A stretch of DNA of 64,000 bases, taken from NCBI GenBank assembly GCA_025656455.1, contig JAHXHS010000001.1, forward strand, positions 174,484 through 238,483, read 5' to 3'. The position numbers were made by a program, and so were the translations under genes. This DNA is from Candidatus Thiodiazotropha sp. (ex Epidulcina cf. delphinae). GTDB taxonomy: Bacteria; Pseudomonadota; Gammaproteobacteria; Chromatiales; Chromatiaceae. How positions within the stretch are numbered: position 1 is the stretch's first letter; each line of letters starts with the position of its first letter. Shown here one piece after another: positions 1 through 64,000 of the stretch. A model generated the notes under the pieces. That model was not told the DNA's origin and did not search any database. It worked only from the letters and a program-made list of their open reading frames with translations.

Positions 1-1
1 C

Positions 2-1507
2 TCACAGCTGGAGTCGTTGCGCTCGCCAGATCACATGAAGACAGCCGATCCAGGCAAAGCGCTCAAAGCAACCCTTCGCCCCTATCAACAGACGGGTGTA
101 AACTGGTTATGGCTTCTCTCCGAACTGGGTTTGGGTGCATGCCTGGCGGATGACATGGGGCTGGGAAAGACCATCCAGGTCATCTCACTATTGTTGGGAC
201 TGAAGAAGAAGCATTGTGACAAACCCTCCCTACTGATACTGCCCGCATCCCTGCTCGCCAACTGGAAAACAGAGCTTGAGCGTTTTGCACCCTCGCTGCA
301 CTGCCTGTTTTTACATGGCTCCCAGCTGAACAAAAAGGCAATGGATGCGATGGCGAATGAACGTACCGCCTTAAAGCATATCGATGTCGTGTTGACCACC
401 TATGGCACCCTTATGCGTCAAGTGTGGCTACAACAACAAGCGTGGCAACTGCTGGTGCTGGATGAGGCCCAGGCGATCAAGAACCCGACCGCCAGACAGA
501 GCAAAGCGGTAAAGAAACTCAATGCTAAATCCCGTATTGCCCTGACCGGTACGCCGGTGGAGAACCGCCTGTCAGATCTCTGGTCCCTGTTTGACTTTCT
601 CAACCCCGGCCTGCTGGGATCAGCCAAACGGTTCAAGGCGTTTGTGAAATCACTCTCTGAGCGTGAGAGCGATCAATACGCACCGCTGCGCAATCTAGTA
701 AGCCCCTATATTCTGCGCCGGCTTAAGACTGACCGCTCAATCATCAGCGACCTGCCGGAGAAGACCGAAGTCTCGGCATACTGTGGTCTGAGCAAGACCC
801 AGGCAGCGCAATATCAGCAAGCAGTGAAGCAGATGGCGAACGAGATTGAGAATCTTGACGGCATAAAACGGCGTGGTCTGGTGCTCTCCTACCTGCTACG
901 CTTCAAACAGATCTGTAATCACCCATCACAACTGCTGGGTGATGATGAGTACGATCCGAAAAAGAGTGGGAAATTTCAGCGTCTGGCAGAACTGTGTGAA
1001 GAGATCGCCTCACGCCAGGAAAAGTTGCTGGTCTTTACCCAATTCCGTGAAATGACCACCCCGCTGGCAAGTTTCCTGATGCAGCAATTTGGCCAACCCG
1101 GCCTGGTACTGCATGGAGGCACCCCGATTAAACAGCGGCAAAAGCGGATAGAGCAGTTCCAGGATGAGAAGGGGCCACCGTTTTTTATTCTCTCTCTCAA
1201 GGCAGGCGGGACCGGTCTCAATCTAACCCAGGCATCCCATGTCATCCATTTTGACCGCTGGTGGAATCCGGCAGTGGAAAACCAGGCCACAGACCGCGCT
1301 TTTCGCATTGGCCAGAAAAGAAATGTGCTGGTTCACAAATTTGTCTGTCAGGGAACGGTAGAAGAGAAGATAGACGCCTTGATCAATGAGAAAACGGCGC
1401 TTGCCCATGATCTATTGGAAGCCGGCGCCGATACACTGCTTACAGAGATGGATAACAAGACATTGCTTAATCTGGTATCACTCGACATTGATAAGACACA
1501 AGTTTGA
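2..1507 (+). CDS. SNF2-family DEAD/DEAH-box ATPase, C-terminal part (5' end outside window)
   Basis: The frame is open from base 2, so the real start lies upstream. The visible ~500 residues hold a complete SNF2/RapA-type motor: motif I DDMGLGKT, the Walker B DEAQ box (LVLDEAQAIKNP), motif III LTGTPVENRL, then the second RecA lobe with LKAGGTGLNL and the closing motif RAFRIGQ. Such ATPases translocate on double-stranded DNA to remodel protein-DNA complexes. The next gene, 13 bp downstream on the same strand, encodes a SWIM zinc finger, a domain that bacterial SNF2 proteins often carry or pair with, so the two probably work together. The missing N-terminus could itself contain a SWIM or helicase-associated domain. 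Family assignment is secure; the cellular role is unknown. Confidence 0.93.
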   Translation, partial: SQLESLRSPDHMKTADPGKALKATLRPYQQTGVNWLWLLSELGLGACLADDMGLGKTIQVISLLLGLKKKHCDKPSLLILPASLLANWKTELERFAPSLHCLFLHGSQLNKKAMDAMANERTALKHIDVVLTTYGTLMRQVWLQQQAWQLLVLDEAQAIKNPTARQSKAVKKLNAKSRIALTGTPVENRLSDLWSLFDFLNPGLLGSAKRFKAFVKSLSERESDQYAPLRNLVSPYILRRLKTDRSIISDLPEKTEVSAYCGLSKTQAAQYQQAVKQMANEIENLDGIKRRGLVLSYLLRFKQICNHPSQLLGDDEYDPKKSGKFQRLAELCEEIASRQEKLLVFTQFREMTTPLASFLMQQFGQPGLVLHGGTPIKQRQKRIEQFQDEKGPPFFILSLKAGGTGLNLTQASHVIHFDRWWNPAVENQATDRAFRIGQKRNVLVHKFVCQGTVEEKIDALINEKTALAHDLLEAGADTLLTEMDNKTLLNLVSLDIDKTQV

Positions 1508-1520
1508 TAGGTGAAATAAA

Positions 1521-2546
1521 ATGAGATACGGAGGATGGGCTCCATATGTGCCGGTAGCAAAGCGACGCGCCAATGCAGCCAAAGAGATCAAAAAACTAAC
1601 AAACAAGGGAATGAAAATTGAACCCATTGAGATTCAGGGGCGAAAAATCGCCCGCACATTCTGGGGTGAAGCCTGGTGTAATCATCTGGAAAAATTTAGC
1701 GATTATGAGAACCGCCTACCCAGGGGACGAACCTATGTACGCAACGGTTCGGTCTGTCATCTAGCCATCTACAAGGGCAGAATCGAGGCCATCGTCAGCG
1801 GCTCGGAACTCTACAAAATAAATATTAAAATCGCCCCACTCACCGCAAACAAATGGAAAAAAGTACGCAACCAGTGCGCCGGCCGGATTGGTTCCATGCT
1901 GGAACTCTTACAGGGGCATTTCTCTGATCATGTCATGGAAATAGTGACCGATAAGAACCAGGGACTGTTTCCCAAGCCCAGCGAGATAACGCTCGCCTGC
2001 GACTGCCCGGACTGGGCCGCGATGTGCAAACATATTGCCGCAGTCCTGTATGGTGTCGGCGCCAGGCTGGATCAACAACCGGAACTGCTTTTTCTACTGC
2101 GCAATGTTGATCATCAAGAACTGATTGCAGCAGAACTGGATTTACAGACAGTCACAACCGGGAAAGGAAAACGACGGCGGCTGGCGGAGGCCGATCTCTC
2201 CGATATGTTTGGTGTGGACATGGAAGAATCGGTAAGATCCAGTCGCAAAAAAAGGGCTGTTAGCAAAAAAACAGCCCACACGAAGACTGTTAAAAAGACG
2301 ATTGCCCTGAAGAAAAAGAAAGCGGCATCTGCTCCGACAACAGCATCTGTAAAAAGACTACGCAAACGATTCGGGATGAATGCCTCTCAGTTTGCAAAGC
2401 TGGTTGGCGTGAGTCCGCCGACGATAACCAACTGGGAAAGCGGCCGTGGCAAGCTTAATCTCCGCAGGCATAACCTGGATGCGCTTACCCAAGCGGCTGA
2501 GCTTACACCGGAGCAAGCCATGAAAAAAATAATGCGTAATCGATAA
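1521..2546 (+). CDS. SWIM zinc-finger protein with C-terminal XRE-type helix-turn-helix
   Basis: The 341-residue protein has a SWIM motif CxCx(n)CxH (ACDCPDWAAMCKHIAA, about residues 155-170), a zinc-binding fold found with SNF2 ATPases. It is followed by a long Lys/Ala-rich basic linker (about 240-285) and an XRE/Cro-like helix-turn-helix (about 289-335; FAKLVGVSPPTITNWESG). The SWIM-plus-XRE combination is unusual; the basic linker and HTH suggest direct DNA binding. The ATG at 1521 is used because it follows the SNF2 stop by 13 bp, which fits cotranscription. Likely role: DNA-targeting partner of the upstream SNF2 ATPase. This is inference; no target is visible. Confidence 0.85.
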   Translation: MRYGGWAPYVPVAKRRANAAKEIKKLTNKGMKIEPIEIQGRKIARTFWGEAWCNHLEKFSDYENRLPRGRTYVRNGSVCHLAIYKGRIEAIVSGSELYKINIKIAPLTANKWKKVRNQCAGRIGSMLELLQGHFSDHVMEIVTDKNQGLFPKPSEITLACDCPDWAAMCKHIAAVLYGVGARLDQQPELLFLLRNVDHQELIAAELDLQTVTTGKGKRRRLAEADLSDMFGVDMEESVRSSRKKRAVSKKTAHTKTVKKTIALKKKKAASAPTTASVKRLRKRFGMNASQFAKLVGVSPPTITNWESGRGKLNLRRHNLDALTQAAELTPEQAMKKIMRNR

Positions 2547-2661
2547 GCCATGGTGCAATTTCTTGATCATAGCCAGCATGGGGAAGCAGCTGTCCGTGGC
2601 GAATTGTTACTCCTCGTGAAAAAAAGTGCTTGATAGACCTTGCGCCTGATAACGGTCTGTC

Positions 2662-2805
2662 CTACTCTGTTTCCCCATGAAGGATTCGATCGTACTCCTC
2701 AATGCATCTGTTGGCCACCCTTGCCAAACTCGTGGGGCTGGGTGGTGCGAATGCGTTGTTGCCGACAGCATTCTCACAAAACAGCAACTCCCGGTAATCA
2801 GTCAT
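2662..2805 (-). CDS. Possible small ORF, 47 residues, hypothetical
   Basis: A 47-codon frame starts at ATG 2805 and ends with TAG at 2662-2664. The product (begins MTDYRELLFCENAV, ends IEEYDRILHGETE) has normal protein-like composition with an amphipathic end, but I recognise no family. A palindromic element (2814-3145) begins 9 bp upstream of the ATG, so any native promoter has been displaced. It may be the remnant of a longer gene. Low confidence. Confidence 0.3.
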   Translation of the reverse strand: MTDYRELLFCENAVGNNAFAPPSPTSLARVANRCIEEYDRILHGETE

Positions 2806-2813
2806 TGTCCTAG

Positions 2814-3145
2814 TACTCCGTCAACCTAATAACTTAGGATGCAGCCAGTCAGGAAGCGGCTAGCTGCTAGGCGTGCGAGCGCAGGACTAGCCGTCGCTAA
2901 TTCAAGGGAGCGCAACAACGCAGATGGCCGCTTCCTGGCTGGCCCAAAGGGTGCGCCCCACATCATCCAATGCGGCGTTGCAGTCCTTGAAAAGGGCATG
3001 CCATTCCATCCTTCGGTCCGTAAACGGCACATCCATGTGCCACTTCTCCCTGCGCACTGCGCCCCGGAGGAAGTGCCCTTGGGGTGCGCCTTGCCTTGGA
3101 TGATGTGGGGCACACTGCATCCTAAGTTATTAGGTTGACGGAGTA
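2814..3145. mobile_element. MITE-like palindromic element 1, flanked by CTAG
   Basis: This 332-bp element has perfect 31-bp inverted ends (2814-2844 and 3115-3145) and a CTAG tetranucleotide directly outside each end (2810-2813, 3146-3149). Inside is a second stem (2952-2970 with 3096-3113) and a core at 3001-3050 shared, in opposite orientation, with the element at 9319-9622. The core contains the hairpin GGCACATCCATGTGCC (3026-3041). It has no transposase; short ORFs across it are by-products of the palindrome. The CTAG flanks look like a 4-bp target duplication of the YTAR type used by IS5-group transposases (inference). Confidence 0.8.
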
Positions 3146-3272
3146 CTAGCCCACCGAATCCTTGCTTTCAAGGCCGGATGGGTATTGGCCGCATCAGGCA
3201 GTCAAACAGCATTGACAAGTTTCTCTTCCTTAAGCGAAAAGAGATCTTAAAAGCATTCAATCAACACAGACT

Positions 3273-3566
3273 ATGAGTATCAAGGTGATCAAAGGCCGTC
3301 ATTACATGCTACCGGCCATTTTATATGACCTGCTGATGAACTGGGTGTGGGCCGACTCTGCCGACTTGGAACGTGGCCGCCTGTTATACGAAAACCACTG
3401 CCTGATCTGCCATGATAGTCAGGTACACATACGAAACAATCAAAAAGTACACACCCTGGGTGGCGTCAGCCGGGAAGTGATTCGCTGGTCTGAAGAGCTG
3501 AAACTCACATGGCGCGCTAGTGAAATCAACGATGTCACCCAATACCTTTACCGGACCTTTTACTAA
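3273..3566 (+). CDS. Small monohaem c-type cytochrome
   Basis: The 97-residue product has one haem-attachment motif CLICH (about residues 42-46), preceded by GRLLYENH as in cytochrome c class I domains (G..LY...C..CH). The axial methionine expected near the C-terminus is not obvious, so the haem may have another ligand or the domain may be shortened. A weak hydrophobic stretch (about residues 12-26, ending NWVWADS) could be a signal peptide; an internal ATG at 3306 would place it at the N-terminus and may be the true start. Expected role: periplasmic electron carrier. The partner is unknown. Confidence 0.7.
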   Translation: MSIKVIKGRHYMLPAILYDLLMNWVWADSADLERGRLLYENHCLICHDSQVHIRNNQKVHTLGGVSREVIRWSEELKLTWRASEINDVTQYLYRTFY

Positions 3567-3615
3567 CCCGAACGTAGGTTAGTATCTCGGTAACATCAAA
3601 CATCGAGGTGATCCT

Positions 3616-3840
3616 ATGAGCCTGCACCTGACCTCTTCCGCCTTTTCAGCCGACAACCCCATTCCCTCCCGCTATACCTGCACTGGAGCAGATATCTCCC
3701 CGGCCCTGAGCTGGTCTGGCATTCCGACCGGCGCCCAGAGCCTGGCATTGATTGTGGATGACCCAGATGCCCCCGATCCTGCATACGGAAAAAGCAGGCC
3801 GACACTTTACCACCATGTTCTCCGGCTCACGGTTTGTTGA
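3616..3840 (+). pseudogene. Truncated YbhB/YbcL-type PEBP (Raf kinase inhibitor-like) protein
   Basis: The first ~54 residues match the start of bacterial phosphatidylethanolamine-binding-like proteins: IPSRYTCTGADISPALSW, followed by LALIVDDPDAPDP. The family is normally ~150-180 residues and continues with a WVHW segment and further conserved motifs. Here the frame leaves the family after about 3783 and stops at 3840, overlapping the 3' end of the convergent phosphoribosyltransferase gene by 14 bp. It therefore looks like a 3'-deleted remnant, with the deletion junction between about 3780 and 3827. The upstream AGGTGAT is a normal ribosome-binding site. Confidence 0.8.
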
Positions 3841-4462
3841 TTGCGAAAACATCTTCAAGAATCTGCCTGGGAACCTCGATGGCATGCTGTTGCTTGAGTG
3901 CCCGTGCGAATGCTTCCAAAGACGCAGGATATTCTTTCATTTCCAGCAGGAAACTGCTGACATCCTCCATGACGGCCCAGGGGTAGATCAGCCAGCGCCA
4001 TTCAATCACCTCCTGGGCAAAATAGTCGGGTACGAAGCTGGAAACACGTTTGTAGTGCAGGACGGCTGTCCTGAGTAATGCCGGTTCACCCCGTTCATGT
4101 AAATGTTCTGTTGCTACTCGAAAGGTATCGCCTGAATCACAGACATCATCAACTAAAAGTACCCGTCTGCCTTCAACTTCGGCAGTCAGTGAATAGCGAA
4201 CCTTGGCAATTGGTTCCTTATGAACAGCATGATAGTGTTCGATCTTGAGAGTAGCTAAATCAAACAAATTCAAGCGATCGGAAAGAATCCTGCCCGGCAT
4301 GAGTCCCCCTCGACTGATCGCGACAATAATCTCTGGATCGAAATGATTCTCACGCACCTGCCATGCCAGGTTACGCGCCAGTTGATAGGCCCGATCCCAG
4401 GTAATGAGCTCACAGGGAACCCCTCTATTCCCTTGATTATGAGAATCAGTAGGTTGCACCAA
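3827..4462 (-). CDS. Phosphoribosyltransferase (hypoxanthine/xanthine-guanine type)
   Basis: This 211-residue protein has the PRPP-binding signature VLLVDDVCDSGDT (about residues 99-111) and an upstream IIVAISRGGLMPGRILSD segment typical of type I purine phosphoribosyltransferases. These enzymes transfer phosphoribose from PRPP to a nucleobase in purine salvage. Downstream of the PRT core are ~60 extra residues, including YFAQEVIEWRWLIYPWAV, seen in the archaeal/bacterial Gpt-like subgroup. The exact base specificity cannot be read. Its start overlaps the end of the upstream proline-rich gene by 17 bp, indicating cotranscription. Confidence 0.85.
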   Translation of the reverse strand: MVQPTDSHNQGNRGVPCELITWDRAYQLARNLAWQVRENHFDPEIIVAISRGGLMPGRILSDRLNLFDLATLKIEHYHAVHKEPIAKVRYSLTAEVEGRRVLLVDDVCDSGDTFRVATEHLHERGEPALLRTAVLHYKRVSSFVPDYFAQEVIEWRWLIYPWAVMEDVSSFLLEMKEYPASLEAFARALKQQHAIEVPRQILEDVFAINKP

Positions 4463-4661
4463 GAAACTCTGGTGGAGAAGCCGGTGGAATCTCGATTGGC
4501 GTATCTGGCGGCACCTCTACCGGCGGAGGTTCCATTGGCGCCTCCTCAGGTTGTCCGGGTGGAATACCAGGCGGCACATCAGGCTGAGGTTTCTCCGGTG
4601 GTGTCCCGGGTGGTATATCCTGTTCATCCGGCCGTGGATCTGTATTTATCAATCTCAGCAT
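4446..4661 (-). CDS. Small proline-rich protein, function unknown
   Basis: The 71-residue product is built mostly of PPGxPP, PPPxE and similar repeats with acidic residues (for example PPGTPPEKPQPDVPPG) and is probably disordered. The ATG at 4661 is chosen over longer alternatives because AAGGAG lies 6 bp upstream (4668-4673). The last 17 bp overlap the following phosphoribosyltransferase gene. Polyproline stretches would be expected to stall ribosomes without EF-P, so a leader-like regulatory role is possible, but nothing shows it. Confidence 0.55.
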   Translation of the reverse strand: MLRLINTDPRPDEQDIPPGTPPEKPQPDVPPGIPPGQPEEAPMEPPPVEVPPDTPIEIPPASPPEFLGATY

Positions 4662-4761
4662 AAATAACTCCTTCTTTCGAATACTTTCACTTTGCTCATT
4701 CCCGTTCCCCGCTATTCTATCCCATTGCCGAACCCCCACATAACCTTCCTGGATTGAACAA

Positions 4762-6711
4762 TCATGGTGAATCCTGTTTCGGCCTCACTACCTGGGGACA
4801 GACAGCTGCTATCTCCTGATACACCCGCCAGGGCTGTTCTTCATAGCGCCGGGAGAAGTGGAAAGGGATCAGGTGCTGTACCTGCGCCTCATTGGCTATC
4901 TCTCCACAGGCAAGGGTTGTCAGATGTCCAGTACACCGGGCCTGTGCGCTCTCCTGTTGCAGGAAGGTCGCCTCACAGAAGAAGGTGTGCGCACCCTGTG
5001 CCAATGCCTTTAGCTTGATCCGGTTGTCTAGGGTATCCGCAAAATCTGTGGCATACACCAGCTTGCTGCCCTGGCTTATCAGTATCAGGTCCTCGGCTAG
5101 CTTTGCCACGGTCTCCTCACGGCCATCGGGAAGTCTTATGCTGGCTGTCTCATCACCGGCATAGAGACACGCCTTCAGCTCATTCAGCCAGGGACCGGGT
5201 TCCAGTTGCCGTTCAAGCAATCGCTCCTTGCGCACATTGGTCTGTTTGGTGGGCTCATAGGCAAAGGCCAAGACCGGTGTACCATGATCCAGGGTCACGG
5301 TACGCACGCGGAAAGCGGGCTCCGCCAACAGCACACCCTCTCGCACATTCTCTTCACCACAGGGGTTACAACCCGGCTGCCCGGCCTGTAAACGGTATCT
5401 TTTCAAACAAGCACCATGCAGCTCTGCCACCTCGAAGCGAGGCCCCCGCATTCCGATCCGGTCCCAGTGAATACCACTGATGAGTCCCGCGACGTTGGCT
5501 GCAAGACCTGGTGGACCGTACAGACGACAGACAGTGCTCTCGCCAATGCGGGAACGCAGCAACCAGAGAAAGCCACAGATGTGATCGACATGAGCATGGG
5601 TAATAAAAACATCGCTCACCTGATGGGCAATGCGTGTCGGCAGCCGGGAGCCCTCTCCCAGATCGAACAGCAGGCTGCGCCGCTGATGGCGCAGGCGCAG
5701 ATGCAGCAGCGGATCACCGAAGACACCATTCACCAGTACCGCCATGACAGTTCCCACATGCACCAGAGGCCGCATCCCGCCGTTAGCTTGTATCGCCGCA
5801 TCCGGCAGTAGATCCGGCGGCGGTATATAGCGCACCAGCTTATCGGCAAATGGCTTGCTCGTGGTCAGCAGACCAGCGGCATCACGGCAGGCATCCCGTA
5901 CCAGTAAGGTACCGGTCGGCCGATGAGGGACAGGTAAACGCACGGTGAGTGTCTCGTTTTCCGCCTTGACCACCTCGCCCATCGCCACAGTATGCTCCCG
6001 TTCCAGGAAGGCCACCTGCTTGCCCAGCCAGGCTTCCGGTGCATTACGGGGAGGCGTGCCGAGCAGTTGCAACCGACGCAAAGGGAGTGTGCAATCTTCT
6101 GCCCCACCAAGGTAGTCATCCCAAAGCCGTGTTCGATGCCGGGCACGCCGCATCTTGCCGGGACGGCTGGCCTTTTCTGCAGCCTTGATATAAGCCACCT
6201 CAATACCCAAGCTCTGTAACTCATGCACCAGCAGTGGCGGCTGGGTCAGACGCTGCAATACCAGCAGCAGATCGATATCGGCAGCCTCGACCAGGGAAAC
6301 GAGCAACTCAGCACCGGCAACCCCCCTGGTCACCCCAGGAGTATCCAGTAACAAGGTGCCGGCAGAAACTTCATTAGCCAATCTGCTGACCGCCGACACC
6401 AGGGGCAGGCGAAATCTGGCGGCATCCAGGGAACAGAGCGCATCCATCTTCCTCAGTGACCAACCCGCTTCCACCCAACGCCCCAGACAGACCGCGCCGG
6501 GCGCGCCAAAGACCGGCGAGCCCGGGTCCACACTGAGACAAAAGACCGAGCGTCCCAGACCCGATAACTGCGCTGCCAGACCCGCAGCCAGGGTGGTTTT
6601 GCCGATCCCGGGGTGGCCAAACAGCAATACCCGCCGATCCCGGCTCAACAGATGCCCGGCAATCAAGGCAGGCATAGCCTCGAAGTATGCTGGAGAATCG
6701 GACTGGTTCAT
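4762..6711 (-). CDS. Fusion: Clp1/Grc3-like P-loop (polynucleotide kinase type) domain + RNase Z-type MBL nuclease
   Basis: The 649 residues split into two modules. Residues ~1-290 carry a Walker A loop FGHPGIGKTT (31-40), a LSVDPGSPVFGAPG segment (59-72) in the place of the Clp1/NOL9 D.D.GQ...PG motif, LLLDTPGVTRGVAGAELL (~120-137), and an Arg-rich lid RPGKMRRARHRTRLWDDYL (183-201), the layout of Clp1/Grc3 polynucleotide 5'-kinases. Residues ~310-649 are a tRNase Z/ElaC-like metallo-beta-lactamase: FDLGEGS, HAHVDH (372-377), a Cys pair, YATDFADT, CEATF, GHLTT and HFSRRY, so all metal ligands appear present. Predicted role: trimming RNA 3' ends and acting on RNA 5' ends. RtcB and archease genes lie within 4 kb. 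The kinase activity is inferred by motif only. Confidence 0.82.
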   Translation of the reverse strand: MNQSDSPAYFEAMPALIAGHLLSRDRRVLLFGHPGIGKTTLAAGLAAQLSGLGRSVFCLSVDPGSPVFGAPGAVCLGRWVEAGWSLRKMDALCSLDAARFRLPLVSAVSRLANEVSAGTLLLDTPGVTRGVAGAELLVSLVEAADIDLLLVLQRLTQPPLLVHELQSLGIEVAYIKAAEKASRPGKMRRARHRTRLWDDYLGGAEDCTLPLRRLQLLGTPPRNAPEAWLGKQVAFLEREHTVAMGEVVKAENETLTVRLPVPHRPTGTLLVRDACRDAAGLLTTSKPFADKLVRYIPPPDLLPDAAIQANGGMRPLVHVGTVMAVLVNGVFGDPLLHLRLRHQRRSLLFDLGEGSRLPTRIAHQVSDVFITHAHVDHICGFLWLLRSRIGESTVCRLYGPPGLAANVAGLISGIHWDRIGMRGPRFEVAELHGACLKRYRLQAGQPGCNPCGEENVREGVLLAEPAFRVRTVTLDHGTPVLAFAYEPTKQTNVRKERLLERQLEPGPWLNELKACLYAGDETASIRLPDGREETVAKLAEDLILISQGSKLVYATDFADTLDNRIKLKALAQGAHTFFCEATFLQQESAQARCTGHLTTLACGEIANEAQVQHLIPFHFSRRYEEQPWRVYQEIAAVCPQVVRPKQDSP

Positions 6712-6872
6712 TTGCCTCCCCTATTCTGAGCATAGCGGAAGTGGGAGCTGTTTCTGGTCAGGTTGATATTGTGATAGCTCAGGGATTGAAGGTTCAGCAT
6801 CAGCCTGTTTTTCCGATCATCACCTATGCTTTGAAACAGCGCTGTTTAAACAATAAGCGATATGAGCATAAG

Positions 6873-7553
6873 ATGACGAAACGAATCCCGCTACTGATCC
6901 TGGTAGTTGTGACCTGCGGGGGGACAACCATGGCTGAAACGAACATCCATCAACTACCGGAACCACGCCTGGAAGGCGGCAAGGCCTTGATCGATGTATT
7001 ACAGGAACGCCGATCAATACGGGAATATTCAACACAGCCATTGACCCTGCAAGAGGTTGCCCAACTCCTATGGTCGGCCCAGGGAATCACCTCGCGGGAA
7101 GGCTTTCGAACCGCTCCGTCTGCCGGCGCACTCTATCCCCTGGTATTACATCTGGTAGCCGGAACGGTGGAGGGGCTGGCGTCCGGCAATTATCGGTATG
7201 ATCCACACAGCCATACACTGGAAATGGTTGTTGCCGGTGACCTTCGCCCTGGCCTTGCCCATACCGCATTGGATCAAGGATGGATTCAGCAGGCATCCGC
7301 TGCGGTGGTGATCAGTGCGATTTTTTCACGCACTACCCGGAAATACGGGGACCGTGGCGTCCGATATGCTCACATGGAGGCAGGTTACGCCGGGCAGAAT
7401 CTGTTCCTGCAGGCTGAGGCGATGGGATTGGCCACTGTTGTCGTGGGCGCATTCGATGATGATGCCCTGAAAGCTTTATTGCATCTACCTACGGATGAAC
7501 AACCCCTTTCCATCCTGCCTATCGGCTATCCCAGGCAGGCAATAACGGATTGA
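6873..7553 (+). CDS. SagB-type nitroreductase-family oxidoreductase, exported
   Basis: The 226-residue protein starts at ATG 6873. An upstream in-frame extension to 6687 is rejected because it runs antisense into the neighbouring gene's start and would bury the signal peptide. Residues 1-21 are a signal sequence (KRIPLLILVVV...TTMAE). The mature part has the FMN-binding nitroreductase pattern: RRSIREYS, LLWSAQGIT, RTAPSAGALYPL (SagB-type ThcOx subfamily) and a C-terminal GYP. Family members oxidise or reduce small substrates with FMN; an exported form is typical of a periplasmic paralogue of unknown substrate. It is divergent from the kinase/RNase Z gene and convergent with rtcB. Confidence 0.85.
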   Translation: MTKRIPLLILVVVTCGGTTMAETNIHQLPEPRLEGGKALIDVLQERRSIREYSTQPLTLQEVAQLLWSAQGITSREGFRTAPSAGALYPLVLHLVAGTVEGLASGNYRYDPHSHTLEMVVAGDLRPGLAHTALDQGWIQQASAAVVISAIFSRTTRKYGDRGVRYAHMEAGYAGQNLFLQAEAMGLATVVVGAFDDDALKALLHLPTDEQPLSILPIGYPRQAITD

Positions 7554-7605
7554 CTGCCATGACTAAGCATCGGCGATATCACTGTCGAAACCGCTCATAT
7601 GGCAT

Positions 7606-9036
7606 TCAGCCTTTGATGCATACCAGGGGTTCCAACCTTGCCACCTTTTTCGACAACCCCGCCCTGTCCGCCGCGTCCACCACGCGGTTCACATCCTTGT
7701 AGGCCTGCGGCGCCTCCTCGGCAACGCCTCGCAAGGACGGGCTGCGGATCAGGATGCCTCGGGTCTCCAGCTCCTTGACCACGTCCCCGCCGCGCCATCG
7801 CTTGGTGGCGGCACGCCGGCTCATGGCCCTCCCCGCCCCATGACAGGAGGAGCTGAAGGCCAGTGTTTCGCTCTCCTTGGTACCGGCCAGGATATAGGAG
7901 CCGGTGCCCATGGAACCGCCGATTAACACCGGCTGGCCCACCTCGCGCAGTCCCATGGGGAGATCCCGGTGCCCCGGTCCCAGGGCCCGGGTGGCGCCCT
8001 TGCGGTGTACGAACAGGCGCCGCCTGTGACCATCCACCTCGTGGCTCTCCTCCTTGCAGGTGTTGTGAGAGACGTCGTACAACAGCAACAGATCCACCTC
8101 CGGCAGCACCGCCTCGAACACCTGCCGGGTGAGATGGGTCAGGATCTGGCGGTTGGCCAGGGCGCAGTTGATGCCTGCACGCATGGCGCCGAGATATCGC
8201 CGCCCTACGTCCGATTGCAGCGGCGCACAGGCTAACTCCCGGTCCGGCAGGCGGATACCGTACCGTCCGGCGGACAGGGCCATGGACTGCAGGAACTCGG
8301 TACCGATCTGATGCCCCAGCCCGCGCGAGCCACAGTGGATGCTCACCACCACGTCACCCTCCTTGAGGCTGAAGCCGGCCGCCACCGTTTCGTCGTAGAC
8401 GTCGGTGACCACCTGCACTTCCAGGTAGTGATTGCCCGAACCCAGGGTGCCCATTTCGTTCATCTGCCGTTGCTTGGCCCGATCAGATACCATCGTGGGA
8501 TCAGCACCAGCCATGTATCCGTGCTCTTCGGTACGTTCCAGATCCGCCTCCTCGCCATAGCCCTGTTCTACCGCCCACCGGGCGCCACGTTGGAGCATAT
8601 CGCGCATCTGTTTGGCGCTCAGATGGATGCGTCCGGTGCTACCCACGCCAGCCGGTATGCTGCGGGATAATTCATCCGCCAAGCGCTTTTTCACTGGTTG
8701 AATACGCTCCAGGCTAAGGCTGGTATGCAGGGTACGCACGCCGCAGGAGATGTCAAAACCCACCCCGCCAGCGGAGATCACGCCCCCCTCGTCGGGATCG
8801 AAGGCCGCCACCCCGCCGATGGGAAAGCCATAGCCCCAGTGGGCATCCGGCATGGCATAGGCGGCCTGTACGATACCGGGCAGGGCAGCCACGTTGCTTA
8901 CCTGCTCGAACACCTTGTGGTCCATGGCCTCGATCAGCTCATGGTCGGCGTAGAGGATGGCCGGTACCCGCATCTCCCCTCGCGGTTCGATGCGCCAGGT
9001 GTTTTCGGAAATCTGTGTTGGAGTGATGACAGTCAT
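7606..9036 (-). CDS. rtcB: RNA-splicing ligase RtcB
   Basis: The 476-residue protein is a full-length RtcB. Visible active-site elements: GGVGFDISCGVR (Mn-binding Cys), GSGNHYLEVQ, HCGSRGLGHQ, YDVSHNTCKEE, and the guanylylated His in GSMGTGSYILAG followed by SSCHGAGRAMSR. RtcB joins RNA 3'-phosphate or 2',3'-cyclic-phosphate ends to 5'-OH ends using GTP and Mn, in tRNA repair or splicing. ATG 9036 is preferred over an upstream in-frame start at 9123 because GGGAGAA lies just before it and the protein then begins like other RtcBs (MTVITPTQI). The archease gene lies upstream on the same strand, separated by a nested repeat insertion. Confidence 0.97.
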   Translation of the reverse strand: MTVITPTQISENTWRIEPRGEMRVPAILYADHELIEAMDHKVFEQVSNVAALPGIVQAAYAMPDAHWGYGFPIGGVAAFDPDEGGVISAGGVGFDISCGVRTLHTSLSLERIQPVKKRLADELSRSIPAGVGSTGRIHLSAKQMRDMLQRGARWAVEQGYGEEADLERTEEHGYMAGADPTMVSDRAKQRQMNEMGTLGSGNHYLEVQVVTDVYDETVAAGFSLKEGDVVVSIHCGSRGLGHQIGTEFLQSMALSAGRYGIRLPDRELACAPLQSDVGRRYLGAMRAGINCALANRQILTHLTRQVFEAVLPEVDLLLLYDVSHNTCKEESHEVDGHRRRLFVHRKGATRALGPGHRDLPMGLREVGQPVLIGGSMGTGSYILAGTKESETLAFSSSCHGAGRAMSRRAATKRWRGGDVVKELETRGILIRSPSLRGVAEEAPQAYKDVNRVVDAADRAGLSKKVARLEPLVCIKG

Positions 9037-9241
9037 AGCGTTCTCCCATATCCGAAAGACAAAGACCGGTGGTCTTTGGACAACCTTGTTTTCACCGACC
9101 ATTCCCGTGTCAGTCAGGACCATAGCACCGGTGAGTTACGGCGCACATCAACCCCCGCATGGTTCGACAGATCTGCAGCATGGGCACTCTTAAAGCCCTG
9201 AACACGACATATTAGGTTGCCGGGTTAATAACCCACCCTAA

Positions 9242-9709
9242 GGGCCGCGGAAAAAAAGATTTAACCCAAACTACTTGTCTTCTTGCCCGCCTTCTTTGTT
9301 GTAGCTTCGGTTACCTAGTGTACCTCGTCATAGATACTGTAACATTCAGAGCCACCCAAATGCGCCAGAACAAGGCGCGGCTCGCCGGGAGAAGTGGCAC
9401 ATGGATGTGCCGTTTACGGACCGAAGGATGGAATGGCGCGCCCTTGCCAAGAGCCGAAACGCAGGGCTGGCGCATTTGGGTGGCTCCCTTCGGGCGAGCC
9501 AGGAAGGGGTCATCCACGGCGTTATGCCTCTTGGCAAGGGCTGGGCCATTCCCGGCGAGGCATGCCTTGTGGCTAACCCCTTCCTGGCTCGCTGAATGTT
9601 ACAGTATCTATGACGAGGTACACTAGGCCCGGCTACGCGCCCTTCGCTACGCCTCAAAGGCAGGCAACAATCCGGCGCATTTTGGGTTAAATCTTTTTTT
9701 CCGAGGCCC
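9242..9709. mobile_element. Family-A palindromic element (160 bp) interrupted by a second element
   Basis: The ends GGGCCGCGGAAAAAAAGATT (9242) and their near-perfect reverse complement (to 9709) are flanked by TAA on both sides (9239-9241, 9710-9712). Without the inner insert and one CTAG the element is exactly 160 bp, the same length as the intact relative at 48511-48670, and the two align throughout, including CTTCGGTT and TCCGGCGCATTTTGGG. It lies between archease and rtcB, 6 bp after the archease stop codon. No ORF of its own. The 3-bp TNA-type flanks suggest mobilisation by an IS5-family transposase (inference). Confidence 0.85.
9319..9622. mobile_element. MITE-like palindromic element 2, nested, flanked by CTAG
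   Basis: This 304-bp element has perfect 31-bp inverted ends (9319-9349, 9592-9622) and CTAG directly outside each end (9315-9318, 9623-9626). An inner stem pairs 9349-9368 with 9467-9486. The core at 9387-9437 matches the core of element 1 in the opposite orientation and contains the hairpin GGCACATGGATGTGCC (9396-9411). Removing the element plus one CTAG restores the 160-bp host element exactly, so this is a genuine insertion with a 4-bp target duplication. Confidence 0.88.
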
Positions 9710-9715
9710 TAAGTA

Positions 9716-10138
9716 CTACACGTCCACCACGCACTGGGCCAGCCACAGCCCGTCATCCCGTCGTCGCACTTCCAGAGCGGTCAGAGTCGCACCCTTGATC
9801 TCCACCGCCGGTCGATGCCGCGGCCGCTCCACCGGCTCGCCCCAGGCTGTTCCCGTCAGGCGCCGGTGGGCTATGTCCACCCGATAACGCCCGAACAGCA
9901 TACGGCGGGTAGCCATCAAGAACACCAACTCGTTGAGCCACTGGAACAACAAGTACTCGACATCCGGCGCCTCCACTGCCACTGGCACCTCGATGAGCGG
10001 TCGCACCCGTTCCAACTCGGTGATCACTGCCGTCATGGCCGACGCAGACTGCTCGAAGGCCTCAGCCAGAGTGCGGCCGACGCCGCGCACGCCGATGTCC
10101 GCTTCGTGGTGAAAATGTTCCCAGTAAGGTGCGTCCAT
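9716..10138 (-). CDS. Archease (RtcB activator)
   Basis: The 140-residue protein begins with the archease signature ([17 protein letters not shown]) and has the usual [12 protein letters not shown] helix and acidic C-terminal end (CVVDV). Archease speeds RtcB guanylylation and turnover and widens its NTP use. ATG 10138 is chosen because the protein then starts like known archeases; 22 extra upstream codons match nothing. It is transcribed toward rtcB, as in other archease-rtcB operons, but nested palindromic elements now fill the ~680 bp between the two genes. Confidence 0.93.
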
Positions 10139-10265
10139 ACTGCCGACTCCCGGTGACGGGAAAAGAAATGTATCGATATTCCACTTAGAATTGTAGTCGG
10201 CCAAGCCAGGTTAGATATCTGCTAACAGCGGAAGGTCAAGGCGCTGTGCCGCACGTATTCCAGCT

Positions 10266-10484
10266 AGACGGAGAGCACCACTGCGGGATGCTCTTGGTAC
10301 CGATGGCATCCTGGAGACCGAAATCAAGGTGATTGACTTGTTACCGTATATATCGGGCAGGATCACCACGCACTATTCGGCGGCCGAACTTGAGAACCTG
10401 ATTGAAGCGGCCAACCGGGTGTGCGGGGAAAACTCCCGCACTGGTGTTGTTGAAACAAAAAGCGGCTACCAACTGAAAAGATAA
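10266..10484 (+). pseudogene. Remnant of a tyrosine integrase C-terminus
   Basis: An open frame lacking a start ends at TAA 10482-10484 and reads ...VIDLLPYISGRITTHYS, AAELENLIEAANRVC... This resembles the C-terminal tail of gammaproteobacterial site-specific integrases (a T.HYS..EL..LI.AA..V pattern), recalled rather than searched. The catalytic part is absent. It lies 23 bp outside the left att repeat of the tRNA-Arg island, so it may be the relic of an older element that used the same site. Confidence 0.4.
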
Positions 10485-10506
10485 CCGCTTGATTGTAGAA
10501 CTGAAG

Positions 10507-10553
10507 AATGGCGCGCCCGGAAGGATTCGAACCTCCGACCCCCTAGTTCGTAG
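10507..10553. repeat. Left att repeat (tRNA-Arg 3'-half fragment)
   Basis: 47 bp identical to 15490-15536, corresponding to the CCA end through the anticodon loop of tRNA-Arg(ACG) on the minus strand. The 5' half of the tRNA is missing here, so it is not a functional tRNA gene. Confidence 0.92.
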
Positions 10554-10890
10554 TTAGCGTCTTAAATTGTAACATATTGTTTTTATTGAAATAATCCTGG
10601 ACGCTCGTTGCCAATTTTGCACAACAATGCAGGACAATGCATAACTAATCCCCGCAAAAGTCCCGCACGGTTTTTTTGGGCTATTTCGCCTGAAATATAG
10701 TGTCAGCTGTCAGCACACCCAAGTTTATACAGTGAATAATCTCGTTATCCAGATAGGCATTATTTACTATGAATCTTCCTTCCTATTTTGATAAACCATT
10801 CTGGTATGCTGAGATGAATCCTGGGCATTAGCTATAAAAACCGCATGTTAACTATACTTGACATACTGTAATTTATAACCAACACTAATA
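10554..10890. other. AT-rich non-coding left end of island
   Basis: 337 bp without a convincing gene. It contains short direct repeats around ACAATGCA (10624-10643) and the CAAAAGTCCCGCA motif repeated near the other island end; these are candidate integrase or excision-factor arm sites. The promoter of the toxin-antitoxin operon is expected at the right end, for example TTGACA-like at 10857 (inference). Confidence 0.45.
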
Positions 10891-11214
10891 ATGGCGATAG
10901 AGATTCTTAAATACGCAACAAAAGACAGGGGCATTCCCATTGATGAGTGGCTTGCAGGCCTTAGAGACCAACGGGCAAAAGCACGCATTCTCATCCGTCT
11001 GGACCGTTTGGAATTAGGCCTGGAAGGTCAATGGCGATCCGTCGGTGACAATGTCCGGGAATTGAAGATTTCTGAAGGCAAAGGTTACCGCGTGTACTAC
11101 GCTTGGGACGGCCAAACCATCGTCGTATTGCTGTGTGGTGGTGACAAATCAACACAGAGCACCGATATATCGAAGGCTAAAGCATTCTGGAAAGATTACA
11201 ATGAACGCAAATAA
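10891..11214 (+). CDS. RelE/ParE-superfamily toxin (Gp49/HigB-like)
   Basis: The 107-residue basic protein matches the 'addiction module killer protein' group: IPIDEWLAGLRDQRAKARI..RLDRLELG, then VRELKI..GKGYRVYYAWDGQTIVVLLCGGDK. The YRVYYA strand and terminal Lys-rich tail are typical of these ribosome-dependent or independent mRNA interferases. The gene overlaps its antitoxin partner by 14 bp; the toxin-first order is usual for HigBA-like pairs. Activity is inferred from family. Confidence 0.85.
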   Translation: MAIEILKYATKDRGIPIDEWLAGLRDQRAKARILIRLDRLELGLEGQWRSVGDNVRELKISEGKGYRVYYAWDGQTIVVLLCGGDKSTQSTDISKAKAFWKDYNERK

Positions 11215-11533
11215 ACCATTCAAACCCTACCGGGCGGCGGATCACCTCCAAAGCCCTGGGGAGGCCGCCGAGTATCTGAATGCCGCCATTGAGGATGGCC
11301 ACCCTGCGGTGCTGTTGAAGGCGCTTCGAAATGTCGCAGAATCAGCAGGAGGCATGTCACACCTATCTCGAGAAACAGGCCTCAGTCGAGAGAGCCTATA
11401 CAAGGCGCTTTCCGAAGATGGCAATCCCCGCCTTTCGAGCCTGGATGCCATCTTGCGGGCTATGGGATTGCGCCTGAATATACAACCGCTGTCTCCGGCT
11501 GAGGAAACAGATAGAAACCTAAGAACAGCCTAG
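11201..11533 (+). CDS. HigA-like antitoxin with helix-turn-helix
   Basis: 110 residues from ATG 11201, which overlaps the toxin stop. A longer frame from 11135 lies wholly within the toxin gene and is not used. The protein has the 'probable addiction module antidote' pattern: AEYLNAAIEDGHPAVLLKALRNVAESAGGM, then the HTH ...LSRETGLSRESLYKALSEDGNP and ILRAMGLRLNI. It should bind and neutralise the upstream toxin and repress the operon. The pair may stabilise the island. Confidence 0.86.
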   Translation: MNANKPFKPYRAADHLQSPGEAAEYLNAAIEDGHPAVLLKALRNVAESAGGMSHLSRETGLSRESLYKALSEDGNPRLSSLDAILRAMGLRLNIQPLSPAEETDRNLRTA

Positions 11534-11879
11534 GTATTTCATAAGGGGATCAAACCTATCCTCATTGGTTTGCACAGCTATCACAAATGACATTTCACCT
11601 GCCCCTCCTCCGCTGACCTCCTCTCCCCGCCCAATAGGCATTACCCAACAAATAGGCGCATTATCTTATTGTTTTTATTGGCTTTTATAAGCTTTATCTT
11701 TTTGAGAAGAAGTTAATAGCCTCGCATTTTCCATATCAACTCCCTAGACTAAAAGTCTTTCGTAGTTGGAGGCAAAATATGCCGGTACGGATCGATAGCT
11801 AAGAGTTATCGTCGCATTGGAGGCATATCCCACTCCGGGTCTCCAAAAAATAACCAATAACAGATCCCGGAGTATACAA
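11534..11879. other. AT-rich spacer before the recombinase
   Basis: 346 bp with no supportable gene. A pyrimidine-rich stretch (11590-11630) is followed by A/T-rich sequence (11655-11720) likely to hold the recombinase promoter. No strong terminator or operator could be identified by eye. Confidence 0.5.
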
Positions 11880-12848
11880 ATGCAAATCCATGAAGTATTG
11901 GAGCAGTTTCTTTCCCACTGTCGTCATAGCAAAAAGCTTTCTGACCACACTCTCCGCGCATATACCATTGACCTTGAGCAATTCAAGGAATTTGCAAAGA
12001 AAAACCAAGATATCACTACATGTGATCGGAACCTTATTCGAGGCTTCCTGCAACACCTATTTGAGGTCCGTGGTCTTAAGGAAAGCAGCGTCAAACGACG
12101 AATGGCCTGCTTAAAAGCTATGTTTGGGTGGCTTGAAGATGAAATGGTGATTGAAAGAACCCCCTTCTACCGCCTTTCATTAAAAATAAAACTCCCTAAA
12201 AAACTACCGCGAGCAGTACCCCGGACAGAGCTCAATATATTGCTTACTACTCCACTTAGATCGCTCGGTTTCAAAAGCCGAAAGGCCTATGGCACCAATA
12301 ATTTTCTGAAAGCTGGAAATACCAGGCAGGGTTTTATCCAGTTAACCACTTTGCTTAGCCTGGAAATTCTCTTTGCCACGGGCGCCAGAGTCGGGGAGTT
12401 AACCCAAATAAAATTATCCGACATCGATCTGAGTGAAGGAGTCATAAAGATCAAGGGAAAAGGAAATCGGGAACGGCAGGTATATCTTCCAGATGAATAT
12501 AGCTGCACCTTGGTCCGTGCATATTCAGATGTACGAACCAAGTATTCACCTGAAACCGATAAGCTACTGATCAATACTCGCGGTGGTTCAGCTAGTACGC
12601 AGTTAATTCGGCTCTATATCCGTATGGCCAGCGAGCGAGCCAATATGGAACTTAGAGTCACACCTCACATGCTCCGGCACTCTACGGCTACTCACCTTCT
12701 TGTTGCAGGTTTGGATATCAGATTTGTTCAACGCCTTCTTGGCCATCAGAGCATAACTACGACGGAGATATATACACATGTAGGAAATACTGAACTGAAA
12801 TCTGCTGTCTGCAAAAACCACCCTATAGGAGAAATTATGGAAGGATAG
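11880..12848 (+). CDS. Tyrosine recombinase/integrase (XerC/D-like)
   Basis: The 322-residue protein has an N-terminal SAM-like core-binding domain (LSDHTLRAYTIDLEQF) and a full catalytic domain: Arg in ATGARVGELTQIK (~170), Lys in KIKGKGNRERQVYL, HxxR in PHMLRHSTATHLL (~262), H in LLGHQSITTTEIYTHV with the nucleophilic Tyr (~298). ATG 11880 is used because GGAG lies 7 bp upstream; a TTG at 11817 would add an unrelated tail. It resembles Xer proteins more than long phage integrases. As the only intact recombinase between the att repeats, it is the likely island integrase. Confidence 0.9.
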   Translation: MQIHEVLEQFLSHCRHSKKLSDHTLRAYTIDLEQFKEFAKKNQDITTCDRNLIRGFLQHLFEVRGLKESSVKRRMACLKAMFGWLEDEMVIERTPFYRLSLKIKLPKKLPRAVPRTELNILLTTPLRSLGFKSRKAYGTNNFLKAGNTRQGFIQLTTLLSLEILFATGARVGELTQIKLSDIDLSEGVIKIKGKGNRERQVYLPDEYSCTLVRAYSDVRTKYSPETDKLLINTRGGSASTQLIRLYIRMASERANMELRVTPHMLRHSTATHLLVAGLDIRFVQRLLGHQSITTTEIYTHVGNTELKSAVCKNHPIGEIMEG

Positions 12849-12924
12849 TAGTGATAACTATTAATTATCATGAAAGAGACAAATCACCTTTTAGTTTTAT
12901 TGGTAGGAATGGGCGGTGCAATTG

Positions 12925-14097
12925 TCAGAAGATTGACCTATTAGCTATTGAGCTCAAAACCCAAAAGGCCATACCACTCAGGAGCAAGCCGGCCACAACA
13001 GACCACAAAATACCATTCTGATATCTTATTCGGTTTTGAAGCAATGTAAAGACATCATCAAACCTATCCGCTACATCGAGAAGCTCGGTCCTTAACTGCC
13101 GCTTCTGTCGCCCAACTTCGGGCTTTATTACTTCCAGAGTATGTGCTTGATTTATAAGCAATAGAATCATGAAGACTCCGAATATCAAGGCACCCAACAG
13201 CACAGCCATGTTAGTTATGAAAATAGAGTCAATAGCATCTGCTTTCTTTAACTGGATAGCCACAACCACAGTAGCCGCCGGTATTCCGAGCAGCTGCCCT
13301 TGGATTTCCGAAATAACTTTGTGGATTTTTGTCGTGTACTCAACCTTCAGTGATTCGATCTCATCTCGTACTTTTTCATAGGAAAAAGCGGACAGAAATA
13401 CCGCATGTTGCGACTTTGCATCAGACAGAATTGATTCTAGGTTCCGTAAAACATAATGAAGTCTGTCATTCGCTGTAACTCCACGAGTCTGCAGAATTAC
13501 AACATTTGCCATGACCTCGAGACGATGTTGTCGATGAAGCATATCGGCGCAGAAATGCACAAATGCATCTGCACGCTGCGGCGTCACGGCCCTCAAATCT
13601 TCAGGCGAGATATCAATGGGCAGACTAACAAGGCCAGCACTGTCTGCGAAAAGTAGCCTTCTCTTCTCCTTGTCCACGACCGTCGCCGATTCACTCAGCT
13701 GCTTCATGACTTGGTGGAGCGCATTCAGGTTCGCGGCTTTGGCAGGTTGAGATTGTTTTAAGTCCTCCGATGACCAGTCTTCATCGACAATGTAGAAGTC
13801 GCCAATCGGTTCCATGAAACGTGAACCGTTACCCAGATAGGCTGATAGATCTCTAAATATCGGTATACGTCTGGGCGGGAATAGCCGTATATGAACTGTA
13901 GCGCTTACCTTAACTTCCTCCGGTTCCGCCAAAATGCATAGCCCACAGTCCGTCGAAGTTGGTTCTTCCATTGCGCTTAGAAGAAACGAACGCATTTCTT
14001 CATCACGAACCTGGAGGTTACCCTCCAGCGTGTTATCGTGGACCGTTTTATTTGCTAATACACGATATATTTCAACAATGTTACTGAATGCATTCAC
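12925..14097 (-). CDS. Membrane protein of unknown family, coupled to ndpA-like gene
   Basis: 390 residues, starting at GTG 14097, which overlaps the TGA of the upstream ndpA-like frame (GTGA), so translation is probably coupled. The N-terminal ~270 residues are soluble and match nothing I recognise. The C-terminus has two clear membrane segments, FITNMAVLLGALIFGVFMIL (~300-322) and ILWSVVAGLLLSGMAFWVL (~365-384), with a third possible before them (about 270-287) and a basic coiled region between. A soluble sensor-like part joined to terminal membrane helices is a common shape for membrane-acting defence effectors; that role is speculation from shape and island context. Confidence 0.7.
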   Translation of the reverse strand: MNAFSNIVEIYRVLANKTVHDNTLEGNLQVRDEEMRSFLLSAMEEPTSTDCGLCILAEPEEVKVSATVHIRLFPPRRIPIFRDLSAYLGNGSRFMEPIGDFYIVDEDWSSEDLKQSQPAKAANLNALHQVMKQLSESATVVDKEKRRLLFADSAGLVSLPIDISPEDLRAVTPQRADAFVHFCADMLHRQHRLEVMANVVILQTRGVTANDRLHYVLRNLESILSDAKSQHAVFLSAFSYEKVRDEIESLKVEYTTKIHKVISEIQGQLLGIPAATVVVAIQLKKADAIDSIFITNMAVLLGALIFGVFMILLLINQAHTLEVIKPEVGRQKRQLRTELLDVADRFDDVFTLLQNRIRYQNGILWSVVAGLLLSGMAFWVLSSIANRSIF

Positions 14098-15117
14098 AGC
14101 GCGAGGAAGTCTTCTTTAAAACGTGTCACCACATCTTCAGGGACATTCTTGATTGTTAGCTCCCTGGTTTCAACATTGAGAGAGATCTCTCCATTCATAA
14201 CAGCCTCTCGCTCAAATTTGACCTGCCATTTTGGCCCCTTACCCTCAAAGCGCACCAATCCCTTCAGTGCTCTCCGTTGGGGAACGAAGCCATCTGATAT
14301 ACCTGTATCCGGGTCAACCAAAGGAACTTTTAGAGCGTCAGGATCGTCAGGCCATGCACGATTGCACAGGGAATCAATACTGAGCGGTTCAGATATCTTA
14401 GCGCACTCATCAAGATATTGGTAAACAGCCTGGCGTACGGCCTCACGTTGATCGTCAGCCACATCGAGAGTACTTACCGCACGTCGAATGAATTCGACCA
14501 GACGCAAGGTCTCCTTCTGCCAGGCTCTTGGGTGCGTACACCCAAGAAATCGTTGGAAATAGTCAGATACTTCTCTTGAACCGCCCTTCAGGAAGCTGAT
14601 ATAACGATCTTCGTCGTTAAGCCATTTGGTGATATTAACTCGACCGGCAAATCGCATCCCATTGAGGTCGAGATGAACGCTCTCGACGAGATTGAGATTG
14701 TCGTCAATAGCCGCGCCCAGCTTATCGGTCAGAATCGTAACGATGGGCCATCGTGTCTCGCTGTTGCTCACGTCTGCGATAAGGACGCTCCCGCCAGTCG
14801 CGAAGGTTGGAACTGGCTTCATTTGCCTTCGTCAACAGTATCTGCATAAGCGCATGACTGGTGGCTACAAAATCAACTGTCTGCTCCTGAAAGTGTTTTC
14901 GAAGGTTGGCAGCCGTGGGGTAGTTCACCTCGTCAACCTCGAAAATCCCATGGGACTTTCCAGACCTCTCTGCGTAAGCCGTATGGATCTCACCGATCAG
15001 TCGATCCAAGGCCTGCGATGAGGGCAAACAAGAATCTCGAAGTTGCAGCGCCCCTTCTGAATGCTTTTCCTTTAGGATCTTGTGGGCAATTGGCTCCCCA
15101 AGTTCATTCTTGACCTA
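14094..15117 (-). pseudogene. NdpA/YejK-like nucleoid-associated protein gene, frameshifted and lacking a clear start
   Basis: Two frames together give one NdpA-like protein. The first (to about 14815) contains LDRLIGEIHTAYAERSGKSH and FEVDEVNYPTAANLRKHF. The second (from ATG 14822 to 14094) contains TFATGGSVLIADVSN, RYISFLKGGSREVSDYFQ, RFLGC and a C-terminal domain. The join needs a +1 shift near 14817-14822; no slippery sequence is visible. Upstream the frame is open back to a TAG at about 15118 but has no good ATG. NdpA proteins bind the nucleoid. This copy seems broken, unless ATG 14822 (sharing the AAATGAAG junction) starts a separate short protein. Confidence 0.72.
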
Positions 15118-15489
15118 GCGCCGTGGCAGCAGAGAATAGTTATCCTAAATTATGTTGCGCGCCAGGAAGAGACGCTACGCAGGAGAGCTTACGCTACCGT
15201 GACTGCGCCTCGACCACCTGGTTAATAACCAAGTGGTCGCCAAACAAGCATAACTCATTGATTATAAAAGGAACCAATAATTTGAAACGTACGTACTTTT
15301 GAGGTTTAAGCAGCTCAAATTGAGAGGCGTACTTTCTAAGCTATTAATTGTTATAGACTGAGAAGTCCGGAGCCTTAAGGGATAAAGGAAATTTAGGAGT
15401 ATTCACCCCCACAAAAGTCCCGCAAGCATTTTGCTACAATGAAAAAGCGACTAGAGATGCCTCTCTAACCGATTGATTTTACTGATAAA
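15118..15489. other. Non-coding right end of island
   Basis: 372 bp with no convincing ORF. It contains an inverted repeat CCACCTGGTTAATAACCAAGTGG-like hairpin (15219-15241, given here in two halves around TTAATAA) and, near 15413, the ACAAAAGTCCCGCA motif also found at the left island end. Likely regulatory or recombination sequence. Confidence 0.45.
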
Positions 15490-15536
15490 AATGGCGCGCC
15501 CGGAAGGATTCGAACCTCCGACCCCCTAGTTCGTAG
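15490..15536. repeat. Right att repeat within tRNA-Arg
   Basis: 47 bp identical to 10507-10553. It overlaps the 3' half of the intact tRNA-Arg and ends at the 5' edge of the anticodon loop, so the tRNA gene stays complete after integration. Confidence 0.92.
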
Positions 15537-15568
15537 CCAGGTACTCTATCCAACTGAGCTACGGGCGC
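15492..15568 (-). tRNA. tRNA-Arg(ACG)
   Basis: 77 nt on the minus strand with encoded CCA (TGG at 15492-15494 on the plus strand). Acceptor arms GCGCCCG/CGGGCGC pair fully; D-stem GCTC/GAGT; anticodon stem CCTGG/CTAGG with loop CTACGAA (anticodon ACG at 15532-15534); T-arm GGAGG TTCGAAT CCTTC. A-to-I editing of the anticodon would let it read CGU/CGC/CGA. Its 3' half serves as the island attachment site. Confidence 0.95.
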
Positions 15569-15673
15569 TTTTTGTGGAAGGCGAATTCTGAAGATTTCTC
15601 GTCCTTTTGTCAATGCAGTCTACAAGGAGTTTTTCAGGAAATAGATTCATACTTGCGTCGTTTCGCTCCTGCT

Positions 15674-16053
15674 CGAACCAAATCCTCTCTCTCCGCCAAA
15701 TAAAAAGGGGGCATGCGGGACTCCCCAGCTTGGAAGCCGACCGAGGGGAGGGATTGATTCGCCTGCGGCTCACCCCTGCGGGGCGCCTACGCTGCGCTGC
15801 GGCGTCCTGCGTCGCTACGCTCCTTGTCGAACGAAGGGTTCGAACCAAATCCTCTCTCTCCGCCAAATAAAAAGGGGGCATGAGGGACTCCCAGCTTGGA
15901 AGCCGACCGAGGGGAGGGATTGATTCGCCTGCGGCTCACCCCTGCGGGGCGCCTACGCTGCGCTGCGGCGTCCTGCGTCGCTACGCTCCTTGTCGAACGA
16001 AGGGTTCGAACCAAATCCTCTCTCTCCGCCAAACAAAAAGGGGGCTCATTCGA
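15674..16053. repeat. Tandem 166/167-bp repeats carrying inverted tRNA-Ser 3'-end mimics
   Basis: Two near-identical units (15674-15840 and 15841-16006) and a third partial one (16007-16053). Each unit holds, on the plus strand, a degenerate copy of the tRNA-Ser T-arm, acceptor and CCA end (...AATCCTCTCTCTCCGCCA), followed by terminator-like AAATAAAAAGGGGGC, then ~120 bp of GC-rich sequence. The real tRNA-Ser lies just beyond on the minus strand, so the mimics are inverted relative to it. ORFs across the array are artefacts. Confidence 0.85.
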
Positions 16054-16070
16054 GCCCCCTTTTTGTTTGG
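16029..16070 (-). terminator. Rho-independent terminator of tRNA-Ser
   Basis: A perfect 19-bp stem: CCAAACAAAAAGGGGGCTC, loop ATTC, and its reverse complement. Read on the minus strand it follows the tRNA-Ser CCA end and gives a GC-rich hairpin with T-runs. Its left arm is also part of the tandem repeat array. Confidence 0.75.
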
Positions 16071-16158
16071 CGGAGAGAGAGGGATTCGAACCCTCGATAC
16101 GCTATTAACGTATACACACTTTCCAGGCGTGCTCCTTCAGCCACTCGGACATCTCTCC
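16068..16158 (-). tRNA. tRNA-Ser(GGA)
   Basis: 91 nt, class II tRNA with encoded CCA (TGG at 16068-16070). Acceptor GGAGAGA pairs with TCTCTCC; the D-arm begins GTCCGAGTGGCTGAAGG; anticodon loop CTGGAAA gives GGA (16122-16124); a long variable arm (TATACGTTAATAGCGTATC) is typical for serine tRNAs; T-arm GAGGG TTCGAAT CCCTC. Confidence 0.95.
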
Positions 16159-16223
16159 TGATTTTGGAGGCGCAAGATTAAACCAGTTCACGCCCGGAAT
16201 CAAATGACTGGGTTCTGAATCTG

Positions 16224-16694
16224 CTACAGATGCTGACTGAATTCGGCCACCACGGCATCCGCTTCCAGTTCACGGAAATTCTCGATGCTGATGTGGATCA
16301 ACTTCCCATGATCGCCTGACTCGAAATAGAGATCGGGTTGCTGCAGAAGGCAGGCATCCACAACGGTCTCTATACCGTAAGGCATGCCCGTGGGCGGCAC
16401 CGCCCCAGTCTCGCAATCGGCAAAGGCCTGTTGCAGCTCTTCCTCCGAGATGAGAAAGAGATTCCGCCCGGTGAGCTGAGCTAGGTCGTCCAGCACGACA
16501 TGATGGGTGGCCGGGATCACCGCTAGCACATAGCTCTCGTCATCCCCTAACAACACGGATTTCGCCATTCTGTCACCCGGAATGTGGGCCGCCTCTGCCG
16601 TATGTAGAGCGGAGTCGGTACGACGATGTTCGATCACTTCGTAATCTGTCTCATGGTTTTGTAGATACTCTTGGAGTGTGATTGCGATAGCCAT
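16224..16694 (-). CDS. YbaK/ProX-family aminoacyl-tRNA deacylase
   Basis: 156 residues from ATG 16694, preceded by GAGGTGATGAA; an upstream extension to 16829 runs into the divergent gene and is not used. The protein matches the YbaK/EbsC editing fold: Lys in MAKSVLLGDDESYVLAVIPATHHV, then EEELQQAFADCETGAVPPTGMPYGI (the G.vpP.g motif) and LYFESGDHGKLIHI. Such stand-alone domains hydrolyse mischarged tRNA, for example Ala- or Cys-tRNA(Pro). Substrate here is unknown. Confidence 0.88.
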   Translation of the reverse strand: MAIAITLQEYLQNHETDYEVIEHRRTDSALHTAEAAHIPGDRMAKSVLLGDDESYVLAVIPATHHVVLDDLAQLTGRNLFLISEEELQQAFADCETGAVPPTGMPYGIETVVDACLLQQPDLYFESGDHGKLIHISIENFRELEADAVVAEFSQHL

Positions 16695-16806
16695 TTCATC
16701 ACCTCGTATGCTCTCTTCACTATTTAGGAGTATAGTCCGCGGTTCAACAGATTTTAGTGGAGCCCCCGCGACCCTTTCCCGACAACCGATAACCTCTGTT
16801 TTTAAT

Positions 16807-17637
16807 ATGGCAAAAAGAAAGAAACGCAAATCTCGAACATTGGCCGAAACGGCCGACCGTCACCACCTCTATGAGTTGTCAGTGCAGTGCTCGGAGGCGG
16901 AAATCGACTTTGTCGATGATACTTTCAAGAAGCTGCGCGGCCGACGGGCCAGATCTCTGAGAGAGGATTTCTGCGGCACCGCCAATGTATGCTGCGAGTG
17001 GGTGCGACGGCACAAGGCCAACCAGGCCACCGGTGTCGACCTGGATGGCGAGGTACTCGATTGGGGACGCACGCATCAACTGAGCAGACTCAAACCGTCA
17101 CAACAAAAACGCATCACCCTGCTGGAAAAGAATGTGCTGAGCGTAAGGACCGAACCGATGGAGATCATCTCGGCGATGAATTTCAGCTATTGGCTGTTCA
17201 AGGAGCGCAAACAGCTGAAGCGCTACTTTCAGCGGGTACACCGGCAATTGGCGGATGACGGTATTCTTTTCATGGATGCCTATGGGGGCTACGACTCCTA
17301 CAAAGAGATCGAGGAGGAGCGGGAAATCGAGGATGGCGAAGGCAGCTTTACCTATATCTGGGAACAGGAGAAGTTCGACCCCATCAACGCAAACCTGATC
17401 TGCCATATCCATTTCGACTTCGAAGACGGCTCGCGTTTCGAACGGGCCTTCAGTTACGACTGGCGTCTCTGGAGCCTGCCGGAGATCCATGAATTGCTCG
17501 ATGAGGTGGGTTTCAGCAAGGTGACTTTCTACTGGCAGGGATTCGATAAGGACGGTGAACCGGACGGCGTCTTCCTACCCGTAACGGAGGGTGAAGCGGA
17601 TGCCGGATGGATCTGCTACATCACCGCAGAAAAATAG
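16807..17637 (+). CDS. Class I SAM-dependent methyltransferase
   Basis: 276 residues from ATG 16807, after which a very basic start MAKRKKRKSR suggests nucleic-acid contact. The Rossmann signature is present: LREDFCGTANVCCEW (motif I position), VDLDGEVLDWGR (motif II acidic), ISAMNFSYWLFKE and LADDGILFMDAYGG (post-motif III). The substrate is not recognisable. It diverges from the YbaK gene (113 bp apart) and meets mobB end to end with 1 bp between stop codons. Confidence 0.83.
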   Translation: MAKRKKRKSRTLAETADRHHLYELSVQCSEAEIDFVDDTFKKLRGRRARSLREDFCGTANVCCEWVRRHKANQATGVDLDGEVLDWGRTHQLSRLKPSQQKRITLLEKNVLSVRTEPMEIISAMNFSYWLFKERKQLKRYFQRVHRQLADDGILFMDAYGGYDSYKEIEEEREIEDGEGSFTYIWEQEKFDPINANLICHIHFDFEDGSRFERAFSYDWRLWSLPEIHELLDEVGFSKVTFYWQGFDKDGEPDGVFLPVTEGEADAGWICYITAEK

Positions 17638-17638
17638 A

Positions 17639-18175
17639 TCAAGAAGGCCGCGCAGAGTGGCTTTCGCAATACTCCCTGATGAAGTCGGCAATGGAGGGAG
17701 GATCATTGAGGTCAAGTCGGGGCAGCGCTGTCTCCTGTTCGATCGGGGTATCGCTCGCAATCGCGATGACCGAGCCATCCTCAGGAAAAATCAGCGGTTT
17801 TTTCAGTGACGCCCGGTGCAGCTCTATCTTGGGAAAAGCCAGGTGCCTGAACCCCTCGACCAGCACCAGATCCAGCAGGCTGCAGTCCAGGTGATCCAGC
17901 AGCAGAGGCAATTCCGGCTCCCGCTCCTCGGCTTCTTCCACCATCAGCGCCCACCGCCTGGAGGTTGCAAGCAGTACCCTGTCTGCCCCCGCCTTGCGTA
18001 GCTCGTAGCTATCCTTGCCTGGCTTATCGAACTCGACCTGATGATGGGCGTGTTTGATCACGCCCAAACGCATGCCGGCTTCCCGCAGACGTGGAATGAG
18101 CTGTTTTAGCAAGGTTGTTTTGCCTGTACCGCTGTAAGCGGCAAAACCGAGTAAAGGGACTGAGCTGTGGTACAT
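17639..18175 (-). CDS. mobB: Molybdopterin-guanine dinucleotide biosynthesis adapter MobB
   Basis: 178 residues with P-loop FAAYSGTGKTTLLKQL (~11-26), VIKHAHHQVEFDKPGKDSYE (the conserved KH.HH...D..GKDS. segment) and a DLVLVEGFRH Walker-B-like motif. MobB binds GTP and cooperates with MobA in attaching GMP to molybdopterin for molybdoenzymes. No other molybdenum gene is in the window. It sits just downstream of the chemotaxis operon. Confidence 0.92.
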   Translation of the reverse strand: MYHSSVPLLGFAAYSGTGKTTLLKQLIPRLREAGMRLGVIKHAHHQVEFDKPGKDSYELRKAGADRVLLATSRRWALMVEEAEEREPELPLLLDHLDCSLLDLVLVEGFRHLAFPKIELHRASLKKPLIFPEDGSVIAIASDTPIEQETALPRLDLNDPPSIADFIREYCESHSARPS

Positions 18176-18205
18176 CGTATGGATCTTGAAAAACGACCGT
18201 TGAAT

Positions 18206-18227
18206 CCTGGTGAGAAATGCGGGCTAG
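18206..18227 (+). repeat. Solo end of the element-3 type repeat, with CTAG
   Basis: CCTGGTGAGAAATGCGGG (18206-18223), identical to both termini of the element at 21941-22224, followed directly by CTAG (18224-18227). No second end is found close by, so it looks like a solo terminus or a decayed element between DUF2802 and mobB. Confidence 0.7.
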
Positions 18228-18241
18228 TGTAGTGTCCTATA

Positions 18242-18649
18242 CTAGGCATCCTCCCGCTTCATGCCATGTATCATGATGATCAGGTCAGCGGCATCACGAC
18301 TGATGCCCAACTCTGACACCAACTGCTCGGGTCCGGCGCCGGCATGCACCATGCGAATGGCGTCGCTGTAGGGAGGCTCTCCCTGCTGACTGCTCTGTTC
18401 TATGTTTTCTTGACGCTCTTCCAGGTTTCGCCCCTGACGCTCAAGACGATTCACCCGCTTGTCGACACCGACGGCGCTGGAACAGAGCGCGCCCACGGTC
18501 TGTTTGAGGGTCTCGATCTCGCGTTTTTGCAGTTCCAGCATCTCGCTCTGCCGACGCTCCTGCCAAAAACGATACCCCATCAGGACCAGCAGCAGCAACA
18601 GAAAAGGCACTATCCCGAACCAGAGAAATGCCGCATCACTACCCTGCAT
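18242..18649 (-). CDS. DUF2802 protein at the end of the chemotaxis operon
   Basis: 135 residues: an N-terminal membrane helix (VPFLLLLLVLMGYRFW, ~13-29), a coiled coil (30-85) and a C-terminal helical domain (YSDAIRMVHAGAGPEQLVSELGISRDAADLIIMIHG) typical of DUF2802, which is found downstream of cheW in polar flagellates. Molecular role unknown. The start codon lies within GGTGAGAAATGC, the same 12 bp found at the ends of the element-3 repeats, so the start region may derive from one. Confidence 0.85.
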   Translation of the reverse strand: MQGSDAAFLWFGIVPFLLLLLVLMGYRFWQERRQSEMLELQKREIETLKQTVGALCSSAVGVDKRVNRLERQGRNLEERQENIEQSSQQGEPPYSDAIRMVHAGAGPEQLVSELGISRDAADLIIMIHGMKREDA

Positions 18650-18777
18650 TTCTCACCACCCGAGGCATCTGGCCGGCCACTGGATTCGACAGGGGGCCAG
18701 ACAGCAACCGACTTGCCTCGCTGATCGCAATCATAGGCCTGTTCCCTCGTAAAACTGTAAAAACAGGAGACTCATCA

Positions 18778-18960
18778 TCAAGCATACTCATCGATGTGCG
18801 GCTTTCCATCATCCTCATCTTCAGGCGGTTTTCTCCGTTGCCGCGGCTCATGCTCATCCGCTGGCTTGGGTCGCTCACGCCGCATAGGCGGTTTGGTCGG
18901 TTTCACCGGATAGAGCGGATTGAGCGGGGTCTGTTCTCCAATCTCAGGCATACCTGGCAT
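18778..18960 (-). CDS. Small disordered charged protein, hypothetical
   Basis: 60 residues from ATG 18960 (MPGMPEIGEQTPLNPLYPV, then PPMRRERP and PPEDEDDGKPHIDEYA). It is rich in Pro, Arg, Asp and Glu and is probably unstructured. A longer frame from 19062 would overlap cheW and is not used. It sits between cheW and DUF2802 in the chemotaxis operon and may be a small accessory peptide; I know no function. Confidence 0.55.
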   Translation of the reverse strand: MPGMPEIGEQTPLNPLYPVKPTKPPMRRERPKPADEHEPRQRRKPPEDEDDGKPHIDEYA

Positions 18961-19037
18961 CCTATTCGACGAACATGCTCTCACTATAGCGGAAAAACCG
19001 CCTCCGGGAAGAATACGGGACCGGCACCGGGATCGCC

Positions 19038-19520
19038 TCAATACATACTGATCTCTTGCCACTCCTCATCAGTCAGCAGCTTGTTGAGATCTACCAGAAT
19101 CAACAGGTTATCCTCTTGCGTGGCCACCCCCTGGATATAGCGGGAACTCTCTTCAGTACCCACGTTGGGGGCTGCATCGATCTCATTCTCGCGCAACTCG
19201 ACAACTTCCGCGACTGCGTCCACCAAGATACCGACCACCTGTTTTTCCGACTCGATGACAATGATTCGACTGGCGTCATCCACCTCCGTGGAGGGTAAGC
19301 CGAAGCGTGTCCGAGTGTCGATCACGGTCACTACGTTGCCGCGCAGGTTGATAATACCCAGTACATAGGAGGGTGCACCGGGCACCGGAGCGATCTCGGT
19401 GACCCGTAGCACCTCTTGCACCTGCATCACGTTGATGCCATAAACCTCGTCCATCAGGATAAAGGTCACAAACTGGATCAGTGGGCCTTCCCCACTGTCA
19501 TCATCGTTTTCAATACTCAT
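19038..19520 (-). CDS. cheW: Chemotaxis coupling protein CheW
   Basis: 160 residues, ATG 19520 preceded by AGGTGTGAGC. Two SH3-like subdomains with the usual landmarks: FILMDEVYGINVMQVQEVLR, PGAPSYVLGIINLRGNVVTVIDTR, and IVIESEKQVVGILVDAVAEV. CheW bridges chemoreceptors and CheA in polar signalling arrays. It lies 73 bp after the parP gene in the operon. Confidence 0.95.
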   Translation of the reverse strand: MSIENDDDSGEGPLIQFVTFILMDEVYGINVMQVQEVLRVTEIAPVPGAPSYVLGIINLRGNVVTVIDTRTRFGLPSTEVDDASRIIVIESEKQVVGILVDAVAEVVELRENEIDAAPNVGTEESSRYIQGVATQEDNLLILVDLNKLLTDEEWQEISMY

Positions 19521-19593
19521 GCTCACACCTCTATACCTCGTTGCGTTGTTGATCCCATGGCCAATGCTTACTAACCCTAACCAGGGCATGTGC

Positions 19594-20283
19594 TCATGCG
19601 GCAAGCATCTCCAGCACGCCATTCACATTCAGCAAAACGCTCAATTCCTGAATAATAATGCCGGCATACCAGGGTCGTCCCACGCCCCCTGTACGCCATC
19701 GCACCGCTTCCTTCTCTATATCCAGGGTAGTGCTGATGCTATCCACCGCAAGGGCCAGATGCCCATCACTGATCAGTAACAGGCGCCGCGGGCGCGCCAC
19801 CTCATTCCCGGTCAGTCTTTCAGGCATCAGCAGGCGGGCGCTATCGATGACGATCACTTTTTCATCCCGATTGATGATCACGCCGAGGGTCCAGGCGGGC
19901 TGCCCCGGTAGCTGGCTCGCCTCCCCCGCGTAGTCGAGAATCCCCACCAACGATGTGAGCGGAATCCCCAAAGTGATACCGTTCACCTTGAACAGCAACA
20001 CTTGAAAGCCGTTCTCCGCCCAGGCCGGAATTTCGCTTAGTCGTTCCTGCTCTCCCTCTTGCAGCGCCAGCCCAGGAGTCGGCGCCGCCACGGATTGCCG
20101 CACATCCTCTATTTCAATATCGGCATCTGTCGAAGGCTCTTTAACGCCGACAACGGGGGCTGCCGCCGGTAGATCGTCGATCTCTGACAGCAGGGTATCG
20201 AGATAGCTTTTCAATGCATTTTCGGGTTCTGCGATCTTGCCATCGACCTGTTGCAAACCTTGGGATTTCGATGACTGTTTCAT
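19594..20283 (-). CDS. parP: CheW-domain protein ParP (polar array organiser)
   Basis: 229 residues: a disordered acidic N-terminus (~1-90) and a C-terminal CheW-like domain (VLLFKVNGITLGIPLTSLVGIL, GVIINRDEKVIVIDSARLL, HLALAVDSI). Position directly after a ParA-type gene and before cheW is that of Vibrio parC-parP-cheW; ParP links ParC to CheA and localises arrays at the cell pole. Its start overlaps the parC stop (ATGA at 20280-20283). Naming rests on synteny more than on sequence. Confidence 0.82.
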   Translation of the reverse strand: MKQSSKSQGLQQVDGKIAEPENALKSYLDTLLSEIDDLPAAAPVVGVKEPSTDADIEIEDVRQSVAAPTPGLALQEGEQERLSEIPAWAENGFQVLLFKVNGITLGIPLTSLVGILDYAGEASQLPGQPAWTLGVIINRDEKVIVIDSARLLMPERLTGNEVARPRRLLLISDGHLALAVDSISTTLDIEKEAVRWRTGGVGRPWYAGIIIQELSVLLNVNGVLEMLAA

Positions 20284-21080
20284 GAGCCGGCGCCTGCCTG
20301 TGCTAGCGGCTCATGCTCACTGAGGAGATCCTGCAATAGCTTTTCATAGGCCTTCAGACCCCGGCTCTGGGGCGCGAACAGGGCAGGTGGAATGCCCGCC
20401 TTACTGGCTTCCCTGAACAAGGTATCAACAGGAACCACGCTGTGCCAGATCCGCTCCGGATAACTCTCGCGCATCACTCTCAGGCTGTCGATGGATGCCC
20501 GGGTACGGCGGTCAAACATGGTGGGAACGATGAGATACGGTAGCGGCACGTGCCGGGATTTGGTCAACATCTCCAGGGTATGCAGCATACGCTCCAGTCC
20601 TTTGAGGGCGAGAAACTCGGTCTGCACCGGAATGATCAGTTGTTCGCAGGCGGCCAGGGCGTTGATCATCAGCACGCCCAGGATCGGCGGACAATCGAGT
20701 ATTACGTGATCATAGCGGCTCTGCAAGCGGTTCAAGGCCTGCTTGATTACCAGTCCCATGCCATCCAGCTTACCCGCCTGGCGATCGAGGGTGGCCAGGG
20801 CCATCTCCGCGGGCATCAGATCCAGCCCTTCGGTGCCGGTGGGATGAGTCAGACTGAACGGATCAAGTTGCTGATTTAGCGCCACTGCCCGAAACAGACT
20901 GTAAACACTCGCCTCCAGGGCGTCCGGATCGTATCGAAAATAGCTGGTCAGGGAAGCGTGGGGATCGATATCCACCAATAAAGTACGCAGTCCCCACTGG
21001 GAAAGCAGCCCCCCTAAGGAGACGGTGGTGGTGGTCTTGCCCACACCGCCCTTCTGGTTGGCAACGGTCCACACCTTCAC
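20280..21080 (-). CDS. parC: ParA-like ATPase ParC (chemotaxis array positioning)
   Basis: 266 residues with a deviant Walker A KGGVGKTTTTVSLGG (~10-24), Walker A' LLVDIDPHASLTSYF and Walker B VILDCPPILGVL. ParC forms polar foci that recruit and partition chemotaxis arrays in polar flagellates. The start overlaps the motD stop and the end overlaps the parP start (both ATGA), showing a tightly coupled operon. Confidence 0.87.
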   Translation of the reverse strand: MKVWTVANQKGGVGKTTTTVSLGGLLSQWGLRTLLVDIDPHASLTSYFRYDPDALEASVYSLFRAVALNQQLDPFSLTHPTGTEGLDLMPAEMALATLDRQAGKLDGMGLVIKQALNRLQSRYDHVILDCPPILGVLMINALAACEQLIIPVQTEFLALKGLERMLHTLEMLTKSRHVPLPYLIVPTMFDRRTRASIDSLRVMRESYPERIWHSVVPVDTLFREASKAGIPPALFAPQSRGLKAYEKLLQDLLSEHEPLAQAGAGS

Positions 21081-21934
21081 TGGCCACTCCCAGGGAGATC
21101 GATAACGCGATCTTCACTGCCGTTCATGCCCATGATCACCAAAGAGACACGACGATTTTTCGCCCTGCCGGCTTCGCTGTCATTGTCAGCCACCGGCCGG
21201 TGTTCCGCGTAACCGACCGCGGAAAGACGATCCGGGTCGATACCCATGCGGGTCATCAAGTGCACGACACTGGCGGCGCGGGCGGCTGAAAGCTCCCAGT
21301 TTGAAGGAAACTCCTTGGTATTGATGGGGCGGTTGTCTGTATTGCCTTCCACCTGGACCTGGTTGGGCACTATCGCCAACACCTGACTGATATTCCTCAG
21401 CGCCTCCACTGCCGCCTTTGCGAGATGGGCGCTGGCGCTGGCGAACAGCATTTTATCTTTCATGTTCACCACCACCCGGTCCTCAGTGAAACTGACCTCG
21501 ACCAGGTCCTGATCGACATACTCACTGAGCATATCTTCAATACTGGCGGCAAGAAATCCAAGTCGCTGTACCTCATCCACGGGCATTTCCGGGACCGCAT
21601 CCGCTGCTCCAGCCAGATCGATACCTTGTTGATCGAAACTGCCGGGACCTTGTCGCAGTTCGTTGTCAATCAAGGCGCTCTGCTGGCCCATCCCGGGCGC
21701 CTCGCCCGAGTCGCGGCTGAGCTCCCCGATCTGGATCGGGTCAAGGCTGCGCCGACTCTCCTGAAAGGCGTTGGTAAGGGTCTGCGACAGCACCCGGTAT
21801 TTGCCCTCATTGACCGAGGAGACGGAATACATGACCACGAAAAAGGCAAACAGCAGGGTGATGAAATCGGCATAGGAGACGATCCATCGTTCATGGTTGA
21901 CATACTCCTCTTTACGTTTGCGCCGTTTTCCCAT
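21077..21934 (-). CDS. motD: Flagellar motor stator protein MotD (MotB-like)
   Basis: 285 residues: a basic N-terminus, one membrane helix with the proton-path Asp (VSYADFITLLFAFFVVMYSVSS, ~19-40), a linker, and an OmpA/MotB peptidoglycan-binding domain (VEGNTDNRPI, NWELSAARAASVVHLMTRMG, LSAVGYAEHRPV). It pairs with MotC to form a stator. A palindromic element ends 3 bp upstream of the ATG, so the GGTGAG that could act as its ribosome-binding site belongs to the element terminus. Confidence 0.93.
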   Translation of the reverse strand: MGKRRKRKEEYVNHERWIVSYADFITLLFAFFVVMYSVSSVNEGKYRVLSQTLTNAFQESRRSLDPIQIGELSRDSGEAPGMGQQSALIDNELRQGPGSFDQQGIDLAGAADAVPEMPVDEVQRLGFLAASIEDMLSEYVDQDLVEVSFTEDRVVVNMKDKMLFASASAHLAKAAVEALRNISQVLAIVPNQVQVEGNTDNRPINTKEFPSNWELSAARAASVVHLMTRMGIDPDRLSAVGYAEHRPVADNDSEAGRAKNRRVSLVIMGMNGSEDRVIDLPGSGQ

Positions 21935-21940
21935 GGTTAA

Positions 21941-22224
21941 CCCGCATTTCTCACCAGGATTCCATCCTTAGGTCCGTAATCGGTACATCCCTGTACCACT
22001 CCTTGGATTTTTGGGGCAACCAGGCCGAAGCAGGTTGGACGATCGGGCGCAGAAGCATAGCCGGGCCTATGGTTCAAGCCCGATCGTTCAAGATGCCCGG
22101 CCTGGTTGTTCCAAAAATCAAATAGGACAGACTGTCCGATGAATGCCATATCGTGAGAGATGCTAACCTGTTCAAGTTTCATAAGTTTTCCTGTTAGTAC
22201 GGTCCGCCTGGTGAGAAATGCGGG
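21941..22224. mobile_element. MITE-like palindromic element 3 between motC and motD, flanked by TTAA
   Basis: 284 bp with perfect 18-bp inverted ends (CCCGCATTTCTCACCAGG at 21941-21958 and its complement at 22207-22224), each bordered by TTAA (21937-21940, 22225-22228). The core at 21957-22006 is a diverged copy of the core of elements 1 and 2, with the hairpin GGTACATCCCTGTACC (21982-21997). An inner stem pairs about 22006-22027 with 22099-22119. It lies between the motC stop and the motD start in an operon. Confidence 0.85.
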
Positions 22225-22232
22225 TTAAACAC

Positions 22233-22979
22233 TCACTGGAGAAACCCCTTGAGCTTGGTCTCGATACTGCGTGGGTTGTCGCCCTCTGCAATGCCGATAA
22301 CCCCCTCGATGACCATTTCACGAAATTTCGCAATGTTCTCGGACTGGGTCTTCAACTTGGCGGCGATAGGCAACAGGAACAGATTCGCCAGCCCGACGCC
22401 ATAGATGGTGGCGACAAACGCAGTTGCTATACCGCTGCCCAGCTTGCTGGGATCGGCCAGATTCTGCATCACATGAATGAGTCCCATGACGGCGCCGATG
22501 ATACCGATGGTGGGCGAGTACCCCCCCATCCCCTCGAACACCTTGGACGCCTGGATATCGTGTTGTTCACTGGCATCCACTTCCATCTCCAAAATGTCGC
22601 GCAAGGCCTCCGGTTCGCTGCCGTCCACCAGCAGCTGCATCCCCTTGCGAATGAAGGGATCCTGCTCCTCGTCGGCAATGGACTCCAGGCCCAACAGCCC
22701 CTCCTTTCTGGCGATATTGCTCCAAGTCACCAGTTTCTCGATAGTCACCGGCATATCCAGCCTGGCCGGCAGAAACACCCGCGCCGAAAGACGTAGTGCA
22801 TGGAGGAATACCGGCACCGGGGTCTGCAGCAGAATGGCGCCGATGGTGCCACCGGTAACGATCACCATCGCCGGTCCGTTGACCAGGGAGTCGATATGAC
22901 CTCCCTCCAGCCAATTGCCCCCCAGAACCGCTAAAAAAGCGATAAGGATGCCGATAAAGCTTAGAAAATCGAGTCTCAT
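22233..22979 (-). CDS. motC: Flagellar motor stator protein MotC (MotA-like)
   Basis: 248 residues with four membrane segments of the MotA/ExbB type: IGILIAFLAVLGGNWLEGG, VIVTGGTIGAILLQTPVPV, and the conserved pair SPTIGIIGAVMGLIHVMQNL and GVGLANLFLLPIAAKL. MotC and MotD form a second, pseudomonad-type stator used for swarming or viscous conditions. The conserved cytoplasmic charged loop (EGLLGLESIADEEQDPFIRKG) is present. Confidence 0.93.
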   Translation of the reverse strand: MRLDFLSFIGILIAFLAVLGGNWLEGGHIDSLVNGPAMVIVTGGTIGAILLQTPVPVFLHALRLSARVFLPARLDMPVTIEKLVTWSNIARKEGLLGLESIADEEQDPFIRKGMQLLVDGSEPEALRDILEMEVDASEQHDIQASKVFEGMGGYSPTIGIIGAVMGLIHVMQNLADPSKLGSGIATAFVATIYGVGLANLFLLPIAAKLKTQSENIAKFREMVIEGVIGIAEGDNPRSIETKLKGFLQ

Positions 22980-23083
22980 ATCACTCCCGTTGACCCGGGT
23001 ATCCCATGTTGTATCCCATAAAGCTCTCTATCTTTCCCCGTTCCCCTGGGCCTCTGATATCACCAATCAGTAGAAACACTACA

Positions 23084-24142
23084 CTAGTGAGATATCCGTG
23101 CGAGAAGCGGTCCTATCTCGTCCAGAGCCAGCACACGATCCGACAATCCCGCCTTCTCAACCGATTGCGGCATGCCGTAGACCACACAGCTCCTCTCGTC
23201 CTGACTCCAAAGGTCGGAACCCGCCTGTTTCAACTTTTTGGCGCCCTGCAGACCATCCGCTCCCATCCCGGTCAACACCAGCCCCAGGGCCCGATCCTTA
23301 TAGCTCATCGCCGCCGATGAAAGCAACAGATCCACACTGGGATGATAGATCTGCCCTGACAACGGCTCGCTGATACGCACCTGATAGTTGGATGGTCCCC
23401 GCTCCACCTGCATCTGCTTGCCTCCAGGGGCAATCAGACATTGTCCCGGCATCAGCAGGTCACGATCCACGGCCTGTTTGATTTTGATGGCGCAGACTGC
23501 GTCCAATCTCTCCGCATAGGCTCGGGTAAAGCTCCCCGGCATATGCACAGCCACCACCACCGGCAACGGAAAACGCCGCGGCAGCGCGCTCAACACCTGA
23601 CGCAACGCCACCGGGCCGCCAGTGGAGGCGCCGATCGCCACCAGCTCCAGATGCTTGTCGGAAACCGCAACCTGGGAACTGACCGTGCGATTGACCTGAC
23701 TGCGGTAGCCGCTGACTGCCCCCCGCGACAGGGACAGACGGGATTGCCCCACGGCCCGCACCCGCTCGAGCAGTTGTCTGTTGGCCTCCTCGACGCTTGA
23801 GCCAGTGCTCTTTCTCTCCTTGAGCAGAAAATCCATGGCGCCCGCATCCAGCGCATCCAATGTCTCCTTGGCCCCCGCCTTGGTGAGCGCGGAAAACATC
23901 AGGATGCGTGTCGGCGCCTCTGCCATGATCCTGCGCACCGCGGAGATACCATCCACCACCGGCATCTCCACATCCATGGTTATCACGTCGGGTCTCAATC
24001 TTCTGGCGCTGTTGATGGCCTCTTTCCCGTTGCCTGCGAAACCCACCACTTCGATATCGTCCGCCTGCTCCAGCGCCGAGGAGATTCGGTTGCGGAAGAA
24101 TGCCGAATCATCGACTATCAATACTCTCAATTTGGCGCCCAT
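23084..24142 (-). CDS. cheB: Protein-glutamate methylesterase/deamidase CheB
   Basis: 352 residues: a receiver domain (LIVDDSAFFRNRI with the acidic pocket; phospho-acceptor in DVITMDVEMPVVDG), a linker, and the methylesterase domain with the Ser-His-Asp triad in IGASTGGPVALRQVL, VAVHMPGSF and TGMGADGLQG. CheB removes methyl groups from chemoreceptors for adaptation. ATG 24142 gives the standard N-terminus; a TTG at 24154 adds only four residues. It follows cheA in the operon. Confidence 0.95.
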   Translation of the reverse strand: MGAKLRVLIVDDSAFFRNRISSALEQADDIEVVGFAGNGKEAINSARRLRPDVITMDVEMPVVDGISAVRRIMAEAPTRILMFSALTKAGAKETLDALDAGAMDFLLKERKSTGSSVEEANRQLLERVRAVGQSRLSLSRGAVSGYRSQVNRTVSSQVAVSDKHLELVAIGASTGGPVALRQVLSALPRRFPLPVVVAVHMPGSFTRAYAERLDAVCAIKIKQAVDRDLLMPGQCLIAPGGKQMQVERGPSNYQVRISEPLSGQIYHPSVDLLLSSAAMSYKDRALGLVLTGMGADGLQGAKKLKQAGSDLWSQDERSCVVYGMPQSVEKAGLSDRVLALDEIGPLLARISH

Positions 24143-24232
24143 TGCCCTGATCAACCGTCACTGCTTTGGATATACGGGTGGACACCCATGCTGTGTTCTC
24201 CATACGCTGTCGCCCTGGTAATGGCGAATTTC

Positions 24233-26416
24233 TCAGTATTTCTTGACATATTTGCGCATCAGGCCGGGCACGTCCATGATCAGAGCGATCTTGCCGTCGC
24301 CCGTTATGGTGGCCCCGGCCATGCCATCCAGCCCCTGCAACAGAGCACCTAACGGTTTGATCACCACCTCCTCCTGCCCGATCAGATGGTCGACCACCAG
24401 ACCGACCTGAATATTGCCCACATTAACGATCACCACATGCCCTTTCATCTTGTCCTCGTCAGTCATGGGCTTTTTAGGTGTCAGCCAGTTGCGTAAATAG
24501 AAAAGCGGCAGGGCCCGGTCGCGGACCATGATAGTCAATTGCCCATCCACCACATTGGTGCGTTTGAGATTGAGATTGAAGATCTCCACCACGCTGGCCA
24601 GCGGCAGGGCGAAGGGTTGACTGCCCAGCACCACCATCAAAGTCGGCAGAATCGCCAGGGTCAGCGGCAGCTTGATGATGATGATACTGCCCTGTCCCCA
24701 TTCGGAATCGATCTCGACCGAACCGTTCATCTGGGCAATACGGGTCTTCACCACATCCATGCCCACGCCACGACCCGAAACGTCGGAGATCTCTGTCTTG
24801 GTGGAGAAACCGGGGGCGAAAATCAGATTGAAGCACTCCTTATCATCCAGGCGGCCTGCCGCTTCAGCATCCATCATTCCTTTCTCAACGGCCTTTTGCC
24901 GCAGTATCTCCGGATCCATGCCCTTACCGTCATCGGCGATCGAAAGCAGGATGTGATCACCCTCCTGGGCGGCGGAAAGGACCACGGTGCCACGTCTCGG
25001 TTTGCCCTTTTCCTCACGCTCGTCGGGCTGTTCGATACCGTGATCCACCGAATTTCGCACCAGATGCACCAGGGGATCGGCCAGGGCCTCCACCAGATTC
25101 TTGTCCAGGTCTGTATCCTCGCCCTCCATCACCAGGTCGATCTCTTTTTTCAGACTCCTGGCCAAGTCCCGCACCACCCGGGGAAAACGGCCGAAGACCT
25201 TTTTGATCGGCTGCATGCGGGTCTTCATGACCGCCAGTTGCAGATCAGAGGTCACCACATCGAGATTACCGACCGCGTTGGCCACATCTTCGTCATTCAG
25301 GGTGGCCTTCAGCGTTGCCAGGCGATTGCGCACCAGCACCAGCTCGCCGACCATGTTCATGATATCGTCGAGCCGCTGGGTATCCACCCGTACCGAAGTC
25401 TCGGCGGGCGGCTTGCTGGCCGGCGCGGCCTTAGGTTGCTTGGGTGATGGTTTGGCGGCCGGTTTTGGCTCGGCCTCTGCCGCCGGTTCGGTTGGCTGCT
25501 TTTTCGGTTTTGCCTTGGCGGCCGGCTTCGGCTTGGCCGCTGGCTTGGCGGCTTTTTTCTTAGATTTGCCTTTACCGGTGGCGGGCTCAGCCGACTTGAC
25601 CTTGTCGGCATTGAACTTACCCTCTCCGTGGATCTGATCGAGCAGCGCCTCGAACTCATCCTCGGTAATATCGTCATCCGTCGCCTTGGGCGGTTTGGAC
25701 TTTTTGGCAGGGGCCTTTTTCTTTGCAACCGGCTTTTCGCTGGACAGCTTGTTGGCGTCGAACTTGCCTTTGCCGTGGATCTCATCGAGTAGCGTTTCGA
25801 ACTCATCCTCAGTGATATCATCGCTGGCCGAGGCCGGTTCGGGCTCCTGGATGGCATCCAGCAAGTCTTCGAATTCGTTGTCGCTCAGATCGCCTGTGGC
25901 CTCGGCTTGAGGCTGATGCTCCTCCTCCGCGTCCTCTTCCTGTGCAACATCTCCCTCGTCATCGGCAGTCTCTGCGACATCCTCCTGCGAGGACGCCTCG
26001 TCCACTGGCTGTTCAGGCTCCTCGTCCTCGGGCACGGCAAAACGGTTGAGGGATTCAATCAACTCGGGTTTGGCATGTTCAGGCATGATGCCCTTGCGCA
26101 CTTCCTCGAACATGACATTCACCACATCCAGGACTTCAAGTACCGAATCCATCAGGTCAGGACCGACACTACGCTGTCCCTGGCGGAGGATATTGAAGAC
26201 ATCTTCCGCCCGATGGCAAACCTCCACCAGGGGTTCGATGGCCAGAAAACCCGCCCCACCCTTGATCGTGTGAAAGCCTCGAAAGACAGCATTCAACAGA
26301 TCGTAGTCATCCGGTTGCTGTTCCAGATCCACCAGCTGCTCGCTGAGTTGTTCCAGAATTTCTCCGGCCTCGACCAGAAAATCCTGCAGGATCTCGTCGT
26401 TGACATCGATGCTCAT
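24233..26416 (-). CDS. cheA: Chemotaxis histidine kinase CheA
   Basis: 727 residues: Hpt domain with the phosphorylated His in FRGFHTIKGGAGFL (H49), a long Ala/Lys/Pro-rich linker (~140-345) containing imperfect repeats around DDITEDEFE.LLD.IHG.GKF (three copies), a dimerisation domain, HATPase with LVRNSVDHGIE and DDGKGMDPE, and a CheW-like regulatory domain at the C-terminus. The repeats resemble CheY/CheB-binding or docking segments but their function is not established. CheA autophosphorylates in response to receptors and feeds CheY and CheB. Confidence 0.96.
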   Translation of the reverse strand: MSIDVNDEILQDFLVEAGEILEQLSEQLVDLEQQPDDYDLLNAVFRGFHTIKGGAGFLAIEPLVEVCHRAEDVFNILRQGQRSVGPDLMDSVLEVLDVVNVMFEEVRKGIMPEHAKPELIESLNRFAVPEDEEPEQPVDEASSQEDVAETADDEGDVAQEEDAEEEHQPQAEATGDLSDNEFEDLLDAIQEPEPASASDDITEDEFETLLDEIHGKGKFDANKLSSEKPVAKKKAPAKKSKPPKATDDDITEDEFEALLDQIHGEGKFNADKVKSAEPATGKGKSKKKAAKPAAKPKPAAKAKPKKQPTEPAAEAEPKPAAKPSPKQPKAAPASKPPAETSVRVDTQRLDDIMNMVGELVLVRNRLATLKATLNDEDVANAVGNLDVVTSDLQLAVMKTRMQPIKKVFGRFPRVVRDLARSLKKEIDLVMEGEDTDLDKNLVEALADPLVHLVRNSVDHGIEQPDEREEKGKPRRGTVVLSAAQEGDHILLSIADDGKGMDPEILRQKAVEKGMMDAEAAGRLDDKECFNLIFAPGFSTKTEISDVSGRGVGMDVVKTRIAQMNGSVEIDSEWGQGSIIIIKLPLTLAILPTLMVVLGSQPFALPLASVVEIFNLNLKRTNVVDGQLTIMVRDRALPLFYLRNWLTPKKPMTDEDKMKGHVVIVNVGNIQVGLVVDHLIGQEEVVIKPLGALLQGLDGMAGATITGDGKIALIMDVPGLMRKYVKKY

Positions 26417-26487
26417 CTAACACTCCCGGTACGTCACCGAACTATGCAGCTTTTTACTGATCTATATATCGGTCTTAACTCGAATAA

Positions 26488-27225
26488 CTAAAATCCAAGG
26501 CTGGAGAGCAGGTCGTCCACATCGTCCTGGTTGGTTACCTGATCGCCTTGATCCAGACCTGGAATAGCGGGACCTGACAGTTCGTGGGAGACATCTTTCT
26601 TCTGGCTTGCATCTTCCATCTTGTGGCCGGTGATGCGCACCAGCATGACCAGTTTCTCTTCCACGTCGTGAACCAGGGTGATCACCTTGCGGATGATCTG
26701 ACCGGTAAGATCCTGAAAGTCCTGGGCCATCAACACGTCAGACAGGTTTTTGTGCAATACGCCGGCATCGGTCTTGGTGTTGAGCAGAAACAGGGACAAC
26801 TCATCACTGAGTTCCTTGAAGTCCTGCTTGCTGAGCAGCCGGGAACGCAGTCTGTCCCACTGTTCGGAGAGTTCACCGGCCTGTTTCTCTATCTGTTCCA
26901 CCAACGGCAGACTCTCCTCCACGGCAGTGAGGGTGCGATCGGCTGACTGCTGGGTCATGGTGATGACGTAGGTGAGGCGTTCCTTGGCATCCGGGATCTC
27001 CACATTGGTCATATCGGAGATGCGGGCATCGAGTAAAAAACCGTTGATGGCATCATGTAACTCACGTGTCAGACGCCCGACTTCAATAAATAGATCATCG
27101 TTGCCAGCGTTTGGCGCTAAGGTGGAAATCAAACGTTCGGACTCTGCTTCGTCTCCCGCCTCCAGACTGGCAACGAGGGCCTTGGCTGTTTCTAAACGTT
27201 GTTGGTTATTTGGCTGTTGCCCCAT
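26488..27225 (-). CDS. cheZ: Protein phosphatase CheZ
   Basis: 245 residues, helical; has the CheZ active-site segment VLMAQDFQDLTGQIIRKVI (Gln/Asp, ~165-183) and a C-terminal CheY-binding tail ending VDDLLSSLGF. CheZ dephosphorylates CheY-P to end the motor-switching signal. It sits between cheY and cheA. Confidence 0.95.
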   Translation of the reverse strand: MGQQPNNQQRLETAKALVASLEAGDEAESERLISTLAPNAGNDDLFIEVGRLTRELHDAINGFLLDARISDMTNVEIPDAKERLTYVITMTQQSADRTLTAVEESLPLVEQIEKQAGELSEQWDRLRSRLLSKQDFKELSDELSLFLLNTKTDAGVLHKNLSDVLMAQDFQDLTGQIIRKVITLVHDVEEKLVMLVRITGHKMEDASQKKDVSHELSGPAIPGLDQGDQVTNQDDVDDLLSSLGF

Positions 27226-27251
27226 GCTATGACTCCCGGCGCTGCTTTGAA

Positions 27252-27635
27252 TTAACCCACGCGTTCGAAGATCTTGCCGATCTTCTCTTCCAGGGTAGTG
27301 GCTGTGAAGGGCTTGACCACATAGCCGTTGACACCCGCTTGCGCGGCCTCGATGATCTGTTCGCGCTTGGATTCCGCGGTTACCATCAGCACCGGTAGCT
27401 GGGCCAATTTCTCATCGGCCCTGACCGTCTTCAGCAAGTCGATGCCGGTCATCCCAGGCATGTTCCAGTCAGAGACCAGAAAATCGAAATTCCCATTCTG
27501 CAGCATAGGGAGCGCGGTTAGTCCGTCATCCGCTTCCTGGGTATTGTTGAACCCCAGGTCGCGCAATAGATTCTTGATTATGCGCCGCATAGTGGAAAAA
27601 TCATCCACTATGAGGATCTTCATGTTCTTATCCAA
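27252..27635 (-). CDS. cheY: Chemotaxis response regulator CheY
   Basis: 127 residues, a single receiver domain: [12 protein letters not shown], phospho-acceptor Asp in [14 protein letters not shown], Thr in VLMVTAES, Lys in YVVKPF. CheY-P binds FliM/FliN at the switch. The TTG at 27635 is chosen because GGAGG lies 5 nt upstream; the next ATG (27623) is 17 nt from it, too far for normal initiation, though many annotations would use it. Confidence 0.95.
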
Positions 27636-27703
27636 TGCTACCTCCCACCTGCATCCTGCCGGCTGAGTTCAACCAACGGAGTCACAGGCCAACCATTACT
27701 CTT

Positions 27704-28456
27704 CTACGCTTCATCATGCACCAATGAGAGCCAGTCCGTCAGACGCGAACGTAATCGCAGCGTTGCCTGGCTGTGAATCTGGCAAACCCGTGATTCGCTG
27801 ACACCCAGTACGTGCCCTATCTCCCGGAGATTCATCTCATCGTCATAATACATGGCGATTACCAGACGCTCCCGTTCGGGCAGGCCGGCAATCGCCTCCG
27901 CTAACGCCTTCTTGAAGGCATCCTTTTGCAGCCCGTCGAAAGGACTGTCCACCGCACCGTCCCGCGTTGCCGGAAAACCGTCACTGACGGCGGTCAATTC
28001 GTCCAGGCTGAAGATACGGCAGCCTGTGGAGTCACGCAGAATCTGGTGATACTCCTCCAGACTGATACCCAACGCCTCGGCCACCTCCACATCCCGAGCG
28101 TCCCGCCCCGCGTTGTTCTCGATCTCACGCATCGCCTCGGCCACCATCCGCGCCTTGCGATGGACCGACCTCGGGGTCCAGTCACTGCGTCGAATCTCAT
28201 CCAGCATGGCGCCGCGAATGCGGATCCCCGCATAGGTCTCAAAGCTGGCCCCTTGAGTCGGATCGTAATTTCTGCTCGCCTCCAGCAGACCCAGCATGCC
28301 CGCCTGGATCAGATCGTCCGCCTGCACATTGGGCGGCAGCCGGTTCATCAGATGATAGGCGATTCTCTTCACCAGTCCCGCATGCTGATCCACCAGATCA
28401 TTGAAATTCTGCTGTTGCTGCATGGCGGTGTATGTCGCTAAGCCGCTCACCGTCAT
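27704..28456 (-). CDS. fliA: RNA polymerase sigma factor FliA (sigma-28)
   Basis: 250 residues with sigma-70 regions 2, 3 and 4: LVKRIAYHLMNRLPPNVQADDLIQ (split across region 2), ASFETYAGIRIRGAMLDEIR, RSVHRKAR, and the region 4 HTH LREIGHVLGVSESRVCQIHSQA. FliA directs late flagellar and chemotaxis transcription. Its start overlaps the fleN stop (ATGA). Confidence 0.96.
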   Translation of the reverse strand: MTVSGLATYTAMQQQQNFNDLVDQHAGLVKRIAYHLMNRLPPNVQADDLIQAGMLGLLEASRNYDPTQGASFETYAGIRIRGAMLDEIRRSDWTPRSVHRKARMVAEAMREIENNAGRDARDVEVAEALGISLEEYHQILRDSTGCRIFSLDELTAVSDGFPATRDGAVDSPFDGLQKDAFKKALAEAIAGLPERERLVIAMYYDDEMNLREIGHVLGVSESRVCQIHSQATLRLRSRLTDWLSLVHDEA

Positions 28457-29340
28457 ACCTCCCCATAATGACTAGAAAATTGAATCAGACGTTCGACGAA
28501 AAACTGCAGATCCCCACTCACTCCCGTGGGTACAGGCCAGTTATCGGCCTTTTTAGCCAAATTCTTGAATGCCTGCGCCACCCGAGAGCGCGGATAGGCC
28601 TCCACGACCGGCTTTTGGCTTCTGACGGCCTTGCGAAGCTGCTCGTCGTAAGGAATGCTGCCCATATATGTAAGCATAACGTCTAGATACTGATCTGTTA
28701 CCCGGCACATTTTGTTGTAGAGATTACGTCCTTCCTGCACGCTTTTGACCATATTCGCCAGTATACGAAATCGGCTGACGCCATGCTCGCGATTAAGCAG
28801 TTTGATAATCGCGTAGGCATCGGTGATGGAAGCGGGTTCATCGCACACCACCACGATCTGCTCCTGCGCCGCACGGCTGAAACTGACCACCAGGTCGGAG
28901 ATTCCCGCCGCGGTGTCTATCAGCAGCACATCCACGTTGTTGGCCACTTCACTGAAGGCATGGATCAGACCAGCATGCTCGGCCTGACTCATCTCCGCCA
29001 TCTGTTGAATGCCTGAAGCGCCCGGGACCACCTTCAACCCTTTTGGTCCGGTCACCATAATCTCTTCCAAGGAGCATTCACCCTGCATCACGTGTGACAG
29101 GTTGCGCTCCGCATGCAGGCCGAGTATCACGTCAAGATTGGCCAGGCCCAGATCCGCATCCAGCAACACCACCCGGCGGCCGAGCTCCGCCAGCGCGACC
29201 CCCAGATTGGCTGAGATATTGGTCTTTCCCACGCCGCCTTTGCCGCCGGTGACGGCGATCACCCTGACCGGCTCCGGATTGACCATCCTACGCAGTCCCG
29301 TCGCCTGATCTTCGAGTTGTTCAGACATGTGCATGTTCAC
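28453..29340 (-). CDS. fleN: MinD-like ATPase FleN/FlhG (flagellar number regulator)
   Basis: 295 residues with deviant Walker A VTGGKGGVGKTNISANL, Walker A' VVLLDADLGLANLDV and Walker B VLLIDTAAGISD. FleN/FlhG limits flagellar number and antagonises FleQ and FlhF. Possible starts are GTG 29340, ATG 29334 and ATG 29328; GGAGG lies 5 nt before the first. The start overlaps flhF by 20 bp. Confidence 0.95.
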   Translation of the reverse strand: MNMHMSEQLEDQATGLRRMVNPEPVRVIAVTGGKGGVGKTNISANLGVALAELGRRVVLLDADLGLANLDVILGLHAERNLSHVMQGECSLEEIMVTGPKGLKVVPGASGIQQMAEMSQAEHAGLIHAFSEVANNVDVLLIDTAAGISDLVVSFSRAAQEQIVVVCDEPASITDAYAIIKLLNREHGVSRFRILANMVKSVQEGRNLYNKMCRVTDQYLDVMLTYMGSIPYDEQLRKAVRSQKPVVEAYPRSRVAQAFKNLAKKADNWPVPTGVSGDLQFFVERLIQFSSHYGEV

Positions 29341-30604
29341 CCATTCCTCCGAAGGCCATCGCCAGATAATCCTCGTCTGGGCCGCTATCCGCCAGTTCAG
29401 CCATCTCGATGGCCTGCTTTATCAGCGTGTCGGCGCGGGCGGCGCGAATATCCTCGGGCACCCGCTGACCATCGGTAACGAAAGCCAGCGGCAGCTTGGC
29501 CTCCAGCAACGCGGACAATACGCCCCCGAGGGAAGCAGCCTCATCCATCTTGGTCAGCACGGCGCCGATCGGATGTACGATACCGAAGGATCGGATGGCA
29601 TGACTCAAGGCTGAGCGCTGGGTGGTCGCGGAGAGTGTCAACAATGACTGCACCGGGTGGTTGCCTTTGCTCAACAGCGCCAACCGTTCGGTCAATTGGA
29701 GATCCCTTTGTCCCATCCCGGCGGTGTCGATCAACACCAACCGTTTCTCGGCGAACACGTGCAGAGCGTTACTGAGTTCTTCTGGGTTGGCAACATTGCG
29801 CACCGGCACATCCAGGATACGGCCATAGTTCTGCAACTGCTCCTGGGCGCCGATGCGGTAGCTGTCGGCCGAGATCAGCGCCAGATGACGGTTGCCGTGA
29901 CGCAGACAAAACCGGGCCGCCAATTTGGCAATGGTGGTGGTCTTGCCGACACCGGTGGGACCCACCAGGGCCAGGATACCGCCCTGATCGAGAAGGTCCT
30001 TTTTCATGGTCGGCAGTTCACCGAGCAAGTGCCTCAGGGCCTGATGCCAAGCCTGCTCGGGGGATTGCGCATCCTCAACCCGATAAGCCAGCTCCCGACA
30101 ATGTCCCGCATCCAGCCCCAATCCCATCAGTCGGCGCATCAGATCCTGGGTCTGGGGACGACGATGTCCCATGTCACGCCAAGTGAGCTCCGAGAGTTCG
30201 TTCTCCATCATCCGACGCAGCGCCTGCATCTCCCGGCGCATCTCCCTCAGCACCGGGTCTTGACTCCACTCCACCCGGGGGGGTTCGTGGGCCGGTCTCC
30301 GCCCGTTTTCGCGATCCGCCGACAAACCATCGGCGATCCTCTCCCCGACCTGTCCCATCCGCTCAAGGGAGGGCTCGGAATTTGTCGAAATCGCAGCTTC
30401 AGCCTCTGACGCCTGGGAGGCTGTCTCGATGGAGGTCGGCAGCGTGCTGTTGAAGACCGACTCGTCATAGTCCATGGCGGCCACCAACTCGATGCCGCCC
30501 TGCACGCTCTTGTTGGAGAGGATAACCGCGTCCGCACCCAGGGCTTCGCGCACCTGGCGCAGGGCCTGTCGCATGTCAGAAGCGAAAAAACGTCGAATTT
30601 TCAT
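29321..30604 (-). CDS. flhF: SRP-type GTPase FlhF (polar flagellum placement)
   Basis: 427 residues; ATG 30604 gives the standard MKIRRFFASDMRQALRQV start. A disordered B domain (~60-130) precedes the NG GTPase domain: LVGPTGVGKTTTIAKLAARF (G1), ISADSYRIGAQEQL, VLIDTAGMGQRDL (G3), LTKMDEA (G4). FlhF marks the flagellated pole. It lies between flhA and fleN, the canonical order. Confidence 0.96.
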   Translation of the reverse strand: MKIRRFFASDMRQALRQVREALGADAVILSNKSVQGGIELVAAMDYDESVFNSTLPTSIETASQASEAEAAISTNSEPSLERMGQVGERIADGLSADRENGRRPAHEPPRVEWSQDPVLREMRREMQALRRMMENELSELTWRDMGHRRPQTQDLMRRLMGLGLDAGHCRELAYRVEDAQSPEQAWHQALRHLLGELPTMKKDLLDQGGILALVGPTGVGKTTTIAKLAARFCLRHGNRHLALISADSYRIGAQEQLQNYGRILDVPVRNVANPEELSNALHVFAEKRLVLIDTAGMGQRDLQLTERLALLSKGNHPVQSLLTLSATTQRSALSHAIRSFGIVHPIGAVLTKMDEAASLGGVLSALLEAKLPLAFVTDGQRVPEDIRAARADTLIKQAIEMAELADSGPDEDYLAMAFGGMGEHAHV

Positions 30605-30679
30605 AGTCCGCAATCCCCGGTTTAGGCTTGAGGATCACGGTTGCCCGGAAACGGGTTACCTACCTGTCAGCCTTCCTGT

Positions 30680-32770
30680 CTACTCGCCGGTGCTGGTGTT
30701 GCCAATCGTCGAGACCACTTTGATCTGACGATTGTCCGGTATTTCGTGATAGGAGAGGATGTGCATGCCCGGCGCCGCGTGCTTAGCGAATCTCGCCATC
30801 CAAGGCCTGATCGGCGCTGCCACCAGGAGTATGCACTCCTGTCCCTGTGCCTCCATCGCCGCATTGGTCTCCGCCAGCGCATTTTGCAATCTCTCTGCCA
30901 GTCCGGGTTCGAACCCGGCCTGACCCTCATCCGAGGCCTGTAAGGTTCTTTGCAATAACTGTTCCAATGTCGGATCCAGTACCGCCACTGGAATTTCTTC
31001 AGTAGTTCCAATAAGTTGCTGCACAATACCCCGTGACAGCGCAACCCTGACCGCGGCCGTCAAAACGCCGGGGTCTTGACTCCTGTGGGCCTGCTCCGCC
31101 AAGGTTTCGGCGATGGTGCGAAAATCGCGGATCGGCACATGCTCTGCCAGCAGATTCTGCAGTATCTTGGTCACCACGCTCAGCGAGAGGGTCTTGGGCA
31201 TCAGATCCTCCACCAGCTTCGGCGCGCTCCTGGCCAACATGTCAAACAGTTGCTGGGTCTCTTCGTGACCCAGCAACTCACTGGCCTGGGTTTGCAGGAT
31301 CTCGCTCAGATGGGTGGCCACCACGGTGCTGGCGTCCACCACGGTGTAACCCAGGGTCTGGGCATGATCCTTCTGTTCGGGATCGATCCATACCGCGTCG
31401 AGTCCGAAGGTGGGATCCTTGGTCGGCGCACCTTGTAACTCGCCGAACACCTGTCCCGGATTGATCGCCAACTCCCGGTCGGGAAAGATCTCCGCTTGAG
31501 CCACCGCCACACCATTGATCGAAAGCCGGTAACTGTTGGGGCTCAGATCGAGGTTGTCACGGATATGCACCGAGGGGATGAGAAAACCCAGCTCCTGGGA
31601 GAGCTTGCGTCTGACTCCTTTTATACGGTTCATCAGTTGTCCGCCCTGATTCCGGTCTACCAGCGGGATCAGGCGATACCCCACCTCCAGTCCGATCAGA
31701 TCCACCGGTTGGACATCCTCCCAACTCAAGTCGCGCTGTTCCGGTTGCTCCACCGGCTCTTCGATGAGTGGCTCTTCCACCGGCTGCATCCGGCGTTGCT
31801 GGATCATCCAGGCCCCTGCCGCCGCCGCGGCCGCCAGGGTGAGAAAGGCAAAGTTCGGCATGCCGGGAATAATGCCCATCAGAAACAGCACCGAAGCCGC
31901 TACCGCCAACGCCTTGGGGCTGGTAAAGAGTTGACTGACGATCTGCCCTCCAACGTCCTGATTGCTGGCCACGCGGGTAACGATGATGGCCGCGGAAGTG
32001 GAAAGCAACAACGACGGAATCTGCGCCACCAGCCCGTCACCGATGGTCAACAGCACATAGTTCTGCAGCGCGGTGGAGAAATCGAGGTCGTGTTGAGTCA
32101 TGCCGATCGAGAGTCCGCCGATGATATTGATGAACAGGATCAGAATCCCGGCGACCGCGTCACCACGGACGAATTTACTGGCGCCGTCCATTGCGCCGTA
32201 GAAATCCGCCTCCCGGGCCACATCCTCACGGCGCGCCCTGGCCTCGTCCTGATTGATGAGACCGGAGTTGAGATCGGCGTCGATGGCCATCTGCTTGCCC
32301 GGCATGGCATCCAGGGTAAAACGCGCGCTCACCTCAGAGACACGTCCCGCGCCCTTGGTCACCACCACGAAGTTGATGATCACCAGGATCAAAAACACCA
32401 CCAGGCCGACCGCATAGTTACCGCCGATGACAAAGGCGCCGAAGGCCTCGATCACCTTACCGGCGGCATCCCCGCCAGTATGGCCTTCCAGCAACACCAC
32501 CCGGGTGGAGGCCACATTGAGCGCCAGGCGCAGCAGCGTGGCAATCAACAGCAGGCTGGGAAAAACCGAGAACTCGAGCGGCCGACGGGTATAGACCACC
32601 ACCAGCATCACCACCAGCGAGAGCGTGATGTTGAAAGTAAAGAACATATCCAAGGCAATCGGCGGTAGCGGAATCACGATCATCGTCAACAGCATCAGCA
32701 GCACCAGGGGCGCTCCGAAACCGCGTGCTCCCACCTGCTTCACATTGTCGAAAATCGCTGTGGCGTCCAT
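30680..32770 (-). CDS. flhA: Flagellar type III export gate protein FlhA
   Basis: 696 residues from ATG 32770 (an in-frame extension to 32839 would translate AT-rich spacer and is rejected). N-terminal half with eight membrane segments and the conserved FHIPEP-type region (RFTLDAMPGKQMAIDADLNSG); C-terminal cytosolic domain that binds export substrates and chaperones. It forms the nonameric export gate with FlhB. Confidence 0.97.
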   Translation of the reverse strand: MDATAIFDNVKQVGARGFGAPLVLLMLLTMIVIPLPPIALDMFFTFNITLSLVVMLVVVYTRRPLEFSVFPSLLLIATLLRLALNVASTRVVLLEGHTGGDAAGKVIEAFGAFVIGGNYAVGLVVFLILVIINFVVVTKGAGRVSEVSARFTLDAMPGKQMAIDADLNSGLINQDEARARREDVAREADFYGAMDGASKFVRGDAVAGILILFINIIGGLSIGMTQHDLDFSTALQNYVLLTIGDGLVAQIPSLLLSTSAAIIVTRVASNQDVGGQIVSQLFTSPKALAVAASVLFLMGIIPGMPNFAFLTLAAAAAAGAWMIQQRRMQPVEEPLIEEPVEQPEQRDLSWEDVQPVDLIGLEVGYRLIPLVDRNQGGQLMNRIKGVRRKLSQELGFLIPSVHIRDNLDLSPNSYRLSINGVAVAQAEIFPDRELAINPGQVFGELQGAPTKDPTFGLDAVWIDPEQKDHAQTLGYTVVDASTVVATHLSEILQTQASELLGHEETQQLFDMLARSAPKLVEDLMPKTLSLSVVTKILQNLLAEHVPIRDFRTIAETLAEQAHRSQDPGVLTAAVRVALSRGIVQQLIGTTEEIPVAVLDPTLEQLLQRTLQASDEGQAGFEPGLAERLQNALAETNAAMEAQGQECILLVAAPIRPWMARFAKHAAPGMHILSYHEIPDNRQIKVVSTIGNTSTGE

Positions 32771-32789
32771 TGTTATGACCTGCGGTAAT

Positions 32790-32919
32790 TTTGAGTTTTG
32801 AATTTTGAATTTTGAATTAAACGAGTGCGCTTCGCGCACAGTCTATTAATAGGTACCGAATAAATGCATGAGCGAAGCGAATTCATCAATTCAAAATTCA
32901 TAATTCAAAACTCAAAATT
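32790..32919. repeat. AT-rich inverted repeat between flhB and flhA
   Basis: Arms at about 32790-32819 and 32888-32919 are built of repeated TTTTGAATT/AATTCAAAA units that pair with each other. Between them is a smaller palindrome GTGCGCTTCGCGCAC (32825-32839). The right arm overlaps the flhB stop codon. It may form a hairpin that modulates readthrough from flhB to flhA. Confidence 0.65.
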
Positions 32920-34051
32920 AAACATGCCGATACGCCTCCGGCACCGGCAAATCATCCGGCAGCTCAGGATAATCCCCGCCCTCGCTCCGGTAGGCCCTGA
33001 GTTGGAAGACATAGGCCAACAGACGGGCTACCGCCAGATAGAGGCCGGCGGGGATAAAGGCATCCAGTTCGGTGTGGTAGTAGATCGCACGCGCCAGCAT
33101 CGGTGACCCGACCACCGGCACCTTGGCCTCGGCGCCAACCTTACGGATATTGAAGGCCACCAGGTCGGCCCCCTTAGCCAAGAGTTTTGGCGCATGCATA
33201 CGTTCAGGATCGTATTTCAACGCCACCGCAAAGTGGCTCGGGTTGGTAACGATCACGTCGGCCTTCGGCACTTCCTGCATCATCCGTTTCTGGGCCATCT
33301 CGCGCTGCAACTGGCGAATACGGCTCTTCACTTCCGGTTTGCCCTCAGTCTCCTTCATCTCGTCACGCAGTTCCTGGCGGGTCATCTTCAGTTGGCGTTT
33401 GTGGTCCCATAACTGGAAGGGAACATCGATGGCGGCGATCAGGATCAATGTGGTGGTCAACAGAATCACCGACCCGCCGATCAAACCGCTGAGATGGCCG
33501 AGCGCCTGGGAGATGTCCATCGCATGCAGCGCCAGAAACTTCTCCAAGGAGGTCCACAGCAGCAGGATGGTGGCGCCGCCGATGAACAGGAACTTCGCCA
33601 TCGCCTTGACCATCTCCACCAGGCCGCGCGCGGAGAAGACACGCTTCATGCCCTTCAACGGACTTAACTTACTCAATTTCGGCGTCAGCGCCTCGGCGCT
33701 GACGGAGAAGCCGCCCAATGCGACGGAGCTGAAGATGGCTGCCAGCACCACTAACAGAAAAAAGGGTGAAAGGGCGACGAAGACCTGGGCCACACCCTCT
33801 CCCAGGTGGGCAAGCATGGCGTTGATATCGAAAATTTCCTCACGAGTCAGGACAAAACCCCGGCTCATCATCTGCGAAAGGCTGTTGCCGATGGCACGGC
33901 TCATGGCGACAAGGCTGACCACACCGATCATGGTCACCACCATGGTGTTCAACTCCCGGGAGCGTGGCACCTGTCCCTTGCGTTTGGCATCATCGAGCCG
34001 TTTTGCCGAGGGTTGTTCTGTTTTTTCCTGGCCGTCTTCGTTCTCAGCCAT
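32918..34051 (-). CDS. flhB: Flagellar export switch protein FlhB
   Basis: 377 residues: charged N-terminus (MAENEDGQEKTEQPSAKRL), four membrane helices, and the autocleaving cytosolic domain with the NPTH-like site as NPSH (VIVTNPSHFAVALKYD). FlhB autocleavage switches export from rod/hook to filament substrates. The usual NPTH Thr is Ser here, a conservative change. It is 3 bp after fliR. Confidence 0.96.
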   Translation of the reverse strand: MAENEDGQEKTEQPSAKRLDDAKRKGQVPRSRELNTMVVTMIGVVSLVAMSRAIGNSLSQMMSRGFVLTREEIFDINAMLAHLGEGVAQVFVALSPFFLLVVLAAIFSSVALGGFSVSAEALTPKLSKLSPLKGMKRVFSARGLVEMVKAMAKFLFIGGATILLLWTSLEKFLALHAMDISQALGHLSGLIGGSVILLTTTLILIAAIDVPFQLWDHKRQLKMTRQELRDEMKETEGKPEVKSRIRQLQREMAQKRMMQEVPKADVIVTNPSHFAVALKYDPERMHAPKLLAKGADLVAFNIRKVGAEAKVPVVGSPMLARAIYYHTELDAFIPAGLYLAVARLLAYVFQLRAYRSEGGDYPELPDDLPVPEAYRHV

Positions 34052-34054
34052 GGC

Positions 34055-34834
34055 TCACCCCGTGACCCGCAGGGTCTGCATCAGAAGCTGGAAGGCCTCA
34101 TCCAGGAGCTCATTGAAAACCGCAAACACACTCGGCAGGGTCACCCATATCAGCGCGAACCCGAGCAGCATGGTGATGGGAAAACCTACCGAGAAGATAT
34201 TCAGCTGCGGCGCGGCGCGCATCACCACCCCCATGCCCATGTTGACCATCAGCATGGCGCCGATGATGGGCAGGGCGATGAGCAGGCCGCCGGCAAACAA
34301 ACGGCTGCCCCAGGCGACGATATCGAGCAGCCCGTTGCGCGAGATCCCATCCACCGCCACCGGCATGGTCGCAAAGCTGTCGGCCAGCAGTTCGATAGCC
34401 AGTAGATGGCCGTTAAAAATCAGAAACAGCAAGGTGGCGAAAATCAGGTAAAACTGGGCTATCACGGGCACCTGAACACCGTTGGTGGGATCCACCATCG
34501 AGGCGAAACCCAGACCCATACTGTAGGCGATCACCTGACCGCCGAAGATCAGCGCGCCGAACACCATCTGCAGTATAAAACCCATCAGCACACCGATCAG
34601 GATCTGCTGTAGCATGATCATGAAGCCAGTATGACTCAGCACCTCCGCCTGCGGAGGCGTCGGCAGCGATGGCGCCACCAGCAGCGTGATCAGCAACATC
34701 AGAAACAGGCGAAACCGCACCGGCACCTGGCGCGAACTGAACAGCGGGGCCGCCAACAACATGGCGCTGATGCGCACCATCGGCCAGAGATAGGCCGCCA
34801 TCCAGCTATTGAATAGTGCTTCATTGAAGATCAT
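34055..34834 (-). CDS. fliR: Flagellar export apparatus protein FliR
   Basis: 259 residues from ATG 34834 (preceded by GAGG; a TTG at 34876 adds an unlikely 14-residue tail). Six or so membrane segments with the FliR pattern: WPMVRISAMLLAAPLFSSRQV, GEVIAYSMGLGFA-like GGQVIAYSMGLGFASMVDP, and GLLIALPIIGAMLMVNMGMG. Part of the FliPQR export channel. Confidence 0.95.
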   Translation of the reverse strand: MIFNEALFNSWMAAYLWPMVRISAMLLAAPLFSSRQVPVRFRLFLMLLITLLVAPSLPTPPQAEVLSHTGFMIMLQQILIGVLMGFILQMVFGALIFGGQVIAYSMGLGFASMVDPTNGVQVPVIAQFYLIFATLLFLIFNGHLLAIELLADSFATMPVAVDGISRNGLLDIVAWGSRLFAGGLLIALPIIGAMLMVNMGMGVVMRAAPQLNIFSVGFPITMLLGFALIWVTLPSVFAVFNELLDEAFQLLMQTLRVTG

Positions 34835-34879
34835 GACCCGCCTCAGGGCGTTCACAGGCTTTCGATCGGTAGTCAACGC

Positions 34880-35149
34880 TCAAAGGATCAACTCCGGTAT
34901 GCTCTCGATCAGGTTCAGTGAGAAGTTCATCAGCAGCTGCAACATCCAGTGACCGGCCAGCATCAATACCAGTCCCACCACCACCAACTTGGGGATGAAG
35001 GTCAGGGTCATTTCATTGATCTGGGTGGCAGCCTGGAACATGGCGATGATCAGACCCACCGCGAGGGCGGGCAGCAGCACCATGCCAGTAAGTATGCCGA
35101 TCACCTGAAGGGTGTTCTGACCGATGGACATCACGATATCCGGGCTCAT
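34880..35149 (-). CDS. fliQ: Flagellar export apparatus protein FliQ
   Basis: 89 residues, two membrane hairpin helices (IGILTGMVLLPALAVGLIIA and VVVGLVLMLAGHWMLQLL). GAGGAGGGACC precedes the ATG. Forms the FliP5Q4R1 export channel. It lies between fliP and fliR. Confidence 0.95.
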   Translation of the reverse strand: MSPDIVMSIGQNTLQVIGILTGMVLLPALAVGLIIAMFQAATQINEMTLTFIPKLVVVGLVLMLAGHWMLQLLMNFSLNLIESIPELIL

Positions 35150-35164
35150 GGTCCCTCCTCCCGA

Positions 35165-35899
35165 TTAAACAAGGAAGCTCGATGCCAGGGTGCCGAACAC
35201 CAGCGCCCAACCATCGATCAATACGAACAACATAATCTTGAACGGCAGCGAGATAATCATCGGCGAGAGCATCATCATACCCATCGACATGAGAATGCTG
35301 GCTACCACGATGTCGATAATCAAGAACGGAATGAACAACAAAAAGCCGATCTGAAAACCGGTCTTCAACTCACTGGTGGCAAAGGCCGGCAGTAAAAGGG
35401 TGAAGGGTACGTCATCCGGCTCCTCGAATTCACCGAAATCGCCGATTCGGGCAAACAGGGCCAGGTCGTCCTCGCGGGTCTGCGCCAACATAAACGCCTT
35501 CACCGGCTCTGACGCGGCCTGTAGGGCCTGCACGGTATCGAGCTCCTCGACCAGATAGGGCTGCAGGGCGACCTGGTTCACCTCGGTGAAGACAGGCATC
35601 ATGATGAACAGGGTGAGAAACAGGGCAAGGCCGATGAGGATCTGGTTCGACGGGGTATTCTGGGTTCCAAGCGCCTGTCTCAGGATGGCCAGAACGATGA
35701 TGATGCGGGCAAACGAAGTCATCATCATCAACGCCCCCGGCAGTAGGGCCAGGGCGGTCATGAAAAACAGGATCTGGATGGTCAGGGTATAGGTCTGAGC
35801 GCCCTCCCCGTCTGTTGTGATACTGAAGGCGTCCACTCCAGGGGCGGCCTGCAGGAGGGTGCTGAAGAGTAACCCGGCGATCAGCAGCCAGCCTCTCAT
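35165..35899 (-). CDS. fliP: Flagellar export apparatus protein FliP
   Basis: 244 residues: cleavable signal ([20 protein letters not shown]), then the FliP core with [40 protein letters not shown], and the C-terminal [19 protein letters not shown]. Core of the export channel. Its start overlaps the fliO stop (ATGA). Confidence 0.96.
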
Positions 35900-36318
35900 T
35901 GCCGGGCCTCCCGCTGATCATTCAACGATTCGCCTCCGCCACGCGTAGCGTTCAACCGATCACGGAAATTCTCCCGGGCCTCCGCCAATACATGCAGGGT
36001 GCGCACCTGACCAGGGGCCACGCCCAACAGCAGGCGGGTATTCTCCACTTCGACCACCACCACTCGTTCCCTGGCGCCCACCGAGGCGCCGCCCAACACG
36101 CGCACCAGCCCCTTTCCCGTCATCGGTAGCTGAGCATATCGCTTGAACAACCAGGCCCCACCTATGATCAGGGCCAAGATCAGCAACAAACCACCGGCGG
36201 TGCTCAACAGGCCCTCCGCGCCCAGCGGCGAAACCTTGACGCCGATCTGCTTCTGAGTCGTTTCGACAGCCAGCAGGGAGTGGCTGAAAACCAGGCAGAT
36301 GAGCGGCCAGCGTTTCAT
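35896..36318 (-). CDS. fliO: Flagellar assembly protein FliO
   Basis: 140 residues: signal-like N-terminus ([18 protein letters not shown]), one membrane helix ([19 protein letters not shown], ~42-60) and a small cytosolic domain ([36 protein letters not shown]). FliO scaffolds FliP assembly. ATGA overlaps with fliN and fliP. Confidence 0.94.
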
Positions 36319-36722
36319 CAGCTGAGTCTCTTTACCCGCTCGGACGGACTGATGATATCGGTGAGCCGCAGACCGAACTTCTCGTTCACCACCACCACCT
36401 CGCCTTGGGCGATCAGGGTGCCATTAACCAGCACATCCATCGGTTCGCCGGCCAGTCTGTCCAACTCGACCACCGAACCCTGATTCAGTTGCAGCAGGTT
36501 GCGGATATTGATCTTGGTGCGACCGATCTCCATCGAAATGGTGACCGGCACATCAAGGATCGAGTCCATATTCATGGCGCCGACGGCCGATTCATCCTGC
36601 AACTCATCGAAGGTCGCGGCGGCAGCGCTTTCATCGCCCTCGGTTTCGCCCTGCTCACCCAGTGCGGCGGCCCACTCATCGGCCAACGCTTCATTCGGAT
36701 CGGTAACTTTGTCTTCACTCAT
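36318..36722 (-). CDS. fliN: Flagellar motor switch protein FliN
   Basis: 134 residues from ATG 36722: an acidic N-terminal extension and the C-terminal SpoA domain (DVPVTISMEIGRTKINIRNL, LNQGSVVELDRLAGEPMDVL, GEVVVVNEKFGLRLTDI). An upstream frame to 36788 lacks a good ribosome-binding site. FliN forms the C-ring base and binds CheY-P. Confidence 0.96.
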   Translation of the reverse strand: MSEDKVTDPNEALADEWAAALGEQGETEGDESAAAATFDELQDESAVGAMNMDSILDVPVTISMEIGRTKINIRNLLQLNQGSVVELDRLAGEPMDVLVNGTLIAQGEVVVVNEKFGLRLTDIISPSERVKRLS

Positions 36723-36788
36723 CTTCTCACCCTCTTGGGTAATCACTGCACGATTTGCCGCAGCAGGAAGGCTACGGCCGACACGCAT

Positions 36789-37829
36789 TCACTTTTTACT
36801 GGAGATCTCGGTGGCCTTCTTCTCCATTTCCAGATAGTCATGCAGACCCTTACGCCGATTGTGCTGGATCCATTGGTTGATCTTCAGTGCGTAATTGCCA
36901 TCCGAGACCCCAAGCCTAGCCTTGAAGACCGGCACATCAGCAGCCTCAACCTCGACCTCTTCCGGCATCTCGATGGGAATGATGTCGCCCCTCTTGAGCC
37001 CGGCCAATTGCTTGACGCTCATCTGCACTTCGGTCAGGTTGCTGCAAAGCTCGATCTTTGCCCCCATGATCTCCTCCTTCAGGGAGCCCTCCCAGCGTTC
37101 ATCTCGCTCACCCCGATCGCTCTGCACCCCGGCATCCAGCAATTCACGAATCGGCTCAACCATTGAGTAGGGCATACAGATATGGAAATCACCGCCGCCA
37201 CTCTCCAGATCCACATGGAAAGAGGTCACGACCACCACCTCGGACGGGCTGACGATATTCGCAAACTGGGGATTGACCTCCGAACCGCTGTATTCAAACT
37301 TGACTCGGAATACCGGCATCCAGGCATTACCCAGATCCTCGAAGGCCCGCTTCAGCAGCAGTTGAATCACCCGGTTCTCGGTCGGGGTGAAGTCACGGCC
37401 CTCGATCTTGGTATGGAATCGGCCGGAGCCGCCGAAGTAATTGTCCACCACGCTGAACACCAGCTTCGGATCGATCACGAACAACCCCTTGCCCCGCAAT
37501 GGCGGCACGCGAATCATATTCAGACTGGTGGGAACGAACAGGCTGTGAACAAACTCCGAAAACTTCTGCATCTGGATGCCGGAAACGGACAGATCGGCGG
37601 TGCGCCGCAGCATATTGAAAAGACTGGTGCGGAATAGTCGCGCAAAGCGTTCGTTGATCATCTCCAGGGTCGGCAGACGCCCGCGGACGATCCGGTCCTG
37701 ACTGGTGAAATCGTATGAATTGACCCCACCCGGCTCGACCACATCCGACTCGGTGGCGACATCGCCGTTATCGACGCCATGCAATAGGGCATCGATCTCC
37801 TCTTGTGAAAGCAGGTCGTTGGTGCTCAT
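36789..37829 (-). CDS. fliM: Flagellar motor switch protein FliM
   Basis: 346 residues: N-terminal CheY-binding peptide (LLSQEEIDALLHGV), a middle domain with GGSGRFHTKIEGRDFTPTENR, and a C-terminal SpoA domain (MSVKQLAGLKRGDIIPIEMP). FliM is the main C-ring switch component. Its start overlaps the fliL stop by ATGA. Confidence 0.97.
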   Translation of the reverse strand: MSTNDLLSQEEIDALLHGVDNGDVATESDVVEPGGVNSYDFTSQDRIVRGRLPTLEMINERFARLFRTSLFNMLRRTADLSVSGIQMQKFSEFVHSLFVPTSLNMIRVPPLRGKGLFVIDPKLVFSVVDNYFGGSGRFHTKIEGRDFTPTENRVIQLLLKRAFEDLGNAWMPVFRVKFEYSGSEVNPQFANIVSPSEVVVVTSFHVDLESGGGDFHICMPYSMVEPIRELLDAGVQSDRGERDERWEGSLKEEIMGAKIELCSNLTEVQMSVKQLAGLKRGDIIPIEMPEEVEVEAADVPVFKARLGVSDGNYALKINQWIQHNRRKGLHDYLEMEKKATEISSKK

Positions 37830-38341
37830 TGCATTACAAAACTGGTGAAATAGAGGGCATCAACCTCTCCCGGGCCTTGCAGTTCCTTGACCACCCGGTT
37901 GAACTCCTGCAACATCTTGGCCTGCAGGGCCTCTTTGCTGCTGCGCGTCTTCAGTGACTTTGCATCCACGGTGGAGAGCAGGTTCAGTAAGTTGTGGCGA
38001 ATCATCGGATCATTGTGCTGAATGAATTCGGCCAATGGCTCAGAGGTAACTCGCACACTCACACCGACCTGCAGCAGGCTCGGACGGCCCGGCAGGTTGA
38101 CCACGAACGGTGGCGTGAAATCGAGGTATTGCGCGGGTCCCTGTTCGGCTTCGGGCTCGGTGGTCTCCTCTGTCGTCGCCGGATCTTCCTCGGCAGCCTC
38201 ATCGCCGCTGAGAAGAAAAAAAGCGACAACCCCGCCACCGATCAGCAGAACCGCGACGATTGCGATAATGAGAATCAACTTGGTCTTGTTAGGCTTCTCT
38301 TCGCCTAGATCAAGCTCTTCAGTTGCCTGTTCATTTGCCAT
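37826..38341 (-). CDS. fliL: Flagellar basal body-associated protein FliL
   Basis: 171 residues from ATG 38341 (GAGGAATGGCATC precedes it). One membrane helix (LILIIAIVAVLLIGGGVVAFFLL, ~22-44), an acidic linker, and a periplasmic domain (YLDFTPPFVVNLPG, ending SFVMQ). FliL stabilises stators. It is the first gene of this long minus-strand operon, 34 bp after a sigma-54 promoter. Confidence 0.94.
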   Translation of the reverse strand: MANEQATEELDLGEEKPNKTKLILIIAIVAVLLIGGGVVAFFLLSGDEAAEEDPATTEETTEPEAEQGPAQYLDFTPPFVVNLPGRPSLLQVGVSVRVTSEPLAEFIQHNDPMIRHNLLNLLSTVDAKSLKTRSSKEALQAKMLQEFNRVVKELQGPGEVDALYFTSFVMQ

Positions 38342-38374
38342 GATGCCATTCCTCAAAGATGCTATTCAACTCAT

Positions 38375-38391
38375 ATGCAATTAAAGTGCCA
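38375..38391 (-). promoter_or_regulatory. Sigma-54 promoter of the fliL operon
   Basis: On the minus strand the sequence TGGCAC-N5-TTGCAT matches the -24/-12 consensus (TGGCAC-N5-TTGCW) exactly, with the correct spacing, 34 bp upstream of the fliL ATG. RpoN/FleQ-type control of class II/III flagellar genes is normal in polar flagellates. Confidence 0.88.
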
Positions 38392-38723
38392 CACGAAATA
38401 AGCCAGCCTTCTCTTTTTAAAACAATGAGTTAATATCTCTCATATACCGTGAGACAAAATCTTGACTCTCCAAACCCGCCGCATCAGGCAAAATTCCGAC
38501 GTCATCGAAAATAGCCGAAGTGATCCGGGTTCAGCCTCCAACTGGCACACACCTGGATGAAGGTATGGAAAGGGCACTGGCCAAGCCCTGCTAAAAGGCG
38601 AAAAATACCCTTCGCGGGAGAGGACAGACGACCGAGCGAGAAAAACCCTTTATCAGTCGCTGATTAAGTGCTATTAATTACACGGTTAAACGGCTGTAAA
38701 TACATAAAATCATTAGGATCTTA
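38392..38723. other. Divergent intergenic region, fliL / HDOD-kinase
   Basis: 332 bp without a gene. It should contain the FleQ-type enhancer for the fliL promoter and the promoter of the rightward kinase gene, but no clear binding site was recognised. A TGGCAC at 38540 has no matching -12 element. Confidence 0.5.
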
Positions 38724-40829
38724 GTGCCTATTCATTCACAGCAAAAACCATTTGAGGGAAGATTCAGCGATCTCCCCTCTCCCCCCGCTATCCTTATCGA
38801 GCTCATCGATAGCTGTAACAGCCCCGAGATGAGTTTCACCCAACTGGCCGAGACCATCCAAAAGGATGCCGGCATCTCCTCCCAGGTCATCGCCGCAGCC
38901 AACTCCCCCTTCTACCGTCAGTGGCAGGAGATCAGCGATCTCCAGCGCATCCTGGTCGTACTCGGCATCAGCAGCGTCAGGACCATCGCCATCAACAGCG
39001 CTGTGCGGCAATTCTTCGCTAAACTCAGCAAACAGACAGGGCGCACCCTGGAGCAGCTCTGGTTCCGGTCGCTGATCTGCGCGCATACCGCCAGGTCCCT
39101 GGCGGAATTAACCGCCTACCCGGCAGCGGAAGAGGCCTACCTCGCGGGACTCTTGCACAGCTTGGGCCAACTGGCCCTGCTGAAGGCCTTCCCGGATGAT
39201 TATCGAGAGATTCTCGAACAAGAACTCAGTGGCAAGGCACTGATTCAGACAGAGCAGGAGAAACTCGGTTATACCTCCCCCCAGATCGGGTCGCAGATGA
39301 TCGACAGATGGGCGTTGCAGTCCTTTCTCTCTGACGCCGTGCGCTATCAGTATGAATCCACCGACGCCATTCTCGACGCCTCCCATCTGGTAAAGTTGAT
39401 CAATCTATCGAGCCGGCTCTGCGATCACGACGGCGCACCGGACAACGAAGGATTGGAGCGAGCCGATCTGCTGTTCGGGCTTAATCAATCGATCGTCGAA
39501 CAGCTACTGCAAGAGGCCCGGGACAGTGCGGCCAAGGCCGCTCAGAGCCTCGGCATCCCCCTGCCCTCGCAGAATAACGATCAACATGACCAGCGCCACC
39601 AGGAAGCATTGGCTGAGCGGATCAAGCAGGCGGCCCTGTTAAGCAACAGCCTGGGGCAACTGCCGGAAGGGGCCGACATGGCCGCCACCCTGCAGCAGAT
39701 CCAGCGTGATCTCGATTTGCTGTTCGGCACTGATCAGATCTGCTTTCTGCTGCGGAAAACCGATGAGCCTCTGTTACATCCCGTCAGCCCGACCACACCG
39801 AAAAGCCCATTATTGGACGAAATAGCAGTCTCCACCGAGTCCGACCACAGCCTGGCGGCGAGGGCGTTCAACCAATGCTGCATGCTGTTCTCCCTAGACG
39901 AGGAGAACCAGCCTCGACTCTCTGTGGCCGACCGTCAATTGGCACGCTATCTCAAGTGCGACGGCTTGGTCTATCTACCCCTTGCATCACGACAGTCGGC
40001 CCAGGGATTGATCGCAGTAGGCATGGGCCAGGAGCGATGGCGAAGCCTCGGCGATCAACAACCGCTGCTGGCCCTGTTCGCCCGCGAAGCGGCAGAGATG
40101 CTACAATGCCATCGCGACAGGCTCGCCTCCCAGCAACAGCTCATCGATGACGAACGCGCCGCCTTTCACCTGGAAGCCCGCAAGGTGGTGCATGAGGCCA
40201 ACAATCCCCTGGGCATCATCAACAACTACCTGCACATCCTTGGCATGAAACTGGGCGAAGAGCATCAGTTCCATGAAGAGCTGGAGATCATCAAAGAGGA
40301 GATCGCCAGGGTCGGCAGAATCATCCTGCGCATTCGGGATATTCCCGACGCACTCGAACAGCAGGAAAAGGGAGTCGATATCAACCAACTGATCCAGGAT
40401 CTGCACAAACTGTTTCAAGCATCCCTGTTCGCCACTCAGAATATCGTAGCGGAACTCGATCTCGATACGAACATTCCTCTGCTGAACACCCAGCGAGGCC
40501 ACCTGAAACAGATACTCACAAATCTGCTGAAAAATGCCGTTGAGGCGATGCAGGAGGGGGGGAAGTTGAGTATCGCCACCCACGATAATGCCTATTTGAA
40601 TGGCAGGGCGCACATAGAAATAGTCATCACAGACAATGGTCCCGGCATCGACCAGGAGATCATGGATCAACTCTTCCTTCCGGGCAAAACCACCAAGGAT
40701 AGCTCCCACTCGGGTTTGGGGCTTGCGATTGTCAAGAATCTCATTGATGAGCTTTCCGGCTCCATCAACTGTACCTCGAATACAGCGATGGGCACCCGTT
40801 TTCAGCTGTTCCTGCCACGAACCGGTTAG
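38724..40829 (+). CDS. HDOD-domain sensor histidine kinase (cytosolic)
   Basis: 701 residues, start GTG 38724. Residues ~15-270 are an HDOD domain (LPSPPAILIELI, IQKDAGISSQVIAAANSPFY, LAGLLHSLGQLALL); ~310-460 resembles a GAF domain; then the H-box RKVVHEANNPLGIINNYLHI (His ~ 490), N-box LTNLLKNAVEAMQEGG, G1 DNGPGIDQEI, F-box LFLPGKTTK and G2 HSGLGLAIVKNL. No membrane segment. The response-regulator gene follows after 13 bp. HDOD fused to a complete kinase is uncommon; the signal is unknown. Confidence 0.9.
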   Translation: MPIHSQQKPFEGRFSDLPSPPAILIELIDSCNSPEMSFTQLAETIQKDAGISSQVIAAANSPFYRQWQEISDLQRILVVLGISSVRTIAINSAVRQFFAKLSKQTGRTLEQLWFRSLICAHTARSLAELTAYPAAEEAYLAGLLHSLGQLALLKAFPDDYREILEQELSGKALIQTEQEKLGYTSPQIGSQMIDRWALQSFLSDAVRYQYESTDAILDASHLVKLINLSSRLCDHDGAPDNEGLERADLLFGLNQSIVEQLLQEARDSAAKAAQSLGIPLPSQNNDQHDQRHQEALAERIKQAALLSNSLGQLPEGADMAATLQQIQRDLDLLFGTDQICFLLRKTDEPLLHPVSPTTPKSPLLDEIAVSTESDHSLAARAFNQCCMLFSLDEENQPRLSVADRQLARYLKCDGLVYLPLASRQSAQGLIAVGMGQERWRSLGDQQPLLALFAREAAEMLQCHRDRLASQQQLIDDERAAFHLEARKVVHEANNPLGIINNYLHILGMKLGEEHQFHEELEIIKEEIARVGRIILRIRDIPDALEQQEKGVDINQLIQDLHKLFQASLFATQNIVAELDLDTNIPLLNTQRGHLKQILTNLLKNAVEAMQEGGKLSIATHDNAYLNGRAHIEIVITDNGPGIDQEIMDQLFLPGKTTKDSSHSGLGLAIVKNLIDELSGSINCTSNTAMGTRFQLFLPRTG

Positions 40830-40842
40830 CGAGGGGTACGCC

Positions 40843-43137
40843 ATGCATTCACACTATCCGGCGCCTTGGTGCGGTATCGAAGATAATTTCGGCTCGACGC
40901 CGAAAAGGATCAAGATCAGCACGCAAAAACGTCGCTTTATCGCACGTATCCTGATCGCCGATGACGAACCCAGAGCAAGGGCCAGTCTGAGGGAGGTGCT
41001 TCGCTACTCCGGCTATGAGACGACCCTGGCCGAAAGCGGTTTTGAAGCGCTTGAACAGCTAAACAGTCACGACTTCGACCTGATACTGCTCGATCTCAAT
41101 ATGCCCGACCTGCATGGTCAGAAAGTGATGGAGCACATCAAACAGAACAAAATCGACTGCGACATCATCGTCGTCAGCGGAGAAACCAGTTTCGACCATG
41201 CCACTCAAGCACTACGCAAGGGAGCCCAGGATTTCCTACGCAAACCCTATGCCCCCGACGAACTGCTGCGTTCAGTCGCCAATGTGCTCGAACGGCGCCG
41301 GCTGCAGGAAGAAAATCGGGCCATACAACAGCGATTAAGCGAGTCTGAATCCCTTCACAAGTTCATTGTCAACAACTCCCCAGACATGATCTACCTGCTC
41401 GATCACGAGGGTAACTTCGCCTTCGTCAACCAGCGGGTGGAGACCCTGCTCGGCTTCAGTCAAAAAGAGATCATCGGTCGGCACTTCTCCGAACTGATCC
41501 ACGAAGAGGATATCGATCAGGCGCTCCATACATTCAATGAACGACGCACCGGCGACCGGGCTACCCGCAGCCGGGAATTGCGTCTGCGCTGTAAGAACGG
41601 TGACGGTCCCCGCTATTTCAAGTCACGGGTGGTGCCGATCGAACTGAGCTCCATCGGCATCTACTCCCTCGACGACGACAACCGGAAAGCGTTCGTCGGC
41701 ACCTACGGCGTAGCGCGTGACATCACCGAACGCAAGCAGGCGGAGGAGCTGATCAAATACCAGCTTCATCACGACCTGTTGACCAATCTACCCAACCGCA
41801 GCCTGTTCCGCGACCGATTGAACATGGCCATGGCCCAATCGAAGCGCAGCGGTAAAAAGCTGGCGATCATGTATCTCGACATGGACCGGTTCAAGATCAT
41901 CAACGACTCCCTCGGCCATTATGTCGGTGACGAACTGTTGAAATCGGTCGGACAACGTCTACGCAGCGAACTGCGCGAAGCGGACACCCTGGCGCGTGTC
42001 GGCGGCGATGAGTTCAATCTGCTGATACCCGAGGTCAATGATATTCAGGATACAAGAAACCTCGCCGAAAAGATCCTGCGTCTCACCACGCAACCGTTTA
42101 TCATCAAGAATGAGGAGATCTTCATCAGTTTCAGCATCGGTATCTCGATCTATCCGAATGACGGTGACACCAGGGATACATTGATCAAGCATGCCGACAT
42201 GGCGATGTACAAAGTAAAGAATGCAGGGAAGAATGGCTATGCCTTCTATTCCGAGGAGATGAAGACCCACTTCTCCCAGTCGCTGGATATCGAGAACGGT
42301 CTGCGCAAGGCCATCTCCACTGATGAACTCTGTCTCCACTACCAGCCGCAGTACGATATCCTGAACGGCAAGATGGTCGGTGTGGAGGCCCTCGTCCGTT
42401 GGCAGCATCCAGAGAAGGGCATCATTCAACCCAATGAATTCATCATCGTCGCTGAAGAATCCGGACTCATTATCCCGCTTGGCGAATGGGTATTGCGCAA
42501 GGCATGCACGGATATCAGACGCTGGCAGGACGAGGAAGGCATTACGCTCAGCCTGGCGGTGAACATCTCGGTACAACAGCTGGAGATGGATCAATTCGTC
42601 GCCAAGACGTTAAAGATCATCAAGCGGCATGAATTGCCGAGAAACATATTGGAACTGGAAATCACCGAACATGCCATCATGCAAGACATGGAGAAGGCCA
42701 TCAACACCCTCACTCGTCTCTCGCAAAAAGGCATACGCATCGCCATCGACGACTTCGGCACGGGCTACTCCTCCCTGGGCTATCTTCAAACGCTGCCCAT
42801 CAATACCCTGAAGATGGACCGCTCCTTCGTACAGGGAATCAAATCGACCGGCGATAATTCCATCATCAATGCGATTATCGCCATGGCCAAGGGGCTCAAC
42901 CTGGATCTGATCGCCGAAGGTGTCGAGAACCAGACCCAGATCGACCACCTCAGCAAGGCCGGTTGCTGTCTGGCCCAAGGTTTCTTCTACAGCCGTCCAA
43001 TACCGGAAGACGAATTGTTGAGGCTGATCAAATCCCAGCTTGGCGAGGTTAGTGAAGAATACACTACGCAAACCCGATTCACAGACAGCGATATAGCAGT
43101 GGATTATATGATAGGCACGACGGATGAAGAGCCGTAA
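40843..43137 (+). CDS. Response regulator with REC-PAS-GGDEF-EAL domains
   Basis: 764 residues from ATG 40843 (GAGGGGTACGCC upstream); in-frame sequence before it lies in the kinase gene. REC (~35-150; LIADDEPRARASLREVL, phospho-Asp in LILLDLNMPD, KPYAP), PAS (~170-300), GGDEF with intact RVGGDEFNLLI, and EAL with EALVRWQ, ITEHAIM, DDFGTGYSSLGYL all intact. It can therefore in principle both make and degrade c-di-GMP. It is the probable output of the adjacent HDOD kinase and may tune motility. Confidence 0.93.
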   Translation: MHSHYPAPWCGIEDNFGSTPKRIKISTQKRRFIARILIADDEPRARASLREVLRYSGYETTLAESGFEALEQLNSHDFDLILLDLNMPDLHGQKVMEHIKQNKIDCDIIVVSGETSFDHATQALRKGAQDFLRKPYAPDELLRSVANVLERRRLQEENRAIQQRLSESESLHKFIVNNSPDMIYLLDHEGNFAFVNQRVETLLGFSQKEIIGRHFSELIHEEDIDQALHTFNERRTGDRATRSRELRLRCKNGDGPRYFKSRVVPIELSSIGIYSLDDDNRKAFVGTYGVARDITERKQAEELIKYQLHHDLLTNLPNRSLFRDRLNMAMAQSKRSGKKLAIMYLDMDRFKIINDSLGHYVGDELLKSVGQRLRSELREADTLARVGGDEFNLLIPEVNDIQDTRNLAEKILRLTTQPFIIKNEEIFISFSIGISIYPNDGDTRDTLIKHADMAMYKVKNAGKNGYAFYSEEMKTHFSQSLDIENGLRKAISTDELCLHYQPQYDILNGKMVGVEALVRWQHPEKGIIQPNEFIIVAEESGLIIPLGEWVLRKACTDIRRWQDEEGITLSLAVNISVQQLEMDQFVAKTLKIIKRHELPRNILELEITEHAIMQDMEKAINTLTRLSQKGIRIAIDDFGTGYSSLGYLQTLPINTLKMDRSFVQGIKSTGDNSIINAIIAMAKGLNLDLIAEGVENQTQIDHLSKAGCCLAQGFFYSRPIPEDELLRLIKSQLGEVSEEYTTQTRFTDSDIAVDYMIGTTDEEP

Positions 43138-43436
43138 TCCCAGATTTTAAACCATGACTTTATCCGTGCGGGCGAAAGAAAAGTGCCTTCTTAGAGAAGG
43201 CCGTGGGTAGGGCTCAAAACGATTCATACAAGGCCGATGGAGGTATTCATAACCTCTGTAATGGTGAATACCGCAAGCGCCGCTGTAGTTCACAACCATC
43301 CACCAGGCGATCCCGAGCCGAGTCAATCGGACATCCATTTTACCCATAGGAACACGCATAAACTTGCCGTAAGTTATGCAGCATCGGTCTTCGTGTCCGG
43401 TTCAACTTATTGATTAACATAAATAAAACAAAACCC
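43138..43436. other. Intergenic region after GGDEF-EAL gene
   Basis: 299 bp. A 70-codon minus-strand frame (43147-43359) is the only ORF and lacks recognisable motifs or a ribosome-binding site; I do not call it. AT content rises toward the toxin-antitoxin promoter. Confidence 0.45.
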
Positions 43437-43475
43437 TTGAACAGCACATTAAAAATGTCTAGAATGAGTAGACAT
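43437..43475 (+). promoter_or_regulatory. Promoter and operator of the Phd/PIN toxin-antitoxin operon
   Basis: TTGAAC (43437-43442), 17-bp spacer, TAGAAT (43460-43465) form a strong sigma-70 promoter. The -10 lies inside a palindrome ATGTCTA-N7-TAGACAT (43455-43475), the expected form of an autorepression operator. The antitoxin ATG is ~280 bp downstream because a palindromic element intervenes. Confidence 0.72.
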
Positions 43476-43483
43476 ATTAATCA

Positions 43484-43732
43484 CTCAAGTTTTGGAGTTC
43501 ATCTTGTTCCCATGTTCTACGAGTTTCGTAGGGTGCGGCCCTGCCGCACCGTAACTTGAAGCCCTGGAACCCAAGGTATTGGGTCAGGGGGCCGCGAAGT
43601 GAAGAAATCCATCATAGCAAACAGGAGCGCAACCCAGCATGGTGCGGCAGGGCCGCACCCTACGCCCTGTTCACATTGTGCGTTCCCACATAGAACATGG
43701 GAACGAGTTAAATTTGAACTCCGAAACTTGAG
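43484..43732. repeat. Palindromic element in the toxin-antitoxin leader
   Basis: Outer arms 43484-43519 and 43691-43732 pair (CTCAAGTTTTGGAGTTCA with its relative ending TGAACTCCGAAACTTGAG, and GTTCCCATGTTCTA). A second, perfect inner stem pairs GTAGGGTGCGGCCCTGCCGC (from 43529) with its complement (to 43663). TTAA occurs at 43477-43480 and 43733-43736. No transposase or ORF. Confidence 0.75.
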
Positions 43733-43756
43733 TTAACAACTATCTGTAAATTTGTT

Positions 43757-43993
43757 ATGAAGGCATCTATCGTCGATTTAAGATACAAAATGACTGACAT
43801 ACTGAAGGCGCTTGATAGAAATGAAAGCGTAACAGTGCTATACCACGGAAAACCAAAAGGAATAATCAAGCCAGCCCGAGAGAAATCAGAATCAAGAATA
43901 AAAGATCATCCTTTCTTCGGCATGTATAAAGAAGCTGAAGATAGCGTCCTGGATGAGTTAGAAAACCTGAGAAATCCTCGATATGATTTATGA
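43757..43993 (+). CDS. Phd/YefM-like antitoxin
   Basis: 78 residues: MKASIVDLRYKMTDILKALDRNESVTVLYHGKPKGIIKP matches the N-terminal DNA-binding/dimer fold of Phd/YefM antitoxins (prevent-host-death), with a disordered charged C-terminus that would wrap the toxin. It overlaps the PIN toxin gene by 11 bp. Confidence 0.85.
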   Translation: MKASIVDLRYKMTDILKALDRNESVTVLYHGKPKGIIKPAREKSESRIKDHPFFGMYKEAEDSVLDELENLRNPRYDL

Positions 43994-44363
43994 TACGGAT
44001 ATTCTGATTTGGGTCCAGAGAGGAAATGAAAAAGCGGCAAGGCTAGTCGAAAAAGATGAAGAAAAACATCTATCGATCCAAAGCTATATAGAATTGCTGC
44101 AAGGGACGAAAAATAAAACACATCACAAATATGTGAAGGATTTTATTTGTGATTTTGAATTTTCCATATTACCGCTTACCGAAAATATTGGTCATAGAGC
44201 ACTAATATATGTCGAAGAATATGCCTTATCATCAAATCTACGGGCAGGGGATGCCATCATTGCGGCAACGGCAATCGAAAACAATATGATATTGGTTTCC
44301 AGTAATGTAAAGCATTTCAAGGTGGTGAAAGAACTTCAGTTAAAAGCATGGCTCTTCCCCTGA
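43983..44363 (+). CDS. PIN-domain ribonuclease toxin (VapC-like)
   Basis: 126 residues with the PIN acidic residues: YDTDILIWV (first Asp), SIQSYIELLQG (Glu), RAGDAIIAATAIEN (Asp) and a terminal N/D-containing VSSNVKHFK. VapC-type toxins cleave tRNA or rRNA. Low GC relative to flanking genes suggests recent acquisition together with its antitoxin. Confidence 0.87.
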   Translation: MIYDTDILIWVQRGNEKAARLVEKDEEKHLSIQSYIELLQGTKNKTHHKYVKDFICDFEFSILPLTENIGHRALIYVEEYALSSNLRAGDAIIAATAIENNMILVSSNVKHFKVVKELQLKAWLFP

Positions 44364-44650
44364 TCGAGTGGGCAACAGAAAGCACATGAACATGAATAAG
44401 CCGCAAATGGACGCCAATCACCGTAAAGGACCGCAAATTTCTCAATGCTTCGGATTGATAACGAAATGCTTGCTTGTTACCGGATCATGTCGGTCTATGG
44501 GATAGTTCCCGGATTCACAGATTCTAGTGTGGTGTATAGATGGTGAAACCATTTGCGTTGAATTTGCGGTGATTGGCGTCCATTTGCGGCCAATTAACGT
44601 TTCTACCGATGGCCGGAATCGTCATATTTTGGTTTTCCCACCCACTCGAT
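44363..44650. repeat. Palindromic element downstream of the PIN toxin
   Basis: A perfect 23-bp inverted repeat pairs 44401-44423 (CCGCAAATGGACGCCAATCA...) with 44567-44589. Outer 10-bp arms ATCGAGTGGG (44363-44372) and CCCACTCGAT (44641-44650) bound the unit. No ORF. It starts at the last base of the toxin stop codon. Confidence 0.7.
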
Positions 44651-44756
44651 GTGGTGATGAACCCTTATATTTATAGGGTGAAAGTACCTTCTGACCGATA
44701 ATTTATGCAACTGGTAGGTTTAGATTGGAAGTTGCTCGAACCAACAGAGGGAAATT

Positions 44757-45677
44757 ATGATATTTCATGGCCCGATATTATTGAGAATAAAACGAAATGA
44801 AAATTTAAGCGGGATGATCAGCTATGTCATCCTGGCAATCCTGATTTCAGGTTGTAGCTTAACAAATAATCAAATTGTCAAAACTCAATCTTTTGCAGCC
44901 GCAACATATAATCTCGGAAAATTAGGCGAAGAAGAGTTTGTAAACATACGGAATGGAATCATTGAGATGAACAAGGAACTCGTTTCCATTGATAACACAA
45001 AAACCGCGAACAGCCTGAGGTTTGACAGGCCAGCTTCCGCAAAAGCCACGGCAACAAGAGTCGCCGCCAGCAAAGCGCTCAAGCTCTATGGAGAATTACT
45101 AATCGGGCTGGTGACAGAGGATAGAACTGCGCCTCTTCGTGAAATAGCTGGCTCTCTGATAGAGAATACATCCGCAGCATTAAAAAGGGAGTTGTCAGAT
45201 GAGAAAAAAGGCGCATTAAACAAAATCATTGTTGGCCTAGGATCATTTTGGGTAGAAAATAAAAAAGCTGATGCCGTGAAAAAGATCATCCCAGCATACC
45301 ATCTGCCGGTAAATGAACTTGCGGATTTATTAAACGAAGACCTCTCCCTGGACGATGGATCTCTTGGTTTACTAAAGGCCTATAGCGCCACGGCAAAAAG
45401 GTTGAAAAATGCTTCAATGCGGCTGGTTAATGTAGGCAATCAATACACTGTGTTAGAACGAGATCGAGCGGTTGATGCACTCGTGATATCGGAAAAATCG
45501 ATCTCCCGCGCAATCGAAATCAGCAGCATGGCGAAAAAGTCGATAACCGGTTTAAAAAAAGCGAACTCTGAACTTGTAAAAATAATAGGCGATGACAAAT
45601 ATTCCACCGATGACATCAGGGCTTATGCGAAACAGATACACGAACTGATGAACATGTACCAAGTATTGACTAACTGA
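44757..45677 (+). CDS. Putative lipoprotein of unknown function
   Basis: 306 residues. A membrane helix ending in a lipobox (ISYVILAILISGC, Cys ~33) predicts a lipoprotein. Two starts are possible: ATG 44757 (GAGGG upstream) or ATG 44814, which would leave a signal of only ~13 residues without charge. The mature part is helical, Lys/Ala/Leu-rich, with no family I recognise. AT-rich, and followed after 18 bp by a small coiled-coil protein, with which it probably forms an operon. Confidence 0.72.
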   Translation: MIFHGPILLRIKRNENLSGMISYVILAILISGCSLTNNQIVKTQSFAAATYNLGKLGEEEFVNIRNGIIEMNKELVSIDNTKTANSLRFDRPASAKATATRVAASKALKLYGELLIGLVTEDRTAPLREIAGSLIENTSAALKRELSDEKKGALNKIIVGLGSFWVENKKADAVKKIIPAYHLPVNELADLLNEDLSLDDGSLGLLKAYSATAKRLKNASMRLVNVGNQYTVLERDRAVDALVISEKSISRAIEISSMAKKSITGLKKANSELVKIIGDDKYSTDDIRAYAKQIHELMNMYQVLTN

Positions 45678-45695
45678 CCTATAAGGAGATATAGC

Positions 45696-46001
45696 ATGGC
45701 AAGCTTGGGTAAAGCGCTTCATGATACGATTCGCAATCTTGAGAAGATGAGGGATTCCCAGGATCCACAATCTGATGAGATCTTAGCAAAGCTTGACACA
45801 TTGTATGAACAACAAATTGACTTAATAGATGCAGCCATCAAAAAGAACTCTAAAGCATATAAAAGAGCAGTGAACACAATGAAAAAGGCTGCAGAACGAA
45901 CCCAAGAGGCTGTAGACGACTTGGCTAAAGTGGAGCAGTCGCTCGATAAGGTTAGCAACGCAATCGGCAAAGTAACCGAGCTACTATCAAAGGTCTCCTG
46001 A
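45696..46001 (+). CDS. Small coiled-coil protein, hypothetical
   Basis: 101 residues, highly charged and almost wholly helical, with heptad-like patterns (LEKMRDSQD..., LDTLYEQQIDLIDAAIKK, VEQSLDKVSNAIGKVTELL). No signal peptide. AAGGAGATATAGC precedes the ATG, a strong ribosome-binding site. It is the second gene of the lipoprotein pair. Function unknown. Confidence 0.7.
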   Translation: MASLGKALHDTIRNLEKMRDSQDPQSDEILAKLDTLYEQQIDLIDAAIKKNSKAYKRAVNTMKKAAERTQEAVDDLAKVEQSLDKVSNAIGKVTELLSKVS

Positions 46002-46102
46002 CACACTGGACCGGACCCTATATGCGACACCTTTAACTGGACCTCCCTCGGCCGCCAAAGCCGCTCATCATGCACCCTTGAAGCGTCTCGCTACGATTGG
46101 GC

Positions 46103-46120
46103 GTGAGAAATGCGGGTTAG
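46103..46120 (+). repeat. Solo end of the element-3 type repeat, with TTAG
   Basis: GTGAGAAATGCGGG (46103-46116) followed by TTAG (46117-46120), matching the termini at 22211-22224 and 18210-18223. No partner end is visible within 300 bp; likely a decayed element upstream of ettA. Confidence 0.6.
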
Positions 46121-46217
46121 ACAGTTTGCCATCTACCTGGCTCTCCTATCTCCATGTTAGAATGTGCCGCAAAATCCGGCCTCACACGCCTCCCTACAAT
46201 ATTTGAACGAAATTTCT

Positions 46218-47885
<1,668 letters not shown>

Positions 47886-47932
47886 AAAAATGGGGGTTGC
47901 TTGAAGACGGCGGAATGACCCGATCGGCGGCG

Positions 47933-48337
47933 CTACTCCGCATCATTCGTTTCGATATATTCGGCCAGCCGCTTGTCTACCTGGGTGGTGTGCAGGGCGA
48001 ACCATGAAAATATATATTCAACGATATTTTCCAGGGGAATGGCATCCATACGAAACTCCGCCACCCTATCGGAATAGTTCGCAAGCAGCCTGACGTGCTC
48101 TTTTCTATGTTCCTCATAATCCGGATAGTTCACCTTGAGCATTTCGTTCTCTTCGCTCAAGAAATGGAATTCCGCATATTTCCGCAACTCAGCCAGTAAC
48201 CTGAGAATACGCTCCTTGTCACTACCACTCTCCTCTTCGTCGGAGATGGTGCGGATCAGATTCAGGAATACCCTGTGTTCGAAATCGATCCTCTCATGAC
48301 CGAGTTCAAATTTCTTATCCCAATCGATATTGATCAC
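47933..48337 (-). CDS. Bacteriohemerythrin
   Basis: 134 residues from GTG 48337 (GAGGTGA 5 nt upstream); longer frames to 48415 add an unlikely leader. Diiron ligands: H in GHERIDFEH, HFLSEENEML and HRKEH plus the C-terminal HTTQVDKRL pattern. Such proteins bind O2 or act as oxygen sensors or carriers, common in microaerobic bacteria. Confidence 0.88.
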   Translation of the reverse strand: MINIDWDKKFELGHERIDFEHRVFLNLIRTISDEEESGSDKERILRLLAELRKYAEFHFLSEENEMLKVNYPDYEEHRKEHVRLLANYSDRVAEFRMDAIPLENIVEYIFSWFALHTTQVDKRLAEYIETNDAE

Positions 48338-48510
48338 GGGTATCACCTCATCGTTTCTTCCATGTAAAACGTAATCATGAGCGGATAGTAGATGAAAGCC
48401 ACCACTCGGCTGCACGCCGGCAAGGATGAGCCTATTCCTGTCTCACCGCCTGAGGCGGAGGTTTATCTATATTGAATGAATAGCCCCTATTGCCTTCTGC
48501 GCTTAGCTTA

Positions 48511-48670
48511 GGGCTGCGGCAAAAATAAATGATCCCAAACTGCTTGTCTTATTCCCTGCCTTCGTTGTTGTAGCTTCGGTTGCATAGTCCCGGCTATGCG
48601 CCCTACGCTACGCCTAGAAGGCAAGCAATAATCCGGCGCATTTTGGGATCATTTATTTTTGCCGCAGCCC
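48511..48670. mobile_element. Family-A palindromic element, intact 160-bp copy
   Basis: Perfect ~29-bp inverted ends starting GGGCTGCGGCAAAAATAAAT, flanked by TTA on both sides (48508-48510, 48671-48673). Interior matches the interrupted copy at 9242-9709. It ends 6 bp after the stop codon of the ParA gene (minus strand), as the other copy ends 6 bp after the archease stop. It may act as a terminator for the parA gene. Confidence 0.85.
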
Positions 48671-48676
48671 TTACAT

Positions 48677-49378
48677 CTAGATCGCCACACAATCCGGCTG
48701 ATTGTGGGGTATATGGGGAGGGAGTTTTCCGGTTTCCAACCAATCGACCAGCGCCTCCCACTGGCGCAGATCTTTTTTCAACGAGCGCTCTTTCAATTCG
48801 ACAATGGCGCAACCCAGTTCGGCTGCGTGAACATAGTACTGGGTGTCTCTCAGAAAGGCGACCAGGGGAATATCCAGGCCCTCCAGGGTCTCTTTGAGTT
48901 GCTTGAAAGCACGGGTATGGGAGCGCGCTCGATTAACCACTATGCCCACGGGAATGTTGATGGCCATCTGACGGCAAAGCGTTGTCAGCTCATTAAGAAA
49001 GTCCAAGGTGACATGCTGGTCTATGGCTGATGGGAGCACGGGTACGATGATTGCTGACGCAGCCCGCAGCATACCCATCAATTCCAAACGCTTCATGGAT
49101 GCCGGGGTATCGATGACGATACGCCGCGTCTCTTCAGGAACCCTGAGTGCGAATGCGCGGGTTACCCCACCCTTGGAGGGTTTGCCGGCGAAAACACCGT
49201 GAATGACAGAGCAATCCTCCGGACGAAGCTCAAGCCAGCGCTGGCTTGATCCCTGCGGATCGTAGTCGAGCAGAGCCGTTGAGGTGCCGGATGCGGCATA
49301 GTACCCCGCCAAGTTTGTCGCGATGGTTGTCTTTCCGCAGCCTCCCTTGCAGTTCAAAATCAAAAGCCTTTTCATCAC
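48677..49378 (-). CDS. Orphan ParA-family ATPase
   Basis: 233 residues (start GTG 49378 or ATG 49375). Deviant Walker A LNCKGGCGKTTIATNLAG with KGGCGKT, Walker A' TALLDYDPQGSSQRWL, Walker B RIVIDTPASM. No ParB or CheW partner adjacent; the family includes cell-cycle or cargo-positioning ATPases. C-terminus (GKLPPHIPHNQPDCVAI) is not conserved to my knowledge. Confidence 0.88.
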   Translation of the reverse strand: MMKRLLILNCKGGCGKTTIATNLAGYYAASGTSTALLDYDPQGSSQRWLELRPEDCSVIHGVFAGKPSKGGVTRAFALRVPEETRRIVIDTPASMKRLELMGMLRAASAIIVPVLPSAIDQHVTLDFLNELTTLCRQMAINIPVGIVVNRARSHTRAFKQLKETLEGLDIPLVAFLRDTQYYVHAAELGCAIVELKERSLKKDLRQWEALVDWLETGKLPPHIPHNQPDCVAI

Positions 49379-49517
49379 ACCGAACCCATTCCAGTGGTGA
49401 AACAGATGGCATATTCCCCCTATTAGATCCTAATTACAAGTCATGGCTCCATATTAAGTCCCTGTTTTATATTTGGAATCGAACGTAAGCCATTGATTCG
49501 TCAAGAGGGGATAGGAT

Positions 49518-50072
49518 CTACTTGCCAGCCTCATCAGGCAATAGGTCCAATAATTGCCGCACCACATCCGGGTGGCTGAATTCGCGGCCGCCGACGGCGC
49601 GATAGGCCAATCTGCCGTCAGGCCCGACCACGAAGGTGGTCGGGAGCCCCTTCACCTTCCATTGCGCCAGACTACCCGAATCACTGTCGAACAGGATCGG
49701 AAAGGTCGGCGATGGATCGACCTGACCGAGAAAAGGGAACACGGTATCGATATCCTCACCGATATTCACCGCGAGAACGATCACCCCCTTCTCTCCGGCC
49801 ATCTGATAGAGCTGCTCCAGGGATGGCATCTCACGCCGGCAGGGTGGGCACCAGGTTGCCCAGAAGTTGACCAGGACCACCCTGCCCTTGAGATCCTTGA
49901 TATCGATAATCTCATCATCCAGGGTGGGAAATCGCAGTGGGGGCGCCTCCTCCGGCGTCTCCGTCGGAGTCAGTCCATGGGTGAGGGGCGGCAGATCGGC
50001 ATAGGCCGGCAGGAGCCAGAATCCGAACAACAGCCAGGCCCATTGGTAGCGATCAGGGTGCGCAACGGACAT
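49518..50072 (-). CDS. TlpA/ResA-like periplasmic thioredoxin
   Basis: 184 residues from ATG 50072: signal peptide (WAWLLFGFWLLPAYA), then a thioredoxin fold with the WCPPC active site (VLVNFWATWCPPCRREMPSL), cis-Pro in KGLPTTFVVGPDG. Reducing disulfides of apocytochromes or other exported proteins is typical. It overlaps the preceding periplasmic-protein gene by 20 bp and is the last gene of the mcl operon. Confidence 0.9.
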   Translation of the reverse strand: MSVAHPDRYQWAWLLFGFWLLPAYADLPPLTHGLTPTETPEEAPPLRFPTLDDEIIDIKDLKGRVVLVNFWATWCPPCRREMPSLEQLYQMAGEKGVIVLAVNIGEDIDTVFPFLGQVDPSPTFPILFDSDSGSLAQWKVKGLPTTFVVGPDGRLAYRAVGGREFSHPDVVRQLLDLLPDEAGK

Positions 50073-50610
50073 GCCGCAAGACTCCTTCATAGGTTTCACC
50101 CGCCACATCCCAGCGGGCGACCAGATCAAAATCGGCGTTTGGCGCCAGCCCAGTGGTCAACATGCCCTGATTCCAATCCCCCCCCGGCTGGTACGCCTGC
50201 TCGGGAGGGAATTGGGCCCAGCGGAATGCGATCAGCGCAGCTTTCGTCAACGCATAGGCCTCAAGGCGCACTAGCCACTCATCCACCCCGATGGGAGGAC
50301 GGGATCGATCACCGCTCACGACCGACCAGTCAGCGAGACGGAAACGGACAACCCCGGGAGCCTCGTCATTCCTCAGCACAGTCATATAGACACAGGCATT
50401 GGCATAGGATTCGACCGCCTCTGCCGTCATCCCTCGATTGAGATAGAAGGCCCTGGCCTGATCAGGGAGGATCTGGGTCAGGGAGAGGGTTACGCCATGC
50501 ACCCGCGTCTCCCATGTCACGACCCCGCTGTCCGGATCGACCGTGCGGGTCTGGGCCGATGAGGCGCTACTCATCAACAGCAAAGCGAGCAAAAGGAGGA
50601 GCCGGTTCAA
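50053..50610 (-). CDS. Exported protein of unknown function
   Basis: 185 residues: a clear signal peptide (NRLLLLLALLLMSSASSAQ) and a mature domain with TWETRVHGVTLSLTQILPDQ, RAFYLNRGM, ANACVYMTVLRN, ending RHVRCAP. Two or three Cys could be disulfide-bonded, fitting the thioredoxin encoded next. The start overlaps the mtkB stop (ATGA). I recognise no named family. Confidence 0.8.
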   Translation of the reverse strand: MNRLLLLLALLLMSSASSAQTRTVDPDSGVVTWETRVHGVTLSLTQILPDQARAFYLNRGMTAEAVESYANACVYMTVLRNDEAPGVVRFRLADWSVVSGDRSRPPIGVDEWLVRLEAYALTKAALIAFRWAQFPPEQAYQPGGDWNQGMLTTGLAPNADFDLVARWDVAGETYEGVLRHVRCAP

Positions 50611-51476
50611 CTCAGGCTGTTCCGCACCGTCTGGCCGATTTCAGCGGCATTCTGCACCACACTGACACCCAGTTCAGCCAAGCGTTGCATCTTTGCCTGG
50701 GCGGTATCCGCCTCGCCTGAAATAATCGCCCCGGCATGGCCCATGGTGCGCCCAGGCGGGGCGGTTGCGCCGGCGATGAAACCGACCAACGGCTTGTTCA
50801 GATGCGCCCTGGCCCAGGTTGCGGCCTCGACCTCCTGGGAGCCGCCGATCTCGCCAATCATCAATACGGCATCGGTATCCGAGTCCTCGGAGAACTGTTT
50901 CAGCAGGGTGAGAAAGTCGCAACCGTTCACCGGATCGCCGCCGATACTGATGCTGGTTGAGATGCCGAGCCCCAGTTCACTCATCTGTTCCACCGCCTCG
51001 TAGTTGAGGGTGCCGGAGCGGGAGACCACGCCGATCCGTCCCTTGGGGTAGATATGCGCCGGCATGATGCCGACCTTGCACTCCTCCGGGGTGATGACGC
51101 CGGCGGTATTGGGGCCGATGATGATGGCGTCGTGACCGATCAGATAGCGCTTCACCCGCACCATATCCTGCACCGGCACGCCGTCGGTGATTACCACGAT
51201 GACCTTGATCCCTGCCTCGATGGCCTCCATGATGGCATCCGCGCTGAACGGCGGCGGCACGAACACCACGCTGACATCGGCGCCGGTCGCCACCACGGCC
51301 TCCTTCACCGTATCGAACACCGGCCTGTCGATATGGGTCTGTCCGCCCTTGCCTGGGGTGACGCCGCCGACCACCTGAGTGCCCATACGGATCGCCTCTT
51401 GGGCGTGGAAGGTGGCGTGCTGGCCTGTGAACCCCTGAAAGATGACCCGTGAATCCTTGTTGACCAGGATACTCAT
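50607..51476 (-). CDS. mtkB: Malate-CoA ligase alpha subunit (SucD-like)
   Basis: 289 residues: CoA-binding Rossmann N-domain (VIFQGFTGQHATFHAQEAI, VGGVTPGKGGQTH) and the phospho-His in GRTMGHAGAIISG (~ 250). Sequence alone cannot separate succinyl-CoA synthetase from malate thiokinase; linkage to mcl favours malate. ATGA overlaps with mtkA and with the following gene. Confidence 0.88.
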   Translation of the reverse strand: MSILVNKDSRVIFQGFTGQHATFHAQEAIRMGTQVVGGVTPGKGGQTHIDRPVFDTVKEAVVATGADVSVVFVPPPFSADAIMEAIEAGIKVIVVITDGVPVQDMVRVKRYLIGHDAIIIGPNTAGVITPEECKVGIMPAHIYPKGRIGVVSRSGTLNYEAVEQMSELGLGISTSISIGGDPVNGCDFLTLLKQFSEDSDTDAVLMIGEIGGSQEVEAATWARAHLNKPLVGFIAGATAPPGRTMGHAGAIISGEADTAQAKMQRLAELGVSVVQNAAEIGQTVRNSLS

Positions 51477-52645
51477 ACCGCCCCCCCATTGACTGCCTTG
51501 ACCGACTTCTCAGCCGCATCGCTGAGCCGGTCGGCATGAATGAAATCGAGTCCCGAGTCGGCCAGGATCGCTCTCCCCGCTTCGAGATTGGTGCCTGCCA
51601 GGCGCACCACGATCGGCACATCGATCACCTGATCCGCCATCGCCTTGACGATGCCTTCGGCTATCCAGTCACAGCGGTTGATGCCGGCGTAGATATTCAG
51701 CAGCAACACCTTGACATTGGGGTCCTCCAGGACGATGCGGAAGGCGTTGGCGATCTTCTCCGGCGAGGCGCCGCCGCCGACGTCGAGAAAGTTGGCCGGC
51801 CTGCCGCCGTAGAGACTGATGGCGTCCATGGTGGCCATCGCCAAGCCGGCGCCGTTGACGATGCAGCCGACACTGCCGTCGAGGGCGATGTAGTTGAGAT
51901 CGTGGCCCGAGGCCTCGATCTCTTTCGGATCCTCCTCGTCGAAATCCCGCTGATCGGTGATCTCCGGCTGGCGAAACAGGGCGTTGCCGTCGAATGACAT
52001 CTTCGCGTCGAGGGCCAGGAACTGCCCATCCTTGGTCGTCACCAACGGATTGATCTCCACCATCAGGGCATCCTTGTCACGGAAACAGCGGTAGAGGCTC
52101 TTCATGATACGCGCCGCCTTGACGATCTGCTTGCCGCTGAGTCCGATGCCGGCGGCCACCTTGCGGCACTGGAAATCCTGCAGACCCACCGCCGGATCGA
52201 CGACTTCGTTGATCACCTTCTCCGGGGTGGCTGCGGCGACCTCCTCGATCTCCATCCCGCCGGCGGCGGAGGCGATGAGGGTGATGCGCTGGCTGGCGCG
52301 ATCGATCACCAGACCCAGATAGTACTCGGTCTCGATTTGATGAATCTGCTCAACCAGCACCCGGTTGACCATACGACCGGCCTCCCCGGTCTGCTTGGTC
52401 ACCAATCGGGTGCCAATGAGGTTTTCCGCATACTGCTGCACCTCGTCAAGGCTATTCGCCAGTTGCACCCCGCCAGCCTTGCCGCGACCGCCGGCATGGA
52501 TCTGCGCCTTGACCACCCAGCCGTCGCCGCCCAGTTGCTCCGCCACCACCAAGGCCTGGTTGGCGGAGTGGGCCATGCGCCCATCCGGCACCGGGATCTT
52601 ATAGCTGCGCAACAGCTCCTTGGTCTGGTACTCGTGGATGTTCAT
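51473..52645 (-). CDS. mtkA: Malate-CoA ligase beta subunit (SucC-like)
   Basis: 390 residues from ATG 52645 (MNIHEYQTKELLRSYKIPVP); a longer frame to 52879 is antisense/out-of-frame mcl sequence. ATP-grasp fold with VVKAQIHAGGRGKAGGVQLA, FRDKDALMVEINPL, GAGLAMATMDAI and FLDVGGGASPEKI. With MtkB it would form malyl-CoA from malate, CoA and ATP. ATGA overlaps on both sides show translational coupling. Confidence 0.88.
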   Translation of the reverse strand: MNIHEYQTKELLRSYKIPVPDGRMAHSANQALVVAEQLGGDGWVVKAQIHAGGRGKAGGVQLANSLDEVQQYAENLIGTRLVTKQTGEAGRMVNRVLVEQIHQIETEYYLGLVIDRASQRITLIASAAGGMEIEEVAAATPEKVINEVVDPAVGLQDFQCRKVAAGIGLSGKQIVKAARIMKSLYRCFRDKDALMVEINPLVTTKDGQFLALDAKMSFDGNALFRQPEITDQRDFDEEDPKEIEASGHDLNYIALDGSVGCIVNGAGLAMATMDAISLYGGRPANFLDVGGGASPEKIANAFRIVLEDPNVKVLLLNIYAGINRCDWIAEGIVKAMADQVIDVPIVVRLAGTNLEAGRAILADSGLDFIHADRLSDAAEKSVKAVNGGAV

Positions 52646-53622
52646 GCCACCGCCTCCCGGCCGACCATGCGCTCTACCTGCTCCATCTTCTCGATCACCA
52701 CCTGTGCCTGGCGGATAGAGGCCGCATCGATCATACGGCCATCGAGGCTGACTGCCCCCCTGCCCTCGGCGGCCGCCTCCTCCATGGCCGCGATAATCCG
52801 CCTGGCCCGTTCGGTCTCCGCCTCGCCAGGGGTGAATACCTGATTGGCGAGTTCGATCTGTGCGGGATGGATGGCCCATTTCCCCTCCCCGCCCAAGGCG
52901 GCAAAGGATCTGGCCACCGCCAGATAGCCCTCGGGATCGCTATAGTCCCCAAACGGACCGTCGATAGGCCTCAGGCCATAGGCCCGGCAGGCGACGATCA
53001 TGCGCGACATGGCGAAGTGCCACTGATTCCCCAGGTAGGCCTGACGATGGCCTTCGGCGTCCGGGTCGTCGAGCACCCGATAATCCGGATTGATGCCGCC
53101 CATGCTGGTGGTGCGCGCCTGGGTGGAGGCAGCATAGTCGGCAACGCCGAACACCAGGGCCTCCAGCCGTTCGGGACAGCTCTGCGCAATCGCTTCCACG
53201 TTGGCCATGCCCATGGCGGTCTCGATCAAGGCATGCAGGTTGATGGGTTTGAAGCCTTTGGCTGCCTCGATCTGTTCCAGCAGCAGGGCCACGAACTGCA
53301 GATCGGAGGGTTGATTGACCTTCGGCACCAGAATGGTGTCGAGCTTGTCCCCCGCCTGCTCCACCACGTCGACGATGTCACGGTAGCAGAAATGTGTATC
53401 TAAGCCATTGATTCTAATGGAAACCGAACAGCGCGACCAATCAAAATGATTGAGTGCATGGATGATGTTTTTCCTGGCCTGCTCCTTATCGGAAACCGCC
53501 ACTGCATCTTCCAGGTCGAGAAAGACCATATCGGCCCCGGCGTCGGGGGCCTTCTCCAGCATTCGCTTATTGCTGCCCGGTACGGCCAATTCGCTCCTGT
53601 GCAGGCGATTCTTGTAGGCCAT
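52642..53622 (-). CDS. mcl: L-malyl-CoA lyase (HpcH/HpaI/CitE superfamily)
   Basis: 326 residues close to methylotroph malyl-CoA lyase: LHRSELAVPGSNKRMLEKA, VFLDLEDAVAVSDKEQARK, IRINGLDTHFCYRD, LIETAMGMANVEAI, VACRAYGLRPIDGPFGDYSD and WAIHPAQIELANQVF. It cleaves malyl-CoA to acetyl-CoA and glyoxylate or runs in reverse. GGAGG precedes the ATG. First gene of the mcl-mtkA-mtkB operon; an FNR-type site lies 240 bp upstream. Confidence 0.93.
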   Translation of the reverse strand: MAYKNRLHRSELAVPGSNKRMLEKAPDAGADMVFLDLEDAVAVSDKEQARKNIIHALNHFDWSRCSVSIRINGLDTHFCYRDIVDVVEQAGDKLDTILVPKVNQPSDLQFVALLLEQIEAAKGFKPINLHALIETAMGMANVEAIAQSCPERLEALVFGVADYAASTQARTTSMGGINPDYRVLDDPDAEGHRQAYLGNQWHFAMSRMIVACRAYGLRPIDGPFGDYSDPEGYLAVARSFAALGGEGKWAIHPAQIELANQVFTPGEAETERARRIIAAMEEAAAEGRGAVSLDGRMIDAASIRQAQVVIEKMEQVERMVGREAVA

Positions 53623-53861
53623 AGTGTTATACCTCCAGTAGTTGTTATCTGTATTTGTTGGTCAATTTACTCAAATGCGGAATCTATCGACCCGGCGACA
53701 TATTAGGTTGCCGGTTTCATAAAATCCCACAAACAGGGCACGTTATTTACCACAGGAACCTTCCGATTTACAGACAAGGTTGCTAATCCGTCCATGCAAA
53801 TGCGCGTTTCCGCACAGCGGAACGGACTAAATTCGAGGAAAAACAGGCATCCCGAGCCCGA
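53623..53861. other. Leader region of the mcl operon
   Basis: 239 bp without a supportable gene (a 61-codon minus-strand frame is not convincing). It contains CGACATATTAGGTTGCCGG (53696-53714), also found at 9205-9223 downstream of the rtcB start region. The mcl promoter is expected here. Confidence 0.45.
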
Positions 53862-53875
53862 TTGATCCAGATCAA
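53862..53875. promoter_or_regulatory. FNR/ANR-type operator
   Basis: TTGATCCAGATCAA is an exact match to the FNR/Anr/Dnr consensus TTGAT-N4-ATCAA. It lies 240 bp upstream of mcl on its side of the divergent region; it could alternatively act on an unannotated transcript. No -10 element could be assigned with confidence. Confidence 0.65.
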
Positions 53876-54003
53876 CGCCTAGCCACAAAATCCGCTCCGC
53901 GGACCCTGGGGCGACACAAGTCCCGCTCTCCGGTCTATAGTTGCTTTTGAGTAACGATTACCGGTACGATCCGAACGGCACTTAACTTAAGATCAAAATC
54001 ACC

Positions 54004-54080
54004 GTCATCCCGGCGAATGCCGGGATCCAGAATCACCAACAGGTGCCATTTCCCTGGATTCCGGCATTCGCCGGAATGAC
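54004..54080. repeat. Palindromic REP-like repeat
   Basis: GTCATCCCGGCGAATGCCGG... (54004-54030) pairs with its near-complement at 54054-54080; each arm also contains its own short stem CCGGCGAATGCCGG-like. The type is widespread in proteobacterial intergenic regions. Otherwise the 53876-54274 stretch shows no gene. Confidence 0.8.
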
Positions 54081-54274
54081 GCGGTTACTGGAATGACGAG
54101 TAAGATCCAGGCATATTCACTTTAAGTAAGCGTTATTCCGACACGATCCCGGTAGTGCGGGTAGTACGGATTGTATGCATAAATTGAAACAGCGGATTGA
54201 AGAATCGAGGTTGATGCCAATAGTCACTCCGACGGTCACAAGGAATGCTTTTCTCACACGATGCAAAGGAAAGG

Positions 54275-54778
54275 ATGATGCAAACACCCCCCCTTCATCT
54301 CCCTGACGGCCTGGGCATACGCCCTGCGCGGGATAGTGATAGGCCTTTTATCGAGTCTCTTTACAACACCACCCGCAACGATCTTCGCCTGATCGATGCC
54401 GAGGCCGATTTTATCGAGTCGCTCATTGAACAGCAGCAGCAGGCGCAAACGGTGGGTTATGGCAATCAGTTCCCGAATGCGATGTATTTTATTATTGAGA
54501 AGCAGGGTGAGCGGATCGGTCGTATCGTGATCGACTTCGGTCCCAACGAAATCCGCATCATCGATGTTGCCTTGATCCCCATGGCAAGGGGAAAGGGATA
54601 CGGCACGGGGATTATCCGTGCGCTTAAGCATGCCGCGGGATCGGCGTGCTCCCCGTTGGTGTTGAGTGTTTATAAGAGCAATCCGGCCGCCAGACAGCTT
54701 TATGAGCAAGAGGGTTTTCGGGTTGAGCAGAGTGATCAGATGATCGATCAAATGGCCTGGTACCCCACCTATTCCTGA
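54275..54778 (+). CDS. GNAT-family N-acetyltransferase
   Basis: 167 residues; ATG 54275 or 54278 after AAAGGAAAGG. GNAT fold with GLGIRPARDSDRPFIESLY, IIDVALIPMARGKGYGTGII (acetyl-CoA loop R/Q-x-x-G-x-G/A as ARGKGYGTG) and VYKSNPAARQLYEQEGFRV. Substrate unknown. Start of a rightward cluster with phage-tail-collar genes, where such acetyltransferases commonly accompany them. Confidence 0.87.
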   Translation: MMQTPPLHLPDGLGIRPARDSDRPFIESLYNTTRNDLRLIDAEADFIESLIEQQQQAQTVGYGNQFPNAMYFIIEKQGERIGRIVIDFGPNEIRIIDVALIPMARGKGYGTGIIRALKHAAGSACSPLVLSVYKSNPAARQLYEQEGFRVEQSDQMIDQMAWYPTYS

Positions 54779-54848
54779 TGATGCCATGCATAGACCTCCT
54801 TCAGGCTGCCGGCATGAATTGATGGTTTTTTTAAGGACGTTAGTAAAG

Positions 54849-55133
54849 ATGGTGATTTCAGATTTTCAGCCCCTCGTGAATCAGTCGTTCAAGATTGTTT
54901 TTTCAGATCAGGAGCTTCCGCTTATGCTGATCGATGTGGAAAGTGTGGGAAAGCCCTACAAGGAGGGTGCGCGGCAACCCTTTTCATTAATGTTTGTCGC
55001 CGATGCTACGGACGGAGTATTGCGGCAGGGTGTTTACCCTGTCGAGCATGCCACGCTCGGTAAGAAGGATATTTTTCTGATCCCCCGTGGGGTGGAAAAG
55101 AACCAGTGTCTCTACGAGGCTGTTTACAACTGA
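54849..55133 (+). CDS. DUF6916-like protein of the tail-collar cluster
   Basis: 94 residues from ATG 54849 (AAGGACG upstream; a longer frame from 54786 is less likely). Reads MVISDFQPLVNQSFKIVF, then QPFSLMFVADA and VYPVEHATLGKKDIFLIPRG, the pattern I recall for DUF6916 proteins encoded next to Tail-Collar genes. Small beta-rich domain; function unknown. Confidence 0.65.
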   Translation: MVISDFQPLVNQSFKIVFSDQELPLMLIDVESVGKPYKEGARQPFSLMFVADATDGVLRQGVYPVEHATLGKKDIFLIPRGVEKNQCLYEAVYN

Positions 55134-55224
55134 CAGACCCGAATCTCGCCATACCGTGACGGATGGGAGACTCGAAGCCGAACATTCGGATTTTTTAATA
55201 CAACTCAGGAAAGAAGGGAATGCA

Positions 55225-55755
55225 ATGACACCTTACATGAGCCAGATAAATATTTTTGGGTTTACCTTTGCCCCGAGAAATTGGGCCTTGTGTGACGGCG
55301 CGATACTCGCCATTAACGATAATCAGGCGCTGTATGCATTGATCGGGACGAATTTCGGCGGTGATGGGACAACAACTTTTGGGTTGCCCGATTTCAGGGG
55401 GCGTGTGCCGGTCTGTCTCGGGACGTCACACGCATACAGCTATCAGATCGGCCTCGGGGGCGGCTATGAAACCGTGAGTCTCAACGCCCACACCATGCCG
55501 ACCCACGATCATGATATCTATGCCGTGCATAAGGATGACACGTCAACGAACACCAGCGATCCGGCCGGTAAGATGCTGGCCACATCCCCGGCCGGTAAGG
55601 AGATTTACAATACTTTGGACACCGCCACCATGAAACCGATGTCGTCACAAGCGATCTCGGTCGCCGGCGCAGGGCAGGGTCACGCCAATGTGCAGCCGTC
55701 GCTGGTGGTTAATTTCTGCATGGCGCTGCAAGGCACTTTTCCGCCGCGGAATTGA
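55225..55755 (+). CDS. Phage Tail-Collar domain protein 1 (MdpB-like)
   Basis: 176 residues from ATG 55225, preceded by AAGAAGGGAA. Collar landmarks: INIFGFTFAPRNWALCDGAI, NFGGDGTTTFGLPDFRGRVP, HTMPTHDHDIY, and C-terminal GHANVQPSLVVNFCMALQG. Such 'microcystin-dependent protein' homologues are chromosomal, not part of a prophage here. First of three tandem paralogues. Confidence 0.9.
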   Translation: MTPYMSQINIFGFTFAPRNWALCDGAILAINDNQALYALIGTNFGGDGTTTFGLPDFRGRVPVCLGTSHAYSYQIGLGGGYETVSLNAHTMPTHDHDIYAVHKDDTSTNTSDPAGKMLATSPAGKEIYNTLDTATMKPMSSQAISVAGAGQGHANVQPSLVVNFCMALQGTFPPRN

Positions 55756-55799
55756 TTGCCGTGCGAGTAAAAAGTTTCAAGTTTCAAGGAGAATAAGTG

Positions 55800-56321
55800 A
55801 TGGCGGAAACCTTTATTGGTGAAATTCGTATGTTCGGCGGAAATTACCCCCCCAACCTTTGGGCCTATTGCGACGGGCAGTCAATGTCCACTTCCCAGAG
55901 CGATGTGCTCTTTTCCCTGCTCAGCACGACCTATGGCGGCGATGGCGTCAGTACTTTTAATCTACCCGATCTGCGGGGACGCCTGCCGATGCATTTCGGC
56001 AATGGGCCGGGACTGTCACAAAGGCATCAGGGGCAGATGTTCGGGGTCGAGAATGTACAACTGAGCGCCAGCCAACTACCGGGCCATACCCATCAAATGT
56101 TCTCCTCCCCTGCAACGACCGATAACCAGGCGGATCCGACCGGGAGAGGGACAGCCGACGGCATGATGATCTATGCCGACGTGAGTTCGACATCGGCGGC
56201 CACCTTGGCGGCAGAGTCCGTCGAATCGTCGGGGCTGGGCACCAAGCACACCAATATGATGCCCTATTTGGCGGTGCATTTCATTATCGCCTTAGTGGGC
56301 GAATACCCGAGCAGGCATTAG
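55800..56321 (+). CDS. Phage Tail-Collar domain protein 2
   Basis: 173 residues, ATG 55800 (AAGGAGAATAAG upstream; a GTG directly before is possible). Same layout as its neighbours: GEIRMFGGNYPPNLWAYCDG, TTYGGDGVSTFNLPDLRGRL, LSASQLPGHTHQM, and MMPYLAVHFIIALVGEYPSR. Paralogue of the genes on either side. Confidence 0.9.
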   Translation: MAETFIGEIRMFGGNYPPNLWAYCDGQSMSTSQSDVLFSLLSTTYGGDGVSTFNLPDLRGRLPMHFGNGPGLSQRHQGQMFGVENVQLSASQLPGHTHQMFSSPATTDNQADPTGRGTADGMMIYADVSSTSAATLAAESVESSGLGTKHTNMMPYLAVHFIIALVGEYPSRH

Positions 56322-56427
56322 GACCGGTCAGACCGACTCTATGCAGGATTATGCAGGTTGAATAGTTGATGATCCCGGTCACCGGTCAGGTGCCGGGCAA
56401 TTGATAGATCATTAAAGGAGACAGGTA

Positions 56428-56979
56428 ATGTCAGAGCCGTTTATTGCCGAGATCAGAATGTTTGGATGTGGCTATGCACCGAGGTATTGGGCGGATTGTA
56501 CAGGAACGCTCATATCTATCGGGGAACATACATCCCTATACTCCATCATCGGCACCGTATACGGCGGCGACGGCCGCACCACCATGGGGTTGCCGAACCT
56601 GGCCGGACGGGCCCCGATGCATGCCGGCCACGGCCCTGGGTTGAGTTTTCAGCAATTGGGCATGATGTGGGGATTCGACACTGTGCCCCTGACCCTGGAC
56701 CAGCTCCCCGCGCACAATCACGACATCAATGTGAATACCGAATCCGCCTCCACCGATCTGGGGGAGGGGAAGATCTTGGCAAAGGGTGACAAGGGCTCGG
56801 GGTTGCCCAGAAAAAGGTATTTGGAGGAATACAACGATTATGACGCGCCGCAGAGCGTCACCATGGCATCGGCGATGCTGTCCCCGAGCGGCGGCTCGTC
56901 CGGACACGCCAATCTGCAACCCTACTTGACGGTGCGTTTTTGCATGGCCTTGGAGGGCATATACCCCTCTAGGAGTTAA
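56428..56979 (+). CDS. Phage Tail-Collar domain protein 3
   Basis: 183 residues; AAAGGAGACAGGTA precedes the ATG. Same family: AEIRMFGCGYAPRYWADCTG, TVYGGDGRTTMGLPNLAGRA, LTLDQLPAHNHDIN, and GHANLQPYLTVRFCMALEG. The region 56322-56427 upstream is plain spacer. Confidence 0.9.
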   Translation: MSEPFIAEIRMFGCGYAPRYWADCTGTLISIGEHTSLYSIIGTVYGGDGRTTMGLPNLAGRAPMHAGHGPGLSFQQLGMMWGFDTVPLTLDQLPAHNHDINVNTESASTDLGEGKILAKGDKGSGLPRKRYLEEYNDYDAPQSVTMASAMLSPSGGSSGHANLQPYLTVRFCMALEGIYPSRS

Positions 56980-57091
56980 CTTCGCCATGTTCGACGAGTA
57001 TTCGGCTACAATCAGACTGAGCTTTGCTCTGAACACTGAACACAGCCCAATGAGTTCATGGCCGTATTAATCGTATCAAGGTAGGCCTTAC

Positions 57092-58177
57092 GTGCAATTC
57101 AAAGCCAGCTTCAGCAGCGGGCTTCCCCGGCTGCTGGATGAACTGAATATCTCGCTGATATTGACCACCTATCAGGCTGGCAAGGTCATTCTCATCAGTT
57201 CCGACGGAGCGGCGATCACCCAGTTGTTGCGTGACTTCGACCGGCCCATGGGGGTTGCGCTTCAGGGTGACATGCTCGCCCTTGCGCTGAGATTGAGTGT
57301 CGCCATCTTCCGCAATGACGGAGGACTGGCGGCGAACTATCCGAAAAAACCCCATACCTATGACGCCCTCTATTTTCCCATTGCGCTGAATAAAACCGAT
57401 TTCATCGATACCCATGACCTGTTCTTCACCCGTCACGGCCTGGTTGCGGTGAATACCGCCTACAGTTGCCTGGTCAAGATCGATGCCGGTTTTTCCTTTC
57501 AGCCGGTATGGCGCCCGGCGTTCATTAGCGAACTCGAGGCGAGCGATCGCTGCCATCTGAACGGGATGGCGGTCGACGATACGGGAGAGATCCGCTATGT
57601 CACGGCCTTTGGCGCAACCGACAGCGCCGAAGGCTGGCGGACCAATAAACTGCAGGGCGGTGTGGTCATCGATGTACATAGCAATCAGCTCATTGCCAAG
57701 GGGATCGGCATGCCCCACTCGCCGCGCCTCTATCGGGGACGGCTCTATCTCCTCTCCTCCGCCACGGAAGCCTTGCTGGAGGTAGACACCGCGAACGGGA
57801 GGGTAGAGACCCTTGCAACCGTGAACGGGTTCATTCGCGGCCTGTCGTTCAAGGGCGATTATGCCTTTATCGGCATCTCGAAACTACGTAAAAGCCATAC
57901 CTTCGGCGATCTCTCGATTGCGAATAAAAAAATCCGGGCAGGGGTGATTGTGATCAATCTCAAGACCCGGGAGAAAGCGGGTGAGATCATTTACGAGGAT
58001 GACCTGCAGGAAATCTACGATGTCCATGTGTTGGACGGAAAACGCCGCCCGAATATATTGAATCTGCCCATGTCCGACCAATACCGCGCCATGCTCACCC
58101 CGCAAGGGGCGCAGTGGATAGTGCCGGAAAACAAGCCGTCAGGCCGCGTCAAGGCACAACAAGGAGTTCTCTCATGA
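57092..58177 (+). CDS. TIGR03032-family protein
   Basis: 361 residues, start GTG 57092 with AAGGTAGG upstream. The pattern LLDELNISLILTTYQAGKVI, FDRPMGVAL, and LDGKRRPNI matches TIGR03032/DUF4915 proteins, predicted beta-propeller-like and usually encoded near large secreted proteins. The stop overlaps the start of the giant adhesin-like gene (ATGA). Confidence 0.82.
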   Translation: MQFKASFSSGLPRLLDELNISLILTTYQAGKVILISSDGAAITQLLRDFDRPMGVALQGDMLALALRLSVAIFRNDGGLAANYPKKPHTYDALYFPIALNKTDFIDTHDLFFTRHGLVAVNTAYSCLVKIDAGFSFQPVWRPAFISELEASDRCHLNGMAVDDTGEIRYVTAFGATDSAEGWRTNKLQGGVVIDVHSNQLIAKGIGMPHSPRLYRGRLYLLSSATEALLEVDTANGRVETLATVNGFIRGLSFKGDYAFIGISKLRKSHTFGDLSIANKKIRAGVIVINLKTREKAGEIIYEDDLQEIYDVHVLDGKRRPNILNLPMSDQYRAMLTPQGAQWIVPENKPSGRVKAQQGVLS

Positions 58178-61100
58178 ATCAGGATACTCACCGGTCGACC
58201 ACGAGCTATTACCGCACACTCTACTCCAAATACCGGGTGGACGACGCCTATTTGCAGACCCGCGGGCAGCGGCGGGCGACCGGGGCATTCCTGGAGCAGC
58301 TTGAGACCAAGGATCTGTTGCCGGGAGACTCAGTGCCGAAACGCCAACTGAAGCGGCTGAACCGGGCCTTTCTAGGTTCGGCGATGTTTCGCCACATCGC
58401 GGCGGCGCTTACCGTGGCGGCGATGTTGACGCTGCTTCAGACCCCGCCCGTGTCGGCGGATGTAACGGCTGATCAAGGTGCAGCCAGGGTATCGGAGATT
58501 GGAGAGTCCGCTTACCGGCCGTTGCTTACCGATGATGAGGAGAGCGAAGCAGTAAGTCTCGATCAAACGGATGACACACATAAAACCTCACTCCATTTCA
58601 TCAGCCATAAGGCGCCCTACTCCCCGGTATCCTTTGGTGAAGAGAACACTTTATCGATCGATGCCGACTCTGATATGCCATGGCAGATCGACCCGGGAAG
58701 ATCCCTGACCGTCATCGATACCTCGATCGACGACTGGCAGATCCTAAAAGAGGCTGTGGTTGAGGGTGAAGTGTTGTTGCTGGAGGGTGAAGACCCCGTC
58801 GATGCGATCATTGAGAAGTTACGCAGCCTGGGTGGCGTCGACGCGCTTAGTATCATCTCTCACGGCGACAGAGGCGCGCTCTATTTCAACGATGTCAAAC
58901 TGTCGCTCGATGAGCTTGAACAACAATCAGACAAGTGGCGGGAGTTGGGAGCCTATCTCTCGGATGAGGGGGATATTCATCTGTTTGGTTGCAATGTTGC
59001 GGGCGGTGAAGCGGGTAAGGCGTTTATCGCCAAACTGGCTGAGGTAACGGGCGCCGATGTGGCCGCCTCGGTCGATCCGACCGGCAACCCGGAACAGAGC
59101 GGCGACTGGGTATTGGAGGCCGTACAAGGGGATGCCGAAGATTTACGGGCGATGAACTACCAGCAGCTCAGCGCCTTTAACGGCGTTCTGGCCTGGTCAG
59201 GCACCATCGATTTCACTCAAGTGCGGGACGCCGGCGCGTACAATGGTGCACCTTCCATCAATGCCTCGTTCTATAACGATGCAAGCAACACCTACACCCT
59301 TGTCGGCGATGCCCTGGTAAGCTCCAGCTATAGCGGAGCAGGCTATCTTACAGCGCCTAATGTGGCTGAAACCCAGTTGACGCTGAGCTTTCTCAATAGC
59401 GAGGTTTTCAATACTTCCGGCATTTTTATCTATAACTGCTCTGGCGGCGCTCTTACGTTTAAGGTCACTTCGAATCTGGGAGACAGCGCCACCATCCCGC
59501 TTGCCGACGCGAGCGGCGGAAACATTGACTTGAGCGGCTTCAGCGCCTCCCTGACCAGTCTGGATATCACTAATAACGTGGGCGGGGTTTTAGGCTGTTT
59601 CTATGTCGATAATTTTGTCATCACCAATCTTCAGAGCGCAAACACCCCGCCGGCCCTGGGAGGCACCTTCACCACCGCCGGCGCTGTCAACGACAATGCC
59701 ACCACCTCGCCTTTCAGCGCTGTTACCGTATCCGATGCCGATGCCGACAATGTCAGCGTAGCCATCACTTATACGGCAGCGAACGGCGCCTTGAGCGGCA
59801 CGGGCCTGACCGGCAGCGCAGGCAACTATACCGTGACATCCGCCGCGCCCGCGACCGCTACCACCAATCTGCAAGGCATTGTGTTCACCCCGACAGCGAA
59901 CCAAGTGGCGGCGGGCTCCACGGTGGTCTCCACTTTCACCCTGACGCCTAACGACGGCACAGCGAACGGCACGCCGGATGCCACCACTCAGATCACCGCC
60001 ACCTCGATCAACGACAATCCCACCATCACCAGCAATGGCGGCGGCGCTACGGGACCGGCATCGGTCAATGAAAACACCACATCGGTCACCACCGTCACCG
60101 CCACGGATCCGGATCCCAGCACCACCATCACCTACAGCATCAGCGGCGGCGCCGATGCGGCCGCCTTCTCCATCAACCCCGGCAGCGGCGCCCTGAGCTT
60201 CAGCAGCGCCCCGAACTTCGAGACCCCCACCGACAGCGGGGCGAACAATGTCTACGACGTGCAGGTGACGGCTACCGACAACGGCCCGGGCACCCTCACC
60301 GATGTGCAGGATCTGGCCGTGACGGTGAACAACGTCAACGAAAACCCGCTCATCACCAGCGATGGCGGCGGGGCATCGGCGCCGCTGAACGCGGCCGAGA
60401 ATCAAACCACCGTCACCACGGTATCCGCCTTTGACTCGGACACCGGCGACACCCTGACCTATTCGATCAGCGGCGGCGCCGACGCGGCCCTGTTCGGCAT
60501 CATCGGCGCCAGCGGCGTGCTGACCTTCAATGCGGCGCCTAACTTCGAGGTCCCCACCGACAGCGGCGCAAACGGCGTCTACGACGTGCAGGTCACCGTC
60601 ACCGACGATGGCGCGGGCAACCTGACCGATGTGCAGGACATCGCCGTCACCGTGACCAGCGTCAATGAAAATCCGACCATCACCAGCAATGGGGGGGGCG
60701 CCAGCGGGGCTGCCGCCGTTGACGAAAACACCACCGCCGTGACCACGGTGACCTCAACCGATCCCGACAGCGGCGACACCCCTACCTACTCCATCTCCGG
60801 CGGCGCGGATGCGGCGGCCTTCGCCATCAACCCCGGCAGCGGCGCCCTGACCTTCAACAGCGCCCCGGACTTCGAGACCCCCACCGATAGCGGGACCAAC
60901 AATGTCTATGACGTGCAGGTGACGGTCACCGACGACGGCGCGGGCAATCTCACCGATGTGCAGGATCTGGCCGTGACGGTGAACAACGTCAACGACAACC
61001 CGCTCATCACCAGCGATGGTGGCGGGGCGTCGGCGGCGCTGAATGCAGCCGAGAATCAAACCGCCGTCACTACGGTGACCGCCACCGACTCGGACACCGG

Positions 61101-64000
61101 CGACACCCTGACCTATTCGATCAGCGGCGGCGCCGACGCGGCCCTGTTCGGCATCATCGGCGCCAGCGGCGTGCTGACCTTCAATGCGGCGCCCGACTTC
61201 GAGACCCCCACCGACAGCGGGGCAAACAATGTCTACGACGTACAGGTCACCGTCACCGACGACGGCACGGGCAACCTCACCGATGTGCAGGACATCGCCG
61301 TCACCGTCACCAGCATCAATGAGAATCCGGTCATCACCAGCAACGGAGGAGGCGCCTCCGGGGCAACCAATATTAACGAAAACACCACCGCCGTGACCAC
61401 GGTGACCGCCACCGATCCCGATAGCGGCGACACCCTGACCTATTCGATCAGCGGCGGCGCTGATGCAGGCCTGTTTGGCATCATCGGCGCCAGCGGTGTG
61501 CTGACCTTCAATGCGGCGCCCGACTTCGAGACCCCCACCGACAGTGGCGCAAATGGCGTCTACGACGTGCAGGTCACCGTCACCGACGATGGCACAGGCA
61601 ATCTCACCGATGTGCAGGATCTCGCCGTGACAGTGAACAACGTCAACGAAAATCCGACCATCACCAGCGATGGTGGCGGGGCATCGGCGGCGCTGAATGC
61701 AGCCGAGGGCCAAACCGCTGTCACCACGGTAACCGCCACCGACCCGGACCCCGGCGACACCCTGACCTATTCGATCAGCGGCGGCGCCGATGCGGCCCTG
61801 TTCGGCATCATCGGCGCCAGCGGCGTACTGACCTTCAATGCGGCGCCAGACTTCGAGACTCCCACCGACAGTGGTGCAAACGGCGTTTACGACGTACAGG
61901 TCACCGCCACCGACGACGGCACGGGCAACCTCACCGATGTGCAGGACATCGCCGTCACCGTCACCAGCATCAATGAGAATCCGGTCATCACCAGCAATGG
62001 GGGAGGCGCCTCCGGGGCAGCCAATATTAACGAAAACACCACCGCCGTGACCACGGTGACCGCCACCGATCCCGATAGCGGCGACACCCTGACCTATTCG
62101 ATCAGCGGCGGCGCTGATGCAGGTCTGTTCGGCATCATCGGCGCCAGTGGCGTGCTGACCTTCAATGCGGCGCCAGACTTCGAGACCCCCACCGATAACG
62201 GGGCCAACAATGTCTACGACGTACAGGTGACGGTCACCGACGATGGCACGGGCAACCTCACCGATGTGCAGGATCTCGCCGTGACAGTGGACAACGTCAA
62301 CGAAAACCCGCTCATCACCAGTAACGGCGGCGGAGCGACGGCAGCGGTGAATGCGGCTGAGGGCCAAACCGCTGTCACCACGGTAACCGCCACCGACCCG
62401 GATGCCGGCGACACCCTGACCTACTCGATAAGCGGTGGCCTAGACGCAGGTCTGTTCAACATTACCGGCGCCGGTGGCGTTTTGAGCTTTCTCGCGGCAC
62501 CGGTCTTTAGCACGCCCACCGACAACGGCGGGAACGGCGTCTACGACGTACAGGTCACCGTCACCGACGACGGCGCGGGAAACCTCACCGATGTGCAGGA
62601 CATCGCGGTGACCGTGACCGATGTCAATTTCCCGCCCGGCGGCAATCTGACCATCAACGGCAGCGCAGCCGAGGACCAGGTGCTCAGCGTCGTCAATAAC
62701 CTGACCGATGCCGATGGCTTGGGAACGATTGGCTATCAGTGGAACCGTGACGGCAGCGCCGTCAGCGGCGCCACCAGCACGACGTATACCTTGGGCGATG
62801 ACGATGTGGGACATACCATCTCCGTGACGGCCAGCTATACCGACGGCGGCGGCACGCTCGAGCGTGTCACCTCCAGCGCCACCGCCGCGGTGGCCAACAT
62901 CAATGACAACCCGACCGGCTCGGTCACGATTAGCGGCGAAACCACCCAAGGGCAAACGCTGACCGCCGATGCCAGTGGTCTGGCCGATAGTGACGGATTG
63001 GGCGTTTTCAGTTATCGCTGGCAGTCCGGCACGGCAGAGGTCATAGAAAACAGCGACACCTACACCCTTACCGCAAGCGATGTCGGCAACACCATAACGG
63101 TATCTGTAAGCTATACCGACGGCCAGGGTACGCAAGAGAGCGTGACCAGCAATGCCACCACCGAGGTCGCGGCGGCGGCAAGCGACGTTCCGGTGGTGGT
63201 GGCGCCTGCGGATATCACGGTAGACGCCACCGGCCTGTTTACCGAGATCGATATCGGCACGGCCACGGCCACGGATGCCGAAGACGGCGACTTAACGCCT
63301 GCGGTGACACAGATCGTGAGTAATGACGCGGCTCCCGCGGCACTCTCCGGCACCCCGGTGTTTTTCAGTCCCGGCATCCACCTGCTGAGCTGGACGGCGA
63401 CAGACACGGACGACAATACCGGCCTGGACACCCAGACAGTGCATGTCGTACCCATGGTCTCGTTCAGTAAAGACCAGGTCAGCGCCGAGGGCGAGACCGC
63501 AAGCTTCAAGGCGATCCTCAACGGTCCCGCGGTCAACTACCCGGTCACGGTGCCGTACACCGTTTCGGGCACCATGCTGAATGACGGCAGCGACCACAAT
63601 CTGAGCGATGGCAGCGTGATAATCGACCACCCCGCGCTGGAGGCCTCGGTCAGCGTCAGCTTTGTCGATGACGGCGCCAACGAGGGCACCGAAACCCTGG
63701 TGATAGCCATGGACTCACCCGGCAATGCGATAATCGGACCGGTCTCATCCCACCATATCGAAGTCCGGGAAGGTAATGTCGCCCCGACCGTCGAGCTGAT
63801 CGCGGACCAGGGAGGCGTCATCACCCGCATCATCGGCCAGACGGATGGCGCCGTGGCGGTCACGGCCATCGTTACCGATCCCAACAGAGGAGATGTCCAT
63901 AGCTACGATTGGAGCGGCAGTGACAACAGCTTGATCGACACCGATGCCGATCCAGCGACGTTCACCTTTGATCCCGCTAATCTGGATCCTGGGGCATACC
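58174..64000 (+). CDS. Giant DUF4347/cadherin-like secreted protein (3' end outside window)
   Basis: Open from ATG 58174 (AAGGAG upstream) to the window end, at least 1942 residues. Residues ~1-70 are basic and cytosolic-like; a hydrophobic segment (HIAAALTVAAMLTLLQT, ~75-92) could be a signal or anchor. DUF4347 follows (~179-315: VIDTSIDDWQ, IISHGDRGALYF, IHLFGCNVAGGEAGK, GADVAASVDPTG). Residues ~615-1486 are eight 109-residue cadherin-like repeats, then Ig-like units and a Calx-beta/PKD-like part. This architecture is typical of type I-secreted surface adhesins; the C-terminal signal and transporter are not in view. Confidence 0.9.
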   Translation, partial: MNQDTHRSTTSYYRTLYSKYRVDDAYLQTRGQRRATGAFLEQLETKDLLPGDSVPKRQLKRLNRAFLGSAMFRHIAAALTVAAMLTLLQTPPVSADVTADQGAARVSEIGESAYRPLLTDDEESEAVSLDQTDDTHKTSLHFISHKAPYSPVSFGEENTLSIDADSDMPWQIDPGRSLTVIDTSIDDWQILKEAVVEGEVLLLEGEDPVDAIIEKLRSLGGVDALSIISHGDRGALYFNDVKLSLDELEQQSDKWRELGAYLSDEGDIHLFGCNVAGGEAGKAFIAKLAEVTGADVAASVDPTGNPEQSGDWVLEAVQGDAEDLRAMNYQQLSAFNGVLAWSGTIDFTQVRDAGAYNGAPSINASFYNDASNTYTLVGDALVSSSYSGAGYLTAPNVAETQLTLSFLNSEVFNTSGIFIYNCSGGALTFKVTSNLGDSATIPLADASGGNIDLSGFSASLTSLDITNNVGGVLGCFYVDNFVITNLQSANTPPALGGTFTTAGAVNDNATTSPFSAVTVSDADADNVSVAITYTAANGALSGTGLTGSAGNYTVTSAAPATATTNLQGIVFTPTANQVAAGSTVVSTFTLTPNDGTANGTPDATTQITATSINDNPTITSNGGGATGPASVNENTTSVTTVTATDPDPSTTITYSISGGADAAAFSINPGSGALSFSSAPNFETPTDSGANNVYDVQVTATDNGPGTLTDVQDLAVTVNNVNENPLITSDGGGASAPLNAAENQTTVTTVSAFDSDTGDTLTYSISGGADAALFGIIGASGVLTFNAAPNFEVPTDSGANGVYDVQVTVTDDGAGNLTDVQDIAVTVTSVNENPTITSNGGGASGAAAVDENTTAVTTVTSTDPDSGDTPTYSISGGADAAAFAINPGSGALTFNSAPDFETPTDSGTNNVYDVQVTVTDDGAGNLTDVQDLAVTVNNVNDNPLITSDGGGASAALNAAENQTAVTTVTATDSDTGDTLTYSISGGADAALFGIIGASGVLTFNAAPDFETPTDSGANNVYDVQVTVTDDGTGNLTDVQDIAVTVTSINENPVITSNGGGASGATNINENTTAVTTVTATDPDSGDTLTYSISGGADAGLFGIIGASGVLTFNAAPDFETPTDSGANGVYDVQVTVTDDGTGNLTDVQDLAVTVNNVNENPTITSDGGGASAALNAAEGQTAVTTVTATDPDPGDTLTYSISGGADAALFGIIGASGVLTFNAAPDFETPTDSGANGVYDVQVTATDDGTGNLTDVQDIAVTVTSINENPVITSNGGGASGAANINENTTAVTTVTATDPDSGDTLTYSISGGADAGLFGIIGASGVLTFNAAPDFETPTDNGANNVYDVQVTVTDDGTGNLTDVQDLAVTVDNVNENPLITSNGGGATAAVNAAEGQTAVTTVTATDPDAGDTLTYSISGGLDAGLFNITGAGGVLSFLAAPVFSTPTDNGGNGVYDVQVTVTDDGAGNLTDVQDIAVTVTDVNFPPGGNLTINGSAAEDQVLSVVNNLTDADGLGTIGYQWNRDGSAVSGATSTTYTLGDDDVGHTISVTASYTDGGGTLERVTSSATAAVANINDNPTGSVTISGETTQGQTLTADASGLADSDGLGVFSYRWQSGTAEVIENSDTYTLTASDVGNTITVSVSYTDGQGTQESVTSNATTEVAAAASDVPVVVAPADITVDATGLFTEIDIGTATATDAEDGDLTPAVTQIVSNDAAPAALSGTPVFFSPGIHLLSWTATDTDDNTGLDTQTVHVVPMVSFSKDQVSAEGETASFKAILNGPAVNYPVTVPYTVSGTMLNDGSDHNLSDGSVIIDHPALEASVSVSFVDDGANEGTETLVIAMDSPGNAIIGPVSSHHIEVREGNVAPTVELIADQGGVITRIIGQTDGAVAVTAIVTDPNRGDVHSYDWSGSDNSLIDTDADPATFTFDPANLDPGAY
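60016..62631 (+). repeat. Eight tandem 327-bp (109-codon) cadherin-like repeats
   Basis: Units begin at 60016, 60343, 60670, 60997, 61324, 61651, 61978 and 62305 with exact 327-bp spacing. Each reads roughly NP.ITS[N/D]GGGA, DTLTYSISGGADA, NVYDVQVTVTDDG and TDVQD.AVTV. Units alternate between two subtypes, and 60997-61650 is nearly identical to 61651-62304, giving a 654-bp superperiod. Antisense ORFs across the block are shadows of this periodicity. Confidence 0.95.

Follow-up and report, generated by a model that had tools for sequence, protein, structure and literature searches.

The kinds of sequence closest to the element described here are the REPs and REPINs and the small dispersed repeats of cyanobacteria; with these, very small mobile repeats are already known as a kind. 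Elhai et al. reportedly described the cyanobacterial repeats in 2008 as very small, with sites at which they are present or absent, and often located inside other repeats. Because exact ends and empty sites are rarely available, it is not yet settled how repeats as small as the REPs spread. According to PMC8266576, TnpA-REP cuts between C and T next to a hairpin whose foot carries GTAG, and in one REP that was studied a perfect stem of 5 bp lies two bases from the GTAG. PMC6006769 gives the consensus of the GTAG super-family of REPs as a GT[AG]G tetranucleotide at the hairpin foot, and PMC3116915 describes the REPIN doublet as excising and states that singlet excision was not found.

We analysed a window of 64,000 nt from Candidatus Thiodiazotropha sp. 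(ex Epidulcina cf. delphinae), in which the initial annotation had seen one family of three palindromic elements with a common core of about 50 nt and swappable arms. The three elements exist, with inverted repeats and further inner stems located for each, and their arms extend a few bases further out than had been stated. The core that they have in common is a unit of 42 nt, CCATCCTTNGGTCCGTAAACGGYRCATCCNTGYRCCACTNCT, inserted in differing host repeats; the surplus bases of the longer core are host sequence. A degenerate 42-nt pattern has three matches in the window with 0 mismatches each, and it has 0 in 100 shuffles. Copy 1 (3006-3047, plus strand; hairpin stem and loop 3026-3041) is preceded by ATT and followed by C, copy 2 (9390-9431, minus strand; hairpin 9396-9411) is preceded by ATT on the minus strand, and copy 3 (21962-22003, plus strand; hairpin 21982-21997) is preceded by ATT and has the stem GGTACA/TGTACC. 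The hairpin letters are as first read: GGCACATCCATGTGCC in two copies, one of them on the minus strand, and GGTACATCCCTGTACC in one.

Copy 1 lies in a MITE-like host at 2810-3149 that ends in CTAG and has terminal arms of 35 nt as well as two inner stems (inverted repeats 2810-2844/3115-3149, 35 nt at 100%; 2844-2867/2920-2943; 2951-2973/3093-3115). This host has the terminal inverted repeats and the many short copies of a MITE, and its end motif has 141 matches in the same genome at up to 2 mismatches. The host of copy 2, at 9314-9627, is palindromic with a similar layout and other terminal arms (9314-9349/9592-9627, 36 nt at 100%; 9349-9368/9467-9486; 9494-9517/9569-9592), and that of copy 3, at 21934-22231, is a palindromic element of a different kind (21934-21958/22207-22231, 25 nt at 96%; 22003-22027/22098-22122). 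Such hosts are also found without the core, so the core is an insert and the palindromes are its hosts: CTAG-ended MITEs in the case of elements 1 and 2, and another MITE-like palindrome in the case of element 3. The supposed swappable arms of a single family are therefore different host repeats. As for the unit, its ends (CCATCC and ACTNCT) are not inverted repeats and its empty sites are without target duplication, which sets it apart from a MITE.

Some further features of these repeats were seen. A 27-nt module, CCGGAGGAAGTGCCCTTGGGGTGCGCC, occupies 3064-3090 in element 1 and is missing from most copies of that host (340 versus 313 bp). The terminal arms of the hosts of copies 1 and 2 differ in sequence and are alike in length and layout, with CTAG ends and CAG at the inner end; among such CTAG hosts in this genome, one-armed copies measure 166-168 bp and two-armed copies 271 bp. 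The arm-loop segments of element 2 at 9440-9462 and 9519-9541 are 87% mutually complementary, as if pairing across the arms were possible. An inverted repeat (9238-9270/9681-9713, 33 nt, 94%) surrounds element 2, which thus seems to sit within another palindromic repeat. At 15684-16082 in the window, CCTCTCTCTCCGCCAAA.AAAAAGGGGGC repeats occur in both orientations between and beside two tRNA genes.

Judged by PMC8266576, PMC6006769 and PMC3116915, the unit is like REPs and REPINs in being a short, dispersed, gene-less hairpin that forms arrays and has C and T at one border, and like the short group 3 REPs in having GTAA followed by 2 nt, a short perfect stem and a 4-nt loop. It shares with REPs the property of being a short palindromic hairpin in many dispersed copies, 75 in its own genome. 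It differs from them in that GTAA takes the place of the GT[AG]G foot, in its long fixed left half, and in its location, since REPs have copies flanking tnpA-REP whereas none of 76 Y1 loci (about 3 kb each, from unit-bearing and unit-free genomes) has a unit at up to 7 substitutions in 38 nt. Because of the different tetranucleotide and the Y1 loci devoid of units, we speak of likeness to REPs and not of membership. The REPIN doublet excises, according to PMC3116915, whereas here it is a single-hairpin unit that has exact empty sites. One host class of the unit (CGTCATTCCGG...CCGGAATCCAG) resembles the CGTC-tagged REPs (PMC3733652); these are here hosts of the unit and not the unit. As in IS200/IS605 elements, the unit is inserted 3' of a short fixed motif without target duplication, with a subterminal hairpin and a fixed polarity; the ends of those elements have two hairpins, whereas the 42-nt unit has one and carries no transposase gene. 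The cyanobacterial small dispersed repeats are reportedly set apart by another sequence and other taxa. Among open-licence papers, exact pieces of the unit occurred in none and no title named it; what is new, as far as these searches reach, is a single hairpin that has exact ends and empty sites, forms arrays and nests in itself.

The genome that contains the window (5.0 Mb, 74 contigs) has 75 matches to the first 29 nt of the unit at up to 3 mismatches, against 0 for a reversed-pattern control, and 77 copies are obtained with a slightly wider pattern. With the wider pattern at least one match was found in 18 of 142 genomes, this one included, and the reversed control gave 0 in every genome. 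The distribution is patchy, for within the genus the unit is present in 9 of 22 genomes (own included), at 1 to 77 copies, and 13 are without it. In a collection of named genomes there were at least 67 unit-bearing stretches; the carriers among the matches listed include Sedimenticola hydrogenitrophicus SN1189 and SB48, S. selenatireducens DSM 17993 and Candidatus Thiodiazotropha, together with symbionts of Ctena orbiculata, a Chromatiales bin and an Arenicella bin. Unit loci of congeneric genomes match loci of the named genomes in two cases (L165 with L138, L172 with L134). On the viral contigs and PLSDB plasmids searched, carriage by phages or plasmids was rejected: there were 0 units in the viral contigs and no PLSDB plasmid matched at E<=1.

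Within its own genome, 53 of the 59 counted copies of the unit fall in two flank groups, which points to few insertion events there; most copies in this genome arose through amplification of hosts that already carried the unit. The right half of the unit has 74 matches in this genome (up to 2 mismatches), all beside a left half, the left half being decayed in three extra cases. Where left halves that lack a good right half were read, they proved to be decayed, deleted or truncated, and truncated copies were seen too. We looked in this genome for an autonomous element of greater length, divided between the two halves of the unit, and found none. A subtype of the unit has GCATCCTCGGCTCC, or near variants of it, in the left half (L080, L113, L125, L130, L161 and L178); in L113, L125 and L130 it is this subtype that is nested in the loop of another unit.

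The borders of the unit were defined from 165 copies with 50 nt on either side, which form 37 flank groups, 7 of them with copies from the own genome; the grouping is rough both ways, with L005 and L025 sharing a host type in separate groups and the second largest group mixing several own-genome host types. Group-weighted information in the left flank is 0.05 bit at -4 and 0.93, 1.06 and 1.33 bits at -3 to -1 (A 26.4, T 30.4 and T 32.2 of 37 groups). In the right flank it is 0.75 bit at +1 (C 27.1 of 37), 0.07 at +2 and 0.22 at +3, and within the unit it is high at all 42 positions save 9, 30 and 40 (0.26-0.29). Conservation beyond the unit is limited to the ATT on its left and, mostly, a C on its right, giving a preference for ATT^C, where the caret marks the place of the unit. 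Neither the ATT nor the C was part of any search pattern: the fetching patterns spanned unit positions 1-29, and the collecting pattern spanned all 42 with up to 5 substitutions, dropping copies with strongly divergent right ends. When the pattern went no further than position 39, 28 of 29 groups had C at position 41 and T at position 42. ATT is the majority left triplet in 20 of the 37 groups and accounts for 2.3% of background triplets further upstream; TTT is the majority in 7 groups, ATG in 3, and ATA, AGT, TCT, TGT, GCA, AAT and ACT in 1 each. The last base of the unit and the base that precedes the unit are both mostly T, so the cut may sit one base to the left on both sides; with the caret now marking the border, ACTNC^T and ACTNCT^ are both possible readings on the right, since the T there can be assigned to either side.

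Two ideas about target choice were set aside. Although many hosts are palindromic, the insertion sites (one per group, 37) fold no better than nearby DNA (p=0.96), and a preference for folded targets was therefore dropped. Nor do we claim that the GTAA acts as a guide by pairing with the ATT target, because GTTA variants keep a left ATT or TTT (L062, L072, L180 and L184).

Empty sites were sought by removing the unit and joining its flanks, and an alignment was accepted if it had no gap near the join, covered 25 nt or more on either side of it and reached an identity of 85% or higher. Such sites were found for 70 of the 165 units, in 8 of the 37 groups, a figure that is a floor since only the collected loci were searched. 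When the cut was moved by -40 or -25 there were 0 matches, and there were 6 at +25 and 3 at +40; moving it by 3 and 10 gave 69, 70, 20 and 43, distances too small to act as controls at the chosen threshold. The empty sites lack exactly 42 nt and no target bases are duplicated. Identity reaches 100% over 90 nt when the joined flanks of L036 are compared with L018, L047 and L142, those of L094 with L119 and those of L008 with L234; in a few other joins (L127, L130) the base on the unit's left side does not agree with the empty site. One host MITE measures 270-271 bp without the unit (6 copies, L229-L234) and 313 bp with it (5 copies: L008, L022, L023, L029 and L035), the two forms differing by the unit at GGCCATT^GCCTGC. 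The window itself contains two empty sites. The first, at 54016-54105 on the plus strand (junction 54060/54061), is in a REP-like host and matches the joined flanks of L041, a filled locus, at 97.8% over 90 nt; the second, at 22078-22164 on the minus strand (junction 22119/22120), is in the other arm of the host of copy 3 and is 95.4% identical over 87 nt to the flanks of L062, where the corresponding place is filled. In an orthologous intergenic region of another genus, with flanks that are about 75-84% alike, L276 and L277 have the unit, L283 has a nested pair, L278 and L279 have a remnant, while L280 is empty and reads ATT^CGTG; L281 and L282 dropped out of the alignment. The single register of the unit in 37 flank groups, together with duplication-free empty copies of several hosts, makes it likely that the unit is a mobile element.

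Units also occur head to tail with a period of exactly 42, four in L089, three in L136 and further arrays in L121 and L125, and one unit lies inside the hairpin loop of another in L108, L113, L125, L130 and L283. They are found at both ends of REP-like palindromes, at CTGGATT^CCGG or CTGGATG^CCGG and at CGTCATT^CCGG. Both arms of the copy 3 host also carry them, and L268 shows a head-to-head fusion of two left halves there. Hybrid units and units with partial deletions are present as well. In transposase remnants, units lie at the corresponding codon (L166/L093, L181/L073, L167 and L176), and L166, L167 and L181 have an in-frame stop. The corresponding codon in four remnants may reflect a hot target or shared descent; the remnants L166, L167, L181 and L176 come from three genomes (G020 twice, G004 and G100). 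Three remnant pieces weakly resemble the C-terminus of ISCR/IS91-like proteins (E 0.004-0.02, far below the cut-off).

Each unit has one stable predicted hairpin, with a weak second pairing in some variants only. A compensatory change in the stem had been noticed among the three copies in the window, and this holds good for 85 distinct units: 96.5% of cells in the six-pair stem are paired versus 89.7 in shuffles, 63 cells versus 22.1 have changes on both sides, and the covariation score is 0.316 versus 0.183, values that 0 of 500 shuffles reach in each case, the shuffles being of a kind that does not preserve the relatedness of the units. The number of pairs with a double change (3) and that of further pair types (7) are not exceptional, being reached by 26 and by all 500 of the 500 shuffles. 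When the partner is slid by 1 to 3 columns, pairing falls to 17-53%. Pair 3 is U-A in 56 units and C-G in 22, and pair 4 is A-U in 40 and G-C in 40; by group majority, the perfect stems in the 37 groups include GGTGCA/TGCACC in 12, GGCACA/TGTGCC in 9 and GGTACA/TGTACC in 9. The 6-bp stem is perfect in 133 of the 165 copies and the loop is TCCN in 159. Positions 15-18 read GTAA (G 36.0, T 34.5, A 34.9 and A 36.0 of 37 groups) and are separated from the stem by two bases. As had been proposed, the stem changes in sequence and keeps its pairing across many copies and genomes, so the fold is, on this sequence comparison, likely to be under selection. Further covarying copies are thus at hand, and the cores did not turn out to be coding fragments; no gene is encoded within the 42 nt of the unit. 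The compensatory changes would be most simply read as the result of selection for mobility.

In our judgement the balance tips slightly towards the unit being a non-autonomous mobile element of very small size, which a Y1 (HUH) transposase acting in trans is predicted to insert 3' of ATT as folded single-stranded DNA. The substrate would be a single folded DNA strand, cut beside the hairpin by an enzyme of the TnpA-REP/IS200 kind encoded elsewhere, and pairing would be kept since only units that fold would be moved. The absence of target duplication, the short fixed motif on one side, the subterminal hairpin, the fixed polarity, the arrays and the self-nesting are, by analogy, Y1-like marks. 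As mobile DNA, a hairpin of 42 nt would rank among the smallest elements described. Of the 18 genomes with the unit 16 have Y1 genes, as do 88 of the 124 without it (p=0.15), and for the RAYT clade of L152 the figures are 9 of the 18 and 50 of the 124 (p=0.45), so that across the 142 genomes the presence of Y1 or RAYT genes does not significantly explain the distribution of the unit. At least one Y1 gene was found in 8 of 8 unit-bearing genomes of a subset; two unit-bearing genomes have no Y1 match (G032 and G097), each with one weak unit copy. Given that Y1 genes have no significant link to the unit, we only infer the enzyme, and no excised circle and no new insertion was seen.

The unit could be mobile by another route, either as a reverse-transcribed RNA copied at the target or through a recombinase or a rolling-circle Rep acting on the hairpin. 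Borders and empty sites define a product and not an enzyme, and Y1 genes have no significant link to the unit; we nevertheless think such a route unlikely, as no trace of an RNA intermediate was seen and as an insertion that duplicates nothing, beside a fixed flanking motif and with a subterminal hairpin, has the marks known for single-stranded DNA transposition by Y1 enzymes (PMC6006769). It is less probable still, though not negligible, that the unit does not move by itself and was spread by host MITEs combined with recombination, gene conversion or template switching between palindromes. This would suit the concentration of own-genome copies in a small number of amplified hosts, where one stem type prevails in each and differs between them, and the hybrid and partly deleted units, but groups without flank similarity have identical unit borders, the exact 42-nt presence or absence recurs in several hosts, and it is seen also in intergenic DNA between conserved flanks and in transposase remnants. 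A conserved structured RNA or protein-binding site with a cellular function, which strong covariation and a nearly fixed left half might suggest, is very improbable for a sequence that ranges from 0 to 77 copies in one genus and is missing from 13 of its 22 genomes, that commonly has precise empty sites, that sits in broken transposase remnants, three of them with an in-frame stop, and that has no match in Rfam, where the cores gave none, the window gave only two tRNAs, elsewhere, and 8 unit-bearing loci gave none at E<=0.1.

Returning to the mobile element moved in trans by a Y1 enzyme, a fuller version of that reading can be put forward tentatively. The unit may be a solo-hairpin transposon in which both ends of a site-specific, single-stranded mobile DNA element are combined in one 42-nt hairpin. 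It would insert at ATT^C, within its own loop and head to tail, and would spread among sulfur-oxidising Gammaproteobacteria as a parasite of a nuclease acting in trans and of other mobile repeats. The unit offers exact ends and empty sites in many settings, the size of one oligonucleotide, and hosts with cultured strains (Sedimenticola), and it makes single-strand cutting, strand choice and target choice directly testable. It would also be a case in which covariation in a hairpin results from selection for mobility and does not point to a regulatory RNA, a caution for structure-based RNA searches.
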